Part shown: piece after piece, positions 1 through 64,000 of the stretch | Numbering within the stretch: position 1 is the first letter of the stretch | How the letters are laid out: each line of letters opens with the position of its first letter | Assembly: GCF_030412015.1 (NCBI RefSeq) | Contig: NZ_JASNRD010000013.1 | Span: 1-64,000 of the forward strand | DNA length: 64,000 nucleotides | Direction of reading: 5' to 3' | Source: Massilia sp. YIM B02763 | GTDB taxonomy: Bacteria > Pseudomonadota > Gammaproteobacteria > Burkholderiales > Burkholderiaceae_D | Notes under the pieces: generated by a model | Told to the model about the DNA's origin: nothing | Databases searched by the model: none | The model's input: the letters and a program-made list of their open reading frames with translations, nothing else | Translations under genes and position numbers: made by a program

Positions 1-98
1 CTTATCGACTGTTTATTGTTAAAGAACTCGAATCTTGTACTACCTTGCTGCGCTCCGCGAATCGTTTTGTTCGTCAGCAGCAGAGAAGTGAGATTATG
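1..98 (-). ncRNA. 5' leader of an rRNA operon, partial
   Basis: Read on the minus strand, this ends in a boxA-like antitermination signal (GTTCTTTAACAAT, positions 27 to 15) followed by AAACAGTCGATAAG at the window edge. That arrangement is typical of the region just before 16S rRNA in Burkholderiales. The 16S gene itself must lie left of the window and is not seen. The leader starts just after the promoter at 93-121. The match to known rrn leaders is from memory; the boxA and the strong promoter are visible directly. Confidence 0.8.
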
Positions 99-121
99 CA
101 GTGTTTCGCTTGACTCGTCAA
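93..121 (-). promoter_or_regulatory. rrn promoter P2 (sigma-70)
   Basis: On the minus strand a -35 box TTGACG (121-116) and a -10 box CATAAT (98-93) are separated by exactly 17 bases. This near-consensus promoter points at the boxA leader and out of the left edge, as expected for the principal rRNA promoter. Confidence 0.8.
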
Positions 122-180
122 CCCCTCGTTTTCTTCCGCTTTCGCTGCCGTGAAGCTGCGTCCGCGTCGGAGGAGCGAGA

Positions 181-209
181 CTATAGCAAACGCATGCGCA
201 GGTCCGCAA
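181..209 (-). promoter_or_regulatory. rrn upstream promoter P1 candidate
   Basis: TTGCGG (209-204), a 17-base gap, then CTATAG (186-181) on the minus strand. This would be a second, tandem promoter about 88 bases upstream of the stronger one, a common rRNA operon arrangement. It is weaker than P2 and overlaps nothing coding. Confidence 0.5.
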
Positions 210-227
210 GAGTGTCCCGGCAGTTTT

Positions 228-1772
228 TTACAACAGCCAGTCGATGGGCAGCCACGACAGCACGCGTACGCCGGCCCGCTTCCATACGCTGGTGCCCGGC
301 TCCTCGCGGTACGCCGTCACCGTCTCCCCCGTGCGCTGCAGCCAGACGAGCTTGCTGTCGGCATCCAGGCGGACTTCGAATGCCTTGGCCGGCATCGAAG
401 TATTCAGGCGCTGCGCCAGCTGGCCTGCCAGCGCCGGGCTGTCGATGACCAGGCCCATTTCCGTGTTCAGCTCGATGGAGCGGGGGTCGAGATTGAAGGA
501 ACCGACGAAGACACGCTTCCCGTCGACGCCGAAGGTCTTGGCATGCAGGCTCGACGAGGAACTGCCGCCGATGCGGCGCTGCTGCGTGGCGCCGTCGTCC
601 ATGCGGCGCAATTCGTACAGGGACACGCCCGCTTCGAGCAGGTCGCGCCGCCACTTGGCGTAGCCCGCATGGACGGCCGCGACGTCCGTCGCCTGCAGCG
701 AATTGGTCAGCACCCGCACATGCACGCCGCGCTGCGCCATGCCGGCCAGCGTCGCCGTCGCTTCCTTGCCGGGCACGAAATAAGGAGACACCAGGTCGAC
801 GCTGCGCTGCGGCTCGCCCATCGCCTTGCCCAGCGCGACCGCCAGGCGTTCCTGCTTGCGCGCCTTGCCGAGCGCCTTGGCCGGGTCGTCGCTGACCAGG
901 CGTGCCGGCGCCCACTCCAGGGGCAGGCTGCCCTGCATCAGCTGTTCGGCGAAAGGCAGCCTGCGCAGCGCCTCGATATAGTCGCGTGCCGCCGGCTCGC
1001 GGCGCCGTGCCTCGGCACGCCTGGCCAGCGCCTGCGGGTCCTCGGCATCGTCCGCGTGGACGAGGGACGCCACAGGATAGGCGGACGCGCTGTTCCAGTA
1101 GCGGTCGAAATCGCTGGAGACGTCGCGCACGGCCGGCCCGACCGCCAGCACGTCGAGGTCGACGAACAGGAAATCGTCGCCGGCGCCGAAATACTCGTCG
1201 CCGATATTGCGCCCGCCGACGATGGTCACCTGGTTGTCGACCGTGAACGATTTGTTGTGCATGCGCCGGTTCAGGCGCGCGAAATCGGTCAGGTAGCCGA
1301 CGCCGCGCCAGGACCGCAGCGCGAAGGGATTGAACAGGCGCACCTCGACGTTCGGCATGCGCGCCAGGCCCAGCAGGACGGGATCGAGGCCGGACGTGTT
1401 GTTATCGTCCAGCAGCAGGCGCACGCGCACCCCGCGCGCCGCCGCGCTGCGCAAGGCGTCGAGCAGCAAGGTGCCGGTGAGGTCGCCGTGCCATATATAG
1501 TACTGGACGTCCAGGCTGCGCTCGGCGCGGGATGCCAGCAGGGCACGGGCGGCGAAGGCGTCGCGACCGTCGGCCAGCGCGTGGATGCCCGACTGCCCGG
1601 GGTGCTGCGCCAGCAGCGGCCCGATGGCGGCGCCCAGGCGCGTACCGCCGGTATCGGTGAAAGCCGTGGATGGCGTCCGCGGGGCCAGCGGCGGCAGCGC
1701 CGTGCAGCCGAAGACGGCCACCGCCGCGAAGGCGAACACCCCGCCGATCTTGATGACTGCGGACGCCCGCAC
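228..1772 (-). CDS. Phospholipase D-like lipoprotein (cardiolipin synthase-type)
   Basis: A 514-residue protein with two HxK(x)4D catalytic motifs, HNKSFTVD in the first half and LHAKTFGVD in the second. Each is followed by a GS/GG-type motif (VGGRNIGDEYF and VGSFNLDPRS). Two such motifs define the phospholipase D superfamily, and the layout fits the ClsC/YmdC-like branch that makes or remodels cardiolipin. The N-terminus is hydrophobic and ends in VFGC, a lipobox, so a lipid-anchored periplasmic enzyme is likely. The start is a GTG at 1772; no ATG fits the signal peptide. It runs convergently away from the rRNA leader and stands alone. The exact substrate is not shown by sequence. Confidence 0.88.
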   Translation of the reverse strand: MRASAVIKIGGVFAFAAVAVFGCTALPPLAPRTPSTAFTDTGGTRLGAAIGPLLAQHPGQSGIHALADGRDAFAARALLASRAERSLDVQYYIWHGDLTGTLLLDALRSAAARGVRVRLLLDDNNTSGLDPVLLGLARMPNVEVRLFNPFALRSWRGVGYLTDFARLNRRMHNKSFTVDNQVTIVGGRNIGDEYFGAGDDFLFVDLDVLAVGPAVRDVSSDFDRYWNSASAYPVASLVHADDAEDPQALARRAEARRREPAARDYIEALRRLPFAEQLMQGSLPLEWAPARLVSDDPAKALGKARKQERLAVALGKAMGEPQRSVDLVSPYFVPGKEATATLAGMAQRGVHVRVLTNSLQATDVAAVHAGYAKWRRDLLEAGVSLYELRRMDDGATQQRRIGGSSSSSLHAKTFGVDGKRVFVGSFNLDPRSIELNTEMGLVIDSPALAGQLAQRLNTSMPAKAFEVRLDADSKLVWLQRTGETVTAYREEPGTSVWKRAGVRVLSWLPIDWLL

Positions 1773-1808
1773 GGCTAAAACCTATCCCAGCAGACCGGGG
1801 GCGCGCCT

Positions 1809-1882
1809 GGCAAGCGCAGGCGGCGTTGCTCGTCGTTGCGTGGATCGCCACGCGGCCTCCTCGCGCCTTGCCTGCGCTTGCC
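1809..1882. repeat. 13-bp inverted repeat with nested hairpin
   Basis: GGCAAGCGCAGGC at 1809-1821 is the exact reverse complement of 1870-1882. The 48-base loop holds a second hairpin, GCGTGG-ATCG-CCACGC at 1838-1853. It fills the gap between the phospholipase D gene and the enoyl-CoA hydratase gene, which are both on the minus strand. It has no T-run, so it is not an obvious intrinsic terminator. It could be a REP-like element or a transcript-stabilising structure. Confidence 0.6.
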
Positions 1883-1924
1883 ATTCATCGCCATGTGCTT
1901 CCCCCGGCCTACTGAGACAGGTTC

Positions 1925-2701
1925 TTACATCCCGTCGAAGTTCGGCTTGCGCTTCTCCAGGAATGCGGCCATGCCCTCCTTCTGGGCCGCGGTGCCGAAT
2001 CCCGCGTGGAAGAAGCGCCGCTCGTAGCGCACGCCCTCGGTCAGCGTGGTCTCGAAGGCGCGGTTGACCGCATCCTTGATCTGCATGGCCACCGACACCG
2101 GCATCGCGGCGATGCCGTTCGCGACTTCCAGCGCCACGTCCATCACCAGGTCGGCCGGCACCACGCGCGAGACCAGGCCCGTGCGTTCGGCCTCGGCGGC
2201 GTCGATCATGCGCGCGGTCAGCAGCATGTCCATGGCCTTCGACTTGCCGATCGCGCGCGGCAGGCGCTGGGTGCCGCCGGCGCCCGGGGTGACGCCGACC
2301 TTGATCTCGGGCTGGCCGAACTTGGCCGTGTCGGCGGCGATCAGGAAGTCGCACATCATCGCCAGCTCGCAGCCGCCGCCCAGCGCATAGCCGGCGACGA
2401 CGCCGATCACGGGCTTGCGCACATCCAGGATGTGTTCCCAGTTGCGGCCGATGTAGTTGCCGGGATAGGTGTCGGCATACGTGTAGTTGGCCATGGCCGC
2501 GATGTCGGCGCCGGCCGCGAACACCTTGTCGCTGCCCGTCAGGACGATCACGTTGATCGACGGGTCGGCATCGAAGGCATGCAGCGCATGCCCCAGCTCG
2601 TTCATCATGTTGTCGTTCAGCGCATTCATCGCCTTCGGACGGTTCAAGCGAATGACGACGACCTTCTCGTGCTGCTCGATCAGCAGATCGGCATATTCCA
2701 T
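1925..2701 (-). CDS. Enoyl-CoA hydratase / crotonase family
   Basis: 258 residues, the usual length for short-chain enoyl-CoA hydratase. The protein hydrates trans-2-enoyl-CoA in beta-oxidation or aromatic acid degradation. The oxyanion-hole segment (GADIAAMANY) is present. The two catalytic glutamates sit in GGGCELAMMCD and in GQPEIKVGVTPGAGGTQRLPR. This supports an active hydratase rather than an isomerase or a non-catalytic crotonase. The ATG at 2701 is preceded by a GGGGGTG ribosome-binding site. No other beta-oxidation gene adjoins it, so the pathway assignment (fatty acid versus phenylacetate) is open. Confidence 0.92.
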   Translation of the reverse strand: MEYADLLIEQHEKVVVIRLNRPKAMNALNDNMMNELGHALHAFDADPSINVIVLTGSDKVFAAGADIAAMANYTYADTYPGNYIGRNWEHILDVRKPVIGVVAGYALGGGCELAMMCDFLIAADTAKFGQPEIKVGVTPGAGGTQRLPRAIGKSKAMDMLLTARMIDAAEAERTGLVSRVVPADLVMDVALEVANGIAAMPVSVAMQIKDAVNRAFETTLTEGVRYERRFFHAGFGTAAQKEGMAAFLEKRKPNFDGM

Positions 2702-2840
2702 GGCACACCCCCATCTGAATTATCCAAGAGCGTCGATTGTATGACGTATACGGAAACTTTGTCCTGCCGTCATCGCCGTCGTCGATTGCAAGGATGCGCC
2801 GGCGCGGCGTGCGCCCGGTCGAATGCGGAGCTGACCGGGA

Positions 2841-4094
2841 TCAGCGCGCGGCCGGGCGCGGCAGCAATGCCCAGATCTGACCGCGCTGCTTCATGCGCCC
2901 CGCATTGTCCGCCGCCTGCGGGCCGAAGCCGAAGAAGAAGTCGGCGCGCACGGCGCCCTTGATGGCGCCGCCCGTGTCCTGGCCCATCACGAGGCGCTGC
3001 ATCGGCACCTCGCTGCCCGCTTCCGTGGTCGACAGGAACAGCGGCGCGCCCAGCGGCAGGAAGGCCGGGTCGATCGCCGCCGAGCGGGACGGCGTCAGCG
3101 GCACGCCGAGCGCGCCCTTCGGACCGACGCTGGGATCGGGCAGGCGCTCTTCGCGGAAGAAGATATAGCTGGGATTGACGTTCAGGAGTTCCTGGCGCCG
3201 CTCCGGGTGCGCGGCGATCCAGGCGCGGATGCCCTGGGCCGTGGCCTCGGCCGACGTCAGCTCGCCCTGCTCGACCAGCCAGCGGCCGATCGCCTTGTAC
3301 GGATGGCCGTTCTGGTCGGCGTAGGCGACGCGCACCGTCTCGCCGCCGTCCAGCTCCACGCGGCCGGAGCCCTGCACTTCGAGGAAGAAGGCCTCGACCG
3401 GGTCGTCGACCCACAGCAGCTCCTTGCCCGGGATCCGGGCGCGCTCGATCTCGGCGCGCGTTCCATAGGGCACGACCGTCTTGCCGGACAGGCGGCCGCG
3501 CAGGCGCATGCCCTTCAGGCTCGGGTAGACGCTGGCCAGGTCGACCGTGATCAAGTCGTCCGGCACCTTGTACAAGGGCGTCTGGTAGGCGCCGCCGCGC
3601 TTGCGGGCGCCGCGCAGTGCCGCCTCGTAGTAGCCGGTGATGAGGCCGGCATCCGCGCCGTCGGCGGAACGCACGAGGTTCGGCACGAAATACGCTTCGA
3701 AGTAGCGGCGGATCGCCTCGCCGTCGGCCGCGTCGACCGTGCGGCTGGCCGCGCAGACGGCCTTCCAGTCGGGCTTGGCCGCCAGCGCGCGGCAGGAAGC
3801 CTGGAACGCGGGCCAGGCCTGGCGCAGGTCGTCCTGGCGCCAGCCGGGCAATGCGTCGAAGGCGACCGGCGTGAACAAGGGCGCCGGGGGCTGCGGCGGC
3901 ACGGTCACGGGCCCCACCGGCGGCGGCATCTTGATCGGCGGCTCGGCCGGCTGCGGCTGCGGCTTCGGCTGCGGCTGCTGCTGGGGCTGCCCAGGTTGTG
4001 CCGGCTGCTGCGGCGCCGTCGTGCACGCCGCCTGCATGGCGACGATGGTCACGATGGTCAATAAGGCGGGTACACTGCGGGATGTCGAGAGCAT
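2841..4094 (-). CDS. mltA: Membrane-bound lytic murein transglycosylase A
   Basis: About 417 residues. It cleaves peptidoglycan glycan strands from the inner face of the outer membrane, releasing anhydromuropeptides. The signal peptide ends in VAMQAAC, a lipobox, followed by a Gln/Pro-rich linker (about residues 25-55). The MltA core contains GLITGYYEA. The 3D-domain end contains FLPLGAPLFLST, RLVMGQDTGGAIKG and ADFFFGFG, including the catalytic Asp region. An in-frame ATG at 4106 is an alternative start. Neither start has a clear Shine-Dalgarno sequence, and both abut the divergent small gene that starts at 4107. Confidence 0.93.
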   Translation of the reverse strand: MLSTSRSVPALLTIVTIVAMQAACTTAPQQPAQPGQPQQQPQPKPQPQPAEPPIKMPPPVGPVTVPPQPPAPLFTPVAFDALPGWRQDDLRQAWPAFQASCRALAAKPDWKAVCAASRTVDAADGEAIRRYFEAYFVPNLVRSADGADAGLITGYYEAALRGARKRGGAYQTPLYKVPDDLITVDLASVYPSLKGMRLRGRLSGKTVVPYGTRAEIERARIPGKELLWVDDPVEAFFLEVQGSGRVELDGGETVRVAYADQNGHPYKAIGRWLVEQGELTSAEATAQGIRAWIAAHPERRQELLNVNPSYIFFREERLPDPSVGPKGALGVPLTPSRSAAIDPAFLPLGAPLFLSTTEAGSEVPMQRLVMGQDTGGAIKGAVRADFFFGFGPQAADNAGRMKQRGQIWALLPRPAAR

Positions 4095-4106
4095 GGGGGA
4101 AACCAT

Positions 4107-4274
4107 ATGTGGATACTGCTGTTGGAAGCGGGCGTGGCGCTGTTCCTGCTGGTGTTCATCGTCTGGTGGACGATGTTCGCGGGCCGCAAGCCGGAGCAGC
4201 AACAGGAACAGGAACGGGAACAACAGCGGCAAGCTCGGCCGCTGCCGCCCCGGGACGAGCCGCCCCGGTCCTGA
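4107..4274 (+). CDS. Small single-pass membrane protein, 55 aa
   Basis: A 56-codon frame beginning ATG TGG ATA with a GGGGGA ribosome-binding site at 4095-4100. The product has a hydrophobic segment of about 20 residues (MWILLLEAGVALFLLVFIVW). A GRK positive-inside patch and a Gln/Glu/Arg-rich, then Pro-rich, cytoplasmic tail follow. The start abuts the mltA start on the other strand and the stop abuts the apaG stop, so it fills the gap exactly. The membrane topology and codon pattern look like a real gene. I do not recognise a family; a role with MltA or the envelope is only a guess. Confidence 0.68.
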   Translation: MWILLLEAGVALFLLVFIVWWTMFAGRKPEQQQEQEREQQRQARPLPPRDEPPRS

Positions 4275-4649
4275 TCAATGCAGGGCGTGCGGCAGCGACA
4301 GCACGAATTCCGGGATCGGCACCTCGAAACGGTGGCCATCCTCGGCCACGAAGAAATACTCGCCCTTCATCGAGCCGAGCTGGGTCTCCAGCTGCGTGCC
4401 GCTCGTGTATTCGAACTGCTGGCCCGGCTGCAGCAGCGGCTGGTGGCCGACGACACCCAGGCCGCGCACTTCCTGCAGCTGGTTGTTGGCGTCGGTAATG
4501 GTCCAGTGGCGCGAAATCAGCTGGGCCGCGATGTCGCCCGTGTTCTTGATCGTGATCGTGTAGCTGAACACGTGCCGCCCCCGGTCCGGGCTGGACTGCT
4601 CGGGCAGGTATTGCGTCCTGACGGTGATGGCGAAGTCGTAGACGGGCAT
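4275..4649 (-). CDS. apaG: ApaG (Co2+/Mg2+ efflux-associated protein)
   Basis: 124 residues, the normal ApaG length, with the family's immunoglobulin-like fold. Recognisable segments are VFSYTITIKNTG, LISRHWTITDA, VRGLGVVGHQP and GSMKGEYFFVAEDG. ApaG is a small soluble protein linked to divalent cation handling and to diadenosine polyphosphate metabolism in enterobacteria; its biochemical role is poorly defined. The ATG at 4649 is chosen because AAGGAAC lies just upstream and family members begin here. The stop codon is back to back with that of the small membrane protein gene (TGATCA at 4272-4277). Confidence 0.94.
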   Translation of the reverse strand: MPVYDFAITVRTQYLPEQSSPDRGRHVFSYTITIKNTGDIAAQLISRHWTITDANNQLQEVRGLGVVGHQPLLQPGQQFEYTSGTQLETQLGSMKGEYFFVAEDGHRFEVPIPEFVLSLPHALH

Positions 4650-4803
4650 CGATGTTCCTTGTGGGTGTTGAGAAGCGTGGCCAACATGATACAACGCCCG
4701 CCGGATGGGCGGCGGCTGGCAGGAAGATGTCCCGGTCGCCGTGCCCTGGCGCTCTTGTCGGCGTACAATGTCGCCTCTTCGACATCAGCAGTTCCAGCAC
4801 ACC

Positions 4804-5475
4804 ATGACCACCTACCGCATCGCCCCCAGCATCCTGTCCGCCGACTTCGCCCGCCTCGGCGAGGAAGTCAGGAATGTCGTCGCCGCCGGCGCCGACATCA
4901 TCCACTTCGACGTGATGGACAACCACTACGTCCCGAACCTGACCATCGGCCCGCTGGTGTGCCAGGCGATCCGTCCGCACGTGCAGGTGCCGATCGACGT
5001 GCACCTGATGGTCAAACCGGTCGACCGCATCATCCCGGACTTCGCCAAGGCCGGCGCCGACATCATCACCTTCCACCCGGAAGCGTCGGAACACATCGAC
5101 CGCACGCTGCAGCTGATCCGCGATAACGGCTGCAAGGCCGGCCTGGTATTCAACCCTGCCACGCCGATGCACTACCTGGAACACGTGATGGACAAGATCG
5201 ACATGATCCTGATCATGTCCGTGAACCCGGGCTTCGGCGGCCAGTCCTTCATTCCGGAAGCGCTCAAGAAGATCGCGATCGCGCGCCGCCTGATCGACGA
5301 GTCGGGCCGCGACATCATGCTGGAAGTGGACGGCGGCATCAAGGCCGAGAACATCGCTGCGGCGGCGGCGGCGGGCGCCGACACCTTCGTCGCCGGCTCG
5401 GCCATCTTCGGCAAGCCGGACTACAAGGCCGTGATCGACGCGATGCGCGCCGAACTGGCGACGGTCGGGAAATAA
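4804..5475 (+). CDS. rpe: Ribulose-phosphate 3-epimerase
   Basis: 223 residues, full family length. It interconverts ribulose 5-phosphate and xylulose 5-phosphate in the pentose phosphate pathway. The (beta/alpha)8 barrel signatures are visible: [53 protein letters not shown] and [11 protein letters not shown]. These supply the metal-binding His and Asp residues and the phosphate loop. The start at MTTYRIAPS matches the family; the frame stays open further upstream without coding character. It is followed one base later by gph, a conserved pairing leading into the trp operon. Confidence 0.97.
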
Positions 5476-5476
5476 C

Positions 5477-6175
5477 ATGCGGGACGGCGCTGCGGCCATC
5501 CGGGCCGCCATCATCGACCTGGACGGCACCATGCTGCACACGGTGCCGGATTTCGAACTGGCCCTGAACGGCATGCGCGCCGACTATGGCCTGGCGCCGG
5601 TCACGCAAGCCATCATCGAACCGATGGTGGGCAAGGGATCGGAGCGCCTGATCCGCGACGTGCTGGCGCTCGACTACGGCCCGGACCGCATCGACGCCGT
5701 GTTCACCGAAGCGATGGCGTCGTACCAGCGCCACTACCTCGCCATCAACGGGCAACGGAGCACGCTGTACCCGCTGGTGCTGGAAGGCCTGGCGGCATTG
5801 AAGGAACAGGGCCTGCGCCTGGCCTGCGTGACCAACAAGCCGATCGCCTTCGCCACGCCGCTGCTCGACCAGAAGGGCCTCGCGCCCTTCTTCGAGCTGG
5901 TCTACGGCGGCGATTCGCTGCCGCGCAAGAAGCCCGATCCCTTGCCGCTGCTGCAGGTGTGCCGCGACTTCGGGCTGGCGCCGGCCGAGGTGGTCGCCAT
6001 CGGCGACTCCAGCAACGACGCCAAGGCCGCGCGCGCGGCCGGCTGCTTCGTGCTGACGGTGCCATATGGTTATAACCACGGAAAGCCTGTGCAAACGATT
6101 AATTCCGATGGTATAGTTGATTCGCTGCTCGAAGCGGCAAAGCTGATATCTGCACACAACGACACCGCAACGTAA
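5477..6175 (+). CDS. gph: Phosphoglycolate phosphatase
   Basis: 232 residues, HAD superfamily. It removes phosphate from 2-phosphoglycolate, a product of DNA 3'-end repair. Motif I is IIDLDGTMLHT, with nucleophile and acid Asp. Motif II is CVTNK, motif III is the lysine in RKKPDP, and motif IV is AIGDSSND. The alpha-helical cap lies between motifs I and II. The ATG comes one base after the rpe stop, so the two are co-transcribed. A candidate trp promoter lies within its last 70 bases. Confidence 0.95.
   Translation: MRDGAAAIRAAIIDLDGTMLHTVPDFELALNGMRADYGLAPVTQAIIEPMVGKGSERLIRDVLALDYGPDRIDAVFTEAMASYQRHYLAINGQRSTLYPLVLEGLAALKEQGLRLACVTNKPIAFATPLLDQKGLAPFFELVYGGDSLPRKKPDPLPLLQVCRDFGLAPAEVVAIGDSSNDAKAARAAGCFVLTVPYGYNHGKPVQTINSDGIVDSLLEAAKLISAHNDTAT
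6109..6117 (+). promoter_or_regulatory. Candidate extended -10 promoter for the trp operon
   Basis: TGGTATAGT fits an extended -10 element (TG-N-TATAAT), with no good -35. It lies in the 3' end of gph and would start a transcript about 60 bases before the leader peptide. Read-through from rpe-gph is also possible. Confidence 0.33.
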
Positions 6176-6186
6176 CTCGTCTATAC

Positions 6187-6273
6187 ATGTTTTTCACCAA
6201 AAAACACACCGTCAACCACTCCGGAGCCCCTGAGGCCTGGGTCTGGCGACGCTGGCAATCCTGGTCCAACTGA
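6187..6273 (+). CDS. trpL: trp leader peptide, 28 aa
   Basis: A 28-codon frame ending TGA at 6271-6273 whose C-terminal part reads WVWRRWQSW, four Trp codons within nine. It lies directly upstream of a strong hairpin with a T-run and then trpE. This is the classic design of ribosome-mediated attenuation: stalling at Trp codons when charged tRNA-Trp is scarce prevents the terminator from folding. The cluster of rare Trp codons in this position is very unlikely by chance. No strong ribosome-binding site is visible. Confidence 0.85.
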   Translation: MFFTKKHTVNHSGAPEAWVWRRWQSWSN

Positions 6274-6284
6274 CCGCCTGATTG

Positions 6285-6317
6285 CTGCAGGCACACGCAC
6301 GTGCCTGCAGGTTTTTT
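6285..6317 (+). terminator. trp attenuator terminator
   Basis: Perfect 10-bp stem CTGCAGGCAC / GTGCCTGCAG (6285-6294 and 6301-6310) with a 6-base loop, followed by GTTTTTT. It sits 11 bases after the leader peptide stop. GCCTG at 6276-6280 can pair with CAGGC at 6288-6292, giving a short competing antiterminator. Confidence 0.88.
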
Positions 6318-6368
6318 GAAGACATCGCCGCCCGTCCCTCCCCTTTCACGGCCGGCCCGGAGAAAAGC

Positions 6369-7865
6369 ATGACCGAACTCGAATTCAAATCGCTGGCCAC
6401 GCAAGGCTATAACCGTATTCCCCTCGTCGCGGAAGCATTCGCCGACCTCGAAACCCCGCTGACGCTGTACCTGAAGCTGGCCCAGAGCCAGGACGCCGGC
6501 AAGAACACCTTCCTGCTGGAATCGGTGGTCGGCGGCGAGCGCTTCGGCCGCTACTCCTTCATCGGCCTGCCGGCGCGCACGCTGCTGCGCACCGTCGGCA
6601 ACGTCACGACGATCGAGCGCGACGGCAAGATCATCGAGACCCACGAAGGCAATCCGCTCGACTTCATCGAACAGGTGCAGGGCCGCTTCAAGGTCGCGCT
6701 GCGTCCCGGCATGCCGCGCTTCTGCGGCGGCCTGGCCGGCTACTTCGGCTACGACACCGTGCGCCACATCGAGAAGAAACTCGCCGGCGGCGCACCCAGG
6801 GACGACCTGGGCCTGCCGGAAATCCAGCTGATGCTGACCGAAGAGCTGGCCGTGATCGACAACCTGTCCGGCAAGCTGTACCTGATCGTCTATGCCGATC
6901 CGTCGCAGCCGGAAGCCTATCCGAAGGCGCGCCAGCGCCTGAAGGACCTGCGCATGATGCTGCGCCGGAGCGTCGACGCGCCGGTGACGTCGAGCTCCGT
7001 GCGCACCGAGGCGGTCCGCGACTTCAGCAAGGAGGATTACCTGAAGGCGGTGGCCGTGGCCAAGGAATACGTGATGGCCGGCGACCTGATGCAGGTGCAG
7101 ATCGGCCAGCGCATCCGCAAGCCCTACGTCGATTCGCCGCTGTCGCTGTACCGCTCGCTGCGTTCGCTGAACCCGTCGCCGTACATGTACTACTACAACT
7201 TCGGCGACATGCAGATCGTGGGCTCCTCGCCCGAGATCCTGGTCCGTAACGAAAAGGAAGCCGATGGCCAGCGCAAGGTCACGCTGCGCCCCATCGCCGG
7301 TACCCGCCCGCGCGGTTCGACGCCGGAACGCGACGCCGAACTGGCGCACGAACTGCTCAACGACCCGAAGGAAGTGGCCGAGCACGTGATGCTGATCGAC
7401 CTGGCGCGCAACGACATCGGCCGCATCGCCACGACGGGCAGCGTCAAGGTGACGGACAAGATGGTCATCGAAAAATACTCGCACGTGCAGCACATCGTCT
7501 CGAACGTCGAAGGGACGCTCAAGGATGGCATGTCCAACCTGGACGTGCTGCGCGCCACCTTCCCGGCCGGCACGCTGACGGGCGCCCCCAAGGTGCGGGC
7601 AATGGAGATCATCGACGAGCTGGAGCCCGTGAAGCGCGGCATCTACGGCGGCGCCTGCGGCTACCTGTCGTTCGGCGGCGAGATGGATGTCGCCATCGCC
7701 ATCCGCACTGGCGTGATCAAGGACGGCAACCTGTACGTGCAGGCGGCGGCCGGCATCGTGGCAGATTCCGTCCCCGAGATGGAATGGCTGGAAACGGAAA
7801 ACAAGGCGCGCGCCGTGCTGCGCGCGGCCGAGCAGGTCCAGGACGGCCTGGACGGGGAGATTTGA
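6369..7865 (+). CDS. trpE: Anthranilate synthase component I
   Basis: 498 residues. It converts chorismate to anthranilate using ammonia supplied by TrpG, the first committed step to tryptophan. The N-terminal LLES motif ([10 protein letters not shown]) marks the tryptophan feedback site. The chorismate-binding C-terminal domain shows [40 protein letters not shown], and GGACGYLSF. The ATG at 6369 (MTELEF) fits the family start; the frame runs back to the attenuator without sense. It is followed by trpG one base later. It is expected to be regulated by attenuation and by feedback. Confidence 0.97.
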
Positions 7866-7866
7866 C

Positions 7867-8430
7867 ATGCTGCTCATGATCGACAACTACGATTCCTTCA
7901 CCTACAACATCGTGCAGTACTTCGGCGAGCTGGGCGAGGACGTGCGCACCGTGCGCAACGACGAGATCACGCTGGAGCAGATCGCCGACATGGATCCGGA
8001 CCGCATCTGCATCTCGCCGGGCCCGAAGTCGCCCATCGATGCCGGCGTCTCCGTCGACGTGCTGAAGGAATTCAAGGGTAAAAAGCCGATCCTGGGCGTC
8101 TGCCTGGGCCACCAGGCCATCGGCGAGGCGTTCGGCGGCAAGATCATCCGCGCCAAGCAGGTCATGCACGGCAAGACCTCGAAGATCGCGCACACGGGCG
8201 TGGGCGTGTTCAAGGGCCTGCCCAGCCCCTTCACCGTAATCCGCTACCACTCGCTGGCCATCGAACGCGCCTCGCTGCCGTCCTGCCTGGAAGTGACGGC
8301 ATGGACCGACGACGGCGAGATCATGGGCGTGCGCCACAAGGAATTCGACATCGAGGGCGTGCAGTTCCACCCCGAGTCGATCCTGTCGGAGCATGGGCAT
8401 GCGATGCTGAAGAATTTCCTCGAGCGCTGA
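7867..8430 (+). CDS. trpG: Anthranilate synthase component II (glutamine amidotransferase)
   Basis: 187 residues, class I glutamine amidotransferase. It hydrolyses glutamine and channels ammonia to TrpE; in some relatives the same subunit also serves aminodeoxychorismate synthase. The nucleophilic Cys is in [16 protein letters not shown] and the His-Glu pair is in VQFHPESIL. The N-terminus [11 protein letters not shown] and the SPGPKSP loop are typical. It starts one base after the trpE stop, so the two are translationally close. The next trp gene is separated by a dispersed repeat. Confidence 0.97.
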
Positions 8431-8440
8431 GCGCCCACCG

Positions 8441-8517
8441 CGTCGTCCCTGCGGAGGCAGGGACCCAATTTCCGCGAACTGCCTGCACATTGGGCCCCTG
8501 CCTGCGCAGGGGCGACG
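8441..8517. repeat. REP-like palindromic repeat, copy 1
   Basis: The element begins CGTCGTCCCTGCGGAGGCAGGGACCCA-type sequence and ends with the inverted counterpart ATTGGGCCCCTGCCTGCGCAGGGGCGACG. Each half is itself a short stem-loop (CCCTGC..GCAGGG). The whole element sits between trpG and trpD. A second copy with the same ends and central ACCCAA/TTGGG motifs lies at 45829-45914. Two convergent hairpins make it resemble REP doublets (BIMEs). Confidence 0.75.
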
Positions 8518-8564
8518 TTCCAGTGCCGCGTATCGAACACTGATTTTCAAGAACGGACCCCGCC

Positions 8565-9599
8565 ATGATCACCCCCCAAGAAGCCCTGCTGCGCTGCATC
8601 GAGCACCGCGAAATCTTCCACGACGAGATGCTGCACCTGTTCCGGCAGATCATGTCCGGCGAGATGTCGCCGACCATGGTCGCCGCATTGACGATGGGCC
8701 TGCGCGTGAAGAAGGAAACCATCGGCGAGATCACCGCCGCCGCCGAAGTCATGCGCGAATTCTCGACCAAGGTGCCGATGGCCGACACCACCCACCTGCT
8801 CGACATCGTCGGCACGGGCGGCGACGGCGCGAATACCTTCAATATCTCCACGGCCTCGATGTTCGTCGCCGCCGCCGCCGGCGCGCGCGTGGCCAAGCAC
8901 GGCGGACGTAGCGTGTCCTCGTCGTCCGGCAGCGCCGACGTGATCGAATCGCTGGGCGCGCACATCGACCTGAAGCCCGAGCAGATCGCCCAGTCGATCG
9001 CGCAGACGGGCATCGGCTTCATGTTCGCGCCGAACCACCACGCCGCCATGAAGCATGTGGCGCCCGTGCGCCGCGAGCTGGGCGTGCGCAGCATCTTCAA
9101 CATCCTGGGACCGCTGACCAATCCGGCCGGCGCGCCGAACATCCTGATGGGCGTGTTCCACCCCGACCTGGTCGGCATCCAGGTGCGCGTGCTGCAGCGC
9201 CTGGGCGCCCAGCATGCGCTGGTGGTGTGGGGCCGCGACAATATGGACGAGGTCTCGCTGGGCGCCGGCACGCTGGTCGGCGAGCTGGTCGACGGCCAGA
9301 TCCGCGAATACGAGATCCATCCGGAAGACTTCGGCCTGTCGATGATCTCCAGCCGCAACCTGAAAGTCGCCGACGCCGCCGCCTCGAAGGCGCGCGTGCT
9401 GGAAGCGCTGCGCGGCGAGCCGGGTCCGGCGCACGACATCGTGGCGCTCAATGCCGGCACCGCGCTGTACGCGGCCGGCGTGGCGCCGTCGATCGCCGCG
9501 GGCTTGGAGAAGGCGCGCGCCGCCATCGCCTCCGGCGCGGCGCTGGCCAAGCTGGAACAATTCGTGGACGTGACGCGCCGGCTCGGCGCGGCGGCCTGA
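8565..9599 (+). CDS. trpD: Anthranilate phosphoribosyltransferase
   Basis: 344 residues, full length. It transfers the phosphoribosyl group of PRPP to anthranilate, step two of tryptophan synthesis. The glycine-rich PRPP loop is [15 protein letters not shown]. Further signatures are [52 protein letters not shown] and the metal-binding DE in NMDEV. It lies 134 bases after trpG, the gap holding the REP-like repeat, and 13 bases before trpC. Confidence 0.97.
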
Positions 9600-9612
9600 T
9601 CGAGGAGTGAGC

Positions 9613-10413
9613 ATGTCCGATATCCTGAGCAAGATCCTGGCCGTCAAGGCCGACGAAGTCGCCGCCGCGAACAAGCGGCGCGACCTCCACAGCCTGCGCC
9701 GCGACGTGGAGAGCGACGGCGAACTGCGCGCCGGCATCCGCGGTTTCGCGGCGAGCCTGCGCCGCAGCATCGGCGCCGGCCGCGCCGGCGTGATCGCCGA
9801 AGTCAAGAAGGCGTCGCCGTCCAAGGGCGTGCTGCGCGCCGATTTCCGCCCGGCCGACATCGCGCAAAGCTATGCGCAGGGCGGCGCATCCTGCCTGTCG
9901 GTACTGACCGACGAGCAGTTCTTCCAGGGTTCCGCCGCCTACCTGCAGCAGGCGCGCGCCGCCTGCGCGCTGCCCGTCATCCGCAAGGACTTCATCGTCG
10001 ACCCGTACCAGGTGTATGAAGCGCGCGCGATGGGCGCCGATGCGATCCTCTTGATCGTGGCGGCGCTGGACCATGGCCTGATGGCGGAGCTGGAAGCCTG
10101 CGCGATGGAACTCGGCATGGACGTGCTGGTCGAAGTGCATGACGACGATGAGTTGACGGCCGCACTGCGACTCAAGACGCAACTGCTGGGCATCAACAAC
10201 CGCAACCTGCGCACCTTCGAGGTCACGCTCGACACCACCATCGGCCTGCTGCCGCGCATCTCGGCCGAACGCCTGGTGGTCACCGAGTCGGGCATCCTGA
10301 AGCCGGAGGACGTCAAGCGCATGCGCGACGCCGACGTGCATGCCTTCCTGGTGGGCGAAGCCTTCATGCGCGCGCCCGATCCCGGCACCGAACTGCGACG
10401 ATTATTCGACTGA
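9613..10413 (+). CDS. trpC: Indole-3-glycerol phosphate synthase
   Basis: 266 residues. It closes the indole ring, converting carboxyphenylaminodeoxyribulose phosphate to indoleglycerol phosphate. The catalytic Lys and phosphate site appear in [12 protein letters not shown]. Further motifs are [30 protein letters not shown] and VTESGI. The ATG at 9613 is preferred over the in-frame GTG at 9607 because GAGGAG at 9602-9607 is its ribosome-binding site. It is monofunctional, with no TrpF fusion; trpF, trpB and trpA are not in the window. Confidence 0.97.
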
Positions 10414-10414
10414 C

Positions 10415-10951
10415 ATGAACCACATCCGCGCAGGCCTCTTCATTCTATTGATCGCAGGCCTGGGCGGATGCTCGGGCGTCCGCACCACCCTCGTCGGGGC
10501 GCCACCGCCGCCGTCCTCTCCCATCCAGCCCGACGCCCCCGCCGCCCCGGCGCCGGCCTCGCTGCCGTCTTCGCTGCCGTCTTCGCTGCCGCCTTCCCTA
10601 CCTTCCCCGAGCGGCCTGGACGACTACAAGACGCAGGTCGCCCGCCACGTCCTCCAGCACAATCCCAACCTCGCGTTTTCCGGCACGCTGCCCCCGCTGA
10701 TGCCCGCCATCGTCGTGCTGCGCATCACGGTCGACCGGCAAGGGCAGATGACGGGCGTGGAAGTACAGCGCTCGCGCGACGCGAACGCATCGCGGGTAGC
10801 CGTCGATTCGCTGTGGCGCAGCCTGCCCCTGCCGCCGCCCCAGCGGCTGGCGCAGGCGGACGGCAAGCTGACGTTCTCGGAAACCTTCCTGTTCGGCGAG
10901 CGCTACCGCTACCAGTTGCGCAGCCTGGAACCGCCGCAGGCGGGGGAATAA
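10415..10951 (+). CDS. Lipoprotein with TonB-like C-terminal domain
   Basis: 178 residues. The signal peptide ends in AGLGGC, a lipobox. A Pro/Ala/Ser-rich linker follows (about residues 30-65), with the repeated unit SLPSSLPSSLPPSLPS. The last 100 residues (AIVVLRITVDRQGQMTGVEVQRSRD onward in meaning) resemble the TonB C-terminal fold found in stand-alone energy-transduction and scaffold proteins. It begins one base after the trpC stop and may be translated from the same transcript, but has no obvious role in tryptophan synthesis. The start follows from the signal peptide. Function unknown. Confidence 0.75.
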   Translation: MNHIRAGLFILLIAGLGGCSGVRTTLVGAPPPPSSPIQPDAPAAPAPASLPSSLPSSLPPSLPSPSGLDDYKTQVARHVLQHNPNLAFSGTLPPLMPAIVVLRITVDRQGQMTGVEVQRSRDANASRVAVDSLWRSLPLPPPQRLAQADGKLTFSETFLFGERYRYQLRSLEPPQAGE

Positions 10952-10954
10952 GGA

Positions 10955-11602
10955 CTAGCCGGCCTGGCGGCCCGCCGTATCGCGCAGCGCGCGCAGCGCA
11001 ATGCCGATCAAGTCGCCCGGCTTGACGTCGCCATGCAGTTCCACCGCATTGCCATAGGCGATTTCCATCACGAGCGCGCCCAGCTTCAGGTGCGGAATCG
11101 ACGATTGCCCGGACGGGAAAATGCGCGCGAGGCGCTGGCCGACTTCCTTCCACTGGGCGTCGAACATCCCGCTGTAGCGGGCCGCCAGCGCGGCGTCGAC
11201 GCGGGCGCGGCGGGCCATGTCCAGCACCAGCAGGCGCAGGTCGGGCTCGTGCTGCATGCCGTTGGCCCAGTCGACGACGGTGCCGATCACGTCCCCGTCC
11301 GGCGCCAGGGCATCGAGCCGGGTGCACAGCTCGGCGGCCTGGCCGCCGCCGTAATGGTCGAACATGGCGCAGAACAGTTCGTCCTTGGACGCGAAGTTCG
11401 AATACAGCGCGCCTTTCGAATACCCCGCCTCCTCGGCGATGCGGTCGCAGGAGGCGCCGCCATAGCCTTCGCGCGTGAAGACGACGGCGGCCGATGCCAG
11501 CAGCCGTTCGCGCGTCTGCGCCCGGCTCTGTTCGCGCGTCAGGCGCGCCGGCCGGGCGCCGTTCAGCTGGTCTTGCAACAGGGAGGATTCGTGTTCGCTC
11601 AT
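10955..11602 (-). CDS. TetR-family regulator of the efflux operon
   Basis: 215 residues. The N-terminal HTH reads RERLLASAAVVFTREGYGGASCDRIAEEAGYSKGALYSNFASKDEL in outline, with the usual TetR recognition helix ending SKGALYSNF. The C-terminal ligand-binding domain is variable, as in the family. The ATG at 11602 (MSEHESS) fits; the frame continues upstream into the end of emrA. It is the last gene of the five-gene minus-strand efflux operon and probably represses it through TACCGATCGGTA at 16133-16144, giving autoregulation. Operator assignment is inference. Confidence 0.88.
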   Translation of the reverse strand: MSEHESSLLQDQLNGARPARLTREQSRAQTRERLLASAAVVFTREGYGGASCDRIAEEAGYSKGALYSNFASKDELFCAMFDHYGGGQAAELCTRLDALAPDGDVIGTVVDWANGMQHEPDLRLLVLDMARRARVDAALAARYSGMFDAQWKEVGQRLARIFPSGQSSIPHLKLGALVMEIAYGNAVELHGDVKPGDLIGIALRALRDTAGRQAG

Positions 11603-11627
11603 AAGGTGCGTGTTGTTGCGGACAGGG

Positions 11628-12674
11628 TCAGCCGGTCCGGCCGTCCCCGCCATGGACGGTCGGCGTGACCGACATGCCGACCTTCAGCAGGCGCGCCGCC
11701 TGCTGGTTGGGGTCGAGGACGATCTTGACGGGCAGGCGCTGCACGACCTTCGTGAAGTTGCCCGTCGCGTTATCCGGGGCGACGGGAGAGAAGGCGACGC
11801 TGCTCGCCGGCGCCAGGCTGTCCACATGGCCCGTCAGGGTCGTGCCCGGCAGCATGTCGACCGTCATTGTAACCCGCTGGCCCACGCGCATCTTTGCCAA
11901 CTGGGTTTCGCGGAAATTCGCTTCCACATAGGCCTGTTGCAGCGGCACGACGGCCAGCAGCGGCACGCCGACGCGGGTATAGGCGCCCACGCGCACGCTG
12001 CGCTGGCCCACGATGCCGTCCACCGGCGCCTCGACACGCGTGTACGACAGGTTCAGTTCGGCCGCGTCGAGCGCCGCCTTGCTGCGCGCCACCTGCGCCT
12101 CGGCCTGGGCCAGCTGCGCCTGCAGCACGTCGACTTCCTGCTTGGCGGCGCTCAGCGCGGCCACGGCCGCCGTATGGTGGGCCGCCGCGGTGTCGGCCTG
12201 GGACTCCGCCTGCTGGCGGTCCTGCTGGGTCGCGGAACCGTCCGAGGCCAGGTTGCGATAGCGCTCGGCATTCGCCTTGGCGAACTTCAGCGTGGCGGCA
12301 TCCGCATCGATGGCGGCGGCGGCGCGCTTGATCGTGCTGCCCTGCTGGGCGATGGCGGCGCGGGCGCGCACCAGGTCGGCGTTCGCCTTGGCCAGTTCGG
12401 CCTTGGCCATGTCGACGGCGACCACGTAGTCGCGGTCGTCGATGCGGGCCAGCAGCTGGCCCTTGTGCACCTGCTGGTTGTCCTCGACCAGCACCTCGAC
12501 GACATTGCCGGCGACCTTCGGCGCGACCAGGGTGAAGTCGGCGGTCACATAGGCATCGTCGGTGCTCTGCGATGCGCTGCCGCTCTCGCGGTATTGATAG
12601 GAATAGGCGCTGCCGGCGACCAGTGCGGCGACCAGGACGGCGATCGACAGCTTTGCGGATTTGGGGAGAGACAT
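11628..12674 (-). CDS. emrA: HlyD/EmrA-type membrane fusion protein
   Basis: 348 residues. It bridges the inner-membrane MFS pump and the outer-membrane channel. One N-terminal transmembrane helix (about residues 9-25) precedes the first half of the biotinyl-lipoyl fold (FTLVAPKVAGNVVEVLVEDNQQVHKGQLL). A long alpha-helical hairpin rich in Ala/Gln (about 85-200) and the second lipoyl half with beta barrel (ELNLSYTRVEAPVDGIVG) follow. It lies 32 bases after emrB with GAGG upstream of its start. Typical of multidrug or fatty-acid efflux; the substrate is unknown. Confidence 0.92.
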   Translation of the reverse strand: MSLPKSAKLSIAVLVAALVAGSAYSYQYRESGSASQSTDDAYVTADFTLVAPKVAGNVVEVLVEDNQQVHKGQLLARIDDRDYVVAVDMAKAELAKANADLVRARAAIAQQGSTIKRAAAAIDADAATLKFAKANAERYRNLASDGSATQQDRQQAESQADTAAAHHTAAVAALSAAKQEVDVLQAQLAQAEAQVARSKAALDAAELNLSYTRVEAPVDGIVGQRSVRVGAYTRVGVPLLAVVPLQQAYVEANFRETQLAKMRVGQRVTMTVDMLPGTTLTGHVDSLAPASSVAFSPVAPDNATGNFTKVVQRLPVKIVLDPNQQAARLLKVGMSVTPTVHGGDGRTG

Positions 12675-12706
12675 GGGATACCTCGATATTTATATTGTTT
12701 GATACG

Positions 12707-14290
12707 TCAGTGTTTGGGCGGCAGCACGGGCGGCGCCATGTACCGGAGCGACAGCACGAGCGGGATCAGGGCCAGCGCCAGCGCGCCCAGCACCAGGTAG
12801 GCGTCGGCGATCGCCAGCACGAAAGCCTGGTGCGACACGCGGTGGGCGATCTCGGCGAACGCGCCCGGCTCCACGGCGCCGGCGACGCGGCGCACATTGG
12901 CTGCCTGGTCCAGCAAGACGTTGGCATGCGTGGCTTCGCGTACCGTCAGGATGCGGCCGACCAGCGCGCCGCCGAACATGGAGCCGAACGCGCGCAGCAC
13001 GTTGACGATGCCGGACACCTGCGGCCCCTCCATCGGCTGCACGACGCTGGTCGCGAGGAACAGCAGCGAAATCACGGCCATCGGCTGGCCGAACGCGTGC
13101 AATGCCTGCGCCAGCGCGAACTGGTCGGCCATCCACTCGGGCGTGACCTGGGCGCCGCACCAGCAGGCGATGGCGATCAGCAGCAGGCCGAGGGAGAACA
13201 CGTGGCGCGCGTCGACCCACTTCTTGTACAGCAGCCACGAGACCATCGGGCCGATGACGAATTGCGGCAGGCCGACTTCCAGGCCGATCACGGCCAGGTG
13301 CGGCGTGCGGAAGTGCCAGGCGTGGCCCAGGTAGTCGGCCGGCAGCAGGGAGCCGGACAGCAGCACAACCAGCATGCCGACGAAGATCGTGAAGCCCAGG
13401 CCCAGGTTACGGCGGTGCAGCAGCTGCAGCTTCACGAACGGCATCGGGTGGAACCATTCGCAGACGAGGAAGATCGCCAGCAGGGTCAGGCCCGCACCGA
13501 ACAGCCAGCATACGAGCACGCTGTCGAACCAGTCCAGGCGCTCGCCCTGGGACAGGCCGACGCCCAGCATCACGAGGCCGGCGATCCCGGTCACGAGGCC
13601 GATCCAGTCGATCTGGCGGAAGCGTTCCAGGCGCACCGGATCCTGCGGGATGCCCCAGCCCACGGCCACGAGGGAGAACACGGCCATCGGCACGATCTGC
13701 CAGAACAGCAGGTGCCAGTTGGCCAGCGAATCCGTCCACGTGGCGGACAGCCAGGTGGCCACGTTCGGCGCGAACGTCGCCGTCATCGCGTACAGCGCCA
13801 GGCCGTACAGCCGGATCGGCAGCGGGAAGAAGCGCAGCGCGGCCGCCATCAGCACGGGAATCAGCAAGCCGCCGAAGAAGCCCTGCAGGCAGCGCAGCAC
13901 GAGCAGCGTGCCGACGTCCGGCGCGAACGGCGTGAGCATGCCCAGCACGGCGAAGGTCGCGACCACCGCCATGTGGTAGCGCCGGAACGAGAACGTGATC
14001 GCGAACCAGGCCGAGAACGGCATCGCGGCCAGTTCGAACGCGCCGTACAGGCTCGTGATCCAGCTGCCGTCGTCGACGCCCATGCCGAAGGCGGTGCGGA
14101 TGTCGGTCAGCGCCAGGCCGCCGATGCGGCTGTTCAGGCCCGACATCATGGCGGCGACGAAGACGCCGACCACGCCCGTCAGGATGCGCGCGCCGAAGGG
14201 ATGCGGCACGGGAGCGGCTGGCGCTGCCGGGGCGGCCGGCGCCGCTGGCGCGGCCAGGCCCGGCAGGCCGGGAGACAATTCAGCGGCCAT
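12707..14290 (-). CDS. emrB: EmrB-type MFS multidrug transporter (DHA2, 14 TM)
   Basis: 527 residues. A proton-driven drug exporter of the DHA2 family. The signature loop DDGSWITSLYGAFELAAMPFSAWF and many hydrophobic segments fit 14 transmembrane helices. An Ala/Pro-rich N-terminal stretch (APAAPAAPAAPAAP) precedes helix 1 and looks like a low-complexity expansion. The start at 14290 (MAAELS) lies two bases after the stop of the 85-aa gene, implying coupled translation. It works with the EmrA-like and NodT-like genes beside it as a tripartite pump. Confidence 0.92.
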   Translation of the reverse strand: MAAELSPGLPGLAAPAAPAAPAAPAAPVPHPFGARILTGVVGVFVAAMMSGLNSRIGGLALTDIRTAFGMGVDDGSWITSLYGAFELAAMPFSAWFAITFSFRRYHMAVVATFAVLGMLTPFAPDVGTLLVLRCLQGFFGGLLIPVLMAAALRFFPLPIRLYGLALYAMTATFAPNVATWLSATWTDSLANWHLLFWQIVPMAVFSLVAVGWGIPQDPVRLERFRQIDWIGLVTGIAGLVMLGVGLSQGERLDWFDSVLVCWLFGAGLTLLAIFLVCEWFHPMPFVKLQLLHRRNLGLGFTIFVGMLVVLLSGSLLPADYLGHAWHFRTPHLAVIGLEVGLPQFVIGPMVSWLLYKKWVDARHVFSLGLLLIAIACWCGAQVTPEWMADQFALAQALHAFGQPMAVISLLFLATSVVQPMEGPQVSGIVNVLRAFGSMFGGALVGRILTVREATHANVLLDQAANVRRVAGAVEPGAFAEIAHRVSHQAFVLAIADAYLVLGALALALIPLVLSLRYMAPPVLPPKH

Positions 14291-14292
14291 CG

Positions 14293-14550
14293 TCACGCGC
14301 TCCCGTCGCTGCCGGCAGCGGCTGCACGCGCCGCCGCCTCGGCCGCGGCCATCGCCGCCTGGCGGTCGGCGCAGACGCCGCTGCCGGCCACGCCGCCATC
14401 GGCATAGGTCTGCACTTCCCAGTGCCAGATGGCGTCGAACTCGTCCGCCCACACGCACAGGCGGCGGTGATCGACGCTGTAGGTGGCGGCGTCGAGGTCG
14501 CGCACCCACACGGGCGTCTCGAATTCCGCGGACTGGTACCAATCGTTCAT
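14293..14550 (-). CDS. Small uncharacterised protein in the efflux operon
   Basis: 85 residues, no signal peptide or membrane segment. The N-terminal half is rich in aromatic residues (NDWYQSAEFETPVWVRDL, CVWADEFDAIWHWEVQTY). The C-terminal half is an Ala-rich helix (AAMAAAEAAARAAAAG). It sits 10 bases after the outer-membrane channel gene and two bases before emrB, so it is firmly inside the pump operon. The ATG at 14550 follows GAGG. I do not recognise a family. Its position suggests an accessory or sensory role in efflux, which is inference only. Confidence 0.7.
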   Translation of the reverse strand: MNDWYQSAEFETPVWVRDLDAATYSVDHRRLCVWADEFDAIWHWEVQTYADGGVAGSGVCADRQAAMAAAEAAARAAAAGSDGSA

Positions 14551-14560
14551 GCGGGCCTCC

Positions 14561-16099
14561 TCACTTCGCCGCGGCCAGCGCCGGCTGCGCCGGATCCCAG
14601 CCGCCGCCGAGCGCCTTGTACAGGGCCACCATCGCCAGCGCCATCTCGGTGCGGCCGCGCGAGGCGGCGTTCTCGCTGTCCAGCAGGCGCTGCTGGATGA
14701 CCAGCACGTTCAGGTAGTCCGCCGCGCCCTGCGTGTAGCGGCGCTGCGCGTTGTCCAGCGCCTTGCGGTTCTCCGCCGCCGCCACCTCGAGGTGGGCGGC
14801 GCGCTGCTGCACGGCGCGGTAGGCCGTCATCGCATTGGCCACTTCGTGCCAGGCGCCCAGCACCGTGCGCTGGTAGTCGATCGCCGCCTCCTGCTGGCGC
14901 GCCTGGGTCAGGGCGAGATTGCCCGTCAGGCGGCCGCCTTCGAAGATCGGCAGGTGCAGCACGGGACCGACGGCGAACTGGCGCGAACCCCAGTCGCCCG
15001 CATCGGAAAACTTCAGCGACTGGAAGCCGAAGCTGCCCGTCAGGCTGATGCTCGGATAAAAATCGGCCTTGGCCACGCCGATGGCGGCGGTGGCCGCGTG
15101 CAGCTGCGCTTCGGCGCGCAGGATGTCGGGGCGGCGGCGCGCCAGCTCGGACGGCAGGCCCACCGGCACGCGGGCCGGCAGTCGCGGGACCTCGACGGTA
15201 TCCGCCAGGCGCGCATCCAGCGCATGCGGCGGCTGCGCCAGCAGCAGGGCCAATGCGTTCTTCAGGGCGTCGCGGCGCTGTTCGAGCGCGGGGATCGTGG
15301 CGCGGATCGTCTCCACCTGGGCGGCCGACACGGACGTGTCGAGCTGCGTCGCCACGCCCTGCTCGCGGCGGCGCTCGGCCACGTGCAGGCTCTTGCCGGC
15401 CAGGTCGGCATTCGTGCGGGCGATGCGCAGGTCGTCCTGCACGCCGCGCAGTTCCAGGTAGACGCGCGCCACTTCGGCCGTCACGGAAACGCGCATCGCC
15501 TGCGCATCGAAGTGCGCGGCCTCCGCCTGCGCGGCGGCCGATTCGCGCATGCGGCGCGCCCGGCCCCACAGGTCCAGCTCCCAGCTGGCGTCGATGCCGT
15601 ATTGCGTCAGGCTGTACGGGGGCGAACCGGATTCGCCCGGCATCGACGCCGTGCCGAACGGATCGGCGCCGCTGGCGGCGTTCGCGCTCACGGGCTCGGC
15701 CGTGCCCATCAACGCGAGGATGCCGTTCGGGCTGGCGCGCTCGCGCAGCTGGGACGCGTTGGCGCCCACGCGCGGCAGCAGCGCCGCGCCGCTGATCCTG
15801 AGGGCGGCGCGGCTCTGCTCCAAACGCAACGCGGCCGTACGCAAGTCGAAATTGGCGGCCAGCGCGTCCCGCTCGAGGGCGACGAGGGCCGGGTCGTCGA
15901 ACAGCGTCCACCAGGACGGATCGACGGGCTCGCCGACGGCCTGGCTGGCGATGCCGGCCGCGCGCGCATCATCGAAGACGGCGGCATGGGTCTGCGCTGC
16001 CGGCGCATGGAAGTCCGGGCCGGTGGCGCAGCCGCCGAGCGCCAGCAGCAAGGGCAACAACGCCGGCCCTGCGGCGCGAAGAGGTTTGAAGGTCAACAT
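14561..16099 (-). CDS. NodT/OprM-family outer-membrane efflux lipoprotein
   Basis: 512 residues. A trimeric outer-membrane channel subunit. The lipobox is LALGGC at the end of the signal peptide. Two tandem OEP domains follow, with typical motifs VDPSWWTLFDDPAL, WELDLWGRARR, RRPDILRAEAQLHAATAAIGVAKADFYPSISLTGSFG and VLVIQQRLLDSE. It is the first gene of the operon, directly behind a promoter that carries a TetR-type operator. It supplies the exit duct for the EmrAB-like pump downstream. Confidence 0.94.
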   Translation of the reverse strand: MLTFKPLRAAGPALLPLLLALGGCATGPDFHAPAAQTHAAVFDDARAAGIASQAVGEPVDPSWWTLFDDPALVALERDALAANFDLRTAALRLEQSRAALRISGAALLPRVGANASQLRERASPNGILALMGTAEPVSANAASGADPFGTASMPGESGSPPYSLTQYGIDASWELDLWGRARRMRESAAAQAEAAHFDAQAMRVSVTAEVARVYLELRGVQDDLRIARTNADLAGKSLHVAERRREQGVATQLDTSVSAAQVETIRATIPALEQRRDALKNALALLLAQPPHALDARLADTVEVPRLPARVPVGLPSELARRRPDILRAEAQLHAATAAIGVAKADFYPSISLTGSFGFQSLKFSDAGDWGSRQFAVGPVLHLPIFEGGRLTGNLALTQARQQEAAIDYQRTVLGAWHEVANAMTAYRAVQQRAAHLEVAAAENRKALDNAQRRYTQGAADYLNVLVIQQRLLDSENAASRGRTEMALAMVALYKALGGGWDPAQPALAAAK

Positions 16100-16128
16100 G
16101 GGATGCCGGAAAGAAACGAATCCCGGTA

Positions 16129-16157
16129 ATTATACCGATCGGTATTTGAAATTCAAA
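16129..16157 (-). promoter_or_regulatory. Efflux operon promoter with TetR-type operator
   Basis: On the minus strand a -35 TTTGAA (16157-16152), 17 bases, then a consensus -10 TATAAT (16134-16129). The spacer and the -10 contain the perfect palindrome TACCGATCGGTA (16133-16144). A second inverted repeat, TTTGAA-A-TTCAAA, covers the -35. A repressor bound here would block RNA polymerase. The TetR gene at the operon's far end is the natural candidate. Confidence 0.72.
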
Positions 16158-16215
16158 CGGTATTTATGTGATGACAGGTATTCATAAACATGGCCAAAGG
16201 CGGAAGCAGAAATGA

Positions 16216-16243
16216 CAACGCCCCGAACTCGGTCGGGGCGTTG
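16216..16243 (-). terminator. Terminator after the M61 peptidase gene
   Basis: Perfect 11-bp stem CAACGCCCCGA / TCGGGGCGTTG with a 6-base loop, 21 bases past the stop codon of the M61 gene. It is followed on the minus strand by TCATTTC, a weak T-rich tract. Confidence 0.7.
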
Positions 16244-16264
16244 TTGGTGGCAATGCAATACGAT

Positions 16265-18082
16265 TCAGCTCGCGCTGGGCCGCTTGACCGCCGTCTTGCG
16301 CGTGCCGGGCGCCGTCGTGATCTGGATGCAGGGCACGCGGTCGCCCTGCAGCGTCACGTCGAACGCCATCAGCTCGTCGCGCCGGAAGGCGTGCACGGTC
16401 ACCTTGTCGCCGACGCGGTAGCGCGCGAACAGCTGTTCCAGGTTGGACGGCGCGCCGTTCACGCGCAGGCCGTCGACGGCGATCACGATGTCGCCCGCCG
16501 ACAGGCCGGCCTGGTGCGCGGCGCCGCCTTCGTGGACCTGGGTCAGCTTGGCGCCGGCGGCGTCGCGGCCGATGCCGGCGTCCAGCGACGGCTTGCTGCT
16601 CTTGCGCTCTTCCGCCACCTTGATGCCGAACGGCGCGTACAGCTTGGCCAGCGGGATGTCCTCGGTGCCGCGGATGTAGCGCTCGAAGATCGACTTCAGG
16701 CGCACGCCGGCCACTTCGTCGAACAGCGCCTCGACTTCCTGCTCCGTCACGCCGCGCGCTCCACCCTGGTAGAAATCGCGGCCGTAGCGTTCCCACAGCG
16801 CCAGCATCACGTCGTCCAGCGATTTCGTCCCGCCCGTCTTGGCGCGGATGGTCAGGTCGAACGCCAGGCCCACCAGCGAACCCTTCGTGTAGTAGCTGAT
16901 GATGGCGTTCGGCGCGTTCTCGTCCTGGCGGTAGTACTTGCTCCAGGCGTCGAAGCTGGACTCGGCGATGCTCTGCTTGGTGCGGCCGCTGCCGCGCAGC
17001 ACGCTGGCGACGGTCTTGCCGAGCAATTTGAAATAGGTCGCCTCGCTGATGATCCCGCTGCGCACCAGCATCAGGTCGTCGTAGTAGCTGGTGAAGCCTT
17101 CGAACAGCCACAGCAGCGGCGTGTAGTTCTCGACCTGCAGGTCGTAGGGCGCGAACACGGCCGGCTTGATGCGCTTGACGTTCCAGGTGTGGAAGTACTC
17201 GTGGCTGCACAGGCCCAGGAACTTGGTATAGCCCTCGTTCGGCTCGGCGGTCTTCGGCGCGGCCGTCGTCGGCAGGTCGGCGCGCGAGCAGATCAGCGCC
17301 GTCGAGGCGCGGTGTTCCAGGCCGCCGTAGCCGTCGCCCACGGCCATCGTCAGGAACACGTAGCGGTCCATCGGCGCCTTCTTCGTCTTCGGCTCGAAGA
17401 ACGCGATCTGGGTCTCGCAGATGGCCTTCAAGTCCTGCTCCAGGCGCGCCATGTCGAGGTTCGGCACGCGGCCCGTGATCACGATGTCGTGGCGGATGCC
17501 GTGCGCCGTGAAGCCGCCCAGCGCGAAGTCGCCCATCTCGACCGGATGGTCGATCAGTTCGTCGTAGTCGGCCGCGGCATAGGTGCCGAAGCCGTAGCGC
17601 TTGGCCTGCAGTTCCGGCAGCGAGGTCGCCACGCGCCAGTTCTTCGTGGCCGGGTCGGCCGGGCGCTGGATGTCGACGTGGTGCGCAGTCCCTTCCTGGC
17701 CGTGGACGCGCAGGAACACGCTGGTGCCGTTGAAGAAGCCGTGGGTCTGGTCGAGGTGGGCGGCGCGCACCGACAGGTCCCAGGCATAGACTTCGTAGTG
17801 CAGCGTGAGCGGACCGGCGACGGGCGCCGCCTGCCAGGAATGCTTGTCCAGTTTGGCCAGCGCGACGGCGGCGCCGTTCGATTCGGCGCGGATGCGCACG
17901 ATGTTGCGGGCGAATTCGCGGATCATGTAGCTACCCGGGATCCAGGCCGGCAGCGAGAACACCTGCCCCTGTGGGTCGGGCGCCGCCACGGTGGCGGTGA
18001 CGTTGAACAGGTGTCCGGCCAGGTCCTTGGGCACGATGGTGTAGTGGACCGCCGCCTGCTTCTTCTGGTTGGTTTTTTTCAT
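16265..18082 (-). CDS. M61 glycyl aminopeptidase with PDZ domain
   Basis: 605 residues. A zinc metallopeptidase with the gluzincin motif HEYFH (His294, Glu295, His298) followed by the downstream ligand region PLLWLFEGFTSYYDD. The preceding GDGYGGLEHRAS is typical of family M61. An N-terminal beta-sandwich (about 10-180) comes before the catalytic domain. A PDZ domain (about 480-570, with HQAGLSAGDIVIAVDGLRV) ends it. Relatives release N-terminal Gly or Ala from peptides. No signal peptide is seen, so it is probably cytoplasmic. Stands alone, with its own terminator. Confidence 0.93.
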   Translation of the reverse strand: MKKTNQKKQAAVHYTIVPKDLAGHLFNVTATVAAPDPQGQVFSLPAWIPGSYMIREFARNIVRIRAESNGAAVALAKLDKHSWQAAPVAGPLTLHYEVYAWDLSVRAAHLDQTHGFFNGTSVFLRVHGQEGTAHHVDIQRPADPATKNWRVATSLPELQAKRYGFGTYAAADYDELIDHPVEMGDFALGGFTAHGIRHDIVITGRVPNLDMARLEQDLKAICETQIAFFEPKTKKAPMDRYVFLTMAVGDGYGGLEHRASTALICSRADLPTTAAPKTAEPNEGYTKFLGLCSHEYFHTWNVKRIKPAVFAPYDLQVENYTPLLWLFEGFTSYYDDLMLVRSGIISEATYFKLLGKTVASVLRGSGRTKQSIAESSFDAWSKYYRQDENAPNAIISYYTKGSLVGLAFDLTIRAKTGGTKSLDDVMLALWERYGRDFYQGGARGVTEQEVEALFDEVAGVRLKSIFERYIRGTEDIPLAKLYAPFGIKVAEERKSSKPSLDAGIGRDAAGAKLTQVHEGGAAHQAGLSAGDIVIAVDGLRVNGAPSNLEQLFARYRVGDKVTVHAFRRDELMAFDVTLQGDRVPCIQITTAPGTRKTAVKRPSAS

Positions 18083-18145
18083 GGGGTTGAAGAATCCTCT
18101 CTCGATGCGCCGTAGTGTAATCGGATTCCCCAGCGCCGGGGAGCG

Positions 18146-18736
18146 CTACAGATCGTCCGGCGTATCGATATCGCGGAAAATACCCATGTCGTCGACAGGG
18201 ATTTCCGTGACCGGACAGGTTCGCAGCAGCCGGCGCGCGCCCTGCTCCCCTTCCAGGGCCAGCAAGGCATCGAGGTGAAGGCGGCCGAAACCGACCGGAT
18301 TGCCGCGTCTTCCATCCATGACGGGCGCCACGATCGGCGCGCCGCCGGCCAGTGCGGCCGCCAGCGCCGCCAGCGTGGCGGGCGCCACGTGCGGCATGTC
18401 GCCCAGCGCCACCAGCCAGGCGTCCGCATCCGGAAGAGAGTAACGGATCGCATGCGTGAGCGACGCCGCCATGCCGCTGTCGGCATCGGGGCAGACGGCG
18501 ACCTCGCAGCCGAGATCCGCCAGCAGCGCGGCCACCCCGCCGTCACCTGGCGGCACCACGGCGACCACGCGCGGCACGGCCGCCAGCAGCTTGCGCGCGC
18601 TGGCGGCGGCGACCGGCATGCCGCCGGCCTCCGCCAGCGGCTGCAGCAGCTTGTTGCGCTGCCCGGCCGGATCGAAACGGCGGCCCCGGCCCGCGGCCAT
18701 CAGGATGCCGACCACGGACAGGGGCGCCGCCGTCAT
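18146..18736 (-). CDS. MocA-like molybdenum cofactor nucleotidyltransferase
   Basis: 196 residues. The NTP-transferase fold begins with GILMAAGRGRRFDPAGQRNKLLQPL, the nucleotide-binding loop. It continues with ALGDMPHVAP, the metal-binding Asp, and MDGRRGNPVGF. MocA enzymes attach CMP to molybdopterin for xanthine-oxidase-type enzymes. It lies 10 bases after the molybdopterin-binding subunit gene, which strongly supports that job over MobA. It is the third gene of an iorA-iorB-mocA-like cluster. A cofactor-loading role for the neighbouring enzyme is inferred from context. Confidence 0.87.
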   Translation of the reverse strand: MTAAPLSVVGILMAAGRGRRFDPAGQRNKLLQPLAEAGGMPVAAASARKLLAAVPRVVAVVPPGDGGVAALLADLGCEVAVCPDADSGMAASLTHAIRYSLPDADAWLVALGDMPHVAPATLAALAAALAGGAPIVAPVMDGRRGNPVGFGRLHLDALLALEGEQGARRLLRTCPVTEIPVDDMGIFRDIDTPDDL

Positions 18737-18746
18737 GACACCCCCG

Positions 18747-20960
18747 TCATGCCGAGGCCAGGTCGAACGGCAGCTTGCGCAGGCGCTTGCCGGTCAGCTT
18801 GAACACGGCATTGGCGAACGCCGGCGCCAGCGGCGGCAGGCCCGGTTCGCCCATGCCCGTCGGCGCGTCCTGCGAAGGCACGATGTGCACGTCGATCTGC
18901 GGCATCTCGTTCATGCGCGGGACCACGTAGTCGCTGAAGTTCTGCTGCTCGACGACGCCGTCCTTGAGCGTGATGGCGGCGCCCGGCAGCGTCGTGCCCA
19001 GGCCCATCAGCGCGGCGCCCTGGATCTGCGCCTCGATCGTGAGCGGATTGACGGCCAGGTTGCAGTGCACGCCGGCCGTGACCTTGTGCAGCTTCGGTGC
19101 GCCATCCTTCATCGACGCCTCGACCACGTAGGCGATCACGGTATTGATGGACTCGTGCACGGCCACGCCATGCACGTGGCCCTTCGGCAGCTTGGCCTTG
19201 CCGTAGCCGGATTTCGCCACGGCCAGGTCCAGCGCCGCGTGGTGGCGCGTGTGTTTCGCGTCGATCAGCTTCTTACGGTAGGCCACGGGATCCTGGCCGG
19301 CCGCGTGCGCCGCCTCGTCGATCAGCGTCTCCATCACGAACGCCGTGTGGGTCGAGCCCACCGAGCGCCACCACAGCACCGGCACGTTGGCCTTGGCGGT
19401 GTGCGCCGTCAGGTTCAGCGGGATGTCGTAGGGTTCGCCCATGCCTTCGATCATGGTGCCGTCCACGCCGTTCTTGACCATGAAGGCTTCGAACGGGGTG
19501 CCGGCCATGATCGACTGGCCGACGATCGCATGGTCCCAGGCGACGATATTGCCCTGCGCGTCCAGGCCGATGTCGGCGCGGTGCACGTGCGACGGACGGT
19601 AGTAGCCGCCCTTGATGTCGTCCTCGCGGCTCCAGATCATCTTCACGGGTCCCTGGTGGCCGGCGGCTTTATAGGCCTTGGCGATGTTGACGGCTTCGAC
19701 CACGAAGTCCGAGCTCGGCACCGCGCGGCGGCCGAAACCGCCGCCGGCCATCACGGTATGCAGCGTCACCTGTTCGGGCTTCAGGCCCGCGGTCGCGGCG
19801 GCGGCGGCCTGGTCGCCGGTCTGGTATTGCGAGCCGACCCACAGCGTGCAGCTGTCGTCCTTCAGGTCGGCCGTGCAGTTGATCGGTTCCATCGGCGCAT
19901 GCGCGAGATACGGGAATTCGTAGACGGCCGAGATCTTCTTTGCCGCGCCCGCGAGCTTCGACGTATCGGCCTGGCGCGCGACGGCGCCCGGCGTCTTCGC
20001 CAGCTCGGCGAACTGCGCCATCTGCTTGGCGCTGTCGACCTTCTCGACGGCGCTCGTGTCCCACTCGATCTCCAGCGCGTCGCGGCCCTGCTTGGCCGGC
20101 CAGTAGCCGTCCGCGATCACGGCGATGCCGCGTCCGCCGCGGTCGACGGGGATTTCCAGCACGTCGACGACGCCGCGGATCGCCTTGGCCTTGGCGGCGT
20201 CGAACTTCGCGACCTTGGCGCCGAACACGGGCGGATGGGCGACGACGGCAATTTTGGTGCCTTGCGGCTTCAGGTCCAGGCCGAACTGCTGGCGGCCCGT
20301 GGACTTGGCGCGCGCATCCAGGCGCGCCATCGGCTTGCCGACGTAGCGGAACGCTTTCTGGTCCTTCAGCACGACGGTTTCCGGCACCGGCATCTTCGCG
20401 GCCGCGTCGGCCAGCGCGCCATAGGTGGCTTTCTGGCCGCCCGGGCCGATCACGACGCCCTTCTCGGTGCGGCACTGCGACGGGTCGACCTGCCACTGCT
20501 TCGCGGCGGCGGCCACCAGCATCGCGCGGGCGCGGGCGCCCACTTCGCGGTACTGGGTGAACGAGTGGGCGATGGTGCCCGAGCCGCCCGTGATCTGCAT
20601 GCCGAACACGGGGTCCTTGTAGACGTCGGCGGCCGGCGCCAGCTCGCTGCGCACCTGCGCCCAGTCGGCGTCCAGCTCGTCCGCGATCACCATCGGCAGC
20701 GCGGTGTGCACGCCCTGGCCGAATTCGAGGCGGTTGACGATGACGGTGACGGTATTGTCCGGCGCCACGCGCACGAAGGCGTTCGGCGCGTAGACGACAG
20801 GCTTGGCGTCGGCGGCGCGCGCCAGGCGGCGGCCGCCCGGCAGCACGAAGCCCAGCACCAGGCCGCCCGTGGCGGCGGCGCCGGCCTTCAGGAAGCCGCG
20901 GCGCGACGATACCTTGACGGCTGCAGCCTCGGCTGCGCCCTTGAACCATTCTGCTCGCAT
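18747..20960 (-). CDS. Molybdopterin-binding subunit of a periplasmic aldehyde/xanthine oxidase-type enzyme
   Basis: 737 residues. A twin-arginine signal (SRRGFLKAGAAATGG) marks folded export. Two molybdopterin domains follow. Visible signatures are AGGGFGRRAVPSSDFV, EFGQGVHTALPMVIADEL, YLAHAPMEPINCTA, WSREDD and VLWWRSVGSTHTAF, as in IorB-type subunits. The C-terminus ends GEPGLPPLAPAFANAVF, with a Glu in the active-site position. It pairs with the 2Fe-2S subunit just upstream (10 bases). The substrate may be an N-heterocycle or an aldehyde; sequence alone does not decide. GGAG precedes the start. Confidence 0.9.
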   Translation of the reverse strand: MRAEWFKGAAEAAAVKVSSRRGFLKAGAAATGGLVLGFVLPGGRRLARAADAKPVVYAPNAFVRVAPDNTVTVIVNRLEFGQGVHTALPMVIADELDADWAQVRSELAPAADVYKDPVFGMQITGGSGTIAHSFTQYREVGARARAMLVAAAAKQWQVDPSQCRTEKGVVIGPGGQKATYGALADAAAKMPVPETVVLKDQKAFRYVGKPMARLDARAKSTGRQQFGLDLKPQGTKIAVVAHPPVFGAKVAKFDAAKAKAIRGVVDVLEIPVDRGGRGIAVIADGYWPAKQGRDALEIEWDTSAVEKVDSAKQMAQFAELAKTPGAVARQADTSKLAGAAKKISAVYEFPYLAHAPMEPINCTADLKDDSCTLWVGSQYQTGDQAAAAATAGLKPEQVTLHTVMAGGGFGRRAVPSSDFVVEAVNIAKAYKAAGHQGPVKMIWSREDDIKGGYYRPSHVHRADIGLDAQGNIVAWDHAIVGQSIMAGTPFEAFMVKNGVDGTMIEGMGEPYDIPLNLTAHTAKANVPVLWWRSVGSTHTAFVMETLIDEAAHAAGQDPVAYRKKLIDAKHTRHHAALDLAVAKSGYGKAKLPKGHVHGVAVHESINTVIAYVVEASMKDGAPKLHKVTAGVHCNLAVNPLTIEAQIQGAALMGLGTTLPGAAITLKDGVVEQQNFSDYVVPRMNEMPQIDVHIVPSQDAPTGMGEPGLPPLAPAFANAVFKLTGKRLRKLPFDLASA

Positions 20961-20970
20961 ATCGGTCTCC

Positions 20971-21429
20971 TCAGGCCAGGGTCTTGGCCGCGTCCTTGAT
21001 GGCCAGGCGGATGCGTTGGTAGGTACCGCAGCGACAGATATTGCCGCTCATGGCGTTGTCGATGTCGGCATCGCTCGGCTTCCTGTTCGTGCGCAGCAGC
21101 GCGGCCGCGCTCATCACCTGGCCGCTCTGGCAATAGCCGCATTGCGGGACGTCGTGCTTGACCCAGGCGTCCTGCAGGGCCTTGCCGACCTTGTCGGACT
21201 CCATCGCCTCGATGGTCGTGATCTTCTGGCCGGCGGCCGCGGAGATCGGCGTGATGCAGGAGCGGATCGCGGCGCCGTTCATGTGCACGGTGCAGGCCCC
21301 GCACAGGGCGGCGCCGCAACCGAACTTGGTGCCGGTCATGTCGAGGTTGTCGCGCAATGCCCAGAGGATGGGCGTGGAAGGATCGGCGTCGACCTGCACG
21401 TCGCGCCCGTTGATGTTCAGAGTGACCAT
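20971..21429 (-). CDS. 2Fe-2S subunit of the molybdopterin oxidoreductase (IorA-type)
   Basis: 152 residues with the full set of eight cluster cysteines. The plant-type cluster ligands are in [12 protein letters not shown] plus Cys near LRDN. The second, all-helical domain shows [10 protein letters not shown] and [11 protein letters not shown]. This is the small electron-transfer subunit of two-subunit IorAB-like enzymes, which pass electrons on to a cytochrome rather than to FAD. It is first in the cluster, with AGGGAG upstream of the ATG. It has no own signal peptide and presumably travels with the Tat-exported large subunit. Confidence 0.93.
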
Positions 21430-21503
21430 GAAACTCCCTATCGTTTGTGGACGTACTGCTTCTTGACTGCTTATGAACTACCTGTCAACTGCTCATGTAC
21501 GAC

Positions 21504-21536
21504 GACGCCGCGCATGCGGATGCATGGCGCGGCGTC
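21504..21536. repeat. Long near-perfect hairpin
   Basis: GACGCCGCGCATGC and GCATGGCGCGGCGTC pair over 14 bases with one bulged G and a GGAT loop. It lies in the 176-base gap between dsbC and the 2Fe-2S subunit gene, both on the minus strand. No T-run follows on either strand. It could be a Rho-aided terminator after dsbC or an mRNA-stabilising hairpin. Confidence 0.6.
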
Positions 21537-21580
21537 TTGCTGCGATTACTTGCTGCGATTATTTGCTGCGATTACTTGCT
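21537..21580. repeat. 13-bp tandem repeat, three and a half copies
   Basis: TTGCTGCGATTAC (21537-21549), TTGCTGCGATTAT (21550-21562), TTGCTGCGATTAC (21563-21575), then TTGCTG. It follows the 21504-21536 hairpin directly and lies just past the dsbC stop codon. It could be slippage-generated sequence or an array of binding sites. Confidence 0.8.
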
Positions 21581-21605
21581 GACGGTGCTGCTTTACTTTA
21601 TCTGC

Positions 21606-22328
21606 TTACTGCTTGACCGTGGCCAGCTTGGCTTCCAGCGTCTTCTGGTCGATGGCGCCCGGGATGCGGGTGCCGTCGGCGAAGAAGATCGCCGGCGTGC
21701 CCGTGATCTTGAGCTTCTGGCCCAGGGCCAGCACCTTGTCGTTCGGGGTCTCGCAGTTGTCGGCGGCGGCCGGCGCGGCCTTCCCGTTGATCATCCAGTC
21801 GTCCCAGGCCTTGGCGCGGTTCGGCGCGCACCAGATGTTCTTCGACTTCACGAAGGAGTCGTCGGACAGGATGTTGTACATGAAGGTGTAGATCGTCACG
21901 TTGTCGACGTTCTTCAGCGTGGTCTGGCGCAGGCGCTTGCAGTAGCCGCAATTCGGATCCTCGAATACGGCGATCACGCGCTTGCCGTCGCCCTTGACCT
22001 GCTTGATCGCCGAGTCCAGCGGCAGGTCGGAGAACTTGATCTTGTTGATCTCGTCGATGCGTTCGCGGGTCAGGTCGCGCGTGGTCTTGGCATCGTAGAC
22101 GTGGCCGATGACCAGGTACTCGCCCTTCTTGTCCGTGTACAGGATGTCGCCGGCGACGCGCAGCTCGTACAGGCCGGCATACGGGGTTTCCTTGACCGAC
22201 TCGATCTTGGCGCCGCCCAGGCGCGGTTCGACGTTCTTCTTGATCGTCGCCTCGACCGAGTTCTGGGCGCCCACGCAGGACGCCATCAGGCCGGTTGCCA
22301 GCAGGACGGCGAGCTTCGTTTTCATCAT
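21606..22328 (-). CDS. dsbC: Thiol:disulfide interchange protein DsbC
   Basis: 240 residues. A periplasmic disulfide isomerase that reshuffles wrong disulfides and needs DsbD for reduction. The signal peptide covers about residues 1-21. An N-terminal dimerisation domain (about 25-85) and a linker helix come before the thioredoxin fold with CGYC (Cys127-Cys130) and the cis-proline loop TGTPAIFF. Two more Cys (in WCAPN and NCETP) match the structural disulfide of DsbC. Two adjacent ATGs exist at 22328 and 22325. It sits 28 bases after the UbiH-type gene, possibly in one transcript. Confidence 0.93.
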   Translation of the reverse strand: MMKTKLAVLLATGLMASCVGAQNSVEATIKKNVEPRLGGAKIESVKETPYAGLYELRVAGDILYTDKKGEYLVIGHVYDAKTTRDLTRERIDEINKIKFSDLPLDSAIKQVKGDGKRVIAVFEDPNCGYCKRLRQTTLKNVDNVTIYTFMYNILSDDSFVKSKNIWCAPNRAKAWDDWMINGKAAPAAADNCETPNDKVLALGQKLKITGTPAIFFADGTRIPGAIDQKTLEAKLATVKQ

Positions 22329-22356
22329 GACTGATTCCTAAAATCTTCTGTGGAGG

Positions 22357-23607
22357 TTACCGACCCATCGCATGGGCAATCAGCCGACGCTTGACCAGTG
22401 GCAACTTATCCAGCAAGTTTAATCCCAAATTGCGAATCACGCGCACCGGCTCCAGGTTGGCGCCGAACAGGCGCTCCAGGCCGTCGGTGGCCAATTGCAT
22501 CAATAAAACGTCTTCCTTGCGCGCACGCGCATAGCGGGCCAGCACGCGCTCGTCGCCGATGCCCTGGTGCGCATCGCGCTCGCCCAGCACGCGCAGCAGG
22601 TCGACCACGTCGCCGAAGCCCAGGTTCATGCCGTGGCCGGCCAGCGGATGCACGGCGTGGGCGGCGTCGCCGACCAGCGCCACGCGCGGCGCGACCAGCG
22701 AATGGGGGCGCACGAGGCGCAGCGGGATCGCCTGCACCGCCTCCGGCTGCAGGGGTTTCAACAGGCCCAGCTTCTCGTCCGCGAACTCGCCCAGGCGGAT
22801 CGCCAGCTCGCCCAGCGATTCGTTCATGATGGTGTCGGCCAGCGTATCCGGCGCCGACCACACGAGCGAGACGCGGTTGCCCGGCAGCGGCAGCAGCGCG
22901 ACGATGCCGTCCTTGCAGGTGAACCACTGGTGGGCGACGTTGTGGTGCGGCTTCTCGCACTCGAAATTGGCGACGATGCCGCGCTGGTGGTAGGCGCGGT
23001 AGTCGACGCCGATGTCGCACTGCCCGCGCACCCACGATTCGCGCCCGTCGGCGCCCACGACCAGCTTGGCCGCGAGGCGGCTGCCGTCGTCCAGTTCCAC
23101 GGTCGCCTCGTCGCCGCCGTTGCACAGGCGCGTGGCGCGGCCGGTGACGATGGTAACGTTCTGGGCGAAGCGCAGCGCCGCATCCAGCGCGGCATTCAGA
23201 TTACTGTCCTCGACGATCCACGCGAGCGTGCCGGCATGGGCGCCGAAGGCATCGAAGCCCAGGTGGCCGCCCTGCGCGCCGTCGCCCTGCACGTCCATCG
23301 CATCGACGGGCGCCACCCTTCCCATGTCCAGCGCGCCCCAGACCTTGAGCGAGGACAGCAGCGTGTGCGCCGTGTGGTTCAGCGCGTACACGCGCGTATC
23401 CCACGGCTTCTCGCCGCCGGCCGCCCCCTCCTGCCCCGCTCGCGCGGGCGGCACCAGCAGCGTGACGCTGTGCCCGGCCTGGGACAGGCCGAGCGCGGCG
23501 GTCTTGGCGATCGCACCGTTACCGACGATGCAGACGTCGCTGCGACGGGCATCGCCATGCCGGGCGTCGGAGCGGAAGGTGGCGGAGGAAGTGGTCTGTG
23601 TGGTCAT
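22357..23607 (-). CDS. UbiH/UbiF/COQ6-family FAD hydroxylase
   Basis: 416 residues. An FAD-dependent aromatic hydroxylase of ubiquinone ring biosynthesis. The dinucleotide fold is VCIVGNGAIAKTAALGLSQAGH. The DG motif is VVGADGRESWVRG. The second FAD motif is VALVGDAAHAVHPLAGHGMNLGFGDV, the family signature. The first FAD motif is GNGAIA rather than GGGxxG, a small deviation. Which ring position it hydroxylates is not clear from sequence. The start at 23607 (MTTQTTS) is preferred because a TATAAT lies just upstream, suggesting a very short or absent leader. Confidence 0.88.
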   Translation of the reverse strand: MTTQTTSSATFRSDARHGDARRSDVCIVGNGAIAKTAALGLSQAGHSVTLLVPPARAGQEGAAGGEKPWDTRVYALNHTAHTLLSSLKVWGALDMGRVAPVDAMDVQGDGAQGGHLGFDAFGAHAGTLAWIVEDSNLNAALDAALRFAQNVTIVTGRATRLCNGGDEATVELDDGSRLAAKLVVGADGRESWVRGQCDIGVDYRAYHQRGIVANFECEKPHHNVAHQWFTCKDGIVALLPLPGNRVSLVWSAPDTLADTIMNESLGELAIRLGEFADEKLGLLKPLQPEAVQAIPLRLVRPHSLVAPRVALVGDAAHAVHPLAGHGMNLGFGDVVDLLRVLGERDAHQGIGDERVLARYARARKEDVLLMQLATDGLERLFGANLEPVRVIRNLGLNLLDKLPLVKRRLIAHAMGR

Positions 23608-23613
23608 GGAGAC

Positions 23614-23619
23614 ATTATA
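23614..23619 (-). promoter_or_regulatory. Candidate -10 box giving a leaderless ubiH-type transcript
   Basis: TATAAT on the minus strand ends six bases before the ATG at 23607, so transcription would begin at or next to the start codon. No good -35 was found, and there is no Shine-Dalgarno sequence at normal spacing. Confidence 0.35.
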
Positions 23620-23695
23620 GACCTTCACCGCCAGCCCCTTCGCCCCTCCCGGACGGCCCATAGCCCCTGGATCGCAAAAAATTGCTGTTCAGGAC

Positions 23696-23724
23696 TTGCG
23701 ATACCGCAAAGTGCTGGCTATAAT
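23696..23724 (+). promoter_or_regulatory. Promoter of tRNA-Phe copy 1
   Basis: TTGCGA (23696-23701), 17 bases, TATAAT (23719-23724), then 12 bases to the mature tRNA 5' end. A near-consensus sigma-70 promoter. Confidence 0.78.
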
Positions 23725-23736
23725 CATGCCTCTCTT

Positions 23737-23812
23737 GGCCTGGTAGCTCAGTTGGTAGAGCAGAGGATTGAAAATCCTTGTGTCGGTGGTTCGATTCCGC
23801 CCCGGGCCACCA
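23737..23812 (+). tRNA. tRNA-Phe (GAA), copy 1
   Basis: 76 nucleotides including encoded CCA. Acceptor stem GGCCTGG pairs with CCGGGCC. The D-loop is AGCTCAGTTGGTAGAG, the anticodon loop is ATTGAAAAT with anticodon GAA, and the T-loop is GGTTCGATTCC. It is identical base for base to the copy at 62687-62762. It has its own promoter and terminator. Confidence 0.97.
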
Positions 23813-23833
23813 AGAATTCTGCAGTACAGCAAG

Positions 23834-23862
23834 ACGCCACCTTCGGGTGGCGTTTTTGTTTT
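23834..23862 (+). terminator. Terminator of tRNA-Phe copy 1
   Basis: 8-bp stem ACGCCACC / GGTGGCGT with a stable TTCG loop, followed by TTTTGTTTT. A canonical intrinsic terminator 21 bases after the tRNA. The reverse strand may also serve the convergent LysR gene. Confidence 0.9.
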
Positions 23863-23886
23863 CCGGCGCGCTTCCGGCGCACTCCC

Positions 23887-24819
23887 TCAATCGAAGAACG
23901 CCATGTCCCGCGCCACCGCACGCGGCAATTCCTGCTTCAGCAAGTCGATCCACGCCCGCGTCTTCGCATCCACGAAGCGTCCGGAGGGCAGCAGCGCGAA
24001 GATGCCGATCTCGGGCGAGCGCCACGCGGGCAGCACCTGCACCAGGGTGCCGCGGCGCAGGTCGTCGACGACGCTGTACAGCGGCAGCATGGCGATGCCC
24101 AGGCCGCGCAGGGCGCTGTCGAGCACCACTTCGGCGGCGTTGCCGACCAGCGGGCCTTCGGGGTCGAGCTTGACGTGTTCGGCGCCGTCGTCCAGTTCCC
24201 AGTAGGACGTGACCGAGGAATTGACCAGGCGCAGGCAGGTATGGCGGGACAGGTCGTGCGGATGCTGCGGCACGCCGCGCCGCGCCAGGTAGTCCGGCGC
24301 GGCGCACAGCACCGAGACCATCTGGCCCAGCTTCAGCGCCACCAGGGCGGAATCGGGAAGGTACTGGGCCAGGTAGACGCTGACGTCGATGCCCTCGGCC
24401 AGCAGGTCGGGCGGGTTCTGCGACGAGCTGTATTCGATGGTGACGCGCGGATTGTCCGTGCAGTAGGCGGCGACCAGCGGCGCCACGTAGCGGTTGCCGA
24501 AGGCCGTCATGCTCATCACGCGCAGGCGGCCGGCCGACTGGCCCGCACCGCTGGCCTCCCCTTCGGCGCGCGCCACCATGTCGAGGATCGCCTTGCATTG
24601 CGCGGCGTAGCGTTCGCCGACACCCGTCGGGGCCAGGCGCCGCGTGGTGCGGTACAGGAGCTTGGTCTGCAGCCGGTTTTCCAGCAAGGTGACCAGGCGC
24701 GAGACCTGGGCCTTGGTGACGCCCATGTGCTCGGCGGCGGCCGTGAAGCTGCCGCCGTCCAGTACGTGCACGAACGCATTCATCGCGTGCAACAGGCCGT
24801 AGTCGAGATCCTTGCGCAT
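23887..24819 (-). CDS. LysR-family transcriptional regulator
   Basis: 310 residues. The winged HTH at the N-terminus contains SFTAAAEHMGVTKAQVSRLVTLLENRLQTKLLYRTTRRLAPT. The substrate-binding domain (about 95-300) begins RLRVMSMTAFG. The closest sub-type is the DsdC/PA2267-like group that begins with a short acidic N-terminus. It ends 24 bases past the tRNA terminator and starts 42 bases from the end of the CzcE-like gene on the same strand. Target and ligand are unknown; control of the CzcE-like gene is possible but not shown. Confidence 0.88.
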   Translation of the reverse strand: MRKDLDYGLLHAMNAFVHVLDGGSFTAAAEHMGVTKAQVSRLVTLLENRLQTKLLYRTTRRLAPTGVGERYAAQCKAILDMVARAEGEASGAGQSAGRLRVMSMTAFGNRYVAPLVAAYCTDNPRVTIEYSSSQNPPDLLAEGIDVSVYLAQYLPDSALVALKLGQMVSVLCAAPDYLARRGVPQHPHDLSRHTCLRLVNSSVTSYWELDDGAEHVKLDPEGPLVGNAAEVVLDSALRGLGIAMLPLYSVVDDLRRGTLVQVLPAWRSPEIGIFALLPSGRFVDAKTRAWIDLLKQELPRAVARDMAFFD

Positions 24820-24861
24820 AAGTCCGCCATCTTACCGCAGGCGGGCGCCGGCCTTTCCGGA

Positions 24862-25200
24862 TCAGTTATTCAGGTACAGCGGATTGGTCGACACGTAGGT
24901 GGTGACCTTGTGGTTCAGCACGCCCTCCGGTGCGATGCGTTGCAGGTCGAACGGGATCACCTGCTCGGTGCCGGTCTGGAAGTTCCAGGTGAACGAGCGG
25001 TCGCCGACGACGAAGCGGACGGTCGAGCCGCCGGTCACGTTGACGTAGCGGGTCGCATCGTTAACGACGATGACCTTGTCGACCGCCGCCTGTTGCGGCG
25101 CGCTGCTGCCGATGACTTCGAGCGGCTGGGGAGCGGCACCGGCAACGCCGGCTGCCAGGGTGCTTGCGAGCAATACGGGAAGAATCAGTGCGGTTTTCAT
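24862..25200 (-). CDS. CzcE-like periplasmic metal-binding protein
   Basis: 112 residues with a Sec signal peptide ending AGA. The mature part shows YVNVTGGSTVRFVVGDRSFTWNF and a conserved FDLQRIAPEGVLNH, which recall the CzcE family of copper-binding periplasmic proteins. The single His in LNHKV is a candidate ligand. CzcE proteins bind Cu in metal-resistance loci of Cupriavidus. Here no czc or cop genes adjoin it, so a housekeeping metal-buffer role is plausible. Assignment is from remembered family features. Confidence 0.72.
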   Translation of the reverse strand: MKTALILPVLLASTLAAGVAGAAPQPLEVIGSSAPQQAAVDKVIVVNDATRYVNVTGGSTVRFVVGDRSFTWNFQTGTEQVIPFDLQRIAPEGVLNHKVTTYVSTNPLYLNN

Positions 25201-25522
25201 GTCGGGCTCCAGTTCAGACAGTGGTGCAGCGTGGCGCCGTCCGCCTTACGGGCGGCGCCTTCGATCGCCGGATGAGCGATTTGCTGTGGAACTCATCATA
25301 GTCGTGCGGATGAGTACGAAAAATAGGACTGGATCGAACTCTTTGTTACGGATGAGGTAACAATTTCCCGCTTACCACGTTTTTCCCTGTGCACGATTCG
25401 GCGGACCATCAAAGCTTCTTATGGTTGCTCCCAAGAATTCGTGAATATCGCTGCGCCGACTTGCGTCCTAGCATGTGTTCTATCGGGTGCCGTTGGCGCA
25501 CCCGGCCTTCAGGAGAATGAAC
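25201..25522. promoter_or_regulatory. Divergent intergenic region, repeats CGGATGAG and a palindrome
   Basis: 322 bases without a gene, between the CzcE-like gene (minus) and oxalate decarboxylase (plus). It holds three direct copies of CGGATGAG (25269-25276, 25307-25314, 25349-25356) and one inverted CTCATC at 25292. The third copy is inside a perfect palindrome TTGTTAC-GGATGAG-GTAACAA (25343-25363). These look like binding sites for a regulator of one or both genes. AGGAG at 25511-25515 is the ribosome-binding site of the downstream gene. No clear promoter boxes were found. Confidence 0.5.
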
Positions 25523-26791
25523 ATGACCGACCTCAAACGTCGCAGCGTACTTGCCGGCGCCGCGGCCGGCGCCGTCGCCCTCGGTGCCACCGCCGCCGCC
25601 AAGGCGGCCCAACTCGGCCCCACCTTCGGCAATCCGGACAATCCACCCCAGGGCGCCATCAATTCCTCGGCCATCGCGAACGCCGAACCGGGGCCGCAGT
25701 TCGCCCAGCTGCGCGACACGATGCCGGCGTTCGCCAACCCGCCGCCGACCGACGTGGGCGGCATGGCGATTCCCTGGGCCTCGTTCAACCTGGCGCACAA
25801 GCGCATCCAGAACGGCGGCTGGGCGCGCGAGGTGACGACCAAGGCGTTCCCGATCTCGAAGGACATCGCCGGCGTGAACATGCGCCTGGGGCCGGGCGGC
25901 GTGCGCGAGCTGCACTGGCACCAGCAGGCCGAGTGGGCGATCATGGTCAGCGGCGAGGTGCGCATCACCACCATCGATGCGCTGGGCCGCGCCGAGGTGT
26001 CGGACGTGCGCGCCGGCGACCTCTGGTACTTCCCGCCCGGCCTGCCCCATTCGCTGCAGGGCCTGGGCGAGAACGGCGGCGAATTCGTGCTCGCCTTCGA
26101 CAACGGCGCGGCCGGCGAATTCAATACGCTGATGGTGTCCGACTGGCTGGCGCACACGCCGCCCGAGATCTTGGCGCAGAACTTCGGCGTGCCGGCCGAG
26201 AAGTTCAAGGACATCCCGCTCGAGCAGCTGTGGATCTACCAGGGCGCCAAGCCCGGTCCGCTGAAACCGGACCAGGTGTACGCGGCCTCCTCGAACGGCC
26301 GCCCGGACCACCCGTTCATCTTCCGCATGAGCTCCATGGCGCCCACGCTGCGCCAGCCCGGCGGCGAGGTGCGCATCGTCGACAGCAGCAACTTCCCCGT
26401 CTCGAAGACGGTGGCGGCGGCGATGGTGACGCTGCGTCCGGGCGGCCTGCGCGAGATGCACTGGCATCCGGATGCCGACGAATGGCAGTACTTCATCAAG
26501 GGCAGCGGCACCATGACCGTCTTCAATACCGGCCCGGCCGCGCAGACCGTCAACTTCAATCCGGGCGACGTCGGCTATGTGGAGAAGAACCTCGGCCACT
26601 ACATCAAGAACACGGGCACGACCGACCTCGTGTTCCTGGAACTGTTCAAGTCCGACCATTTTTCGGAAGTGACGCTGTCGCAGTGGCTCGCGAACACGCC
26701 GCGCCAGCTGGTGCGCGAGCACCTGCGCGTCGACGACGCCACGCTCGACGTGATCCACAAGTTGAAGGACCGCCGCGACGTGATCGCCTGA
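25523..26791 (+). CDS. oxdC: Oxalate decarboxylase-type bicupin, Tat-exported
   Basis: 422 residues. The family splits oxalate into formate and CO2 with Mn. A twin-arginine-like signal KRRSVLAGAAAG opens the protein. Cupin 1 carries metal ligands His131, His133, Glu137 and His176, with Glu199 in GEFNT, where Bacillus OxdC has the SENST lid. Cupin 2 carries His313, His315, Glu320 and His359, with Glu373 at the position of the second catalytic Glu. DWLAHTP and QWLANTP follow each cupin as in OxdC. ATG at 25523 is chosen for its 7-base spacing from AGGAG. It is followed 13 bases later by mntH. Confidence 0.88.
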   Translation: MTDLKRRSVLAGAAAGAVALGATAAAKAAQLGPTFGNPDNPPQGAINSSAIANAEPGPQFAQLRDTMPAFANPPPTDVGGMAIPWASFNLAHKRIQNGGWAREVTTKAFPISKDIAGVNMRLGPGGVRELHWHQQAEWAIMVSGEVRITTIDALGRAEVSDVRAGDLWYFPPGLPHSLQGLGENGGEFVLAFDNGAAGEFNTLMVSDWLAHTPPEILAQNFGVPAEKFKDIPLEQLWIYQGAKPGPLKPDQVYAASSNGRPDHPFIFRMSSMAPTLRQPGGEVRIVDSSNFPVSKTVAAAMVTLRPGGLREMHWHPDADEWQYFIKGSGTMTVFNTGPAAQTVNFNPGDVGYVEKNLGHYIKNTGTTDLVFLELFKSDHFSEVTLSQWLANTPRQLVREHLRVDDATLDVIHKLKDRRDVIA

Positions 26792-26804
26792 AAGGACCCG
26801 CCCC

Positions 26805-28073
26805 ATGACCACCGCCGACACCGTCGCGCTCATGCGCGACAGCCTCGACCGCCCGCACCGCTCCCGACGCAGCATCCGCTCGCTGCTGGCCTTCGCCGGA
26901 CCGGCGGTCGTCGCCTCGGTGGCCTATATGGACCCGGGCAACTTCGCCACCAATATCAAGGCCGGCTCCACCTACGGCTACGAACTGCTGTGGGTGGTGG
27001 TGCTGGCCAGCCTGGTGGCGATGCTGTTCCAGGCGATGTCGGCCAAGCTGGGCATCGTCACCGGCCGCAGCCTGGCGGAGCTGTGCCGCGACGCGTTCCC
27101 GCGCCCTGTGGTGATCGGCATGTGGATCGGGTCCGAGATCGCCGCCATGGCCACCGACCTGGCCGAGTTCATGGGCGGCGCGCTCGCCATCTCGCTGCTG
27201 TTCCACGTGGCGCTGGGTTGGGGCCTGCTCGTCACGGGCATCGTCACCTTCGCCATCCTGTCGCTGGATGCGCGCGGCTTCCGGCCGCTGGAGATCGCGA
27301 TCGCGGCGCTGGTCGCGGTGATCGGCCTCAGTTATCTCGCCGAGCTGGCGATCGCCCCGCCGGACTGGCATGCCGCCCTGTTCCACGCCGTGGTGCCGCA
27401 GCTGCACGGAGAGCATGCCCTGATGCTGGCCGTGGGCATCGTCGGCGCCACCATCATGCCGCACTCGATCTACCTGCATTCGGGACTGACGCAGGGCCGC
27501 GCGCCGGCCCGCAACGACGGCGAGCGCTGGCGGCTGGTGCGCTTTTCGAACCGGGAGGTGGTCATCGCCCTGGGCCTGGCCGGCCTGGTGAACATGGCGA
27601 TGGTCGCGATGGCGGCGACCGCCTTCGGCAAGAACGCGCCGGGCATCGCCGACATCGAGGCCGCCTACCGCACGCTGGCGCCGGCGCTGGGAACGGGCGC
27701 GGCGCTGCTGTTCCTGGTGGCGCTGCTGGCATCCGGCATTTCCAGCTCGGTGGTCGGCACGCTGGCCGGCCAGCACATCATGCAGGGCTTCGTCGGCGTG
27801 CGCATTCCGCTGCTGGCGCGGCGCCTCGTCACGGCCGTGCCGGCGGTGGCCGTGTGCATGGCCGGCGATCCGATGAAGGCGATGGTCGACAGCCAGATCG
27901 TCCTGAGCCTCGTGCTGCCGGTGCCGCTGGTCGCGCTGGTGGTGCTGTCGGCGCGGCCTTCGGTGATGGGACGGTTCGCCGCCTGCCGCCGGCTGACGTG
28001 GACGGCGTCGCTCGCCACGGGCGCGATCGTGGCCCTGAACGCGGCGCTGGTCTGGCAGGGGCTGGCGGGATGA
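26805..28073 (+). CDS. mntH: Nramp-family Mn2+/divalent metal transporter
   Basis: 422 residues. A proton-coupled importer of Mn2+ and similar ions. The metal-binding motifs are intact: DPGNFATN in helix 1 and MPHSIYLHS in helix 6. About 11 hydrophobic segments are visible. It lies 13 bases after the oxalate decarboxylase gene in what looks like a two-gene operon. Since OxdC needs Mn, the pairing suggests that the transporter supplies or balances the metal for the cupin. It ends 9 bases before the end of a convergent LysR gene. Confidence 0.93.
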   Translation: MTTADTVALMRDSLDRPHRSRRSIRSLLAFAGPAVVASVAYMDPGNFATNIKAGSTYGYELLWVVVLASLVAMLFQAMSAKLGIVTGRSLAELCRDAFPRPVVIGMWIGSEIAAMATDLAEFMGGALAISLLFHVALGWGLLVTGIVTFAILSLDARGFRPLEIAIAALVAVIGLSYLAELAIAPPDWHAALFHAVVPQLHGEHALMLAVGIVGATIMPHSIYLHSGLTQGRAPARNDGERWRLVRFSNREVVIALGLAGLVNMAMVAMAATAFGKNAPGIADIEAAYRTLAPALGTGAALLFLVALLASGISSSVVGTLAGQHIMQGFVGVRIPLLARRLVTAVPAVAVCMAGDPMKAMVDSQIVLSLVLPVPLVALVVLSARPSVMGRFAACRRLTWTASLATGAIVALNAALVWQGLAG

Positions 28074-28081
28074 CCCCGCCC

Positions 28082-28996
28082 TCAATGGCCCGCCAGGGCC
28101 GCCACGATGGCGCCGCCGTCGGCCAGCAGGAACTGGCGGAACTCGCGCGCCGCCGGCGGCAAAGGGCGCTCGCCGGAGTGGACCACCTGCCACCGGTGCA
28201 GCAGAGGAAAGCCCTGCACGTCGAGCAGCTGCAGTTGTCCGGAGCGGACCTCGGCGTCGACCTCGTGCACCGACAGCAGGCCCACGCCCAGGCCCGCCAT
28301 CACCGACTGCTTGATCGCTTCGCTGGTGCCCAGCTCCATATAGCGGGGCGCGGCCGCCTGGCCGAGGAAGACGTCGTCGGCCACGATGCGGGTATCGGTA
28401 CCGGTTTCGCGCACGATCAGGCATTCGGCGCCCATGCGCGCCAGGGGAATGGCGCGCTGCCCGGCCAGCGCATGGGTAGGCGCCGCCACCAGCACGAACG
28501 GGTGGTCGGCGAACGGCTGCGCCACCATCTGCGGCAGGTCGGGGGCGCGCACCATCACGGCCACGTCGATCTGTTCGTTGCGCAGCATCTCGATCAATTG
28601 CGCGCGCGGACCCACCTTCATGTCGAGATCGACGGCGGTGTGTTGCTGCACGAAGGAATGGATCAGGTGCGGGAACAGCCGGCTGCCGGACGTGATCAGG
28701 CCGATCCGCAAATGCTGGACGCCGCCGCTCAGCAGATTGGCCAGCGATTGCTCGGCGGCGCGCAGGTCGGCCAGGATCACCTGGCAATGGCGCAGCACGA
28801 GGCTGCCCCCTTCGGTCAGCGAGATGCGCTTGCCGTTATGGCGGAACAGCGGCAAGCCGGCCAGGCCTTCCATCTGCTTGATCTGCATCGATACAGCGGG
28901 CTGGGTCAGATGCAGGTCTTCTGCGGCACGCGAAAAACTCAGGTTGCGCGCCACGCTCTCGAAGATCTTGATTTGGCGGAGGGTTACATGTTTCAT
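28082..28996 (-). CDS. LysR-family regulator (CbbR/CysB-like type)
   Basis: 304 residues beginning MKHVTLRQIKIFESVARNLSFSRAAEDLHLTQPAV in outline, the opening of the CbbR/YeiE-type LysR group. The C-terminal effector domain starts LRIGLITSGSRLFPHL. The start at 28996 is chosen because the HTH begins here; upstream codons lack family similarity. It is convergent to mntH and divergent from the small secreted protein at 29215. Its target is unknown. Confidence 0.88.
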   Translation of the reverse strand: MKHVTLRQIKIFESVARNLSFSRAAEDLHLTQPAVSMQIKQMEGLAGLPLFRHNGKRISLTEGGSLVLRHCQVILADLRAAEQSLANLLSGGVQHLRIGLITSGSRLFPHLIHSFVQQHTAVDLDMKVGPRAQLIEMLRNEQIDVAVMVRAPDLPQMVAQPFADHPFVLVAAPTHALAGQRAIPLARMGAECLIVRETGTDTRIVADDVFLGQAAAPRYMELGTSEAIKQSVMAGLGVGLLSVHEVDAEVRSGQLQLLDVQGFPLLHRWQVVHSGERPLPPAAREFRQFLLADGGAIVAALAGH

Positions 28997-29214
28997 ATGC
29001 TGCACGCTCTCCTTCCCGAACGTCGTCGACAACGAATACGTTGTCTCGGGGACAGTGTAGAGGATCATGCCATGCGCGCGCGTTACAAGTTCGAAAGGCG
29101 GCGCCTGCCATTTGGTAGAGCGGGACCGCACGGCGGGCCCGGCGCCCCTGCTCTACAATGGCCGGGCAACCCGGACCCGCTGTATGTGCACTGAATTTTT
29201 CACAGGAGACTTCC

Positions 29215-29589
29215 ATGAAATCGCTTAGCCTTGCTTCTGCCTGCCTGATCGCCCTGCTCTCCCTGCCCGCCCACGCCGCCGACACGGTGCCGCTCAAGAA
29301 ATCCGATGGCGTGCTGGTCGACGGCAAGGGCATGACCGTCTATACCTTCGACAAGGACACCGCCAACAGCGGCAAGAGCGCCTGCACGGACCGCTGCGCC
29401 GAGAACTGGCCGCCGGTGCCGGCCGGCGACGCCCAGGTCGCCGTCCCCTGGTCGGCCGTCACGCGCGACGACGGCAGCAAGCAGCTGGCCTACAAGGGCA
29501 AGCCGCTGTACACCTTCGTGAAGGACAAGAAGCCGGGCGACAAGACCGGCGACAAGGTCATGAACGCATGGCACGTGGTCGGCGACTGA
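29215..29589 (+). CDS. Secreted protein with two YTFxKD-type repeats (COG4315-like)
   Basis: 124 residues with a Sec signal peptide ending AHA. Two copies of the secreted-repeat motif are seen, MTVYTFDKDTANSGKSAC and KPLYTFVKDKKPGDKTGD. Two Cys in SACTDRCAENWPPV are conserved in the family. These small periplasmic proteins are widespread and of unknown function; some are heme-associated by context. The start at 29215 follows AGGAGA. Divergent from the LysR gene. Confidence 0.85.
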   Translation: MKSLSLASACLIALLSLPAHAADTVPLKKSDGVLVDGKGMTVYTFDKDTANSGKSACTDRCAENWPPVPAGDAQVAVPWSAVTRDDGSKQLAYKGKPLYTFVKDKKPGDKTGDKVMNAWHVVGD

Positions 29590-29764
29590 TGTCCGCCGCG
29601 CTCCGGGCGATTCCGCTGCGTCCGGAGCGCATGTCCATGTCGACATTGTTCACAAAAAAACGACATCCATGCGCCGCAACAGCCGGAATGTTTACAATTT
29701 GCCCAAGAAGTAAGATTTCCACATAGAATTTCCTGGATGCCTACGACAGCAACCAGGACCTCCC

Positions 29765-31285
29765 GTGACCAATGAAGAATTCGGCTGGCTCGTCGCCCGC
29801 CTCGACACCCAGGCGGCGAACGCGCCGCGCGCCTTCCGCCTCAAGGTACTCTTCATCAGCGTAGCGGCCTACGTCGCCCTGTTCCTCGCCCTGCTCGCCA
29901 TCCTGCTGCTGTTCGGCTGGGCCGTCGTGCATGCGCGCACGCATGGGCCCAGCCGCATCGCCTTCGCCGCCTGCGCGCTGGGGCTGGTGACGCTGCCCGT
30001 GTTCTGGGTCACGCTGCGCACGATGCTGATGCGCCTGCCGCCGCCCGAAGGCCGGGAGATCGCCCGCAACGAGGCGCCCGTGCTGTTCGAGCTGCTGGAC
30101 AAGATGCGCGCGAAACTCGGCGGCCCGGCGATCCACCACGTACTGATCGACCGCGACTACAACGCCTGCATCGCCCAGCGCCCGCGCTGGGGCCTGGTCG
30201 GGCCCAGCGTCAATTACCTGGTGGTGGGGCTGCCGTTCATGTTCGGCCAGAGCACGTCGGAGATGCTGGCGATCGTCGCCCACGAATACGGCCACATCTG
30301 CGGCGCCCACGGCCGCACCGGCGCCTGGATCTACCGCCAGCGCCTGCTGTTCGCCGAGGTGCTGGCGCGCGTCGAAAGCACGGTCGAGGCCTCGTTCGCG
30401 CACATGCTGATGGCCAGGGCGCTGCACGCCTTCTTCCCCTATTTCAGCGCCTACACCTTCGTGCTGTCGCGCCAGAACGAGTACGAGGCCGACCAGGCAT
30501 CCGTCAAGATGGCGGGCGCGCCGGCGGCCGCCTCGAGCCTGATCCGCAGCAGCCTGCTGGGCGACTGGTTCCACCGCGATTTCTGGAGCACGCTGTACCG
30601 CCAGGCCGACACGCGCGAGCGTCCCGCTTTCCTTCCCTACAAGGCGATGGGGACGGCGTTCCGCATGAGCCACGACGAATGGGCGAGCGGCGACGCCCTG
30701 AAAGCGGCCTGGCGGCGCGATTCGAACGCGGACGACACCCACCCCTGCCTGCGCGACCGCGTGGAGGCACTGGGCCAGCCGCCCGCCCTGCCGCAACCCG
30801 TGCAGCGCAGCGCCGCCACGGCCCTGCTGGGGGCCTTCGGCGAGCGCCTGGCCGAGGAGTTCGATGCGGACTGGTGGAAGGAACAGGCATCCGGCTGGGG
30901 CGAGCGCCACCGCCACGCGACGCGCTCGCTGGCGCGCCTGCGCGCATTGAACGGCGCCGCGCTGGCCGCGCTGCCCCTGCACGAGCTGCAGGAGATGGCG
31001 CTGCTGAAAGCCGAATTCGAGACGCCGCAAGCCGCCAAGCCCGTGCTGGAACACCTGCTGCGCCAGCCGGGCGGGCCGTTCCCGCGCGCGTCCTATGTCT
31101 ACGGCCGCATCCTGCTGGGCGAACAGCGCCGCGAAGGCCTCGCCCACCTGGAGACGGCCGCACGCAGCGACCGCCACCTGGTGGACGACGCGTTGCGCGC
31201 CGGCTTCGCCTGGCTGCATGCGCGCGAGGGCGAACCCGTCGCATTGCAATGGGTGGACGCCGTGCTGGAAGCGCGCCCGGCCTGA
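29765..31285 (+). CDS. M48-family membrane metallopeptidase
   Basis: 506 residues. Two N-terminal transmembrane helices (about 27-53 and 64-86) come before a zinc-peptidase domain with HEYGH (His173, Glu174, His177) and the third ligand Glu in QNEYEADQAS. This is the HtpX/Oma1-like M48 layout used in membrane protein quality control. The C-terminal 200 residues contain no second membrane region and have a helical, repeat-like character (LLKAEFETPQAAKPVLEHLLRQPGG). It stands alone, with an AT-rich 175-base upstream gap. Confidence 0.9.
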   Translation: MTNEEFGWLVARLDTQAANAPRAFRLKVLFISVAAYVALFLALLAILLLFGWAVVHARTHGPSRIAFAACALGLVTLPVFWVTLRTMLMRLPPPEGREIARNEAPVLFELLDKMRAKLGGPAIHHVLIDRDYNACIAQRPRWGLVGPSVNYLVVGLPFMFGQSTSEMLAIVAHEYGHICGAHGRTGAWIYRQRLLFAEVLARVESTVEASFAHMLMARALHAFFPYFSAYTFVLSRQNEYEADQASVKMAGAPAAASSLIRSSLLGDWFHRDFWSTLYRQADTRERPAFLPYKAMGTAFRMSHDEWASGDALKAAWRRDSNADDTHPCLRDRVEALGQPPALPQPVQRSAATALLGAFGERLAEEFDADWWKEQASGWGERHRHATRSLARLRALNGAALAALPLHELQEMALLKAEFETPQAAKPVLEHLLRQPGGPFPRASYVYGRILLGEQRREGLAHLETAARSDRHLVDDALRAGFAWLHAREGEPVALQWVDAVLEARPA

Positions 31286-31292
31286 GGCCGCG

Positions 31293-31700
31293 TCAGCGCG
31301 TCACGACCTTCAGCTGGTCGACGTCGAGCGTCGATTCGCCGACCAGTTCCTTGTCGAATTCGCCCACCAGCTCCACGGTCGTGTTCTGGTCGACCTTGAC
31401 GCCCTGCGGGAAGTGTTCGTCGTCGATCTCGACCGTCATGCGGCCGCTGGCGTCGGCGAACTCGTAGTTGTCTCCTCCCTTGTGGCCGACCAGCTTGCCT
31501 TGCAGGCGCACCTGCTGGTCGTCCTTGCCCTTGGCCAGCAAGTCCTTGGCCGTCATCAGGGGCACGTTCGACGGGCCCGTGTAGCCAGCCGACGGCGCGG
31601 CCTTGGTCGATGGCCCGACGTAGCCGGTAGATTGAGCATGGGCAAAGGCAGCGGCGGCGCACAGGGTGGCGATGGCGGTGAGGGATACGATGCGTTTCAT
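31293..31700 (-). CDS. ygiW: YgiW/YdeI-type BOF-domain stress protein
   Basis: 135 residues with a signal peptide ending AHA. A repeated YVGPST/YTGPSN linker comes before a bacterial OB fold. The fold shows VRLQGKLVGHKGGDNYEFADASGRMTVEIDDEHF and EFDKELVGESTLDVDQLKVV. Family members are periplasmic and aid resistance to peroxide, cationic peptides and metals. It is downstream of qseB-qseC on the same strand, as in enterobacteria where ygiW adjoins qseBC. A QseB/PmrA-like box lies 67 bases upstream of its start. Confidence 0.88.
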   Translation of the reverse strand: MKRIVSLTAIATLCAAAAFAHAQSTGYVGPSTKAAPSAGYTGPSNVPLMTAKDLLAKGKDDQQVRLQGKLVGHKGGDNYEFADASGRMTVEIDDEHFPQGVKVDQNTTVELVGEFDKELVGESTLDVDQLKVVTR

Positions 31701-31750
31701 GATCAGTCCTTTCTCGATGTAAAGCCGTCGTGGACGGCAGGCATGGGTGC

Positions 31751-31783
31751 ATTACACGGTCCGGACATTAACGGGATCTTAAG
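31751..31783 (-). promoter_or_regulatory. QseB/PmrA-type box over the ygiW promoter
   Basis: A direct repeat ATTAA-N6-CTTAA (31767-31782) fits the QseB/PmrA recognition pattern. It covers the -35 position of a candidate promoter whose -10 is TGTAAT (31756-31751, minus strand). A further CTTAAG lies at 31797-31802. The placement is that expected for OmpR-family activation. Confidence 0.55.
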
Positions 31784-31797
31784 ATGCCAATGGGGTC

Positions 31798-33177
31798 TTA
31801 AGATCCCGCAACGGGAAAATCGAGGGTGACACCGAGTCCCCGTCCATCCAGTCCGGGACCGAATGCCAGTACGATGCCGTGCAGGTCGGCGATGCGCTTG
31901 ACGATCGACAGTCCGAGCCCGCTGCCCTCCTTGCCCTGCCCCAGCACGCGGAAAAAACGCTCCGTCAGGCGCTGCCGCGTGGCCGCGTCGACGCCGGCGC
32001 CGTCGTCGCGCACGGCGATGCGCACGCGGCCGTCGATGCGTACGGCTTGCACCTCGATCCGGCAGCCGTCCGGGCAATAACGCAGCGCATTGTCGACCAG
32101 GTTGCGCAGCGCAATCTCCAGCAGGGCCGGATCGGCGTCGACCGTGTCCACATCGCAGCGCACCGTTACCTGCATGCCGCGCTCCCCGGCCGCCTGCGCA
32201 TGGTCGGCGCGCAGGCGCTCCAGCAGCGGCATCAGGGCCACCGGTTGCGGCCGCACGTGTTCGCGCGCCAGCGGATCCAGGCGCGCCAGCGTCAGCAGGC
32301 TGTCGACCAGCGCCGTCATGCGCGCCGTGTCCTGGCGCAGCTTGCGCAGCGGCTGGACCAGCTCCGGATGCTGGCGCTGCAGCAGCTGCACGTGCATGTG
32401 CAGGCCCGCCAGCGGCGTGCGCAATTCGTGGGCGGCATCGGCCGTGAAGCGGCGCTCGGCCTGCAGCGCGCCGTCCAGCCGTCCCAGCACGCCGTTCAGC
32501 GCCTTCACGATGGGCAGGATCTCGCGCGCCTGGCCGGAGGTGGGCACCAGCGCCAGGTCGTCCGGCGTCTTGGCGGCGATGGCCGCCGCCGTCCTGCGCA
32601 GGGGCTTGAGCACGCGCCCCGTCAGCAGCCAGCACACGAGCGCCAGCAGCACCAGCATGCCCAGCACGGGCAGCCACAGCGACTCGGCCAGTTCCTCCAG
32701 GATGTCGTAGCGCTCGTCGTAGCGCTGCCCGACCTGCACCTCGGCGCGGCGGGCGGCATCGCGCACGACGAACACGCGCCAGCGCTTGCCGCCGATCCTG
32801 GGATCGGCGAAGCCGTGGTCGTCGTCGAAGCCGGAGACGAAGGGTCGTTCCGGCGCGTCGCCGGTGCGCCGCAGCACGCGGCCGTCGACGACGACCTGGT
32901 AATGCATGTCGACCTTGCGCGCCTTGCCCTCGTTGCCCCTTCCAGGCTGCAGCCGGGCCAGCAGCCCGCGCTCGTCCCAATCGGTGGTGGCGGCCATGAT
33001 CATGGTGCCGGCCTCCTCGAGCGCGTCGTCGAAGACGTCGTTCGTCTCCTGCCAGGAGATCGCCGTGACGATGCCGAGGCTGGCCAGCCACAGCACGATG
33101 CTGGCCGAAACGATGGCGGCCAGCAGGCGGCGCCGCAGCGACCACGAAGGCGCTTCGGCCATGATCGTGTCAGCCAT
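31798..33177 (-). CDS. QseC-like sensor histidine kinase
   Basis: 459 residues. Two transmembrane helices (about 17-40 and 168-186) flank a periplasmic sensor region of about 125 residues. A HAMP-like linker precedes the phospho-acceptor helix with His250 in DAAHELRTPLAG. The ATPase domain has NLVDNALRYC, DDGAGVD and GSGLGLSIVKR. The layout matches QseC/PmrB-type kinases. Its start overlaps the end of the response regulator gene by 8 bases, so translation is coupled. The signal is unknown. Confidence 0.92.
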   Translation of the reverse strand: MADTIMAEAPSWSLRRRLLAAIVSASIVLWLASLGIVTAISWQETNDVFDDALEEAGTMIMAATTDWDERGLLARLQPGRGNEGKARKVDMHYQVVVDGRVLRRTGDAPERPFVSGFDDDHGFADPRIGGKRWRVFVVRDAARRAEVQVGQRYDERYDILEELAESLWLPVLGMLVLLALVCWLLTGRVLKPLRRTAAAIAAKTPDDLALVPTSGQAREILPIVKALNGVLGRLDGALQAERRFTADAAHELRTPLAGLHMHVQLLQRQHPELVQPLRKLRQDTARMTALVDSLLTLARLDPLAREHVRPQPVALMPLLERLRADHAQAAGERGMQVTVRCDVDTVDADPALLEIALRNLVDNALRYCPDGCRIEVQAVRIDGRVRIAVRDDGAGVDAATRQRLTERFFRVLGQGKEGSGLGLSIVKRIADLHGIVLAFGPGLDGRGLGVTLDFPVAGS

Positions 33178-33832
33178 GGTCGTTCAACCGGTAGCCGAGG
33201 CCGCGCACGGTGACGATGCTGTCGCTGCCGAACTTGCGGCGCAGGTTGTGGATGTAGACTTCGATGGCATTGCTCTCGACTTCCTCGCCCCAGCCGTACA
33301 GCGTCTCCTCGATCTGGGCGCGGGTCGTGATGCCGCTTCGGCGCAGCAGGAGCGCATACAGCACGTGGTATTCGCGCGCCGTCAATGCCACCGGCTTGCC
33401 GTCCAGCGTGGCCTGCTTGGTGTCGATGTCGAGCGCGATGCCGCCGTGCGCGAGGGTGTTGCTGGGCTGGTCGGCGCCGCGGCGCGCGGCCGCGCGGATC
33501 CTGGCCGACATCTCTTCCAGCTCGAACGGCTTGACCAGGTAGTCGTCGGCGCCGAGGTCCAGCCCCTCGACGCGGTCGGCCAGCGCATCGAACGCCGTGA
33601 TCAGGATGACGGGCACGCGGTTGCCGCGCGCGCGCAATGCGGCCAGCAGCGCGTCGCCGGACAGGCCCGGCAGGCCGCGGTCGAGCAGCACGCAATCGTA
33701 GCGGTGCGCCAGCAGCGCCGTCTCGGCGGAGTCGCCGCGCCGCACCCAGTCCACCGCGTGCTGGTCCAGGCGCAGCCAGTCGAGGATCGTCTCGCCGAGG
33801 GACAGGTCGTCTTCGACCAGCAGGATGCGCAT
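33170..33832 (-). CDS. QseB-like OmpR-family response regulator
   Basis: 220 residues. The receiver domain has acidic pocket EDD (residues 7-9), phospho-acceptor Asp51 in LLDRGLPG, and Lys in YLVKPFE. The C-terminal winged HTH has TAREYHVLYALL and the recognition helix region IEVYIHNLRRKFG. The QseB/PmrA subgroup is likely. Its ATG at 33832 shares bases with the stop of the DUF2945 gene (TGATG), so these two are translationally coupled. It probably acts on the box in front of ygiW. Confidence 0.94.
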   Translation of the reverse strand: MRILLVEDDLSLGETILDWLRLDQHAVDWVRRGDSAETALLAHRYDCVLLDRGLPGLSGDALLAALRARGNRVPVILITAFDALADRVEGLDLGADDYLVKPFELEEMSARIRAAARRGADQPSNTLAHGGIALDIDTKQATLDGKPVALTAREYHVLYALLLRRSGITTRAQIEETLYGWGEEVESNAIEVYIHNLRRKFGSDSIVTVRGLGYRLNDHG

Positions 33833-34041
33833 CAGACCTTCTTGAGGGCGCTGCCCTTGTGCGCGGCCTCGGCGCCCGTCTTGTCGCTCACGACGAGGTA
33901 TTCCGGATGGTCGGCGGACGCCGCGACCTCGTGGCCCTTGATGGCCGTGTGCGACGTCAGCTTCTTCTTCACCGTGCCCCGCACGGTGCCCTGCGAGGAA
34001 TGCCATTCGACCTTGTCGCCCGCCTTGAATTCGTCCGTCAT
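33832..34041 (-). CDS. DUF2945 (hypervirulence-associated TUDOR-like) protein
   Basis: 69 residues, typical for DUF2945. Conserved features are KAGDKVEWHSSQGTVRGTVKKKLT and DHPEYLVVSDKTGAEAAHKGSALKKV. The fold is a small beta barrel of the TUDOR type; function is unknown, although fungal relatives are called hypervirulence-associated. GGGAGG sits upstream. It is the first gene of the qseBC-like operon. Its TGA overlaps the response regulator ATG, an unusual fixed coupling. Confidence 0.88.
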   Translation of the reverse strand: MTDEFKAGDKVEWHSSQGTVRGTVKKKLTSHTAIKGHEVAASADHPEYLVVSDKTGAEAAHKGSALKKV

Positions 34042-34184
34042 GCTTGCCTCCCTTGATAAGATGAGCCGATTTCAACATAGATCGGCAGCCCTTCCCGCAC
34101 GTTTGAAAACCGCAACGGTCGCCGGGCTGTCACACTCCCGTAACACAGCCGCTTGTATGATTGGGAGAAACATCGGACAGGTAT

Positions 34185-34868
34185 ATGTATAACAGTACAC
34201 AACGGCTCCTGATCCTCGACGCGGACGGCACCACCATCGACGCGTTTTCCGCCATCGAGACCGCCTTTGCCCGCCACGGCCTCGTCATCGGCGACGAGGC
34301 GCGCTTCCAGAAGCGCCACAACCTCCTGAAATACCTGGGCGGGCTGAAGGAATTCCCCTCGATCATCCGCAAGAACCTGCGCAAGAACAGCCGCACCCGG
34401 CTGGTCGAGAGCCTCACCAGCGTGTACCGCGAGGAAGCCGCCTTGTACGACGGCATCCCCGAACTGATCCGCGAACTGATCGCCGCGCCCGACATCGTCG
34501 TCGGCATGGTCACCCGCAACATCACCAACGAGCCGCTCGAGACGCTGCGCCAGCTGTTCCTGCGCCACGACATCGACATCAACGAACTGGACTTCCTCGT
34601 CCACATCCCGCTCAGCGAAAAGAAGACGGCGCAGTTCCGCGCCATCCGCGAGCAGTTCGGCATCAACCCCGCGCGCGCCTACATCTGCGGCGACGAGCAC
34701 AAGGACTTCACGGCCGCCGTCAACACGGGCATGCACCCGTTCATGGTGTCCTATGGCTTCGAGGACCACGACCGCCTGACGGCGAAGTTCGACGTGCCGC
34801 CGGAGCTGATCTCGCGCACCTCGAAGGAACTGTGCCAGCGCGTGCGCCACGCGCTTGACCTGGCCTGA
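34185..34868 (+). CDS. HAD-superfamily hydrolase
   Basis: 227 residues. Motif I is LILDADGTTIDAF, with Ala between the two Asp residues. Motif II is GMVTRN with Thr, motif III is a Lys in SEKKTAQF, and motif IV is ICGDEHKDF. The cap domain lies after motif I. The motifs support a phosphatase-type HAD enzyme, but the substrate is not recognisable. The ATG at 34185 is taken; a TTG at 34161 is in frame with a GGGAGA nearby and cannot be excluded. It is convergent to the MFS gene, 4 bases away. Confidence 0.83.
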   Translation: MYNSTQRLLILDADGTTIDAFSAIETAFARHGLVIGDEARFQKRHNLLKYLGGLKEFPSIIRKNLRKNSRTRLVESLTSVYREEAALYDGIPELIRELIAAPDIVVGMVTRNITNEPLETLRQLFLRHDIDINELDFLVHIPLSEKKTAQFRAIREQFGINPARAYICGDEHKDFTAAVNTGMHPFMVSYGFEDHDRLTAKFDVPPELISRTSKELCQRVRHALDLA

Positions 34869-34872
34869 ATCG

Positions 34873-36288
34873 TCACGCCGGCGCCCGCCGCAGGCGGCTG
34901 GCGCTGACGCACAGCGCGATGACGGTCGCCGCCACGGCGATGGCTAGGCACAGCCGGATCGCCTGCATGCCCGCCGCGCCGCCGGCCAGGTCGCGGTCGA
35001 AGATCGACAGGACGATGCCCACCACCGCGGTGCCGAAGCACTGGCCGAAGGTGCGGACGATGGACAGGATGCCGGATGCGCTGCCGCTGCGTTCGCGCGC
35101 CACGCTGCCCAGCATCTCGCGGTTGTTCGGACTCTGGAACAGGCCGAAGCCGACGCCGCACAGCAGGTTGCGCCAGGCGATGTCCCAGGCTTGCGCCTGC
35201 GCCGGCAGCAGCGCCAGGCAGGCCAGTCCCGCCGCCAGCAGCGCCAGGCCGGTCGTCGACAATATGGCGGGTGGATAGCGGTCTGCCAAGCGTCCCGCAT
35301 GCGGCGCGGCCAGCATGATGCCGATCGGCCAGGGCGTGAACAGCAGGGCCGAACGCAGCGCCGAATCGGCGTACACCGCCTGGAACAGGAAAGGCAGCGC
35401 GACGAAGGTGATGCCCTGGCCGAAGAAGGAGGCCAGCGAGGCCAGGGCCGCCAGCGAGAAGCGCGGCGTGGCGAAGATGTCGAGCGGGACCAGCGGCGCG
35501 GCGGCGCGGCGCTGGCGCCGGACGAACGCCCAGCCGGCAAGGAAGGCGATTGCCCCGTACATGGCGGCCGTCCGTCCTGCCCGCGGCTCCGTCCCCAGGT
35601 GCGCGCAGGCATCCGCGGCCAGGATGAACGCGCCCATGGCGGCGGCCGACAGCACGGCCCCGGCGCCGTCGAAGCCCGCACGGGCCGCTTGCCGCTTGTC
35701 GGGCACCGCGCGCAGCCCCAGCGCCAGGCCGATGGCGCCCAGCGGCACGTTGATCGCGAACAGCCAGGGCCAGCCCAGCCAGGACAGGATGGCGCCCCCC
35801 AGCGTGGGACCGATTGCCGTGTTCGCGGCGATCAGGAGCGCATTCAAGCCCAGGATGCGCCCCAGCAGGCGGTTCGGGAAGATCGTCCGGTGGATGGCCG
35901 GCGCGATGCTCAGGCACGCCGCCCCGCCGACGCCCTGCAGCACGCGCAGCGCCGTGAGCAGTTCCAGCGACGGCGCCAGCGCGCAGCCGAGCGAAGCCAG
36001 CGTGAACACGGCCAGGCCGGCGGCGAACAGGCGCCGGAAGCCGATGCGCGCCGCCAGCGCCGCGAAGATCGCCAAGGTCATGGCGACAGCCAGCAGGTAG
36101 CCGTTGGCCACCCACAGCGCGGCGCCCGCCGGCGCCTCCAGCGCGCGGGCGATCTGCGGCAGCGCCACGTTGATCATGCTGCCGTCCAGGACGGCCATCG
36201 TCGTCGCCGTCATGACGGCGATCATCGCCAGGCGGCGCTCGGGGCCGGGCAAGCCTTCGTCGCCCGGCATGTCGGAGAACAGTTCCAT
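34873..36288 (-). CDS. DHA2-type MFS exporter
   Basis: 471 residues with about 14 hydrophobic segments. The family motifs VLDGSMINVALPQIARAL, ALRVLQGVGGAACLSIAPAI and a C motif near ANTAIGPTLGGAI are present. These are proton antiporters for drugs or dyes. The start at 36288 (MELFSDMPG) follows GAAAGG. Divergent from a LysR gene 145 bases away, a frequent regulator/transporter arrangement, so that LysR protein is its likely controller. Confidence 0.88.
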   Translation of the reverse strand: MELFSDMPGDEGLPGPERRLAMIAVMTATTMAVLDGSMINVALPQIARALEAPAGAALWVANGYLLAVAMTLAIFAALAARIGFRRLFAAGLAVFTLASLGCALAPSLELLTALRVLQGVGGAACLSIAPAIHRTIFPNRLLGRILGLNALLIAANTAIGPTLGGAILSWLGWPWLFAINVPLGAIGLALGLRAVPDKRQAARAGFDGAGAVLSAAAMGAFILAADACAHLGTEPRAGRTAAMYGAIAFLAGWAFVRRQRRAAAPLVPLDIFATPRFSLAALASLASFFGQGITFVALPFLFQAVYADSALRSALLFTPWPIGIMLAAPHAGRLADRYPPAILSTTGLALLAAGLACLALLPAQAQAWDIAWRNLLCGVGFGLFQSPNNREMLGSVARERSGSASGILSIVRTFGQCFGTAVVGIVLSIFDRDLAGGAAGMQAIRLCLAIAVAATVIALCVSASRLRRAPA

Positions 36289-36433
36289 GACAGCCTTTCC
36301 GTGCCGGGGCACGCGTCGATCAGGCTGTCGACTATAGCGGCGCGGCCGGCATGGCGGAAGACGCGCGGGCTGCAATGACACCCTGCGTGCGGCGCCATGT
36401 CACGGCGCGGCCCGTGCATGCTAGCATCGGCGC

Positions 36434-37381
36434 ATGTCCGACATCGACCTGAACCTGATCGTCGCCCTCGACTGCCTGCTGGCGGAAGGCAGCGTGGCCG
36501 GGGCCGCGCGCCGCCTGGGCCTGAGCGCCTCGGCGATGAGCCGTACGCTGGCGCGCCTGCGCGCGGCCACGGGCGACCCCTTGCTGGTGCGGGCCGGGCG
36601 GCAGATGGTGCTGACCCCGCATGCCGAGGCGCTGCGCGAACGCACGCGGCACACGGTGCAGGAGGCCCGCGCCGTGCTGCGCCCGTCCGCGGCGGCGCTG
36701 GATCCGGCGACGCTGGCGCGCACCTTCACGATCCGCGCCAACGACGGTTTCGTGGAAGTGTTCGCGGCCCGCCTGATCGCCGCGGCGGCGGCCGCCGCGC
36801 CCCGGGTACGCCTGCGCTTCGCGCCGAAACCGGACAAGACGGCGGCGCCCCTGCGCGACGGCGTCGTGGACCTGGAGATCGGCGTGCTGGGCGAGATGGC
36901 GCCGGAAGTGCGGCTGCAGGCACTGTTCCGCGACCGCTTCGTCGGCGTCGTGCGCGACGGCCATCCGCTCGCCTGCGCAGGCCCCGTCGATGCGGCGCAG
37001 TACGCCGCGCTCGGGCACGTGGTGACCTCGCGCCGCGGACGCCACGACGGCCCGGTCGACGCGGCGCTGGCGGCGCTGGGACTGGAGCGCAAGGTCGTCG
37101 CCATCGTGCCCAGCTTTCCGGCGGCGCTGGCCGTCGCGCGCGCCTCCGACCTGGCGGCCCTGCTGCCGGCGTCGTTCTGCGCCGCCGGCCCGGCCGGCGT
37201 GCATGCGTTCGAACTGCCGGTGGCGACGGCGCCGATCACGGTGTCGCAGATGTGGCACCCGCGGCTCGACGCCGATCCCGCGCACCGCTGGCTGCGCCAG
37301 CTCGTGCTGGCGACGTGCCGGCGCGAGGATCAGAAGCCGTACCAGAACAGCAGCACGCTGGCCGCCCCGAAGATCCAGTAG
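36434..37381 (+). CDS. LysR-family regulator (NodD/LeuO-like)
   Basis: 315 residues. It starts MSDIDLNLIVALDCLLAEGSVAGAARRLGLSASAMSRTLARLR in outline, the NodD-like HTH type. The effector domain begins TFTIRANDGFVEVFA. Divergent from the DHA2 exporter gene. The last 17 or so codons overlap the 3' end of a convergent gene by 52 bases, so the C-terminus (after LATCRRED) is longer than usual. The extension looks like read-on into the neighbour rather than a conserved domain. Confidence 0.87.
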   Translation: MSDIDLNLIVALDCLLAEGSVAGAARRLGLSASAMSRTLARLRAATGDPLLVRAGRQMVLTPHAEALRERTRHTVQEARAVLRPSAAALDPATLARTFTIRANDGFVEVFAARLIAAAAAAAPRVRLRFAPKPDKTAAPLRDGVVDLEIGVLGEMAPEVRLQALFRDRFVGVVRDGHPLACAGPVDAAQYAALGHVVTSRRGRHDGPVDAALAALGLERKVVAIVPSFPAALAVARASDLAALLPASFCAAGPAGVHAFELPVATAPITVSQMWHPRLDADPAHRWLRQLVLATCRREDQKPYQNSSTLAAPKIQ

Positions 37382-37803
37382 TCGATGGGCGCCCCAAGCG
37401 CCCAGCGCTTGTGCCAGGACACGTGTTCCCGCTTGAAGCGGCGCCACCCGAAGGCCGGGTTGATGAGGAACCAGAGGAAGTCCTCGACGATCCAGAACAC
37501 CATCACGGACGCCATCACGCGCGCTTCCAGCTGCAACGACCACTCGCCCATGAAGAACAGGGGGAAGTGGAAGAACACGCCGATGAAGGAAAACATCCAC
37601 AGGTGGTAGCCGGTCAGCGCGCGGCCGCCCCAGAAGATGTCGAGCAGCACGTGCTCCTCGATGCGCCAGGTCGGCAGGTTGGCGGCCCAGCCGCCCTCCC
37701 CCTCGATCTCGACCTCGACGCGCGCGAACAGGTAGGCGGCCGCCAGCACGGCCAGCAGCGTCGACGCGAGCTGGCCGGAAGAAGATAATTCAAACGTGGA
37801 CAT
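37330..37803 (-). CDS. Integral membrane protein of unknown function
   Basis: 157 residues with four to five predicted membrane segments. Segments include LASTLLAVLAAAYLF, YHLWMFSFIGVFFHFPLFF, VMASVMVFWIVEDFLWFLI and IDYWIFGAASVLLFWYGF. Many Trp and Phe residues line the helices. An acidic loop (EVEIEGEGGW) follows helix 1. The start overlaps the end of the glycosyltransferase gene by 14 bases, so it is coupled to it. I do not recognise a family. It may modify or export the glycolipid product. Confidence 0.78.
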   Translation of the reverse strand: MSTFELSSSGQLASTLLAVLAAAYLFARVEVEIEGEGGWAANLPTWRIEEHVLLDIFWGGRALTGYHLWMFSFIGVFFHFPLFFMGEWSLQLEARVMASVMVFWIVEDFLWFLINPAFGWRRFKREHVSWHKRWALGAPIDYWIFGAASVLLFWYGF

Positions 37804-38965
37804 CGTCGCTTTCGTGTTGGTTCAGCACCGTCTCCAGCACATGCAGGGCGGCGTGCGGCCGTCCCAGGGCGCGCGCGCTGGCGCGCATCGCCTCCAGCCG
37901 GGCGGGGTGCGCGATCAGGTAGCGGATGCGGTATTCGAGCGTCTGCAGGTCGAAGGCCTTGAGCGCGGCGCCATGCTCGAGCAGGAAGTTGGCGTTGTGT
38001 TCCTCCTGGCCGGGGATCGGCGCGTTGACGATCATCGGCAGGCCCATCGCCAGGCATTCGGCCGTGGTGGCGCCGCCCGGCTTGGTGATGGCGAGGTCGG
38101 CGCAGGCCATCAGGCGCTCGACCTGGTCGGTGAATCCCAGCGCCGCCAGCCGGCCCGGGTGGCGCACGGCCAGGCGCTGCAGGGCGGCCAGTTCTTCCTC
38201 GTTCCGGCCGGCCAGGACGATCAGCTGGAAGTTGCCGGGAATGGCCAGCAGCCGCTGCGCCACGCCGGACAGGCCGCCCAGGCCGGCGCCGCCGCCCATC
38301 AGCAGCAGCGTCGTCAGCGCCGGGTCGAGGCCCAGCGCGCGGGCGCATTCGGCCCGCGACGGCGCGCGCGCGAAGGCCGGCATGATCGGGATGCCGGTGA
38401 CATGGACGAGGTGGGCGGGAATGCCGGCGTCGCGCATGCGGAACGCCACTTCGTCGTTGGCGGCGAAATAGCCGGCGATGTGCGGATGGACCCACATGCG
38501 GTGCAGGTCGAAGTCCGTCACCTGCACGTAGACGGGGCAGGACAGCACCCCCGCCGCGATCTGCTGCGACAGGATCTCGGCCGGCTGGAAATGGGTGCAG
38601 ACGATGGCGCTGGGCGCCAGCGCGGCGATCTCGTGGACCAGCTTGCGGCTGTCGCGCCGTTCGATCCAGCGTCGCAGGCGGTTGACCCAGCCGTCGGGGC
38701 ACGCGTCGTTGCTGAGGCGGTAGACATGGCTCCACAAGCCGGGCGCGCGCTTGACGAGCAGGATGTAGAGATCGGTGTAGACCTTGCGCAGGCGCCGCGT
38801 GGCGAAGGCCATCGCGTCGAGGTGGATGGCGTCGGCGTCGCCGTAGACGATGGCGGCGCTGGCCCGGATCGCCTCGGCGGCGCGGGTATGCCCGGCGCCG
38901 GCGGGCACGCTCAGCAGGAGGATCCGTTTCCCGGCCATGCGCAGGTGGAGGTCGTTGCCGTTCAT
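37790..38965 (-). CDS. MGDG synthase-like glycosyltransferase
   Basis: 391 residues. The N-terminal domain begins ILLLSVPAGAGHTRAAEAIRAS, the GxGH..AA motif of monogalactosyldiacylglycerol synthase and processive diacylglycerol glycosyltransferases. The C-terminal GT28-type domain shows LLLMGGGAGLGGLS, LGFTDQVERLMACADLAITKPGGATTAECLAMGLPMI and the UDP-sugar-binding GQEEHNANFL. The product is likely a membrane glycolipid. ATG at 38965 is chosen, with another at 38938. The overlapping membrane protein gene follows. Confidence 0.86.
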   Translation of the reverse strand: MNGNDLHLRMAGKRILLLSVPAGAGHTRAAEAIRASAAIVYGDADAIHLDAMAFATRRLRKVYTDLYILLVKRAPGLWSHVYRLSNDACPDGWVNRLRRWIERRDSRKLVHEIAALAPSAIVCTHFQPAEILSQQIAAGVLSCPVYVQVTDFDLHRMWVHPHIAGYFAANDEVAFRMRDAGIPAHLVHVTGIPIMPAFARAPSRAECARALGLDPALTTLLLMGGGAGLGGLSGVAQRLLAIPGNFQLIVLAGRNEEELAALQRLAVRHPGRLAALGFTDQVERLMACADLAITKPGGATTAECLAMGLPMIVNAPIPGQEEHNANFLLEHGAALKAFDLQTLEYRIRYLIAHPARLEAMRASARALGRPHAALHVLETVLNQHESDDVHV

Positions 38966-39031
38966 GGATCCCACTCTAGCCACCGAATGTGACCCGGCCA
39001 TGACGGCCGGGCCGGACGCCGCGCGCGGCGC

Positions 39032-41020
39032 TCAGGCGTTGCGCCAGCGCCGGCGCGCCAGCGCGCCCATCAGGCCCATGCCGCCCAGGACCAGGGCGAC
39101 GCTGCCCGGTTCCGGCACCTCGGCCGCGGCCAGGTCGATGTTGGTGTAGACGCCGTCGAAGCGGTAGTTGACGGCCAGGCTGCCGACGGACAGCACGCGC
39201 AGCAGCGCCTGGAAGTTGGCATCGTTCGACAGGTCGCCCTGGAAGCGCAGCACGGAGCCGGCCGCATCCCCAATGCCCGTCAGGGTCAGGCGCGCGCCGG
39301 CGGCGATGTCGCCCAGTGCGTCGAACACCAGCGAGGTGCCGCCGAAGTCGATCGTGGAGTCGGCCCCGAGCACCAGGCTGGCAAAGGTCTGCTTGCGGTC
39401 GAACAGGCCGCCCACGTCGAGCGTACCGCCGGCCAGCACGAGCGTGGCGGCCGGGTCGATGGCGCCGTCACCCTGCAGGGCGAAGGTGCCGCTCGCGAGC
39501 ACGATGCTGGCGAAATGGGAGATCGCGCCGCCGTATGCGAAGGCGTTGCCCTTGCCCGCATCGACCGTCATGCTGTTCTTGCCGCCGCTGCCGCCGTCGA
39601 TGTCGCCGATGATGCGGGCGTTGCCGCCGTCGATGAACAGCGCATTGATGCCGCTGCCCATGCGGATCGCCTGGCCGCTGCTGCCACCGTCGATCAGGCC
39701 GGCATTGCGGATGACCGTGGCGTCGGCCTTCGTCAGGATCGCCGCAGTCGCGCGGCCGCCGCCCACGATGGCGCCGCCGCCGCGGTTGTCGATGGTAATG
39801 GTAAAACCGCTGGCCTCGCCCGAACCGACGATGGCGGAATCGCTTGCCCCGCGGATGGTCCCGCCGGCCTGGTTGACGACGGTGGCGTTCGCGTACAGGC
39901 CTTCGCGCAGGCCCCCGCTCAGGTCGTTGCCGGCCAGCGTGATGCCGCGGCCCACCGCGTTCGTGTTGCCGGCAGCAACCTGGCCTTCGATCAGGCCGGC
40001 ATTGACGATGCGGCCGCCGCCGGCCGAGATGCCCTCGCTGTAGGCCAGGCCGCTGGACGGGGCGCTGACCGCGTTCAGCGAGCGGATCGTGCCCGTGTTG
40101 ACGATGTCGACCGTGCCGTCCACGTCGATGCCGTCGCCGTCGCCCGTGATGCCGTTGCCGCTGATGGTGCCGTGGTTGACGACCGTGACGACCTGCCTGG
40201 CGTTGAAGCCGTCCACATTGATGCCGCCGCCGTCGTTGCCGCGGATGATGCCGCCCGCGGCATTGCTCACGTCCAGCGTGAACGACGTGCCGGCCGTGGC
40301 CTGCTCGGCCGTGATGCCGTGGCGGCCGCCATCGACCAGGCCGGTGGCGGCGTTGGCGACGCGGATGCCCGAATTGGACTGGCCGTCGATGCCGTCGCTG
40401 GTGCCGGCCCTGGCCGTCGCCGAACGGATCGTACCGGCATTGTTCACCACGCCGTTGGCGCCCGGACGCACGGCGTCCGCCTCGCTGGCCGCCAGCAGGC
40501 CGCCGGCGTAGTTGTTGACGACGTTGGCGCCGGTGACGACCGAGAAGTCGACGGCCTGGGCCCCGCCCGCCGACGCATTCGTCGAGATCATCGCGCCGTA
40601 GTTGTTCAGCACCACGCTGGACGCCGGCACGTTCATCTGGACGACGTCCGCATCGGCCGTGCGCATCGTCGCCGCCGTGTTGGTACTGCTGCCGTTGTTG
40701 ATCGTCAGGTTCGTCACGCCCTTGTTGTCGCGGATCGCGCGTCCCGTGCCGGTCTGGGCGATCGTGCCCTGGTTGTCGAGCGTCGCGTTGTTGCCCGTGA
40801 TCGCCACGGCCACCGTCGAGCCGCCCAGCGTCAGCGACGCCCCCAGGGCGATGCTGCCCTTTTCTCCGCTTGCGCTGCCCAGCGTCTGCGCCGTCGTCAC
40901 TGGCCCCGTGATGGTGAACGGGGTCGCATGAACGGGAGCCGCGCCCCAGGCGAGTGCCAGGGCCAGCAAGGTGGCGCCGGCCAGTGTGCGGTGCGCGAAG
41001 GGGAGCGAAGGAGCGGGCAT
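39032..41020 (-). CDS. Beta-helix PEP-CTERM surface protein, 662 aa
   Basis: Signal peptide ends VHA. The body is a long chain of right-handed beta-helix repeats, each turn ending in patterns such as VVNNAGTIRS, VVNHGTISGN, IVNTGTIRS, VVNQAGGTIRGAS and IRNAGLIDGGSS. The C-terminus has VPEPGSVALVLGGMGLMGALARRR, the PEP-CTERM sorting signal of exosortase. Such proteins are anchored to or released from the cell surface and often act in extracellular matrix. There is no autotransporter barrel. The gene is isolated, divergent from a 129-aa protein. Confidence 0.87.
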   Translation of the reverse strand: MPAPSLPFAHRTLAGATLLALALAWGAAPVHATPFTITGPVTTAQTLGSASGEKGSIALGASLTLGGSTVAVAITGNNATLDNQGTIAQTGTGRAIRDNKGVTNLTINNGSSTNTAATMRTADADVVQMNVPASSVVLNNYGAMISTNASAGGAQAVDFSVVTGANVVNNYAGGLLAASEADAVRPGANGVVNNAGTIRSATARAGTSDGIDGQSNSGIRVANAATGLVDGGRHGITAEQATAGTSFTLDVSNAAGGIIRGNDGGGINVDGFNARQVVTVVNHGTISGNGITGDGDGIDVDGTVDIVNTGTIRSLNAVSAPSSGLAYSEGISAGGGRIVNAGLIEGQVAAGNTNAVGRGITLAGNDLSGGLREGLYANATVVNQAGGTIRGASDSAIVGSGEASGFTITIDNRGGGAIVGGGRATAAILTKADATVIRNAGLIDGGSSGQAIRMGSGINALFIDGGNARIIGDIDGGSGGKNSMTVDAGKGNAFAYGGAISHFASIVLASGTFALQGDGAIDPAATLVLAGGTLDVGGLFDRKQTFASLVLGADSTIDFGGTSLVFDALGDIAAGARLTLTGIGDAAGSVLRFQGDLSNDANFQALLRVLSVGSLAVNYRFDGVYTNIDLAAAEVPEPGSVALVLGGMGLMGALARRRWRNA

Positions 41021-41174
41021 GCGACGTTCCGGGAAAAGATGGTGTTGTCAAATTTAAACTGCTTTTATGACAAGAAAATGACGTATCGGGAATTGCATCT
41101 TGGATACAACTACCCGCTTCCCATGCCGGCCGGCTCTGCTAGACTGCGCCGCTGTCCCACCAACCGGAGTTGTC

Positions 41175-41564
41175 ATGCCTACCTTCGCCGCGCGCATCAT
41201 GGCGCTCGCACTTGCCGTCATTGCGCTGGCGCTGTGCACCCTCGCCTGGCAATCGACGCGCCACGACGCCGTGCCCGACAAGGGAAGCAGCTACCAGGCC
41301 GTCGCGCTGACGAATGGCCAGGTCTACTTCGGCCGCCTGGAGCGGGCGGCCACGGGCTACCTGGCCTTGCGCGACGTGTTCTACGTGCAGACCCGCCAGA
41401 ACCCGGACACGCGCGCCGTCGCCAACGTGCTCGTCAAGCGGGGCAGCGAGGCGCACGGGCCGGACCGCATGCTGGTCAACCGCCAGCAGGTGCTGCTGGT
41501 GGAACCGGTCGGCGCCGACTCGCAGATCGGCAAGCTGATCGCCGAGCAGCGCGGCAAGCCCTAG
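41175..41564 (+). CDS. Membrane-anchored protein of unknown function
   Basis: 129 residues. One N-terminal membrane helix (IMALALAVIALALCTLAW, about residues 8-25) is followed by a small soluble domain. The domain shows AVALTNGQVYFGRLERAATGYLALRDVFYVQ and HGPDRMLVNRQQVLLVEPV, probably a beta fold outside the membrane. The start at 41175 follows a GGAG. I recognise the general pattern from Burkholderiales genomes but no assigned function. Confidence 0.8.
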   Translation: MPTFAARIMALALAVIALALCTLAWQSTRHDAVPDKGSSYQAVALTNGQVYFGRLERAATGYLALRDVFYVQTRQNPDTRAVANVLVKRGSEAHGPDRMLVNRQQVLLVEPVGADSQIGKLIAEQRGKP

Positions 41565-41570
41565 CAGGCG

Positions 41571-42251
41571 TCACGCCGGCGGCTCGTGTTCGGCGCCGCG
41601 GCGCCCGAGACCCAGACCGAGGCCGGCGCCCAGGCCGCCGCCGCCACCGTCGCCCCCTCCACCACCGCCACCACCGCCGCCCTTGCCCCCTTCGTTCCTG
41701 CCGCGCGCGCCGCCGCCCTGCACGCGGGTCGGCCCCTGCAGCGGAATGGCGACGCCGGGCACGGGGCCCAGGTCGAGCGCCTCGCGGATGAAGTCGCGCA
41801 GCGCGATCACCAGTTCGGCCGTGTGGATCGGGCGGCCGGCCGCCATGTCGGTGGCGGCTTGCGCGGCCATGCGGCACTGCGCCTCGGTGCCCAGCAGCAG
41901 GATGTCGGCCAGCGCGCCTTCGACCGCGTCGCGGATGCGGCGCGAGCGCTCCGAGCCCGCGCGTGCTTCCACCGTGCCCAGGTCTTCGGCCGCTTCCTGC
42001 CCCGTCGTGCGCACGTCGCGCAGATGGGTCGGGTCGACGGTCAGCTCGCCCGTGAACGAGCCGCCCAGCGTGCGGTAGGCCGCGATCAGCGTGCGCAGGC
42101 GCTCGTTGATCTGGCGGTTCATGCGCTCGCGGCGCTGCTGGATCGTCTGCATCATGAGCACGCGGATGCCCACGCCGATCAGGGTGAACAGCAGGAGGCC
42201 GAACAGCGTCGTCAGCGCGGCCTGCCAGGAACTGAAGTCGAAGCCGCGCAT
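41571..42251 (-). CDS. Membrane protein with Gly-rich tail
   Basis: 226 residues. One N-terminal helix (ALTTLFGLLLFTLIGVGI) is followed by an arginine-rich amphipathic segment (QQRRERMNRQINERLRTLIAAYRTLGG) and a helical domain to about residue 165. The tail is almost pure glycine (GGGGGGGGGGDGGGGGLG). The ATG overlaps the stop of the solute-binding protein gene (TGATG at 42249-42253), so it is coupled to that gene. I do not recognise the family. Confidence 0.75.
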   Translation of the reverse strand: MRGFDFSSWQAALTTLFGLLLFTLIGVGIRVLMMQTIQQRRERMNRQINERLRTLIAAYRTLGGSFTGELTVDPTHLRDVRTTGQEAAEDLGTVEARAGSERSRRIRDAVEGALADILLLGTEAQCRMAAQAATDMAAGRPIHTAELVIALRDFIREALDLGPVPGVAIPLQGPTRVQGGGARGRNEGGKGGGGGGGGGGDGGGGGLGAGLGLGLGRRGAEHEPPA

Positions 42252-43399
42252 CAGCGCACGACCTGCAGCTTGACCTGCTTGCCCTGGCGGTAGGTGTACA
42301 GCGTGAGCGCGGCGTCGCGCAGGTCGCCGTGGGGATCGAAGGCGATGGTGCCCGTCACGCCCTGGTAGCGGATGGCGGCCAGCGCCGGCAGGAACTTCAC
42401 GGGGTCGACCGAGTTCGCCTTCTGCATGGCGGCCGCGAACACCATCGTCGCGTCGTAGGCGTACGGCGCATAGGTCTGCAGCGGGATCTTGTAGCGCTGG
42501 CGGTAGCGTTCGGAGAAGGCGTCGAGCGCGGGCTGCTCCTTGTCGGTGACGCCGCCCGCCACCACGCAGGTGACCTTGTCGTCGCCGAGCGCGTCGCCGG
42601 CCAGTTCCGGCAGCTTTTCCGAGCAGATGCCATCACCCGAGACCATCTTCGCCGCGATGCCCAGCGCCTTCATCTGCTTGAGCATGGGGCCGGCCACGGC
42701 GTCCATGCCGCCGTAGAAGATCACGTCGGGCTTCTTGGCGCGGATCTGCGTGAGGATGGCGTTGAAGTCCGTGGCCTTGTCGTTGGTGAACTGGCGGCTG
42801 ACGATCTCGGCGCCCTTCATCCGCTTGACGCTCTTCGTGAATTCGTCGGCCAGGCCCTGGCCGAACGCGGTGCGGTCGTCGATGACGGCGATGCGCTTCG
42901 CCTTCAAGGTCTGGATCGCATACTTCGCCAGCGCGCTGCCGACCATATTGTCGTTGGCGACGACGCGGAAGGCCGTCTTGTAGCCCTGGCGCGTGTAGAC
43001 GGGCGTGGTCGCGGCAGGAGAAATCTGCGGGACGCCGGCGCTGGCATAGATCTTCGAGGCCGGCACCGTGGGGCCGGAATTCAGGTGGCCGACGACGGCC
43101 GCCACCTTCGCATCGACGAGCTTCTGCGCCACGCTCGTGCCCTGCTTCGGGTCGCTGGCGTCGTCCTCGGCCTGCAGCACCCACTTGACCGGCTTGCCGC
43201 CGATGACGATGTGCTTCGCGTTCAGGTCGTCGACCGCCATGCGCGCGCCGTTCTCGATGTCCTTGCCCTGGTGGGCGCCGGGCCCGGACAGCGGCGACGC
43301 GCTGCCGATCTTGACGACGGTCTGGGCCGCGGTTTGAGCATGAGCCGGGGCAAAGGCCAGGGCAAGCAGGCAAGGCAGGAAGGCGGCGGTCGTGCGCAT
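42251..43399 (-). CDS. Branched-chain amino-acid ABC transporter binding protein (LivJ-type)
   Basis: 382 residues with a signal peptide ending AHA. The type-1 periplasmic fold shows VVKIGSASPLSGPGAHQGKDIENGARMAVDDLN, the LivJ signature, and VIDDRTAFGQGLADEF. Binding proteins of this class bring Leu/Ile/Val or related acids to LivHMGF permeases. No permease or ATPase gene adjoins it, so it is an orphan solute receptor. It is coupled to the Gly-rich membrane protein gene. The start at 43399 (MRTTAAF) fits the signal peptide. Confidence 0.92.
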   Translation of the reverse strand: MRTTAAFLPCLLALAFAPAHAQTAAQTVVKIGSASPLSGPGAHQGKDIENGARMAVDDLNAKHIVIGGKPVKWVLQAEDDASDPKQGTSVAQKLVDAKVAAVVGHLNSGPTVPASKIYASAGVPQISPAATTPVYTRQGYKTAFRVVANDNMVGSALAKYAIQTLKAKRIAVIDDRTAFGQGLADEFTKSVKRMKGAEIVSRQFTNDKATDFNAILTQIRAKKPDVIFYGGMDAVAGPMLKQMKALGIAAKMVSGDGICSEKLPELAGDALGDDKVTCVVAGGVTDKEQPALDAFSERYRQRYKIPLQTYAPYAYDATMVFAAAMQKANSVDPVKFLPALAAIRYQGVTGTIAFDPHGDLRDAALTLYTYRQGKQVKLQVVR

Positions 43400-43583
43400 G
43401 GCGGTCCTTGTTGAATCGATATGATTCGATTGTACCGTCGGCGGCCGCGCGCACGCCGCCAAGCGTGCGTGGTATTTACCCCGCCGCTTCTATCATTCGC
43501 ACACGCGCCGCACCGGAACCGGTGCGCGCGCCGTGCATTGCACGTGGCTCATCGGGATGCCGCGGCGTGCGCAAGGACCGACG

Positions 43584-43772
43584 ATGAAAATGAGGAAAAA
43601 GGCCGACTTGCCCAGCAAGCCATGCGCGCGCTGCGGGCTGCCGTTCAATTGGCGGAAAAAATGGGAGCGCGATTGGGAGAACGTGAAGTTCTGCTCCGAA
43701 CGCTGCCGGCGCGCGGCCAAGGGGCCGGCGCCGGCGGAAGGGACACCGCCGCCAAGGCGCGGCGGCGCTTGA
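43584..43772 (+). CDS. DUF2256 zinc-binding protein
   Basis: 62 residues. It contains [39 protein letters not shown], the DUF2256 hallmark with four Cys arranged CxxC and CxxxC for zinc. AAGGA lies before the ATG at 43584. Its stop is back to back with the folE stop (TGATCA at 43770-43775). Function unknown; family members often sit near cryptochrome or folate genes. Confidence 0.9.
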
Positions 43773-44522
43773 TCAGCGCTTGACGAGCGAGAGGAATTCG
43801 CGGCGCAGCGCCGCATCCTCGCGGAACACGCCGCGCATGACGCTGTTGGCCATCGAGGCGTCCATGTCCTTCACGCCGCGCCACTGCATGCAGAAGTGGT
43901 CCGCTTCCATGAACAGCGCCAGGCCGTTCGGCGCCATGATGGCTTCCAGCGCGTCGGCCAGCTGGATCACCGCCTCTTCCTGGATCTGCGGACGGCTCAT
44001 GATCCAGTTGGCGATGCGCGCGTACTTCGACAGGCCGATCAGTTCCGACTCCGCATTCGGCACGACGCCGATCCAGACCTTGCCGATGACGGGACACAGG
44101 TGGTGCGAGCAGGCGCTGCGCACGGTGATCGGCCCCACCACCATCAGTTCGTCGATGTTCGACACGTTCGGGAATTCCGTCACGGCCGGCATCGGCTCGT
44201 AGCGGCCGCCGAAGACTTCCTTGACGAACATCTTGGCCACGCGGCGGCTGGTGTCGCGCGAGTTGTGGTCAGCGGCGGTGTCGATGACGAGGCTTTCCAG
44301 CACGCCCTGCATCTTGCCGCTCACTTCGTCCACCAGTTCCTCGATCTCGCCGGGTGCGATGTGGGCCGAGATGTTGTCGTTGGCAAAATAGCGGGTGCCG
44401 CTGGCCTGCAGGCGCGCGCGGATGCGCTGCGAGACGGGGCTGACAGCGGGGCCGGCGGCAGCGGTGCTTTCGGCGGCGGCAAGGTTCTCCGGCTCGAAAG
44501 GAGGAATGAGATCGTTCGGCAT
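43773..44522 (-). CDS. folE: GTP cyclohydrolase I
   Basis: 249 residues. It converts GTP to dihydroneopterin triphosphate, the first step of folate and pterin synthesis. The zinc ligands are in RSACSHHLCPVIGKVWIGVVP (Cys and His) and in CMQWRGV. The N-terminal 45 residues, Ala/Pro-rich, are an extension compared with the E. coli enzyme. AGGAA lies upstream. A likely promoter is 145 bases before the start, leaving a long leader. Confidence 0.95.
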   Translation of the reverse strand: MPNDLIPPFEPENLAAAESTAAAGPAVSPVSQRIRARLQASGTRYFANDNISAHIAPGEIEELVDEVSGKMQGVLESLVIDTAADHNSRDTSRRVAKMFVKEVFGGRYEPMPAVTEFPNVSNIDELMVVGPITVRSACSHHLCPVIGKVWIGVVPNAESELIGLSKYARIANWIMSRPQIQEEAVIQLADALEAIMAPNGLALFMEADHFCMQWRGVKDMDASMANSVMRGVFREDAALRREFLSLVKR

Positions 44523-44666
44523 GAAATTCCTGAAATCTAGTCAATCGGATGCAGGCGCCCATGTGGCGCGGGCGGCAACGCGGTGCGTCCGCGTGGTGCA
44601 TCGGTGCGGGACGGCCAGTCCCTGGGTCGTGCGGACGGTCGCTGGGAACCGTCGATGAAGTACGGG

Positions 44667-44694
44667 ATTATAGCCCGGTATTGTCGGACGTAAA
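44667..44694 (-). promoter_or_regulatory. folE promoter candidate
   Basis: TTTACG (44694-44689), 16 bases, TATAAT (44672-44667) on the minus strand. The 5' untranslated leader would be about 138 bases. No known riboswitch motif was recognised in that leader. Confidence 0.5.
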
Positions 44695-44729
44695 TGTCGA
44701 GCCCTATTTTCCGGCGCGGCAATCCCGGT

Positions 44730-45737
44730 TCAGTGTTGCACGGTCGGCCCACGGCGCGCCGGCGGCAGCGGCAGGCCTTCGGCCCGCGCCAGCCGTTCCA
44801 TCGCGCCCTCCAGCACCACGCGCGCCTGGGCCGCGGCCTGGCCCAGGTCCTGGTGCAGGCGGGCATCGGCCTCGTCGCGCGAGGCGCACTGGGCGCTGTA
44901 GCGCTCGAAGCTGCCCACCATCAGCAGCAGGTCGGCCAGGTGGCGCGGACATTCGCAGGCGAGGCGGTTGCCGGCCGCCGTGATGTTGGCCAGCGCCTCG
45001 TCGTCGAAGCGGCGCGCCGGCGGCTCGACCGGCGACTTGGCGGACGTCCTGGCCACCAGGTGCGGCGACAAGGATTGGCCGGCCAGCGCCTGGCGGCACA
45101 GCGGCACCACTTCGCCCATCTCGGCCGGCACCCGCGCCACCACCCAGCCGCGGGCGCGCAGCGCACGGATCGTCGCGCTGGAGCAGAACCGGTACAGCAC
45201 CACCACGGCGGCCGCGCCGACGGCCTCGCGCGCCTGCGCGATCATGGGGACGGCGCCCTCGTCCAGTTCCGGCAATTCGACCAGCAGGACATCGGTGCCG
45301 CCATGTTCCGCCGGTGCCTCTGCTTGCGCCGCCGGCTGGTCGAAGCGCGACCAGCTGGCCTGCACCTCCAGCAGCAGCGCATCGCCCCCGCTGGCGGCGA
45401 TGCGGCGCGCCAGGCCCAGGCCGATGACGACCACGCCGATCGGGCCGGCCGGCAAGTCGTCCGCACCGTCGCCATTCGCCAGCTCGCGCAGGCGCTCGAC
45501 GGGCAGGTGGGCCAGTTGGCCGATCGGGTGGCCCTGGTCGACCAGTTGCTTGAGCAGGCCCAGGCGCTGCACCTGGGCCGCCGAGTAGAGGCGCTGGCCG
45601 TGCGCGGAGCGGCGCGTGTCGGACAGCTCGTAGCGGCGTTCCCACACGCGCAGGGTCTCGACCGACAGGCCGGCCAGGCGCGCCGCGACACCGCTGCGGT
45701 AGGTGACGTCGCTATCGTCGTCGTGTTGATTGGACAT
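44730..45737 (-). CDS. MerR-family regulator with cobalamin-binding-like C-terminal domain
   Basis: 335 residues. The winged HTH reads YRSGVAARLAGLSVETLRVWERRY with the wing RRSAHGQRLYSAAQVQRL. The remaining 250 residues look like the B12-binding-like domain of the CarH/LitR group. However, its key His motif (DxHxxG type) is not evident, so cobalamin binding is uncertain. TGAACCGC/GCGGTTCA flanks its -10 box, suggesting autoregulation. Targets unknown. Confidence 0.83.
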   Translation of the reverse strand: MSNQHDDDSDVTYRSGVAARLAGLSVETLRVWERRYELSDTRRSAHGQRLYSAAQVQRLGLLKQLVDQGHPIGQLAHLPVERLRELANGDGADDLPAGPIGVVVIGLGLARRIAASGGDALLLEVQASWSRFDQPAAQAEAPAEHGGTDVLLVELPELDEGAVPMIAQAREAVGAAAVVVLYRFCSSATIRALRARGWVVARVPAEMGEVVPLCRQALAGQSLSPHLVARTSAKSPVEPPARRFDDEALANITAAGNRLACECPRHLADLLLMVGSFERYSAQCASRDEADARLHQDLGQAAAQARVVLEGAMERLARAEGLPLPPARRGPTVQH

Positions 45738-45740
45738 GAG

Positions 45741-45783
45741 TGAACCGCCTATGAACCGTCAATTTCGTCATTATAGCGGTTCA
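45741..45783 (-). promoter_or_regulatory. MerR-gene promoter with inverted repeat
   Basis: TATAAT (45775-45770, minus strand) lies inside the perfect 8-bp inverted repeat TGAACCGC (45741-45748) / GCGGTTCA (45776-45783). A third partial copy, TGAACCG, is at 45752-45758. A candidate autoregulatory operator. Confidence 0.45.
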
Positions 45784-45828
45784 GAGGCTGGTCAAGGCAT
45801 GCGGGATGCAGAAATGCGACACCGGAAG

Positions 45829-45914
45829 CGTCGTCCCGCGAAGGCGGGGACCCAAATTCTGCGTGCGTTGAGACGGTGCGCGAAGATTGGGTCCCTGCCT
45901 TCGCAGGGACGACG
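45829..45914. repeat. REP-like palindromic repeat, copy 2
   Basis: CGTCGTCCCGCGAAGGCGGGGACCCA-type sequence at one end, and the inverted ATTGGGTCCCTGCCTTCGCAGGGACGACG at the other. It lies between the MerR gene and the M13 peptidase gene. It shares termini and architecture with copy 1 at 8441-8517. The cores differ, as expected for a dispersed family. Each arm is a stable stem-loop. Confidence 0.78.
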
Positions 45915-45933
45915 TATTGATGTGGCGGGATTG

Positions 45934-47970
45934 TTACCAGAAAATCACCCGCTCTTCCGGCTTCAAATACATCTTGTCCCCCGGCTTCACGTCGAACGCC
46001 TCGTAATAACCCGGATGATTGCGCAGGCTGCCGTTGACCCGGAACTCGGACGGCGAATGCGGGTCCGACTTCACCTGGGCGATCAGGGCCGCGTCGCGGG
46101 CCTTGCCGCGGCGCGCCTGGGCCAGGCCCATGAAGATGCGCTGCTCGGCCGTGAAGCCGTCGATCACGGGGGCCGGCTTGCCCTTGAGCGAGATGTGGTA
46201 GGCGCGGCTGGCCATGATGGCGCCGGCGTTGTCGGCGATGTTCTCGCCCAGCGTCAGCTCGCCGTTGAGCGTATAGCCCGGCACCGGGCTGTAGGCGCCG
46301 TATTGCGCGACGAGCACCTTGCCCTTGGCGGCGAATTTCTCGCCATCTTCCCTGGTCCACCAGTTGCGCAGGTTGCCGTCGCCGTCGTACTGGGCGCCCT
46401 GGTCGTCGAAGGCGTGGCTGATCTCGTGGCCGATCGAGATGCCGACCGCGCCGTAGTTGATGGCCGGCTCGGCGTTCGCGTCGTACAGCGGCGCCTGCAG
46501 GCGCGCGGCCGGGAACACGACTTCGTTCATCTCCGGGCTGTAGTAGGCGTTCACCGTCTGCGGCGTCATGTGCCATTCGCTGCGGTCGACCGGCTTGCCC
46601 AGCTTGTTCACGCCATATTGATGGGCGAATTCGCGCGCGCGCAGTACGTTGCCGGCCAGGTCGTCGCGCTTGATCGCCAGCGTCGAGTAATCGCGCCACT
46701 TGTCCGGATAGCCGACCTTGACGGAGATCTTGGCCAGCTTGGCGTGGGCCGCCTTCTTGGTGTCCGGCGTCATCCAGTCCAGCGTGTCGATGCGCTCCTT
46801 GAACGCGAGCAGGAAGTTGTTCACCATCTCCTGCACCTGGGCGCGGCGCTCGGCCGGGAAGTAGTGCTGCACATAGACCTTGCCGACCACTTCGCCGAGG
46901 TCGCGGTTGATCTGGGCGATCGCCAGCTTTTCGGTGGCGCGGTTGACCTTGGCGCCCGTCAGCACGGTGCCGCGGAAGGCGAAGCTCTCGTCGACGAAGT
47001 CCTGCGACAGGTAGGGCGCATAGGCGCTCAGCAGGCGCCACGTGAAATAGGACTTCCAGGTGGCGACGGGCGTGGCGGCGACGATCTTGTCGAAGGCCTG
47101 CATGTAGGTCGGCTGGGCCACGTTCACGAACGGCGCCTTGCCGGCGATGCCCTGCTCCTTCATCCAGCCATCCCAGTCGAAGCCCGGCGCCAGCGCCTTC
47201 AGCTGGGCGACGGACAGCTTGTTGTAGGTCTTGACGGGATCGCGGTTCTGCACGGCGCTCCACTGCGCCCTGGCGATCTCCGTTTCCAGCGCCACGATGC
47301 GTGCGGCCTGGCCGGCGGGATCGGGCTGGCCGGCCAGCGCCAGCAGCTTTTCCACGTGCGCCTGGTACTTGGCGCGCGTGTCCATCAGCTTGGCGTCGCC
47401 GGTCTGCAGGTAGTAGTCACGGTTCGGCATGCCCAGGCCCGATTGCGCGATCTCGACGAGATAGGCCGTCGACTGCTTGCTGTCCTGGCCCACGCCCATG
47501 CGCAGCGGGCTGCCGGCACCGATACGCTCGGCGTGGGCGGCCAGCACGGCCAGTCCCTGCTTGTCCTGCAGGGCGGCGATGCGCGCCAGTTCCGGCGCCA
47601 GCGGCTTCACGCCAAGCGCGTCGCGGCGCGTCTTGTCCACGTAGCTGGCGTAGTAGTCGCCCATCTTCTGGGCGTCCGAGCCGGCGGCGGCCTGCCGGTC
47701 CTGCGCGGCTTGTTCGATGAGCGTGCGGATCTGGCCCTCGACGTTTTCCTGTGCAATATTGAAGGCGCCCCAGCTCGAGCGGTCGTTGGGGATCTCGGTG
47801 CGCTTGAGCCAGTTGCCTTGCGAGTAGCGGAAGAAATCGTCCTGCGGACGGACGGCGGCATCGACGGCGGTCTTGTCCACGCCGGAAGCGGTGGACGGCA
47901 CGTTCTCCGCGGCGTGGGCTTGCAAGGCGAACGCGCCGGCGATCAGGGCGCTGCACAGGGTGCGGTTCAT
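45934..47970 (-). CDS. M13-family (neprilysin-like) metallopeptidase
   Basis: 678 residues, the usual M13 length. A signal peptide ends AHA. The zinc motif is HEISH (His515, Glu516, His519), followed by the third ligand in GENIADNAGAI and the conserved C-terminal RVIFW. Additional family elements are NAYYSPEMNEVVFPA and ISIGHEISHAFDDQGAQYD in outline. M13 enzymes cut short peptides outside the cytoplasm. GGAG precedes the ATG. The gene stands alone, with the REP-like repeat beyond its 3' end. Confidence 0.95.
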   Translation of the reverse strand: MNRTLCSALIAGAFALQAHAAENVPSTASGVDKTAVDAAVRPQDDFFRYSQGNWLKRTEIPNDRSSWGAFNIAQENVEGQIRTLIEQAAQDRQAAAGSDAQKMGDYYASYVDKTRRDALGVKPLAPELARIAALQDKQGLAVLAAHAERIGAGSPLRMGVGQDSKQSTAYLVEIAQSGLGMPNRDYYLQTGDAKLMDTRAKYQAHVEKLLALAGQPDPAGQAARIVALETEIARAQWSAVQNRDPVKTYNKLSVAQLKALAPGFDWDGWMKEQGIAGKAPFVNVAQPTYMQAFDKIVAATPVATWKSYFTWRLLSAYAPYLSQDFVDESFAFRGTVLTGAKVNRATEKLAIAQINRDLGEVVGKVYVQHYFPAERRAQVQEMVNNFLLAFKERIDTLDWMTPDTKKAAHAKLAKISVKVGYPDKWRDYSTLAIKRDDLAGNVLRAREFAHQYGVNKLGKPVDRSEWHMTPQTVNAYYSPEMNEVVFPAARLQAPLYDANAEPAINYGAVGISIGHEISHAFDDQGAQYDGDGNLRNWWTREDGEKFAAKGKVLVAQYGAYSPVPGYTLNGELTLGENIADNAGAIMASRAYHISLKGKPAPVIDGFTAEQRIFMGLAQARRGKARDAALIAQVKSDPHSPSEFRVNGSLRNHPGYYEAFDVKPGDKMYLKPEERVIFW

Positions 47971-48116
47971 GAGGTCTCCATTATTTTCATCGAGGCTGCA
48001 TGCTAATTTAATCCTTTACGAATTAAAAGTTTTCAAGCCAACATCCTGTCTAGACAAGGTTGGGCGGTTGCGCTACGGCGAAAGGTATAATCCCGCGCTT
48101 TGCCGGAGCCTTCCCC

Positions 48117-48458
48117 ATGAGCACCTTGCCGCCCTGCCCCCAATGCCAATCGGCCTATGCCTACGACGACGGCACCGGTCTCCTCACCTGCCCGGAATGC
48201 GGCAACGAATGGCGGCCGTCCGCGCAGGCCGATGCGGCCGACGCCAGGGAATGGCGCGACGCCTCCGGCAACCTGCTGCAGGACGGCGATACCGTCACCG
48301 TCATCAAGGACTTGAAGCTCAAGGGCGGCGGCGGCACCGTCAAGCAGGGTACCAAGGTCAAGAACATCCGCCTCGTCGACGGCGACCACGACATCGACTG
48401 CAAGATCGACGGCTTCGGCGCGATGAGCCTGAAGTCGGAATTCGTCCGCAAAGCGTAA
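48117..48458 (+). CDS. yjdM: YjdM/PhnA-family zinc-ribbon protein
   Basis: 113 residues. Zinc ribbon at the N-terminus: [28 protein letters not shown] with two CxxC pairs. The C-terminal KOW-like domain has [42 protein letters not shown]. The family was once named PhnA, but its role in phosphonate use is not established. A TATAAT at 48086-48091 is a likely -10. The start at 48117 fits the family. Confidence 0.93.
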
Positions 48459-48480
48459 AACGATTGGAAAACGCGGCGGG

Positions 48481-48500
48481 CGGCCCCACCTGTGGGGCCG
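48481..48500 (+). promoter_or_regulatory. Hairpin directly before the CAP-gene start codon
   Basis: 8-bp perfect stem CGGCCCCA / TGGGGCCG with a CCTG loop ends one base before the ATG at 48502. Its GGGG is the only Shine-Dalgarno-like stretch, so it is buried in the stem. It may terminate the yjdM transcript or control translation of the next gene. Confidence 0.55.
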
Positions 48501-48501
48501 T

Positions 48502-49335
48502 ATGAGATCCCTTTCCTGTCTTGTCCTTCTCTCGATCGCCGCCTTCTCCGCGCCTGCCCGCGCCGACGAACTGGCCGACCTCGTCAACGCCTACCGCGCC
48601 GCGCCCGGCGATTGCAAGGGCGGCGCCCCCGCGCCCGCGCTGGCGGTCGAACCCGTGTTGTCGAACGTGCGCATCGGCGTGGGCACCTTCCTCGAATCGC
48701 GCCTGCGCCAGCTCGGCTACCGCGCGGAGCGGGCCGAGGCGATCGTCCTCACGGGGCCGCAGGATGCGCGCGCGGCAATGGACGTGCTGCGGCAGAAATA
48801 CTGCGGCCGGCTCCTGGACGCCGGTTTCAGCGCGATCGGCACGGCGCATCTGGGCAACGGCTGGCAGGTCGTGCTGGCGCGTCCCGTCGTCATTCCCGAC
48901 CTGCCGGACTGGCAGCAGGCCGGCCAGGAAATCCTGGCCCTCGTGAACGCGACCCGGGCCCGTCCGCGCACCTGCGGCGACCGCGCGTTCGGACCGGCGG
49001 GCCCGCTCGGCTGGAACCCGCTACTCGGCCAGGCCGCCTTCGCGCACAGCGACGACATGGCGCAGCGCCACTACTTCAGCCACCAGCAGCCGGACGGCAC
49101 CGTCCCGGCCGACCGCGCCACCCGGGCCGGCTACCGCTGGCGCGTCGTCGGCGAGAACATCGCCTCCGGCCAGCGCACGCCGGCCGAGGCGATGGCCGCC
49201 TGGCTCGACAGTCCGGGCCACTGCGCCAACATCATGAATCCGAAGTTCAGCGAGATGGGCGCGGCCTACGCCATCAATCCCGGCAACGACAACCGCACCG
49301 CCTACTGGACCCAGGTGTTCGGCGCGCCCCGTTGA
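48502..49335 (+). CDS. Secreted CAP/SCP-domain protein
   Basis: 277 residues with a signal peptide ending ARA. The N-terminal half (about 25-135) is an uncharacterised domain. The C-terminal CAP domain includes ILALVNATRARPRTCG, AAFAHSDDMAQRHYFSHQQPDGTVPADRATRAGY, GENIASGQRTPAEAMAAWLDSPGHCANIMNP and AYWTQVFG. The metal-site His and Glu residues of CAP proteins are retained. Bacterial CAP proteins are extracellular, with unclear function. The N-terminal domain repeats a GDCKGG / CGRLLDAGFSAIGTA pattern. Confidence 0.9.
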   Translation: MRSLSCLVLLSIAAFSAPARADELADLVNAYRAAPGDCKGGAPAPALAVEPVLSNVRIGVGTFLESRLRQLGYRAERAEAIVLTGPQDARAAMDVLRQKYCGRLLDAGFSAIGTAHLGNGWQVVLARPVVIPDLPDWQQAGQEILALVNATRARPRTCGDRAFGPAGPLGWNPLLGQAAFAHSDDMAQRHYFSHQQPDGTVPADRATRAGYRWRVVGENIASGQRTPAEAMAAWLDSPGHCANIMNPKFSEMGAAYAINPGNDNRTAYWTQVFGAPR

Positions 49336-49381
49336 ACCATGTTCATATACGTTCGCTATCGACCCGATTGACACAGACATA

Positions 49382-49410
49382 TTGCGCACAATTGAATTGC
49401 GCGCTATAGT
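49382..49410 (+). promoter_or_regulatory. ohrR promoter and OhrR-type operator
   Basis: -35 TTGCGC (49382-49387), 17 bases, -10 TATAGT (49405-49410). The near-perfect palindrome GCGCACAATT-G-AATTGCGCGC (49384-49404) covers the -35 and the spacer. It resembles the OhrR box built on ACAATT..AATTGT. Transcription would begin about at the ATG (49418), so ohrR may be leaderless. Confidence 0.65.
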
Positions 49411-49417
49411 TCAACCC

Positions 49418-49867
49418 ATGGAAACGAACGCTGCACACGAAGCCCTGCTCCTGGACAACCAGCTGTGTTTTGCACTCCATTCGGCATCGCTGGCGATGAC
49501 GAAGGTGTACAAGCCCCACCTGGACCGCCTGGGCGTGACCTACCCCCAGTACCTGGCCTTGCTGGTGCTGTGGGAACGCGACGGGATCACCGTGTCCGAT
49601 ATCGGCGAGCGCCTGTTCCTCGATTCCGGCACCTTGACCCCGCTCTTGAAGCGGCTCGAGGCCCAGGGCCTGGTCGACAGGAGCCGCGATCCGCAGGACG
49701 AGCGCCGGGTCGTGATCCGGCTGACGGACGAGGGACGCGCGCTGAAGCAACAGGCCGCCGGTATTCCCGCCTGCATCCTGGGCGCCGCCGGCTGCAGCGT
49801 GGACGAGATCGTGAAGCTGGCCGAGGAAGTGAAGCTGCTGCGGCAGCGCCTGGCCGGTGCGCTATAG
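49418..49867 (+). CDS. ohrR: Organic-peroxide-sensing MarR repressor
   Basis: 149 residues. The MarR winged HTH includes [41 protein letters not shown] in outline. The reactive cysteine Cys17 in [12 protein letters not shown] is the OhrR hallmark. Two more Cys (119 and 126) point to the Xanthomonas-type two-cysteine mechanism. Oxidation releases the operator at 49384-49404 and induces ohr downstream (57-base gap). The start at 49418 matches the conserved opening [12 protein letters not shown]. Confidence 0.95.
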
Positions 49868-49924
49868 AAGATTGTTGTACTTGTTTGAATTTAACCTGAA
49901 CGTAACGACAGAAAGGGAAACGCC

Positions 49925-50353
49925 ATGACCACCAAACTCGACAAAGTCCTGTACACCGCCAAGGCCCACACCACCGGCGGCCGCGAAGGCCGTTCCGTCA
50001 GCGACGACGGCATCCTGGACGTGACCCTGCAGCCGCCGAAGGAAATGGGCGGCAAGGGCGGCGCCACCAACCCGGAACAGCTGTTCGCCGCCGGCTACTC
50101 GGCCTGCTTCATCGGCGCGATGAAATTCGTCGCCGGCCAGAAGAAGATCGCCTTCCCGGCCGACGGCGCCGTCGACGCCAGCGTCTCGATCGGCCCGATC
50201 CCCAACGGTTTCGGCCTGGCCGTGGAACTGGCCGTGAGCCTGCCGGGCCTGGACCGCGCCGTGGCGCAGGACCTGGTCGACGCCGCCCACATCGTGTGCC
50301 CGTACTCGAACGCGACCCGTGGCAACATCGACGTCAAGCTGACCCTGATCTGA
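49925..50353 (+). CDS. ohr: Organic hydroperoxide reductase Ohr
   Basis: 142 residues. A thiol peroxidase for organic hydroperoxides that uses lipoylated proteins as reductant. The two catalytic Cys are Cys61 in [10 protein letters not shown] and Cys125 in [13 protein letters not shown]. Opening motif [24 protein letters not shown] is its ribosome-binding site. It follows ohrR and is ended by a strong terminator at 50392-50427. Confidence 0.96.
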
Positions 50354-50391
50354 TCGAGCTCGCCGGACCTCGGTCCGGCAACCCGGAAGAC

Positions 50392-50427
50392 AAAAGGCGC
50401 CGCCCGCAATGGGCCGGCGCCTTTTTT
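50392..50427 (+). terminator. Terminator after ohr
   Basis: AAAAGGCGCCG pairs with CGGCGCCTTTT, extended by an inner CCC/GGG, and ends in TTTTTT. It also works in reverse (AAAA on the left arm) for the convergent TetX-like gene, which ends at 50445. A second stem, GCCGGACC/GGTCCGGC, lies at 50362-50379. Confidence 0.9.
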
Positions 50428-50444
50428 GCTACCTGGGGCCGGCG

Positions 50445-51578
50445 TCAGCCCATGGCCTCGCCGCCGGCGAACATCTCGAGCACGCCGGCGGGCGCACGTG
50501 GGCCGAACATCGTTTCCAGCATCGCCTCCGCCTCGCGCGCAACGCGCGCGCTGCGGACGAACATGGCGTCCTCGTAGGCGGCCGGCGCCGCCTCCACGTC
50601 GCCGGCGTGGGCGGCGATGGCGCGCCCCAGTTCGGCACCGTCCAGCAGCGCCAGGTTGGCCCCGTCTCCCGACGGCGGCATCAGGTGCGCCGCGTCACCC
50701 AGCAAGGTGACGCCTGGTACACGTTCCCAACGGTGCCCGACGGGCAGCGCGTGGATGGCGCGCGGCACGGGATCGGTATCGCTGCCCAGCACCAGGTCCC
50801 GCAGTTGCGGCGCCCAGCCCTCGAATGCGGCGGCGATGCGGGCCAGGGCCGCCGGCCGGTCGGCGAAGTCGATGGCGGCGATCCATTCCTGCGACCGTTC
50901 CAGCACCAGGTAGGCATGCAGCACGCCGCCGGGTTCGCGGTGCGCGAAGATGGCGCGTCCCGGTGCGGGCGCCATCAGCATGCCGGCACCGACCGCCCGT
51001 GCCGCCGCGGCATGGCGCGCATCGGCGTCGTGCAGCCAGGTCTCGATGAACACGAATCCCGTGTAGGCCGGCTGCGCTGCGGAGACGAGGGGCCGGATGC
51101 GCGACCAGGCGCCGTCCGCGCCCACCACCAGGTCGGCCGTCGCGCGGGTGCCGTCGGCGAACGCCAGCGCATGGCGGCCCTGCCCCAGCGCGGTCACGCC
51201 GGCCACCTTGCAGCCCCAGCGCACGGTGCCGGGCGGCAGCGATGCGATCAGGATGCGGCGCAATTCCCCGCGCGGCACCTCCGGACGGCGGAAACTGCCG
51301 TCGTCGGGCGCATCGACCAAGACCGTGCCGTCCTTGCCCAGCACCCGCGTCGCTTCGGCGCCGCGATGGACGATGGCGCCGAATTCCCGGGTCAGCCCGG
51401 CCGCGGCGAGCGCTACCTGCCCATCCTCGGCATGGATGTCCAGCATGCCGCCCTGGGGGCGCGCCTCCGGCCCGGCCTCGGCTTCGTAGACGGTCGCCGC
51501 GATGCCGTGCAGGTGCAGGACGCGGGCCAGCAGCAGGCCGCCGAGCCCGGCGCCGACGATCGCGATGGAAGTTGCCAT
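50445..51578 (-). CDS. TetX-like FAD monooxygenase
   Basis: 377 residues. FAD motif GAGLGGLLLARVLHLHG, then RGELRRILIASLP, the DG motif ADLVVGADGAWSRIRPLV and GDAAHLMPPSGDGANLALLDGAELG. The pattern of Rx(L)RR plus GDAAHLMPP is close to TetX-type flavin monooxygenases, some of which inactivate tetracyclines. Resistance is not implied; many homologues act on other aromatic compounds. Divergent from a TetR gene with paired operators between. Confidence 0.88.
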   Translation of the reverse strand: MATSIAIVGAGLGGLLLARVLHLHGIAATVYEAEAGPEARPQGGMLDIHAEDGQVALAAAGLTREFGAIVHRGAEATRVLGKDGTVLVDAPDDGSFRRPEVPRGELRRILIASLPPGTVRWGCKVAGVTALGQGRHALAFADGTRATADLVVGADGAWSRIRPLVSAAQPAYTGFVFIETWLHDADARHAAAARAVGAGMLMAPAPGRAIFAHREPGGVLHAYLVLERSQEWIAAIDFADRPAALARIAAAFEGWAPQLRDLVLGSDTDPVPRAIHALPVGHRWERVPGVTLLGDAAHLMPPSGDGANLALLDGAELGRAIAAHAGDVEAAPAAYEDAMFVRSARVAREAEAMLETMFGPRAPAGVLEMFAGGEAMG

Positions 51579-51602
51579 GGTGTTGTCCTTGTCGAGTATT
51601 TT

Positions 51603-51642
51603 GTGGAACAGCGTTCCACTGTATTATTGGAACGATGTTCCA
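51603..51642. promoter_or_regulatory. Two TetR-type operators in the divergent promoter region
   Basis: GTGGAAC-AGC-GTTCCAC (51603-51619) and TGGAAC-GAT-GTTCCA (51628-51642) are near-identical palindromes, 8 bases apart. Reading the minus strand, TTGACA lies next to the second, with a loose -10 in the gap. A dimeric repressor bound to both would block the TetX-like gene promoter and its own. Confidence 0.8.
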
Positions 51643-51645
51643 CTA

Positions 51646-52383
51646 ATGTCAAGCACCATGGCCACGACTACCCGGCGCACGCAACGCGGCGCTCCCTCGC
51701 TGTCGCGGGAACGCATCGTCGAGGCATCCATCGCGCTGCTGGACGAGAAAGGCGAGGAAGGCCTGACCTTCCGCGCGCTGGCCCATGCGCTCGCCACCGG
51801 TGCGGGCGCCATCTACTGGCACATCGCCGACAAGGACGACCTGCTGGACGCGGCCTGCGACGCCATCGTCGCCGCCGCGATGGCCGGCGCGGCACGAGGC
51901 GCGACAGCGCGCGCACGGATCCGCGCCGTCGGCCTGGGCATGTTCGATGCGATCGACGCGCATCCCTGGGTGGGAACGGAGCTGGCGCGCAGTCCGGCGA
52001 AGATGCCGACGGTGCGCATCCTCGAGGCATTGGGACGGCAGGTGCGCGCACTCGGCGTGCCGGAGCATGCGCTGTGGATGGCGACGTCGACGCTGCTGAA
52101 CTACATCCTCGGCCTGGCCAGCCAGAATGCGGCGAACCGGCGCCTGGCGCGCGAGCGCGGCCTGGGCAGCCGGGATGGCTACCTGGACAGCGTGGCCGCC
52201 ATGTGGGCCCGGCTGGACGCGCAGGACTACGCGTTCACGCGCAGCATGGGCACACAGTTACGCGCCCATGACGACCGTGACGATTTCCTGGCGGGCATCG
52301 ACCTGATCCTCGACGGCATCGGCCTGCTGCGGGGAGGCGCTACGCCGCCTCCGGAAACGGCACCCGCTCCACCGCCCGCCTGA
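51646..52383 (+). CDS. TetR-family regulator (TetR/TetX-pair type)
   Basis: 245 residues. HTH: RERIVEASIALLDEKGEEGLTFRALAHALATGAGAIYWHIADKDDLL in outline, the TetR(classical)-like GAGAIYWH recognition helix. The C-terminal domain is TetR_C-like. Two starts are possible (51646 and 51658). Divergent from the FAD oxygenase, which it likely represses via the paired operators. Its last 44 bases overlap the 3' end of the HD-GYP gene, and the tail (PPPETAPAPPPA) is low complexity. Confidence 0.9.
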   Translation: MSSTMATTTRRTQRGAPSLSRERIVEASIALLDEKGEEGLTFRALAHALATGAGAIYWHIADKDDLLDAACDAIVAAAMAGAARGATARARIRAVGLGMFDAIDAHPWVGTELARSPAKMPTVRILEALGRQVRALGVPEHALWMATSTLLNYILGLASQNAANRRLARERGLGSRDGYLDSVAAMWARLDAQDYAFTRSMGTQLRAHDDRDDFLAGIDLILDGIGLLRGGATPPPETAPAPPPA

Positions 52384-53710
52384 GCGCGTCGAAACACTGC
52401 GGGTCGAGTGCCGTACCGACCGTCTTGCTCATCATGTCGAGCGCCTGCGGCACCGGGATCGCGCCGCGGTAGGGGCGCGCCGCCGTGATGGCGTCGAAGA
52501 TGTCGGCCGTCGTGATGATGCGCGTCTCCAGGCGGATCTCGTCCGCCCCCAGGCCGCGCGGATAACCGCTGCCGTCCAGGCGCTCGTGGTGGGCGCCGGC
52601 GATCGAGGCCAGCTCGCGGAAGGCGTCGATGCGGCCGAGGATGGTCTCGGTGAATGCGGCGTGCTGCTTGACCGCGTCCCATTCGGCGCGGTCGAGCGCG
52701 CCGGCCTTGTCGAGCACGCTGTTGCTGACGCCCAGCTTGCCCACGTCGTGCAGCAGCGCCCCGCGCTTGAGCCAGCGGCGGCGCTGCTGCGACAGGCCCA
52801 GCGTCTCGCCGATCATGTCCGTATACAGCGCCACCCGCGCACTGTGGCCGCTGGTGTAGGGGCTCTTGGCGTCCACCACCTGGCCGAAGGCGGTGGCGAT
52901 GTCGTCCAGGTAGTCGTCGTCGAGCGGCTGCTGGGAACCGCCGGCGGGCTGCAGCGCGGCCACGGCATCGTCGATGCCCGGACCGGACAGCACGCTCCAG
53001 AACGCCTCATCGCGCGCGACTTCCGCGAAGGCGTCGACCAGGCGCGGGTCGAACCACTGCCCCGAACGCGCACGCACTTCGGCCAGCGCCGCCGCGCGGC
53101 CGTTCTCTGTATGGAACACGTCGATCACCTGGGCCAGCAGGGCGATGCGCGAATGGATGGGAATGTCTTCCCCGGCCAGGCGCGCCGGCTTGCCCTCGCC
53201 GTTGTAGTGCTCGTCGAGCGAATAGATGCCGTCCGAGACGCCCTGCGGGAACCGCAGCAGCGCCGCGATCTCGGCGCCGCGCTGGCAGCGCGTGGCGACC
53301 AGGTCGCGCGCGATCTCCGGACCGTCGCGCAGGATCGTCATCACGCTGCGGAAGCGCTCGGCCAGGCCGGCCTTCAGCCCCGTGTGCTTGAGCACGAAAC
53401 CGAGTACCTGGGGCAGGCTGTCGCCGACCAGCTTGTAGTCGCGCTTGAAGTCCAGGTCGTCGGTCAGGTAGAGCGCGCAGATGCGCGCCGCATTGCTGCT
53501 GCAGCCCAGGTCCTTCAACAGCAGCGTGTAGTACAGCTCCCACAACTGGTCTTCCGGCAGGCCCACTTGGCGCCCGATATGTGTTCCTATCCAACAACAG
53601 CGCACGCAATGGCCGGCCGGCTGCCCTTCGGTAATGTCCAGGGCATAGCTGAGGGATCCGATCAATTCCGACAGTTTCAACGATTTTTGAGCAAAGGCAG
53701 AGGGATCCAT
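52340..53710 (-). CDS. HD-GYP domain c-di-GMP phosphodiesterase
   Basis: 456 residues. The C-terminal HD-GYP domain (about 285-440) keeps HSARVALYTDMIGE, LLHDVGKLGVSNSVL, AHHERLDGSGYPRGL and ADIFDAITAARPYR, all metal and signature residues, so it should be active on c-di-GMP. The N-terminal part (about 10-190) is a second HD-like domain, with GHCVRCCWIGTHIGRQVGL in outline. No membrane segment or signal peptide. Upstream is an AT-rich gap shared with the catalase gene. Confidence 0.93.
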   Translation of the reverse strand: MDPSAFAQKSLKLSELIGSLSYALDITEGQPAGHCVRCCWIGTHIGRQVGLPEDQLWELYYTLLLKDLGCSSNAARICALYLTDDLDFKRDYKLVGDSLPQVLGFVLKHTGLKAGLAERFRSVMTILRDGPEIARDLVATRCQRGAEIAALLRFPQGVSDGIYSLDEHYNGEGKPARLAGEDIPIHSRIALLAQVIDVFHTENGRAAALAEVRARSGQWFDPRLVDAFAEVARDEAFWSVLSGPGIDDAVAALQPAGGSQQPLDDDYLDDIATAFGQVVDAKSPYTSGHSARVALYTDMIGETLGLSQQRRRWLKRGALLHDVGKLGVSNSVLDKAGALDRAEWDAVKQHAAFTETILGRIDAFRELASIAGAHHERLDGSGYPRGLGADEIRLETRIITTADIFDAITAARPYRGAIPVPQALDMMSKTVGTALDPQCFDALRRAVERVPFPEAA

Positions 53711-53859
53711 CGCGCTTTTTGTATCTTTAATGAAATATTTGATGATTTTGAGAAATAGAGTACAACTAAGATACGTCGGCGCAGAATTTATTTTTTCTAT
53801 CGACGCTATATAAATGGATAGTTTGATTAAATCGCCTTAACGCTCTACCATGATCACAA

Positions 53860-53874
53860 ATAGCACTCAGCTAT
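53860..53874 (+). promoter_or_regulatory. OxyR-like half site upstream of the catalase gene
   Basis: ATAG-N7-CTAT with exact spacing (ATAGCACTCAGCTAT), 49 bases before the catalase ATG. A related CTAT-N7-ATAT block is at 53797-53811. The full four-box OxyR site is not complete. The 212-base gap is otherwise AT-rich. Confidence 0.42.
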
Positions 53875-53922
53875 CAGGTCAAATCACTCGATAGCCCCCA
53901 CCATCGTCCTGAAAGAACTGAC

Positions 53923-55380
53923 ATGAGCAAACTGACCACCGCCTCCGGCATTCCCGTCGTCGACAACCAGAATTCGATCACCGCCGGTCCGCGCGGCCCC
54001 GTGCTGCTGCAGGACTTCCACCTGATCGAGAAGCTGCAGCACTTCAACCGCGAGCGCATCCCCGAGCGCGTCGTGCACGCCAAGGGCTCGGGCGCCTTCG
54101 GCACCTTCACGGTCACCGAGGACATCACCCGCTACACCAACGCCAAGGTGTTCGCCCAGGTCGGCAAGCAGACCGAGACCTTCCTGCGCTTCTCGACTGT
54201 CGGCGGCGAAAAAGGCTCGGCCGACACCGAACGCGATCCGCGCGGCTTCGCCCTGCGCTTCTATACGGAAGACGGCAACTGGGACCTGGTCGGCAACAAC
54301 ACCCCGGTGTTCTTCCTGAAGGACGGCATCAAGTTCCCGGACTTCATCCACACCCAGAAGCGCGATCCGAAGAGCAACCTGAAGTCGGCCCAGATGATGT
54401 TCGACTTCTGGAGCAACACCCCGGAAAGCCTGCACCAGGTGACAACCCTGTTCTCGAACCGCGGCACCCCGGACGGCTACCGCCACATGCACGGCTTCGG
54501 CAGCCACACCTACAGCCTGATCAACGATGCCGGCGAACGCGTGTGGGTCAAGTGGCACTTCAAGACCCTGCAGGGCGTCAAGAACCTGAGCGCGGCCGAA
54601 GCGACCCGCCTGGCCGGCGCCGATCCGGACTACGCGCAGCGCGACCTGTTCAATGCCATCGCCACCGGCAACTTCCCGCGCTGGAGCGTGGAAGCGCAAA
54701 TCATGAACGACGAGCAGCGCCAGGCCTGGGAAGCCAAGACCGGCTGGGATGCGTTCGATTTGACCAAGGTCTGGCCGCACGGCGACTTCCCGCGCATCAA
54801 GGTCGGCATCCTGGAACTGAACCGCAATCCGGAGAACTACCACGCCGACGTCGAGCAGGCCGCCCTGTCGCCGGGCAACATCGTGCCGGGCATGGGCTAC
54901 AGCCCGGACAAGATGCTGCAGGCACGTATCTTCTCCTACCACGATGCCCAGCTGTACCGCATCGGCACCAACCACCAGTACCTGCCGGTGAACCGTCCGC
55001 GCGTCGAGGTCTACAACCAGCAGCGCGACGGCGCGATGGCGGTCGGTAACGGCGGCGCGGCGCAGAACTACGATCCCGTGCACATGGGCGGCGTGCCGGC
55101 GGCCGGCGGCTTCGGCCACGGCGATGCGGGCTGGCAGGTGGAAGGCGTGGCGGGCCGCTACGACACCCGCATGACCGACGACCACTACACCCAGGCGGGC
55201 AACCTGTTCCGCCTGCTGGACGCCGACGAGCAGCGCGACCTGATCAACAACATGGCCGGCGCGCTGAGCCAGGCCGACGCCACGGTCCAGGACCGCTGGA
55301 TCGGCCACCTGGCGAAAGCCGACCCGGCCTACGGCAAGGGCGTGGCGGACGCGGTCAATCGCATCCTGAACAAGGCCTGA
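53923..55380 (+). CDS. katA: Monofunctional heme catalase (small-subunit clade)
   Basis: 485 residues. It disproportionates H2O2. The distal His is in RVVHAKGSGAFG. The heme-proximal Tyr is in RIFSYHDAQLYRIG. FLRFSTVGGEKGSADTERDPRGFALRFYTEDGNWDLVGNNTPVFF in outline is the core signature. The length is that of clade 3 small-subunit catalases with no C-terminal flavodoxin-like domain. GAAAGAA precedes the ATG. It stands alone behind an OxyR-like site and before a 12-bp terminator. Confidence 0.96.
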   Translation: MSKLTTASGIPVVDNQNSITAGPRGPVLLQDFHLIEKLQHFNRERIPERVVHAKGSGAFGTFTVTEDITRYTNAKVFAQVGKQTETFLRFSTVGGEKGSADTERDPRGFALRFYTEDGNWDLVGNNTPVFFLKDGIKFPDFIHTQKRDPKSNLKSAQMMFDFWSNTPESLHQVTTLFSNRGTPDGYRHMHGFGSHTYSLINDAGERVWVKWHFKTLQGVKNLSAAEATRLAGADPDYAQRDLFNAIATGNFPRWSVEAQIMNDEQRQAWEAKTGWDAFDLTKVWPHGDFPRIKVGILELNRNPENYHADVEQAALSPGNIVPGMGYSPDKMLQARIFSYHDAQLYRIGTNHQYLPVNRPRVEVYNQQRDGAMAVGNGGAAQNYDPVHMGGVPAAGGFGHGDAGWQVEGVAGRYDTRMTDDHYTQAGNLFRLLDADEQRDLINNMAGALSQADATVQDRWIGHLAKADPAYGKGVADAVNRILNKA

Positions 55381-55433
55381 AACGGCAAGGGCGCATGACG
55401 GCCAGCGACAACCTGGCCGCCATGCAAGCCAAG

Positions 55434-55465
55434 AGGCCGCGCCGACGATTCGGCGCGGCCTTTTT
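55434..55465 (+). terminator. Terminator after katA
   Basis: 12-bp perfect stem AGGCCGCGCCGA / TCGGCGCGGCCT with a CGAT loop and a TTTTT tail, 54 bases past the stop codon. Confidence 0.93.
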
Positions 55466-55604
55466 CATGCGCGAGGCCGGAAGCCCCCGCTCCTGCTGCC
55501 TGCGCATTGCTGAGTTGGATAGGGACAACGCACACCGCTTATCGTGCGCCGTTGCGGCCGCCTTGCGTCAATACTGGTTCGCATCCCTGCCCTCCGGAGG
55601 CATC

Positions 55605-56306
55605 ATGCCCAGCACGCGCGCAGCAGTGTGTGAAGTCTTGACGGCGCTTTTTGCACTCGCCTTGCCGGCGGCGGCGCTGGCCGCGCCGGTCACCGTCGTG
55701 ACACACTCGACCGGCACCGCCTACGTCTACCCGACCGTGCTGTTCGCGCTCGGGCTGGAAGAGTTTCCCGAAGAAGAGGTTCTGCCGTACGAACTGACAC
55801 TGACGTCCACCTTCGACTGGAACGCCCCGCTGCCGGCACGCGACGAAGGCGCATGGAACTACGGCGCGGTCGCGGTCGACTTTCGCATGGGCGACCTGCA
55901 CTACCAGTATGCTGGCACGGAAACAAGTCACGTCAACCTGTACACGCCGTCCTACCTCGGCGGCGACGCGTACTTGCAGGATGTCTCGGCCAATCCCAAT
56001 GGCAGCAGCTATGGCTATTCCTTCGACTTCAGCCACATGCTGCACTCCCCGGCGGGCAGCATGGGGCCGGGCGGCGCACTGACGCCGATGGCCTTCGGCG
56101 GCAACGGCAATGAGAACTCCTCGATGGGTATCACGACGTACTACATCAACGACGAGTTCATCTTCAGCTGGAGAATGCGCGGCGACGTCGACACCTATTC
56201 CGTCCAGGTCACGAGCGCCGTGCCGGAGCCTGCCGCTTACGGCCTGCTGCTCGCGGGCACGCTGACGCTGGCACTGCGCCGGCGCGCCGGCCGCGCGAGC
56301 GCATAG
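55605..56306 (+). CDS. PEP-CTERM protein of unknown function
   Basis: 233 residues. Signal peptide ends LAAP. The middle is Tyr/Asn/Gly-rich with no known domain (YELTLTSTFDWNAP, HYQYAGTETSHVNLYTPSYLGG). The C-terminus is VPEPAAYGLLLAGTLTLALRRRA, the exosortase sorting signal. The ATG at 55605 follows CCGGAGG. It lies 139 bases beyond the katA terminator. The frame remains open upstream but without a signal peptide. Possibly a matrix or surface protein. Confidence 0.82.
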   Translation: MPSTRAAVCEVLTALFALALPAAALAAPVTVVTHSTGTAYVYPTVLFALGLEEFPEEEVLPYELTLTSTFDWNAPLPARDEGAWNYGAVAVDFRMGDLHYQYAGTETSHVNLYTPSYLGGDAYLQDVSANPNGSSYGYSFDFSHMLHSPAGSMGPGGALTPMAFGGNGNENSSMGITTYYINDEFIFSWRMRGDVDTYSVQVTSAVPEPAAYGLLLAGTLTLALRRRAGRASA

Positions 56307-56315
56307 CGGCCGCTG

Positions 56316-57008
56316 TCATCGCTCCTGCGCTGCCAGCCAGGGCACGACGATCTCGAGCAGGCGCTGCGGCGCCTCGATCGGGATCATGTGGCCGCTGTCC
56401 TCGACGACCTCCAGCACGGCGCCGGGAATGGCAGCGGCCATCTCGCGCGCTTCCTCGATGCTGCGCAGCCGGTCCTGGGCGGCCGCCACGACCAGCGTGG
56501 GGCACCGGATCTCGTGCGAGCGTTCCAGGTCGCCCGGGCGGTCCAGCATCGACTGGCGCCGGAACACCTCGCCGCCCAGGCGCACGCCCATCGCGCGCAC
56601 GCGCTCGATCATGGCCTCGTTGTCGCGCTGCTTCGGATGCAGCGAGCTGGCGACGGCGACGCGGCTCAAGCCGCTGAAGGCGATCGACGGCGCGGCGGCG
56701 CCGATCGCGCCCTTGCGCTTCTGCAGCGAGGGCGTGTCGGGCCGCGTGGACGTGGCAACCAGCACCAGGGCGCGCACCCGATCGGGCGCCTGGCGCGCGA
56801 TCGCGCGGGCGACATAGCCGCCCATCGAAAAGCCGACCAGCAGGAACGCCGGCGGCGCCGTCTCCAGCACGCGCCGCGCCATCGCCTCGACCGAGGTGTC
56901 ATGGCGCAGGTCGGCGTGCACGATGGGTCCGAAGCGCTCCAGTGCCGGCAGCATGTCGTTCCACAGGGTTTCATCGGCCATGAAGCCGGGGACGAGGAGG
57001 ATAGCCAT
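56316..57008 (-). CDS. Alpha/beta hydrolase
   Basis: 230 residues. The nucleophile elbow GFSMGG carries the catalytic Ser. The oxyanion region is LVPGFMADETLW, the acid lies in the AAAQDRL segment and the His in EDSGHMIP. The pattern MAILLVPGFM recalls haloperoxidase/esterase-like family members. The substrate is unknown. Convergent with the preceding PEP-CTERM gene, 9 bases away. Confidence 0.86.
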   Translation of the reverse strand: MAILLVPGFMADETLWNDMLPALERFGPIVHADLRHDTSVEAMARRVLETAPPAFLLVGFSMGGYVARAIARQAPDRVRALVLVATSTRPDTPSLQKRKGAIGAAAPSIAFSGLSRVAVASSLHPKQRDNEAMIERVRAMGVRLGGEVFRRQSMLDRPGDLERSHEIRCPTLVVAAAQDRLRSIEEAREMAAAIPGAVLEVVEDSGHMIPIEAPQRLLEIVVPWLAAQER

Positions 57009-57206
57009 GCCGGCATCCTAGCAGATGCCCGCTCATTTGCCGGCTCATCTGCCTGCTTACCTTCCCACTTACCCGGCGGCTCATACGGAAGTATGAGTCA
57101 TCTACACCTTCATGTAATTTACATCACTTTTATTGCATAACAGAATCATTTCATTCAAAATCTCATGCCTCGGGAGTAGACTTCCGCAACCCTCACAGGA
57201 ACCGTC

Positions 57207-58946
57207 GTGAACCCATCCGCCACCTCCAGCGTACGCAACCAGCTCAGGTTCACGTTCGCCATCATCATTGCCCTGTCCTTCCTGTCGACCGCCATCGCCA
57301 TCTGGCGCCTGCAGGTGCTGGCCGCCGACACGCAAGCGCTGACCCAGCGCCCGCTCGCCAAGGAACGCCTGATCTCGAGCTGGCTGCTCAATACCTCGGT
57401 GGGCGTCAAGCGTACCGCCCTGATCACCCGTGCCGCGGACACGGACCTGGCCAAGGCCTATGCCGACGAAGCGCGCGAATCGAGCGCGCGGGGCGGCGAA
57501 CTGCAGAAGAAGGTCGGCGAGCTGCTCGACACGCCGGAAGAAAAGGCGGTCTTCGCCGAGATCGGCAGCGTGCGCGAGAAGTACACGGAAGCGCGCAACC
57601 GCGTCGCCAAGCTCAAGACCGAAGGCAGGAGCGACGAGGCGCTGGCCCTGTTCGACCAGGCCTATACGCCGGCCGCCAACGGCTACGTCGGCAAGATCAA
57701 CGAATTGCTGGCGCTGCAGCAGCGCGCCATCGATACGCAATCGCATGCGGTGCTGACCAGCGCGGAGCTCAGCGGCGACGTGCTGGTGGCCCTGTGCCTG
57801 GCGACGCTGGTATTCAGCATCGCCGCCGGCGTACTGTTCGTGCGCGCCCTGTTCAAGCGCCTGGGCGGCGAGCCGGCAGCCGCCGCCGCGGTGGCCGCCG
57901 AGATCGCGGCCGGCAACCTGCGCGTGGACGTGCCGCGCCGCGCCGGCGACGAGGACAGCCTGATGGCCGCGCTGGAACGCATGCGCGCCAGCCTGTCCGG
58001 CATCGTCGGCCAGGTGCGCACCGGCGCCACCAGCATCGGCACCTCGATCGCGACGATGGCGGGCGAAACCCGCGACCTGTCGGCGCGCACCGAGAGCCAG
58101 GCGTCGGCACTGGAGGAAACGGCGTCGTCGATGGAAGAACTGACCCAGGCGATCGGCCACAGCGCGGCGAGCGCCGAGCAGGCCGACAGGCTGGCGGCCG
58201 ATGCCGCCAAGGTGGCGCGCGAGGGCGGCACGATGGTCGGCCAGCTGGTCGAGACGATGGGCGAGATCGATGCCTCTTCCGCGCGCATCGCCGACATCAT
58301 CGGCGTCATCGACGGCATCGCCTTCCAGACCAATATCCTCGCGCTGAACGCGGCGGTGGAAGCGGCGCGCGCCGGCGAACAGGGGCGCGGCTTCGCCGTC
58401 GTCGCGGCCGAGGTGCGCGCGCTGGCCCAGCGCTCGGCCGCCGCCGCCAAGGAAATCAAGGACCTGATCGACGCATCGACCCGCCGCGTCGCCGACGGCT
58501 CGACGCTGGCCGGCCGGGCCGGCCAGACCATGCAGGGCATCGTCGACGGCATCGCGCGCGTGTCGCACATCATGAACGAGATCGTCAGCTCCAGCCGCGA
58601 ACAGGCCAGCGGCATCGCCCAGGTCAACCAGGCGATCATGCAGATGGATGGCAGCACGCAGCAGAACGCGGCGCTGGTCGAGCAGTCGGCCGCCGCCACC
58701 CGTTCGATGCAGGACCAGGCCGAGGCCCTGGTGGCGCAGGTGGCGCTGTTCCAGGTGGAAGGCGGCGAGCGCGCGGTAGTACCCGCCGTCGCTGTGCCGG
58801 CCGCCAGGACCGCGGCCAAGCCGGCGCTGCCGTCCGTGCGCAAGGCCGCGGCGACGTCAGCCGATAAGACGGCCACCAAGCCAACCACTAAGCCAACCAC
58901 CAAGCCAGCCATGGCGGCAGCCGGCGACGACTGGGAAGCGTTCTGA
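57207..58946 (+). CDS. Methyl-accepting chemotaxis protein
   Basis: 579 residues. Membrane helices at about 17-34 and 190-212 flank a periplasmic four-helix ligand domain of about 150 residues. A HAMP-like linker and the signalling hairpin follow, with tip sequence [33 protein letters not shown] in outline. The C-terminus has a [12 protein letters not shown] linker and ends DDWEAF, a xWxxF pentapeptide that tethers CheR/CheB in many receptors. The ligand is unknown. No che genes adjoin it. Confidence 0.94.
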
Positions 58947-58960
58947 TCCGCTCCACCCTG

Positions 58961-59003
58961 CCTGCCGCGGCAACCCGTCGATCTGCCGGGTTGTCGCGGC
59001 AGG
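58961..59003. terminator. Large hairpin after the chemoreceptor gene
   Basis: 17-bp stem CCTGCCGCGGCAACCCG / CGGGTTGTCGCGGCAGG with one wobble and a 9-base loop. No T-run follows, so termination would be inefficient or Rho-assisted. It separates the MCP gene from the thioesterase gene. Confidence 0.6.
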
Positions 59004-59051
59004 CGTTATGAGGCACCATCTGCCTTATTTCGTTTTTTCAAGAGTACCGCC

Positions 59052-59537
59052 ATGAACCTGCCTGCCCACCAATTGACCATGACGGTCCTGATGACCCCGG
59101 ATACCGCGAACTTCTCCGGCAACGTGCACGGCGGGACCATCCTGAAGCTGCTCGACCAGGTGGCCTATGCCTGCGCCAGCCGCTATGCGGGGACCTATGT
59201 CGTGACCTTGAGCGTGGACCAGGTGACGTTCCGCCAGCCGATCCACGTGGGCGAGCTGGTGACCTTCCTGGCCGCCGTCAACTACACGGGCCGCACCTCG
59301 ATGGAAATCGGCATCAAGGTCGTGGCCGAGGACATCCGCAGCCAGGCCGTGCGCCACGTGAACAGCTGCTTCTTCACCATGGTGGCCGTCGGCGACGACA
59401 AGCAGCCCGTCCCCGTCCCTCCGCTGCGCCCGTTCACGCCGGACGAGCAGCGCCGCTTCGAGGAAGCCAAGGGCCGCAAGGAATTGCGCCTGGCGCTCGA
59501 ACGCCAGCACGCCGAACGCGCGGCCACCCGCGGCTGA
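59052..59537 (+). CDS. Acyl-CoA thioesterase (hotdog fold, YciA-like)
   Basis: 161 residues. MTVLMTPDTANFSGNVHGGTILKLLDQVAYACA is the hotdog signature, with the catalytic Asp in LLDQVAY. The segment VTLSVDQVTFRQPIHVGELV follows. The C-terminal 40 residues are a charged helix. The product hydrolyses acyl-CoA esters. The ATG at 59052 follows the hairpin gap; a weak ribosome-binding site is seen. Confidence 0.92.
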   Translation: MNLPAHQLTMTVLMTPDTANFSGNVHGGTILKLLDQVAYACASRYAGTYVVTLSVDQVTFRQPIHVGELVTFLAAVNYTGRTSMEIGIKVVAEDIRSQAVRHVNSCFFTMVAVGDDKQPVPVPPLRPFTPDEQRRFEEAKGRKELRLALERQHAERAATRG

Positions 59538-60027
59538 TCCGCGACCAGGCGCCGTGCGCCTTCCCCTTTCCTCGCGCATGCCCGGTCCCGGTGCATGCCG
59601 CCGGGTTTTCCCCAGGACGCGCCGTCTTGGGGCAAGCCACCTCATCTTGTCGGAAATCTTTCCACTCGCCTCAGCCACGTATCCTCCGCGAATGTAACCG
59701 TTTGTAGTTCCTTGCCTCAGGGTTTCGGCACCGTCGGCAACTGTCGGTCGATTCATTCCGGAAGGAACTCAACGTTTCCTCTCCACCCCTGACAAATGCG
59801 CACAAAAACGGTGCGCAAGTGTGTTTTCGTACAAATTCGTCGATATTTTTTACATTTCGATGACATTTTCCAGGGGGCCAACGTTTTCTTATTGGAAATC
59901 AAATAGTTACTTCGGTGGCACGCTATATGCAATCCAGGTGTTTCGTGACCCGGAAGGGATAGCCCTCCCCGTCACGCAGAGGGGCACCGCAGACCCCGCT
60001 TCCAACACTTGAAGAGGCGCACTACCC
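59538..60027. other. 490-bp regulatory region before the PEP-CTERM operon
   Basis: No gene is seen. The second half is AT-rich. It contains the perfect inverted repeat TGCGCAC-AAAAACG-GTGCGCA (59797-59817), a plausible binding site for an enhancer-binding protein, and the sigma-54-like promoter at 59916-59931. The first half is a GC-rich stretch with no structure that I could interpret. Confidence 0.55.
59916..59931 (+). promoter_or_regulatory. Sigma-54-type promoter (-24/-12)
   Basis: TGGCACG-CTAT-ATGCA fits TGGCACG-N4-TTGCW with one mismatch and exact spacing. It lies 97 bases before the ATG of the first gene. PEP-CTERM genes are often controlled by the PrsK/PrsR sigma-54 system; this fits but is not shown here. 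Confidence 0.68.
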
Positions 60028-60663
60028 ATGATGATGAAGAAAGCGTTCGCCGCACTGGCACTCGCAGGGATGGCCATGTCGGCACAGGCCGGCATCGTGA
60101 CCAACGAGGGATTCGACACTGTTTACGGAACCGACGGCCTGGCCGCCAAGGGCTGGCTCGGCGTGAACAACAGCAGCAGCAGCGAGCCGAACGGCTGGAT
60201 CGGCGGCAATCCGGACACCTTCGCCGCCCAGTCCGGCGCCGCCACGTCCTACGTGGCCGCCAACTATCGGCTGGCCGGCGCCGACGGCACGATCAGCAGC
60301 TGGCTGCTGTCGCCGGTCTTCGACGCCACCGGCGGCGCCACCGTCACCTTCTGGCTGCGCGCGGAAGCGCTCGCCGGTTACTACGACCAGGTGAACTTCG
60401 GCTTCAACCTGAACGGCCAGTTCGTCAACATGACGCCGGTCAGCGTGGTGCCGACCGACGGCTGGACCCAGTACACGGCCGTCCTGGACGCGGGCACCGT
60501 CGGCATGGCGCGCTTCGGCGTGCAGTACGTGGGCGACTTCAACACGTCCGATTACGTGGGCCTGGACAACGTCACCATCACCAGCGTGCCGGAACCGGCC
60601 AGCCTCGCGCTGCTTGCCTTCGGCGCCTTCGGGCTGGGTATCGCGCGCCGCCGCCGCGCCTGA
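60028..60663 (+). CDS. PEP-CTERM protein (choice-of-anchor type)
   Basis: 211 residues. Starts MMMKKAFAALALAGMAMSAQA, a Sec signal. The middle is a beta-sandwich, jelly-roll-like (GIVTNEGFDTVYG, ISSWLLSPVFDATGGATVTFWLRAEA, WTQYTAVLDAG). It ends VPEPASLALLAFGAFGLGIARRRRA, the exosortase signal. First gene of a three-gene operon behind the sigma-54-like promoter. The first of three consecutive ATGs is taken. Likely surface-located. Confidence 0.9.
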   Translation: MMMKKAFAALALAGMAMSAQAGIVTNEGFDTVYGTDGLAAKGWLGVNNSSSSEPNGWIGGNPDTFAAQSGAATSYVAANYRLAGADGTISSWLLSPVFDATGGATVTFWLRAEALAGYYDQVNFGFNLNGQFVNMTPVSVVPTDGWTQYTAVLDAGTVGMARFGVQYVGDFNTSDYVGLDNVTITSVPEPASLALLAFGAFGLGIARRRRA

Positions 60664-60683
60664 ACAACGAACAGGAGAACACC

Positions 60684-61091
60684 ATGTCGACACCGCATTC
60701 CCTCCAGCGCCTGCTGGGCGCCGCCAGCATCCTGGCCCTGTGCGCAGCCGCCCTGCCCGCCGCCGCGCAACAAGTCGCCGAGCCGGCCCCCCAGAGCGCC
60801 GATGCCCAGACCGTGGCCCGCGACGCCAGCACCGGCCGCCTGCGCGCCGCCACCCCGGAAGAAGTGCAGGCGCTGGCAGCGTCCAAGGCACGCGCCACGG
60901 CACGCTTCGCCGCCCCGCGCACGCTGCCCAAGACCCACGCCACCGGCGCCCGGGGCGCCCGCCTGACGGACGAGTTCCTGACCTCGTCGGTCGCCGTCCG
61001 CCAGCCCGACGGCACCCTCAAGATCGAGCACGGCACCGCCGAGACCGCGCAACAAGAAGCGCCAGCCGCCAACACCCCCGTCGTGGAGTAA
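60684..61091 (+). CDS. Small secreted protein (post-PEP-CTERM-type)
   Basis: 135 residues with a signal peptide ending AAA. The mature protein is Ala/Thr/Arg-rich, with DASTGRLRAATPEEVQAL and VRQPDGTLKIEHGTAE. I recall such genes named post-PEP-CTERM proteins because they follow a PEP-CTERM gene; treat this as a tentative match. CAGGAG precedes the ATG. It sits 20 bases after the PEP-CTERM gene and 3 bases before the protease gene. A pro-peptide or inhibitor role toward the protease is speculation. Confidence 0.72.
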   Translation: MSTPHSLQRLLGAASILALCAAALPAAAQQVAEPAPQSADAQTVARDASTGRLRAATPEEVQALAASKARATARFAAPRTLPKTHATGARGARLTDEFLTSSVAVRQPDGTLKIEHGTAETAQQEAPAANTPVVE

Positions 61092-61094
61092 TTC

Positions 61095-62579
61095 ATGCGC
61101 ACCAACGTCATTTCGCACACCGTCCGCTCCCTGATCGCCGCCGGCGCCCTGACCTGCGTGGGCGCGCACGCCGCCACCATCCAGATCACCAGCCGCGACC
61201 CCGTCGGCGTCGGCTTCAACGATCCGACCCCGGTCGCACCGGTGGGCGGCAACCCCGGCACGACCCTGGGCGAGCAGCGCTGGAACGTCTACAAATACGT
61301 CGCCGGCATCTGGGAAAAGAACATCAAGAGCGACGTCACCATCACCGTCAGCGCGGGCTGGGAAGCGCTGACCTGCACGGCCACCTCGGCCACGCTGGGC
61401 AGCGCCGGCGCCTGGAACATCTGGTCCGACTTCAAGAACGCCAAGCCGGGCACCTGGTATCCGCAGGCGCTGGCCAACAAGCTGGCCGGCGTCAACCTGA
61501 GCGAAGGCTATGACGACGGCACCGGCTATGGCGGCGTCGACATCAAGACCCAGTTCAACGTCAACCTGGGCAACCCGGGCTGCCTGGACGGCTCGCCGTT
61601 CTACCTGGGCCTGGACGGCAAGGCCGGGGACAAGGTCAACTTCGTCGAAACCCTGCTGCACGAACTGGGGCACGGCCTGGGCTTCTCCGTCCTGAGCGTC
61701 TCGACCTCGAGCGGCTACCGCCTGAACGCCGACGCCAGCGCCTACGTGGCGACGGGCGGCCTGCCCAGCATCTGGGAACAGTTCATGTACGACAACACCG
61801 CAGGGAAATACTGGTTGAACATGAGCTCGGCCGAGCGCCGCGCCTCGGCGATCAATCCGCTGCAGCTGGCCTGGACCGGTCCGAACGCCGTCGCCGGCGC
61901 CAAGCAGATGCTCAAGGCGATCCCGGTCATCAAGACCGTCTCGCCGGCCGCCAACGGCAACCTGAGCATCGACTTCAATACCTCGTCGTTCGGTCCGCTG
62001 CCGCCGTCCAGCGGCACGCTCGGCACCCTGGCGCTGATCGCCGCCCAGCCAGGCGAACTCGGCCCGGGTTGCAGCGAATTCAATGCCGCCAACACCGTCG
62101 CCGTGAAAGGCAAGGTGCCCGTCATCAGCCGCGGCGGCTGCAATTTCGCGCTCAAGGTCAAGAATGCCCAGAACGCGGGCGCCGTCGGCGTCATCCTGGC
62201 CAACAACGTGGCCGGCTCGCTCGTTCCGGGCGGCACCGACGGCACCGTCACCATTCCGGCCGTGGGCGTGTCGCTGGAGGATGGCAACAAGCTGACGGCC
62301 TCGGTCGGCAGCGCCGCCCTCCTCGGCAGCCGCGCCAAGCCGGGCGTGGTCACCGTGAACCTGGGCACCGACCCGACCCGCATCGCCGGCGCCGATGCCT
62401 ACGGCCGTCCGCTGCTGTACACGCCGGCCACGCTGGCCCCAGGTTCGTCGGTCTCGCACTGGGACGTCACCGCCAGCCCCAACCTGCTGATGGAGCCGAA
62501 CATCAATGCGGACCTGGGCACCACGCTGGTGGCGCCGTACGACCTGACCCTGCCCCTGCTGAAGGACATCGGCTGGTAA
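61095..62579 (+). CDS. Secreted zinc metalloprotease-like protein with PA domain
   Basis: 494 residues. Signal peptide ends AHA. Zinc motif HELGH (His189, Glu190, His193) in VETLLHELGHGLGFSV. The third His of the metzincin pattern HExxHxxGxxH is not at the expected place (Val199). A protease-associated (PA) domain (about 320-430) shows VPVISRGGCNFALKVKNAQNAGAVGVILAN. The gene ends without a PEP-CTERM signal. It starts 3 bases after the small secreted protein gene stop. Activity is likely but not certain. Confidence 0.84.
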   Translation: MRTNVISHTVRSLIAAGALTCVGAHAATIQITSRDPVGVGFNDPTPVAPVGGNPGTTLGEQRWNVYKYVAGIWEKNIKSDVTITVSAGWEALTCTATSATLGSAGAWNIWSDFKNAKPGTWYPQALANKLAGVNLSEGYDDGTGYGGVDIKTQFNVNLGNPGCLDGSPFYLGLDGKAGDKVNFVETLLHELGHGLGFSVLSVSTSSGYRLNADASAYVATGGLPSIWEQFMYDNTAGKYWLNMSSAERRASAINPLQLAWTGPNAVAGAKQMLKAIPVIKTVSPAANGNLSIDFNTSSFGPLPPSSGTLGTLALIAAQPGELGPGCSEFNAANTVAVKGKVPVISRGGCNFALKVKNAQNAGAVGVILANNVAGSLVPGGTDGTVTIPAVGVSLEDGNKLTASVGSAALLGSRAKPGVVTVNLGTDPTRIAGADAYGRPLLYTPATLAPGSSVSHWDVTASPNLLMEPNINADLGTTLVAPYDLTLPLLKDIGW

Positions 62580-62586
62580 CAGGCCA

Positions 62587-62620
62587 GGCCCGGTCCGGCG
62601 CCACGGTGCCGGACCGGGCC
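62587..62620 (+). terminator. Hairpin after the protease operon
   Basis: 13-bp perfect stem GGCCCGGTCCGGC / GCCGGACCGGGCC with an 8-base loop, just past the protease stop. No T-run; tail CTCACAATG. Confidence 0.65.
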
Positions 62621-62686
62621 CTCACAATGCATGCGATGTAGCGGGATTATGTACTTTACGTAAGCCGTGCTATAATGCGCCGCCTT

Positions 62687-62762
62687 GGCCTGGTAGCTCA
62701 GTTGGTAGAGCAGAGGATTGAAAATCCTTGTGTCGGTGGTTCGATTCCGCCCCGGGCCACCA
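62687..62762 (+). tRNA. tRNA-Phe (GAA), copy 2
   Basis: Identical to copy 1 at 23737-23812 over all 76 bases, and the CTT before and CAAGAAT overlap after are also shared. Anticodon GAA, CCA encoded. A TATAAT at 62671-62676 is the likely -10. Confidence 0.97.
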
Positions 62763-62788
62763 AGAATCCCGCATCAGCGATGATGCAA

Positions 62789-62820
62789 ACGACAACGCCA
62801 CCCTCGGGTGGCGTTGTCGT
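62789..62820. terminator. Terminator between tRNA-Phe copy 2 and the small gene
   Basis: 14-bp perfect stem ACGACAACGCCACC / GGTGGCGTTGTCGT with a CTCG loop, ending in TTGT. It shares its core (CGCCACC..GGTGGCG) with the copy 1 terminator. It may act in both directions. Confidence 0.78.
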
Positions 62821-62837
62821 TTGTGGCGCAGGTATTT

Positions 62838-63026
62838 CTACGCCGCCTTCTTCGGCAGGATATCGCTGGCCATCATCTCGCCGAACGGCCCCGTGATCGA
62901 CTGTTCGCCCGCCGCCTTGCCCTTGCCCAGCAAGGGCAAGACCGGCTCGGCGAAGCGGTAGGACTCTTCCAGGTGCGGATAGCCGGACAGGATGAAGGTC
63001 TCGATGCCCAGCAGTAAGACGCTCAT
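62838..63026 (-). CDS. Small protein of unknown function, 62 aa
   Basis: The frame encodes [22 protein letters not shown] and later [17 protein letters not shown]. There is no clear membrane segment or signal. It is bracketed by the tRNA terminator and a structured gap. Composition fits the genome. I do not recognise a family, and I call it mainly because the internal sequence looks protein-like and the gene is alone in its gap. Confidence 0.55.
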
Positions 63027-63365
63027 GGTGTGTTCCCGTTTCGACAAGGACGGCAACAGCGTAGAACGCGGCTCCCGCCACGCCAACGAAGGCTTTCGCT
63101 CATCGATATGCGTTTCGCGCTTTAATTTCGCGCTTTAACTGTCCGCGCATATCGATGGCCGGATTTCTTCGTTCACGCGGCAGCAGGTTGCGATGCAAGA
63201 TGGCGTTTCGTTCAACATCGCCACGCCATGCCATGTCTTCCATCCCGCACGCTTCCCATGTTGTTTGAACGCCATGCGGTAACCGGCAGGAGTTCGCAGG
63301 ATGCGCCAAAAGGGTTACACTTTGCCTGACAGAAACCCTTTCGCCGTACTGGCACGCGACATCCG
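63027..63365. other. Gene-free gap with structured repeat
   Basis: 339 bases with no convincing gene. The middle contains the inverted repeat and tandem repeat described at 63101-63157. Upstream of the lipoprotein gene, GTTACACT at about 63314-63321 could be a -10 region, but no -35 was identified. Confidence 0.5.
63101..63157. repeat. 12-bp inverted repeat around a 13-bp tandem repeat
   Basis: CATCGATATGCG (63101-63112) is the exact reverse complement of CGCATATCGATG (63146-63157). Between them TTTCGCGCTTTAA occurs twice without a gap (63113-63125 and 63126-63138). The whole unit is 57 bases. Confidence 0.85.
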
Positions 63366-64000
63366 ATGCGTTCTTCCCATGCCCTGCGCTGTAGCGGCGC
63401 CGTCTTCCTCGCCATGCTGACGCTCGGCTGCTCGACCCGCCAGCTGCCCGCGGCCAAGCCGGCCACCACGATCCTGTTCGTCGGCAACAGCTTCACCTAC
63501 GGCGATCCCGCCGGCGCGGCGCCGCTGGCCAAGATCTACCGCCCGCACACGGTCACCGACCTGAACGGCACGGGAATCGGCGGCGTGCCGGCGTTGTTCA
63601 AGGCCATGACGGAGCAGGCCGGCCTGGATTACGACGTCAGCCTGGAGACCATTCCGGGCGCCGGCCTCGACGCCCACTACGAGCAGAAGTACGACACGAT
63701 CGTCAAGCCGTTCGACGTGGTGCTGCTGCAGAGCTACAGCACGCTGGATGCCCACAAGCCGGGCAATCCGGACAAGCTCGTCAAGTACACGGGCCTGCTG
63801 GCCGATGCCTTCCGCGCCCGCAATCCGAACGTCGACATCCGCCTGGTGTCGACCTGGTCGCGCGCCGACCAGGCCTACAAGCCGGACGGCGCCTGGTATG
63901 GCGCGCCGATCGAACGCATGGCGCTGGACGTACGGCGCGGCTACGACACGGCGGCGCGCGCGAACCGCCTCCGCGACGTCATCCCGGTCGGCGAAGCGTG
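63366..64000 (+). CDS. SGNH-hydrolase-like lipoprotein, 3' truncated by window
   Basis: 211 codons visible, open at the right edge. The signal peptide ends LTLGC, a lipobox. ILFVGNSFTYGD is the SGNH block I (usually GDS; here GNS with catalytic Ser), near residue 40. A block with GVPALFKAMTEQAG and the segment FDVVLLQSYSTLDAHKPGN follow, with Asn/Gln sites typical of SGNH hydrolases. It likely removes ester groups (carbohydrate esterase-like) at the cell surface. The catalytic Asp-His block is beyond the window. Confidence 0.82.
   Translation, partial: MRSSHALRCSGAVFLAMLTLGCSTRQLPAAKPATTILFVGNSFTYGDPAGAAPLAKIYRPHTVTDLNGTGIGGVPALFKAMTEQAGLDYDVSLETIPGAGLDAHYEQKYDTIVKPFDVVLLQSYSTLDAHKPGNPDKLVKYTGLLADAFRARNPNVDIRLVSTWSRADQAYKPDGAWYGAPIERMALDVRRGYDTAARANRLRDVIPVGEA

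What the first reader, a model, noticed from the sequence alone, without database searches (positions are those of the whole stretch)
59797..62579. Sigma-54-type operon: PEP-CTERM protein, small secreted protein, PA-domain metalloprotease
Seen: a near-consensus -24/-12 promoter at 59916-59931 with a perfect inverted repeat about 100 bases upstream, then three tightly spaced secreted-protein genes. Only the first has an exosortase signal; the last is a zinc protease with a PA domain. Inference: a regulated extracellular module in which the protease acts on the anchored protein or the small protein guards the protease. The small middle gene has no assigned function.
Basis: partly seen in the sequence, partly recalled or inferred. 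Interest (0 to 1): 0.72.

Follow-up and report, generated by a model that had tools for sequence, protein, structure and literature searches.

The report
Protease with its own separate pro-domain gene
A three-gene bacterial operon makes a surface protein plus a metal-dependent protease that has a small secreted partner encoded beside it in nearly every genome where we found it, and fused to it in one, suggesting that the small protein does the job of the missing pro-segment that keeps such proteases folded and inactive until export.

Summary
The three genes and the -24/-12 promoter are real and at the stated places. The promoter belongs to a described regulon (PrsK/PrsR/sigma-54 control of PEP-CTERM genes, Haft 2006). 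The genome encodes PrsR and PrsK. The middle gene matches NCBIfam NF047450, 'post-PEP-CTERM-1', named for its position after PEP-CTERM genes. That name points at the wrong partner. The small gene lies directly before the metalloprotease gene in 51 of 51 loci found by searching for the small protein, and in 79 of the best 80 named loci found by searching for the protease, with or without a PEP-CTERM gene. The one exception is a natural fusion, small domain before catalytic domain. Otherwise the proteases show no room for a propeptide (45-65 residues from start to catalytic core in 77 of 78 measured; 181 in the fusion). Best reading: a split zymogen, in which the small protein is a trans-acting pro-domain of a leishmanolysin-like protease. 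Some lineages add a choice-of-anchor-J PEP-CTERM protein and the PrsR promoter. Binding and inhibition are inferred, not shown.

The parts
59838..59854 (+). Motif 1, likely PrsR (activator) site, CGTCGATATTTTTTACA
   Evidence: Ends in TTTACA as in Haft 2006 (section 7 read); 61 nt before the promoter (published mean 62.8, SD 10.6); found at 61-63 nt in 7 of 9 clade-A loci, window included
59916..59931 (+). -24/-12 (sigma-54) promoter TGGCACGCTATATGCA
60028..60663 (+). PEP-CTERM protein with choice-of-anchor J domain (211 aa)
   Evidence: NF038128 1.3e-31; PF07589 2.3e-6, above cut-off
60684..61091 (+). Small secreted protein (135 aa), post-PEP-CTERM-1 domain NF047450; proposed trans pro-domain of the protease
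   Evidence: NF047450 4e-19, 69.2 bits vs 28; partnership
61095..62579 (+). Secreted metalloprotease (494 aa): signal peptide (by eye), HELGHGLGF zinc motif (H189, E190, H193), PA insert 324-400, H455 and M466; no propeptide
62587..62620 (+). GC-rich inverted repeat just after the operon, possible transcript end (no T run)
   Evidence: 16-nt arms, 94% complementary
59797..59817 (.).
   Evidence: chance-level and not conserved

Best explanation
A split zymogen. Gene 3 encodes a secreted zinc metalloprotease (leishmanolysin-like by its motifs) that lacks a propeptide. Gene 2 encodes a separately exported pro-domain, made just before the protease by translational coupling, which binds the nascent protease in the periplasm, helps it fold and keeps it inactive until export. 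Gene 1, present in some lineages, encodes an exosortase-sorted choice-of-anchor J protein that probably sits in the exopolysaccharide or on the surface and is the protease's place of action (scaffold or substrate). In this genus and its kin all three are switched on together by sigma-54 and PrsK/PrsR, with exopolysaccharide production. Shown: gene order, close or overlapping spacing, promoter geometry, absence of a propeptide, one natural N-terminal fusion. Inferred: binding, folding help, latency, the role of gene 1, and activation by PrsR.
For: (1) From the small protein: 41 of 41 NF047450 loci in 33 of 195 family genomes, and 10 of 10 further loci in 8 of 368 other genomes of the class sample (one of them, G222, below the curated cut-off), have the protease directly downstream. 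Of 80 rows (window, 78 of those 79, L249 N-terminus) 77 match NF047450 at E<=0.01. Among 6,021 control ORFs only three real members fell below 1e-3, two of them before second protease copies. (3) The exception, L249, is a fusion: E 4e-10 with an HMM of the other 79 rows among 6,022 ORFs, 8.4e-14 with a hand-picked 14-row subset (residues 58-115), blastp 64% over 36 aa, 4e-12. (4) Earliest start to catalytic core: 45-65 residues in 77 of 78 measured, 181 in the fusion. (5) 78 of 79 pairs overlap or lie within 14 nt, taking the earliest possible start. (6) Five genomes without NF047450 hit have a diverged small protein upstream. (7) Precedent: Aeromonas ASP, propeptide-deficient, with external chaperone and temporary inhibitor ORF2 (PMC5638518, passages).
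Against: No binding or activity data. The structure test was inconclusive: in the read-through pseudo-fusion the small region (residues 41-120) was less confident (block means 54-90, 10 rows) than alone (74-95, 80 rows). The small model has pTM 0.40 and no PDB match. The fusion is one MAG; it holds only the C-terminal half of the domain; the curated NF047450 model does not match it, and the HMM built before the 80 loci gave only E 0.025. In the class sample searched from the protease, partners were significant in 13 of 17 examined loci, weak in 2 and not found in 2 (G561, G268), with 2 more not examined. G008 in the family has the protease, with an in-frame stop, and no partner. A conserved pair is also what an adaptor, inhibitor or substrate would give.
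Confidence: 0.6

Rival explanations
1. The small protein is only an inhibitor (immunity-like guard in the periplasm), not needed for folding, as Inh-type inhibitors are for serralysins (recalled comparison).
Against: The proteases show no propeptide of their own, and the fused form has the domain at the N-terminal pro position, which fits folding plus latency better; the small gene comes first and is close enough for translational coupling.
Confidence: 0.2
2. The small protein is a secretion or sorting adaptor, or a substrate or cofactor, of the protease.
For: A few small proteins look like lipoproteins (lipobox pattern in 5 of 79; others by eye), and protease C-termini vary, with anchor-like tails or extra domains by eye, so localisation may matter.
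Against: The partner is present whatever the protease's C-terminus, including proteases that end at the catalytic domain.
Confidence: 0.12
3. The three genes are one PEP-CTERM surface system and the small protein serves the PEP-CTERM protein, as the family name suggests.
For: PEP-CTERM gene upstream in 29 of 41 family loci, 9 of 9 in clade A; a choice-of-anchor J protein in 31 of 31 scanned (window and 30 named loci).
Against: No PEP-CTERM gene found beside 12 of 41 family pairs and 50 of 80 named loci (some contigs end too soon), nor by eye in the class loci outside the family; none of the 51 loci found from the small protein lacks the protease.
Confidence: 0.08

Closest known systems
PEP-CTERM / PrsK-PrsR / sigma-54 regulon (Haft et al. 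2006, PMC1569441)
   Same: Motif 1 ending TTTACA, about 62 nt spacer, -24/-12 motif, PEP-CTERM gene downstream; PrsR and PrsK in the genome
   Different: Most described members are single-gene operons; here a small protein and a protease gene follow closely on the same strand
NCBIfam NF047450 post-PEP-CTERM-1
   Same: Window small protein is a clear member
   Different: By its name, defined by position after PEP-CTERM genes; the data here tie it to the metalloprotease instead
Aeromonas sobria ASP-ORF2 (external chaperone of a propeptide-deficient serine protease)
   Same: Propeptide-less secreted protease with a small partner encoded next to it; folding help and temporary inhibition reported there, proposed here
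   Different: Serine, not metallo, protease; partner gene is downstream there, upstream here; no sequence relation was tested
Leishmanolysin (peptidase M8, PDB 1lml)
   Same: HExxH with a far downstream His and Met (metzincin layout, recalled); profile match over that segment (E 8.4e-4)
   Different: Curated Pfam families did not recognise the catalytic domain; PA insert in part of the family; pro-domain, if right, in a separate gene
RpoN-dependent pepA of Aquincola tertiaricarbonis (PMC9850573)
   Same: PEP-CTERM gene with mapped -24/-12 promoter and predicted upstream enhancer
   Different: Downstream neighbour is prsT, behind a putative terminator; no protease pair mentioned in the section read

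Membership tests
PrsK/PrsR sigma-54 PEP-CTERM regulon | -24/-12 promoter before a PEP-CTERM gene | tested here: met
PrsK/PrsR sigma-54 PEP-CTERM regulon | 17-nt motif ending TTTACA about 63 nt upstream | tested here: met
   59838-59854, 61 nt; the published logo itself could not be seen, only the text
PrsK/PrsR sigma-54 PEP-CTERM regulon | prsR and prsK in the genome | tested here: met
   TIGR02915 755.8 vs 502.6 bits; TIGR02916 839.2 vs 300 bits, adjacent genes
PrsK/PrsR sigma-54 PEP-CTERM regulon | Transcription depends on rpoN and prsR | not testable with these tools
   needs RNA data or mutants
PEP-CTERM (exosortase) proteins | C-terminal PEP motif, hydrophobic segment, basic tail | tested here: met
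NF047450 post-PEP-CTERM-1 | Match above the curated score | tested here: met
   69.2 vs 28 bits
Leishmanolysin family (M8) | HExxH, third His, Met turn | tested here: inconclusive
   H189, E190, H193, H455, M466 invariant in 15 diverse rows; 1lml matched over the segment that by profile position holds the His and Met; their roles are inferred
Leishmanolysin family (M8) | Match to a curated Pfam peptidase family | tested here: not met
   only PA and, in one row, DUF11 at E<=0.01 over 54 rows; only PA at E<=1 for the window protein
Leishmanolysin family (M8) | Catalytic fold | tested here: inconclusive
   fold searches were filled by PA-domain matches
External chaperone of a propeptide-deficient protease (ASP-ORF2 type) | Protease without propeptide, partner gene adjacent | tested here: met
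External chaperone of a propeptide-deficient protease (ASP-ORF2 type) | Partner needed for active protease, and inhibits it | not testable with these tools
   needs expression and assay

The most novel reading that the evidence does not exclude
A widespread class of metalloproteases whose pro-domain has been split off into its own, almost always adjacent, secreted protein. NF047450 is this trans pro-domain family, found with its protease in several phyla, and lineages then add their own surface partner (choice-of-anchor J PEP-CTERM proteins; a YadA-like adhesin gene downstream in one genus) and their own regulation (sigma-54/PrsR).
Probability: 0.5. Interest if true: 0.68.

Novelty: new variant of a known kind. 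Interest (0 to 1): 0.56.

Why it matters
It gives a testable function to a domain family that is named only for its position, and suggests that the position is a side effect: the near-constant partner is a protease. If right, it is a metalloprotease counterpart of the external chaperone of Aeromonas ASP, spread over several phyla. It also links protease activity to the sigma-54 and PrsR programme that drives PEP-CTERM matrix proteins. In the library held (which lacks most subscription journals) no paper contains 'post-PEP-CTERM' (0 papers); searches for leishmanolysin-like + bacteria + metalloprotease + PA domain and PEP-CTERM + metalloprotease + Massilia gave 0 papers; external chaperone + metalloprotease + propeptide gave 2, both on Aeromonas ASP (listings seen).

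Tried and rejected
The inverted repeat as enhancer: not in 8 clade-A relatives, present in 16% of shuffles. A lone -24/-12 search as evidence: no enrichment over the reversed pattern. A first combined pattern held one N too many and found nothing; corrected.

A conserved C-terminus of the small protein (E, R, K or Q last in 118 of 124 unique sequences), which would recall ORF2's tail in the active site: rejected as evidence, because the last codons overlap or adjoin the start region of the protease gene. A trans cysteine switch: the commonest residue at one column is Cys (62 of 79) but the window protein has His there and, read by eye, no Cys after its signal peptide.

Structure: fold searches of the pseudo-fusion were filled by PA-domain hits; leishmanolysin is not among the 50 rows shown, and nothing is concluded about the catalytic fold. 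The small protein gave no Foldseek match at E<=0.001 and one VIA row at Z 2.2. No binding-induced gain of confidence was seen. The distance correlation of small protein and protease (r 0.61, 0 of 500 permutations, 77 loci) is expected from linkage and is not used. An alignment with small-only rows (A3) put them onto the protease and was dropped. One of 80 small-side rows, L249, fails the curated model; which other two of the 80 fail was not printed.

Rows dropped: L194 from A2 and, with L206, from the correlation (doubtful start; frame broken early); L094, L229 and L246 (not PEP-CTERM proteins); the upstream stretch of L183, L209 and L095 is cut short. In one search, rows matching only beyond about model position 245 (PA-type) were left out of the count. 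The start-to-core distances take the earliest start after the small gene. One search had no shuffle control. Weak small-protein matches elsewhere in this genome (C34:126355, C1:657793, C1:588879) were not followed.
Full report
What is there. The window lies at G000:C5:1-64000 of a 5.9-Mb genome in 68 contigs. Three genes run on the + strand: 60028-60663, 60684-61091 and 61095-62579. The first is a 211-aa choice-of-anchor J protein with a PEP-CTERM signal (NF038128 110 bits, cut-off 30; PF07589 27.9 bits, cut-off 20.7). The second is a 135-aa protein with a signal peptide by eye that matches NF047450, 'post-PEP-CTERM-1' (69.2 bits, cut-off 28). The third is a 494-aa protein with a signal peptide by eye, a PA domain and HELGHGLGF.

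The promoter. TGGCACGCTATATGCA at 59916-59931 is a good -24/-12 site, but such sites alone are not enriched in this genome. Haft et al. 2006 (PMC1569441; section 7 and passages read) describe before proteobacterial PEP-CTERM genes a 17-nt motif ending TTTACA, a spacer of 62.8 nt (SD 10.6) and a -24/-12 motif, and tie them to PrsR and PrsK. The window has CGTCGATATTTTTTACA at 59838-59854, then 61 nt, then the promoter. The combined pattern occurs twice in the genome and its control 0 times; the other site lies at the 5' end of the PEP-CTERM gene at C56:70593. In a looser scan without shuffle control, 4 of the 30 PEP-CTERM places show plausible pairs, two of them weak (one place, C5:67394, gave no readable stop in that script). 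prsR and prsK are adjacent on C56, near exosortase- and exopolysaccharide-associated genes. Among near orthologues (clade A, 61-76% protease identity), 7 of 9 loci including the window carry the pair at 61-63 nt, and 0 of 100 shuffles reach their scores; so do 6 of 30 named loci with a PEP-CTERM gene (2 of the 30 have a cut upstream stretch; L180 appears to be the same locus as L088). It was not found in L112 and L114 of clade A, in the other family operons, among them the second copy in this genome (C12:25597), or in the Roseateles-type loci L178-L187 other than L180. A sigma-54-dependent PEP-CTERM gene with mapped start is known in Aquincola (PMC9850573, outline and section 7 read).

The pair. 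In 195 family genomes NF047450 occurs 41 times in 33 genomes, and each time the protease gene follows directly. Of 47 family loci with the catalytic part of the protease (50 rows less one 198-base fragment and two PA-only rows), 41 have NF047450, 5 of one genus have a diverged relative in the same place (E 7e-5 to 1e-3), and 1 (G008, with an in-frame stop) has none. In 368 other genomes of the class sample NF047450 occurs 10 times in 8 genomes (one below the curated cut-off), again each time before the protease. Searched from the protease in the same sample, partners were significant in 13 of 17 examined loci, weak in 2 (G473:C41 E 0.003, G486 E 0.03), not found in 2 (G561, G268:C7:7919), with two loci (G473:C69, G268:C7:1557) not examined. 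Of 80 sequences scanned one by one (window, 78 of those 79, and the N-terminus of L249) 77 match NF047450 at E<=0.01.

The exception is informative. L249, an Anaerolineae MAG contig, has no separate gene: one open frame holds an N-terminal signal-like segment, the C-terminal half of the small domain, then the catalytic domain and further domains. The match to the other 79 rows is E 4e-10 in a set of 6,022 ORFs, though the curated NF047450 model does not find it and my earlier HMM gives only E 0.025. In the other 77 measurable proteases the distance from the earliest start after the small gene to the conserved GNxGxTxG core is 45-65 residues, enough for a signal peptide and one strand; in L249 it is 181 (78 measured, 2 without anchor). 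Of 79 pairs, 54 overlap, 24 more lie within 14 nt and one at 22 nt, by the earliest possible start, so the two are probably made together, small protein first.

What the protease is. Across 15 diverse rows H189, E190, H193, H455 and M466 are invariant; the PA domain is an insert between H193 and H455 and is missing in 4 of the 5 class-level rows. A profile of these rows matches leishmanolysin 1lml over the His/Met segment (E 8.4e-4). Pfam and NCBIfam give no family for the catalytic part above cut-off. I call it leishmanolysin-like, not a member.

The PEP-CTERM gene. It stands upstream in 29 of 41 family loci (26, 3) and was found in 30 of 80 named loci, including two MAGs titled Bryobacterales (L193) and Terriglobia (L196), and it is a choice-of-anchor J protein in all 31 scanned (window and those 30). 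It is therefore a repeated but optional companion. In five genomes of one genus a YadA-like adhesin gene, so judged by eye from its C-terminus, follows the pair. Surface proteins as neighbours suggest, without showing, that the protease works on or at such proteins.

Mechanism. The best-supported reading is a split zymogen: gene 2 is the pro-domain in trans of gene 3. The closest worked-out parallel is Aeromonas sobria ASP, whose adjacent ORF2 acts as chaperone and temporary inhibitor, and which a cited title calls a propeptide-deficient protease with an external chaperone (PMC5638518, passages read). The structure predictions neither support nor exclude it: the small protein alone has a confident helix and strands (residues 41-118) but pTM 0.40 and no PDB match; in the read-through model its confidence is lower, with 10 aligned rows against 80. 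Rivals are a pure inhibitor, an adaptor or substrate, and a PEP-CTERM helper; the last is the least likely because none of the 51 loci found from the small protein lacks the protease.

Verdict. The regulon and the PEP-CTERM protein are known kinds. What is new here is that the positional family NF047450 is an almost invariable partner of one metalloprotease family across several phyla, with a fusion and a missing propeptide that together point to a trans pro-domain.

Noticed in passing
L202 and L239: Each holds a second small-protein plus protease pair near the first.
   Followed up: partly
L116-L120 (five genomes of one genus): A YadA-like autotransporter adhesin gene (by eye) directly follows the protease.
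   Followed up: no
G000:C12:25379-27352 (L078): A second copy of the three-gene operon in the same genome (48% identical protease), without a detected PrsR-type site.
   Followed up: partly
window 62587-62620 and 62687-62762: A strong GC-rich inverted repeat after the operon, then a tRNA-Phe gene.
   Followed up: no
window 39047-39118 (-) and 56217-56285 (+): Two further PEP-CTERM genes in the window without a detected PrsR-type site; the genome has 30 PEP-CTERM matches.
   Followed up: no
G000:C56:122804 and C23:293810: Two weaker candidate PrsR-type sites before PEP-CTERM genes (spacers 62 and 43 nt).
   Followed up: no
L249:4539-8534: The fused protease also carries DUF11, cadherin-like and CHRD domains; a stretch that by eye looked like choice-of-anchor J was not matched by that model.
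   Followed up: partly
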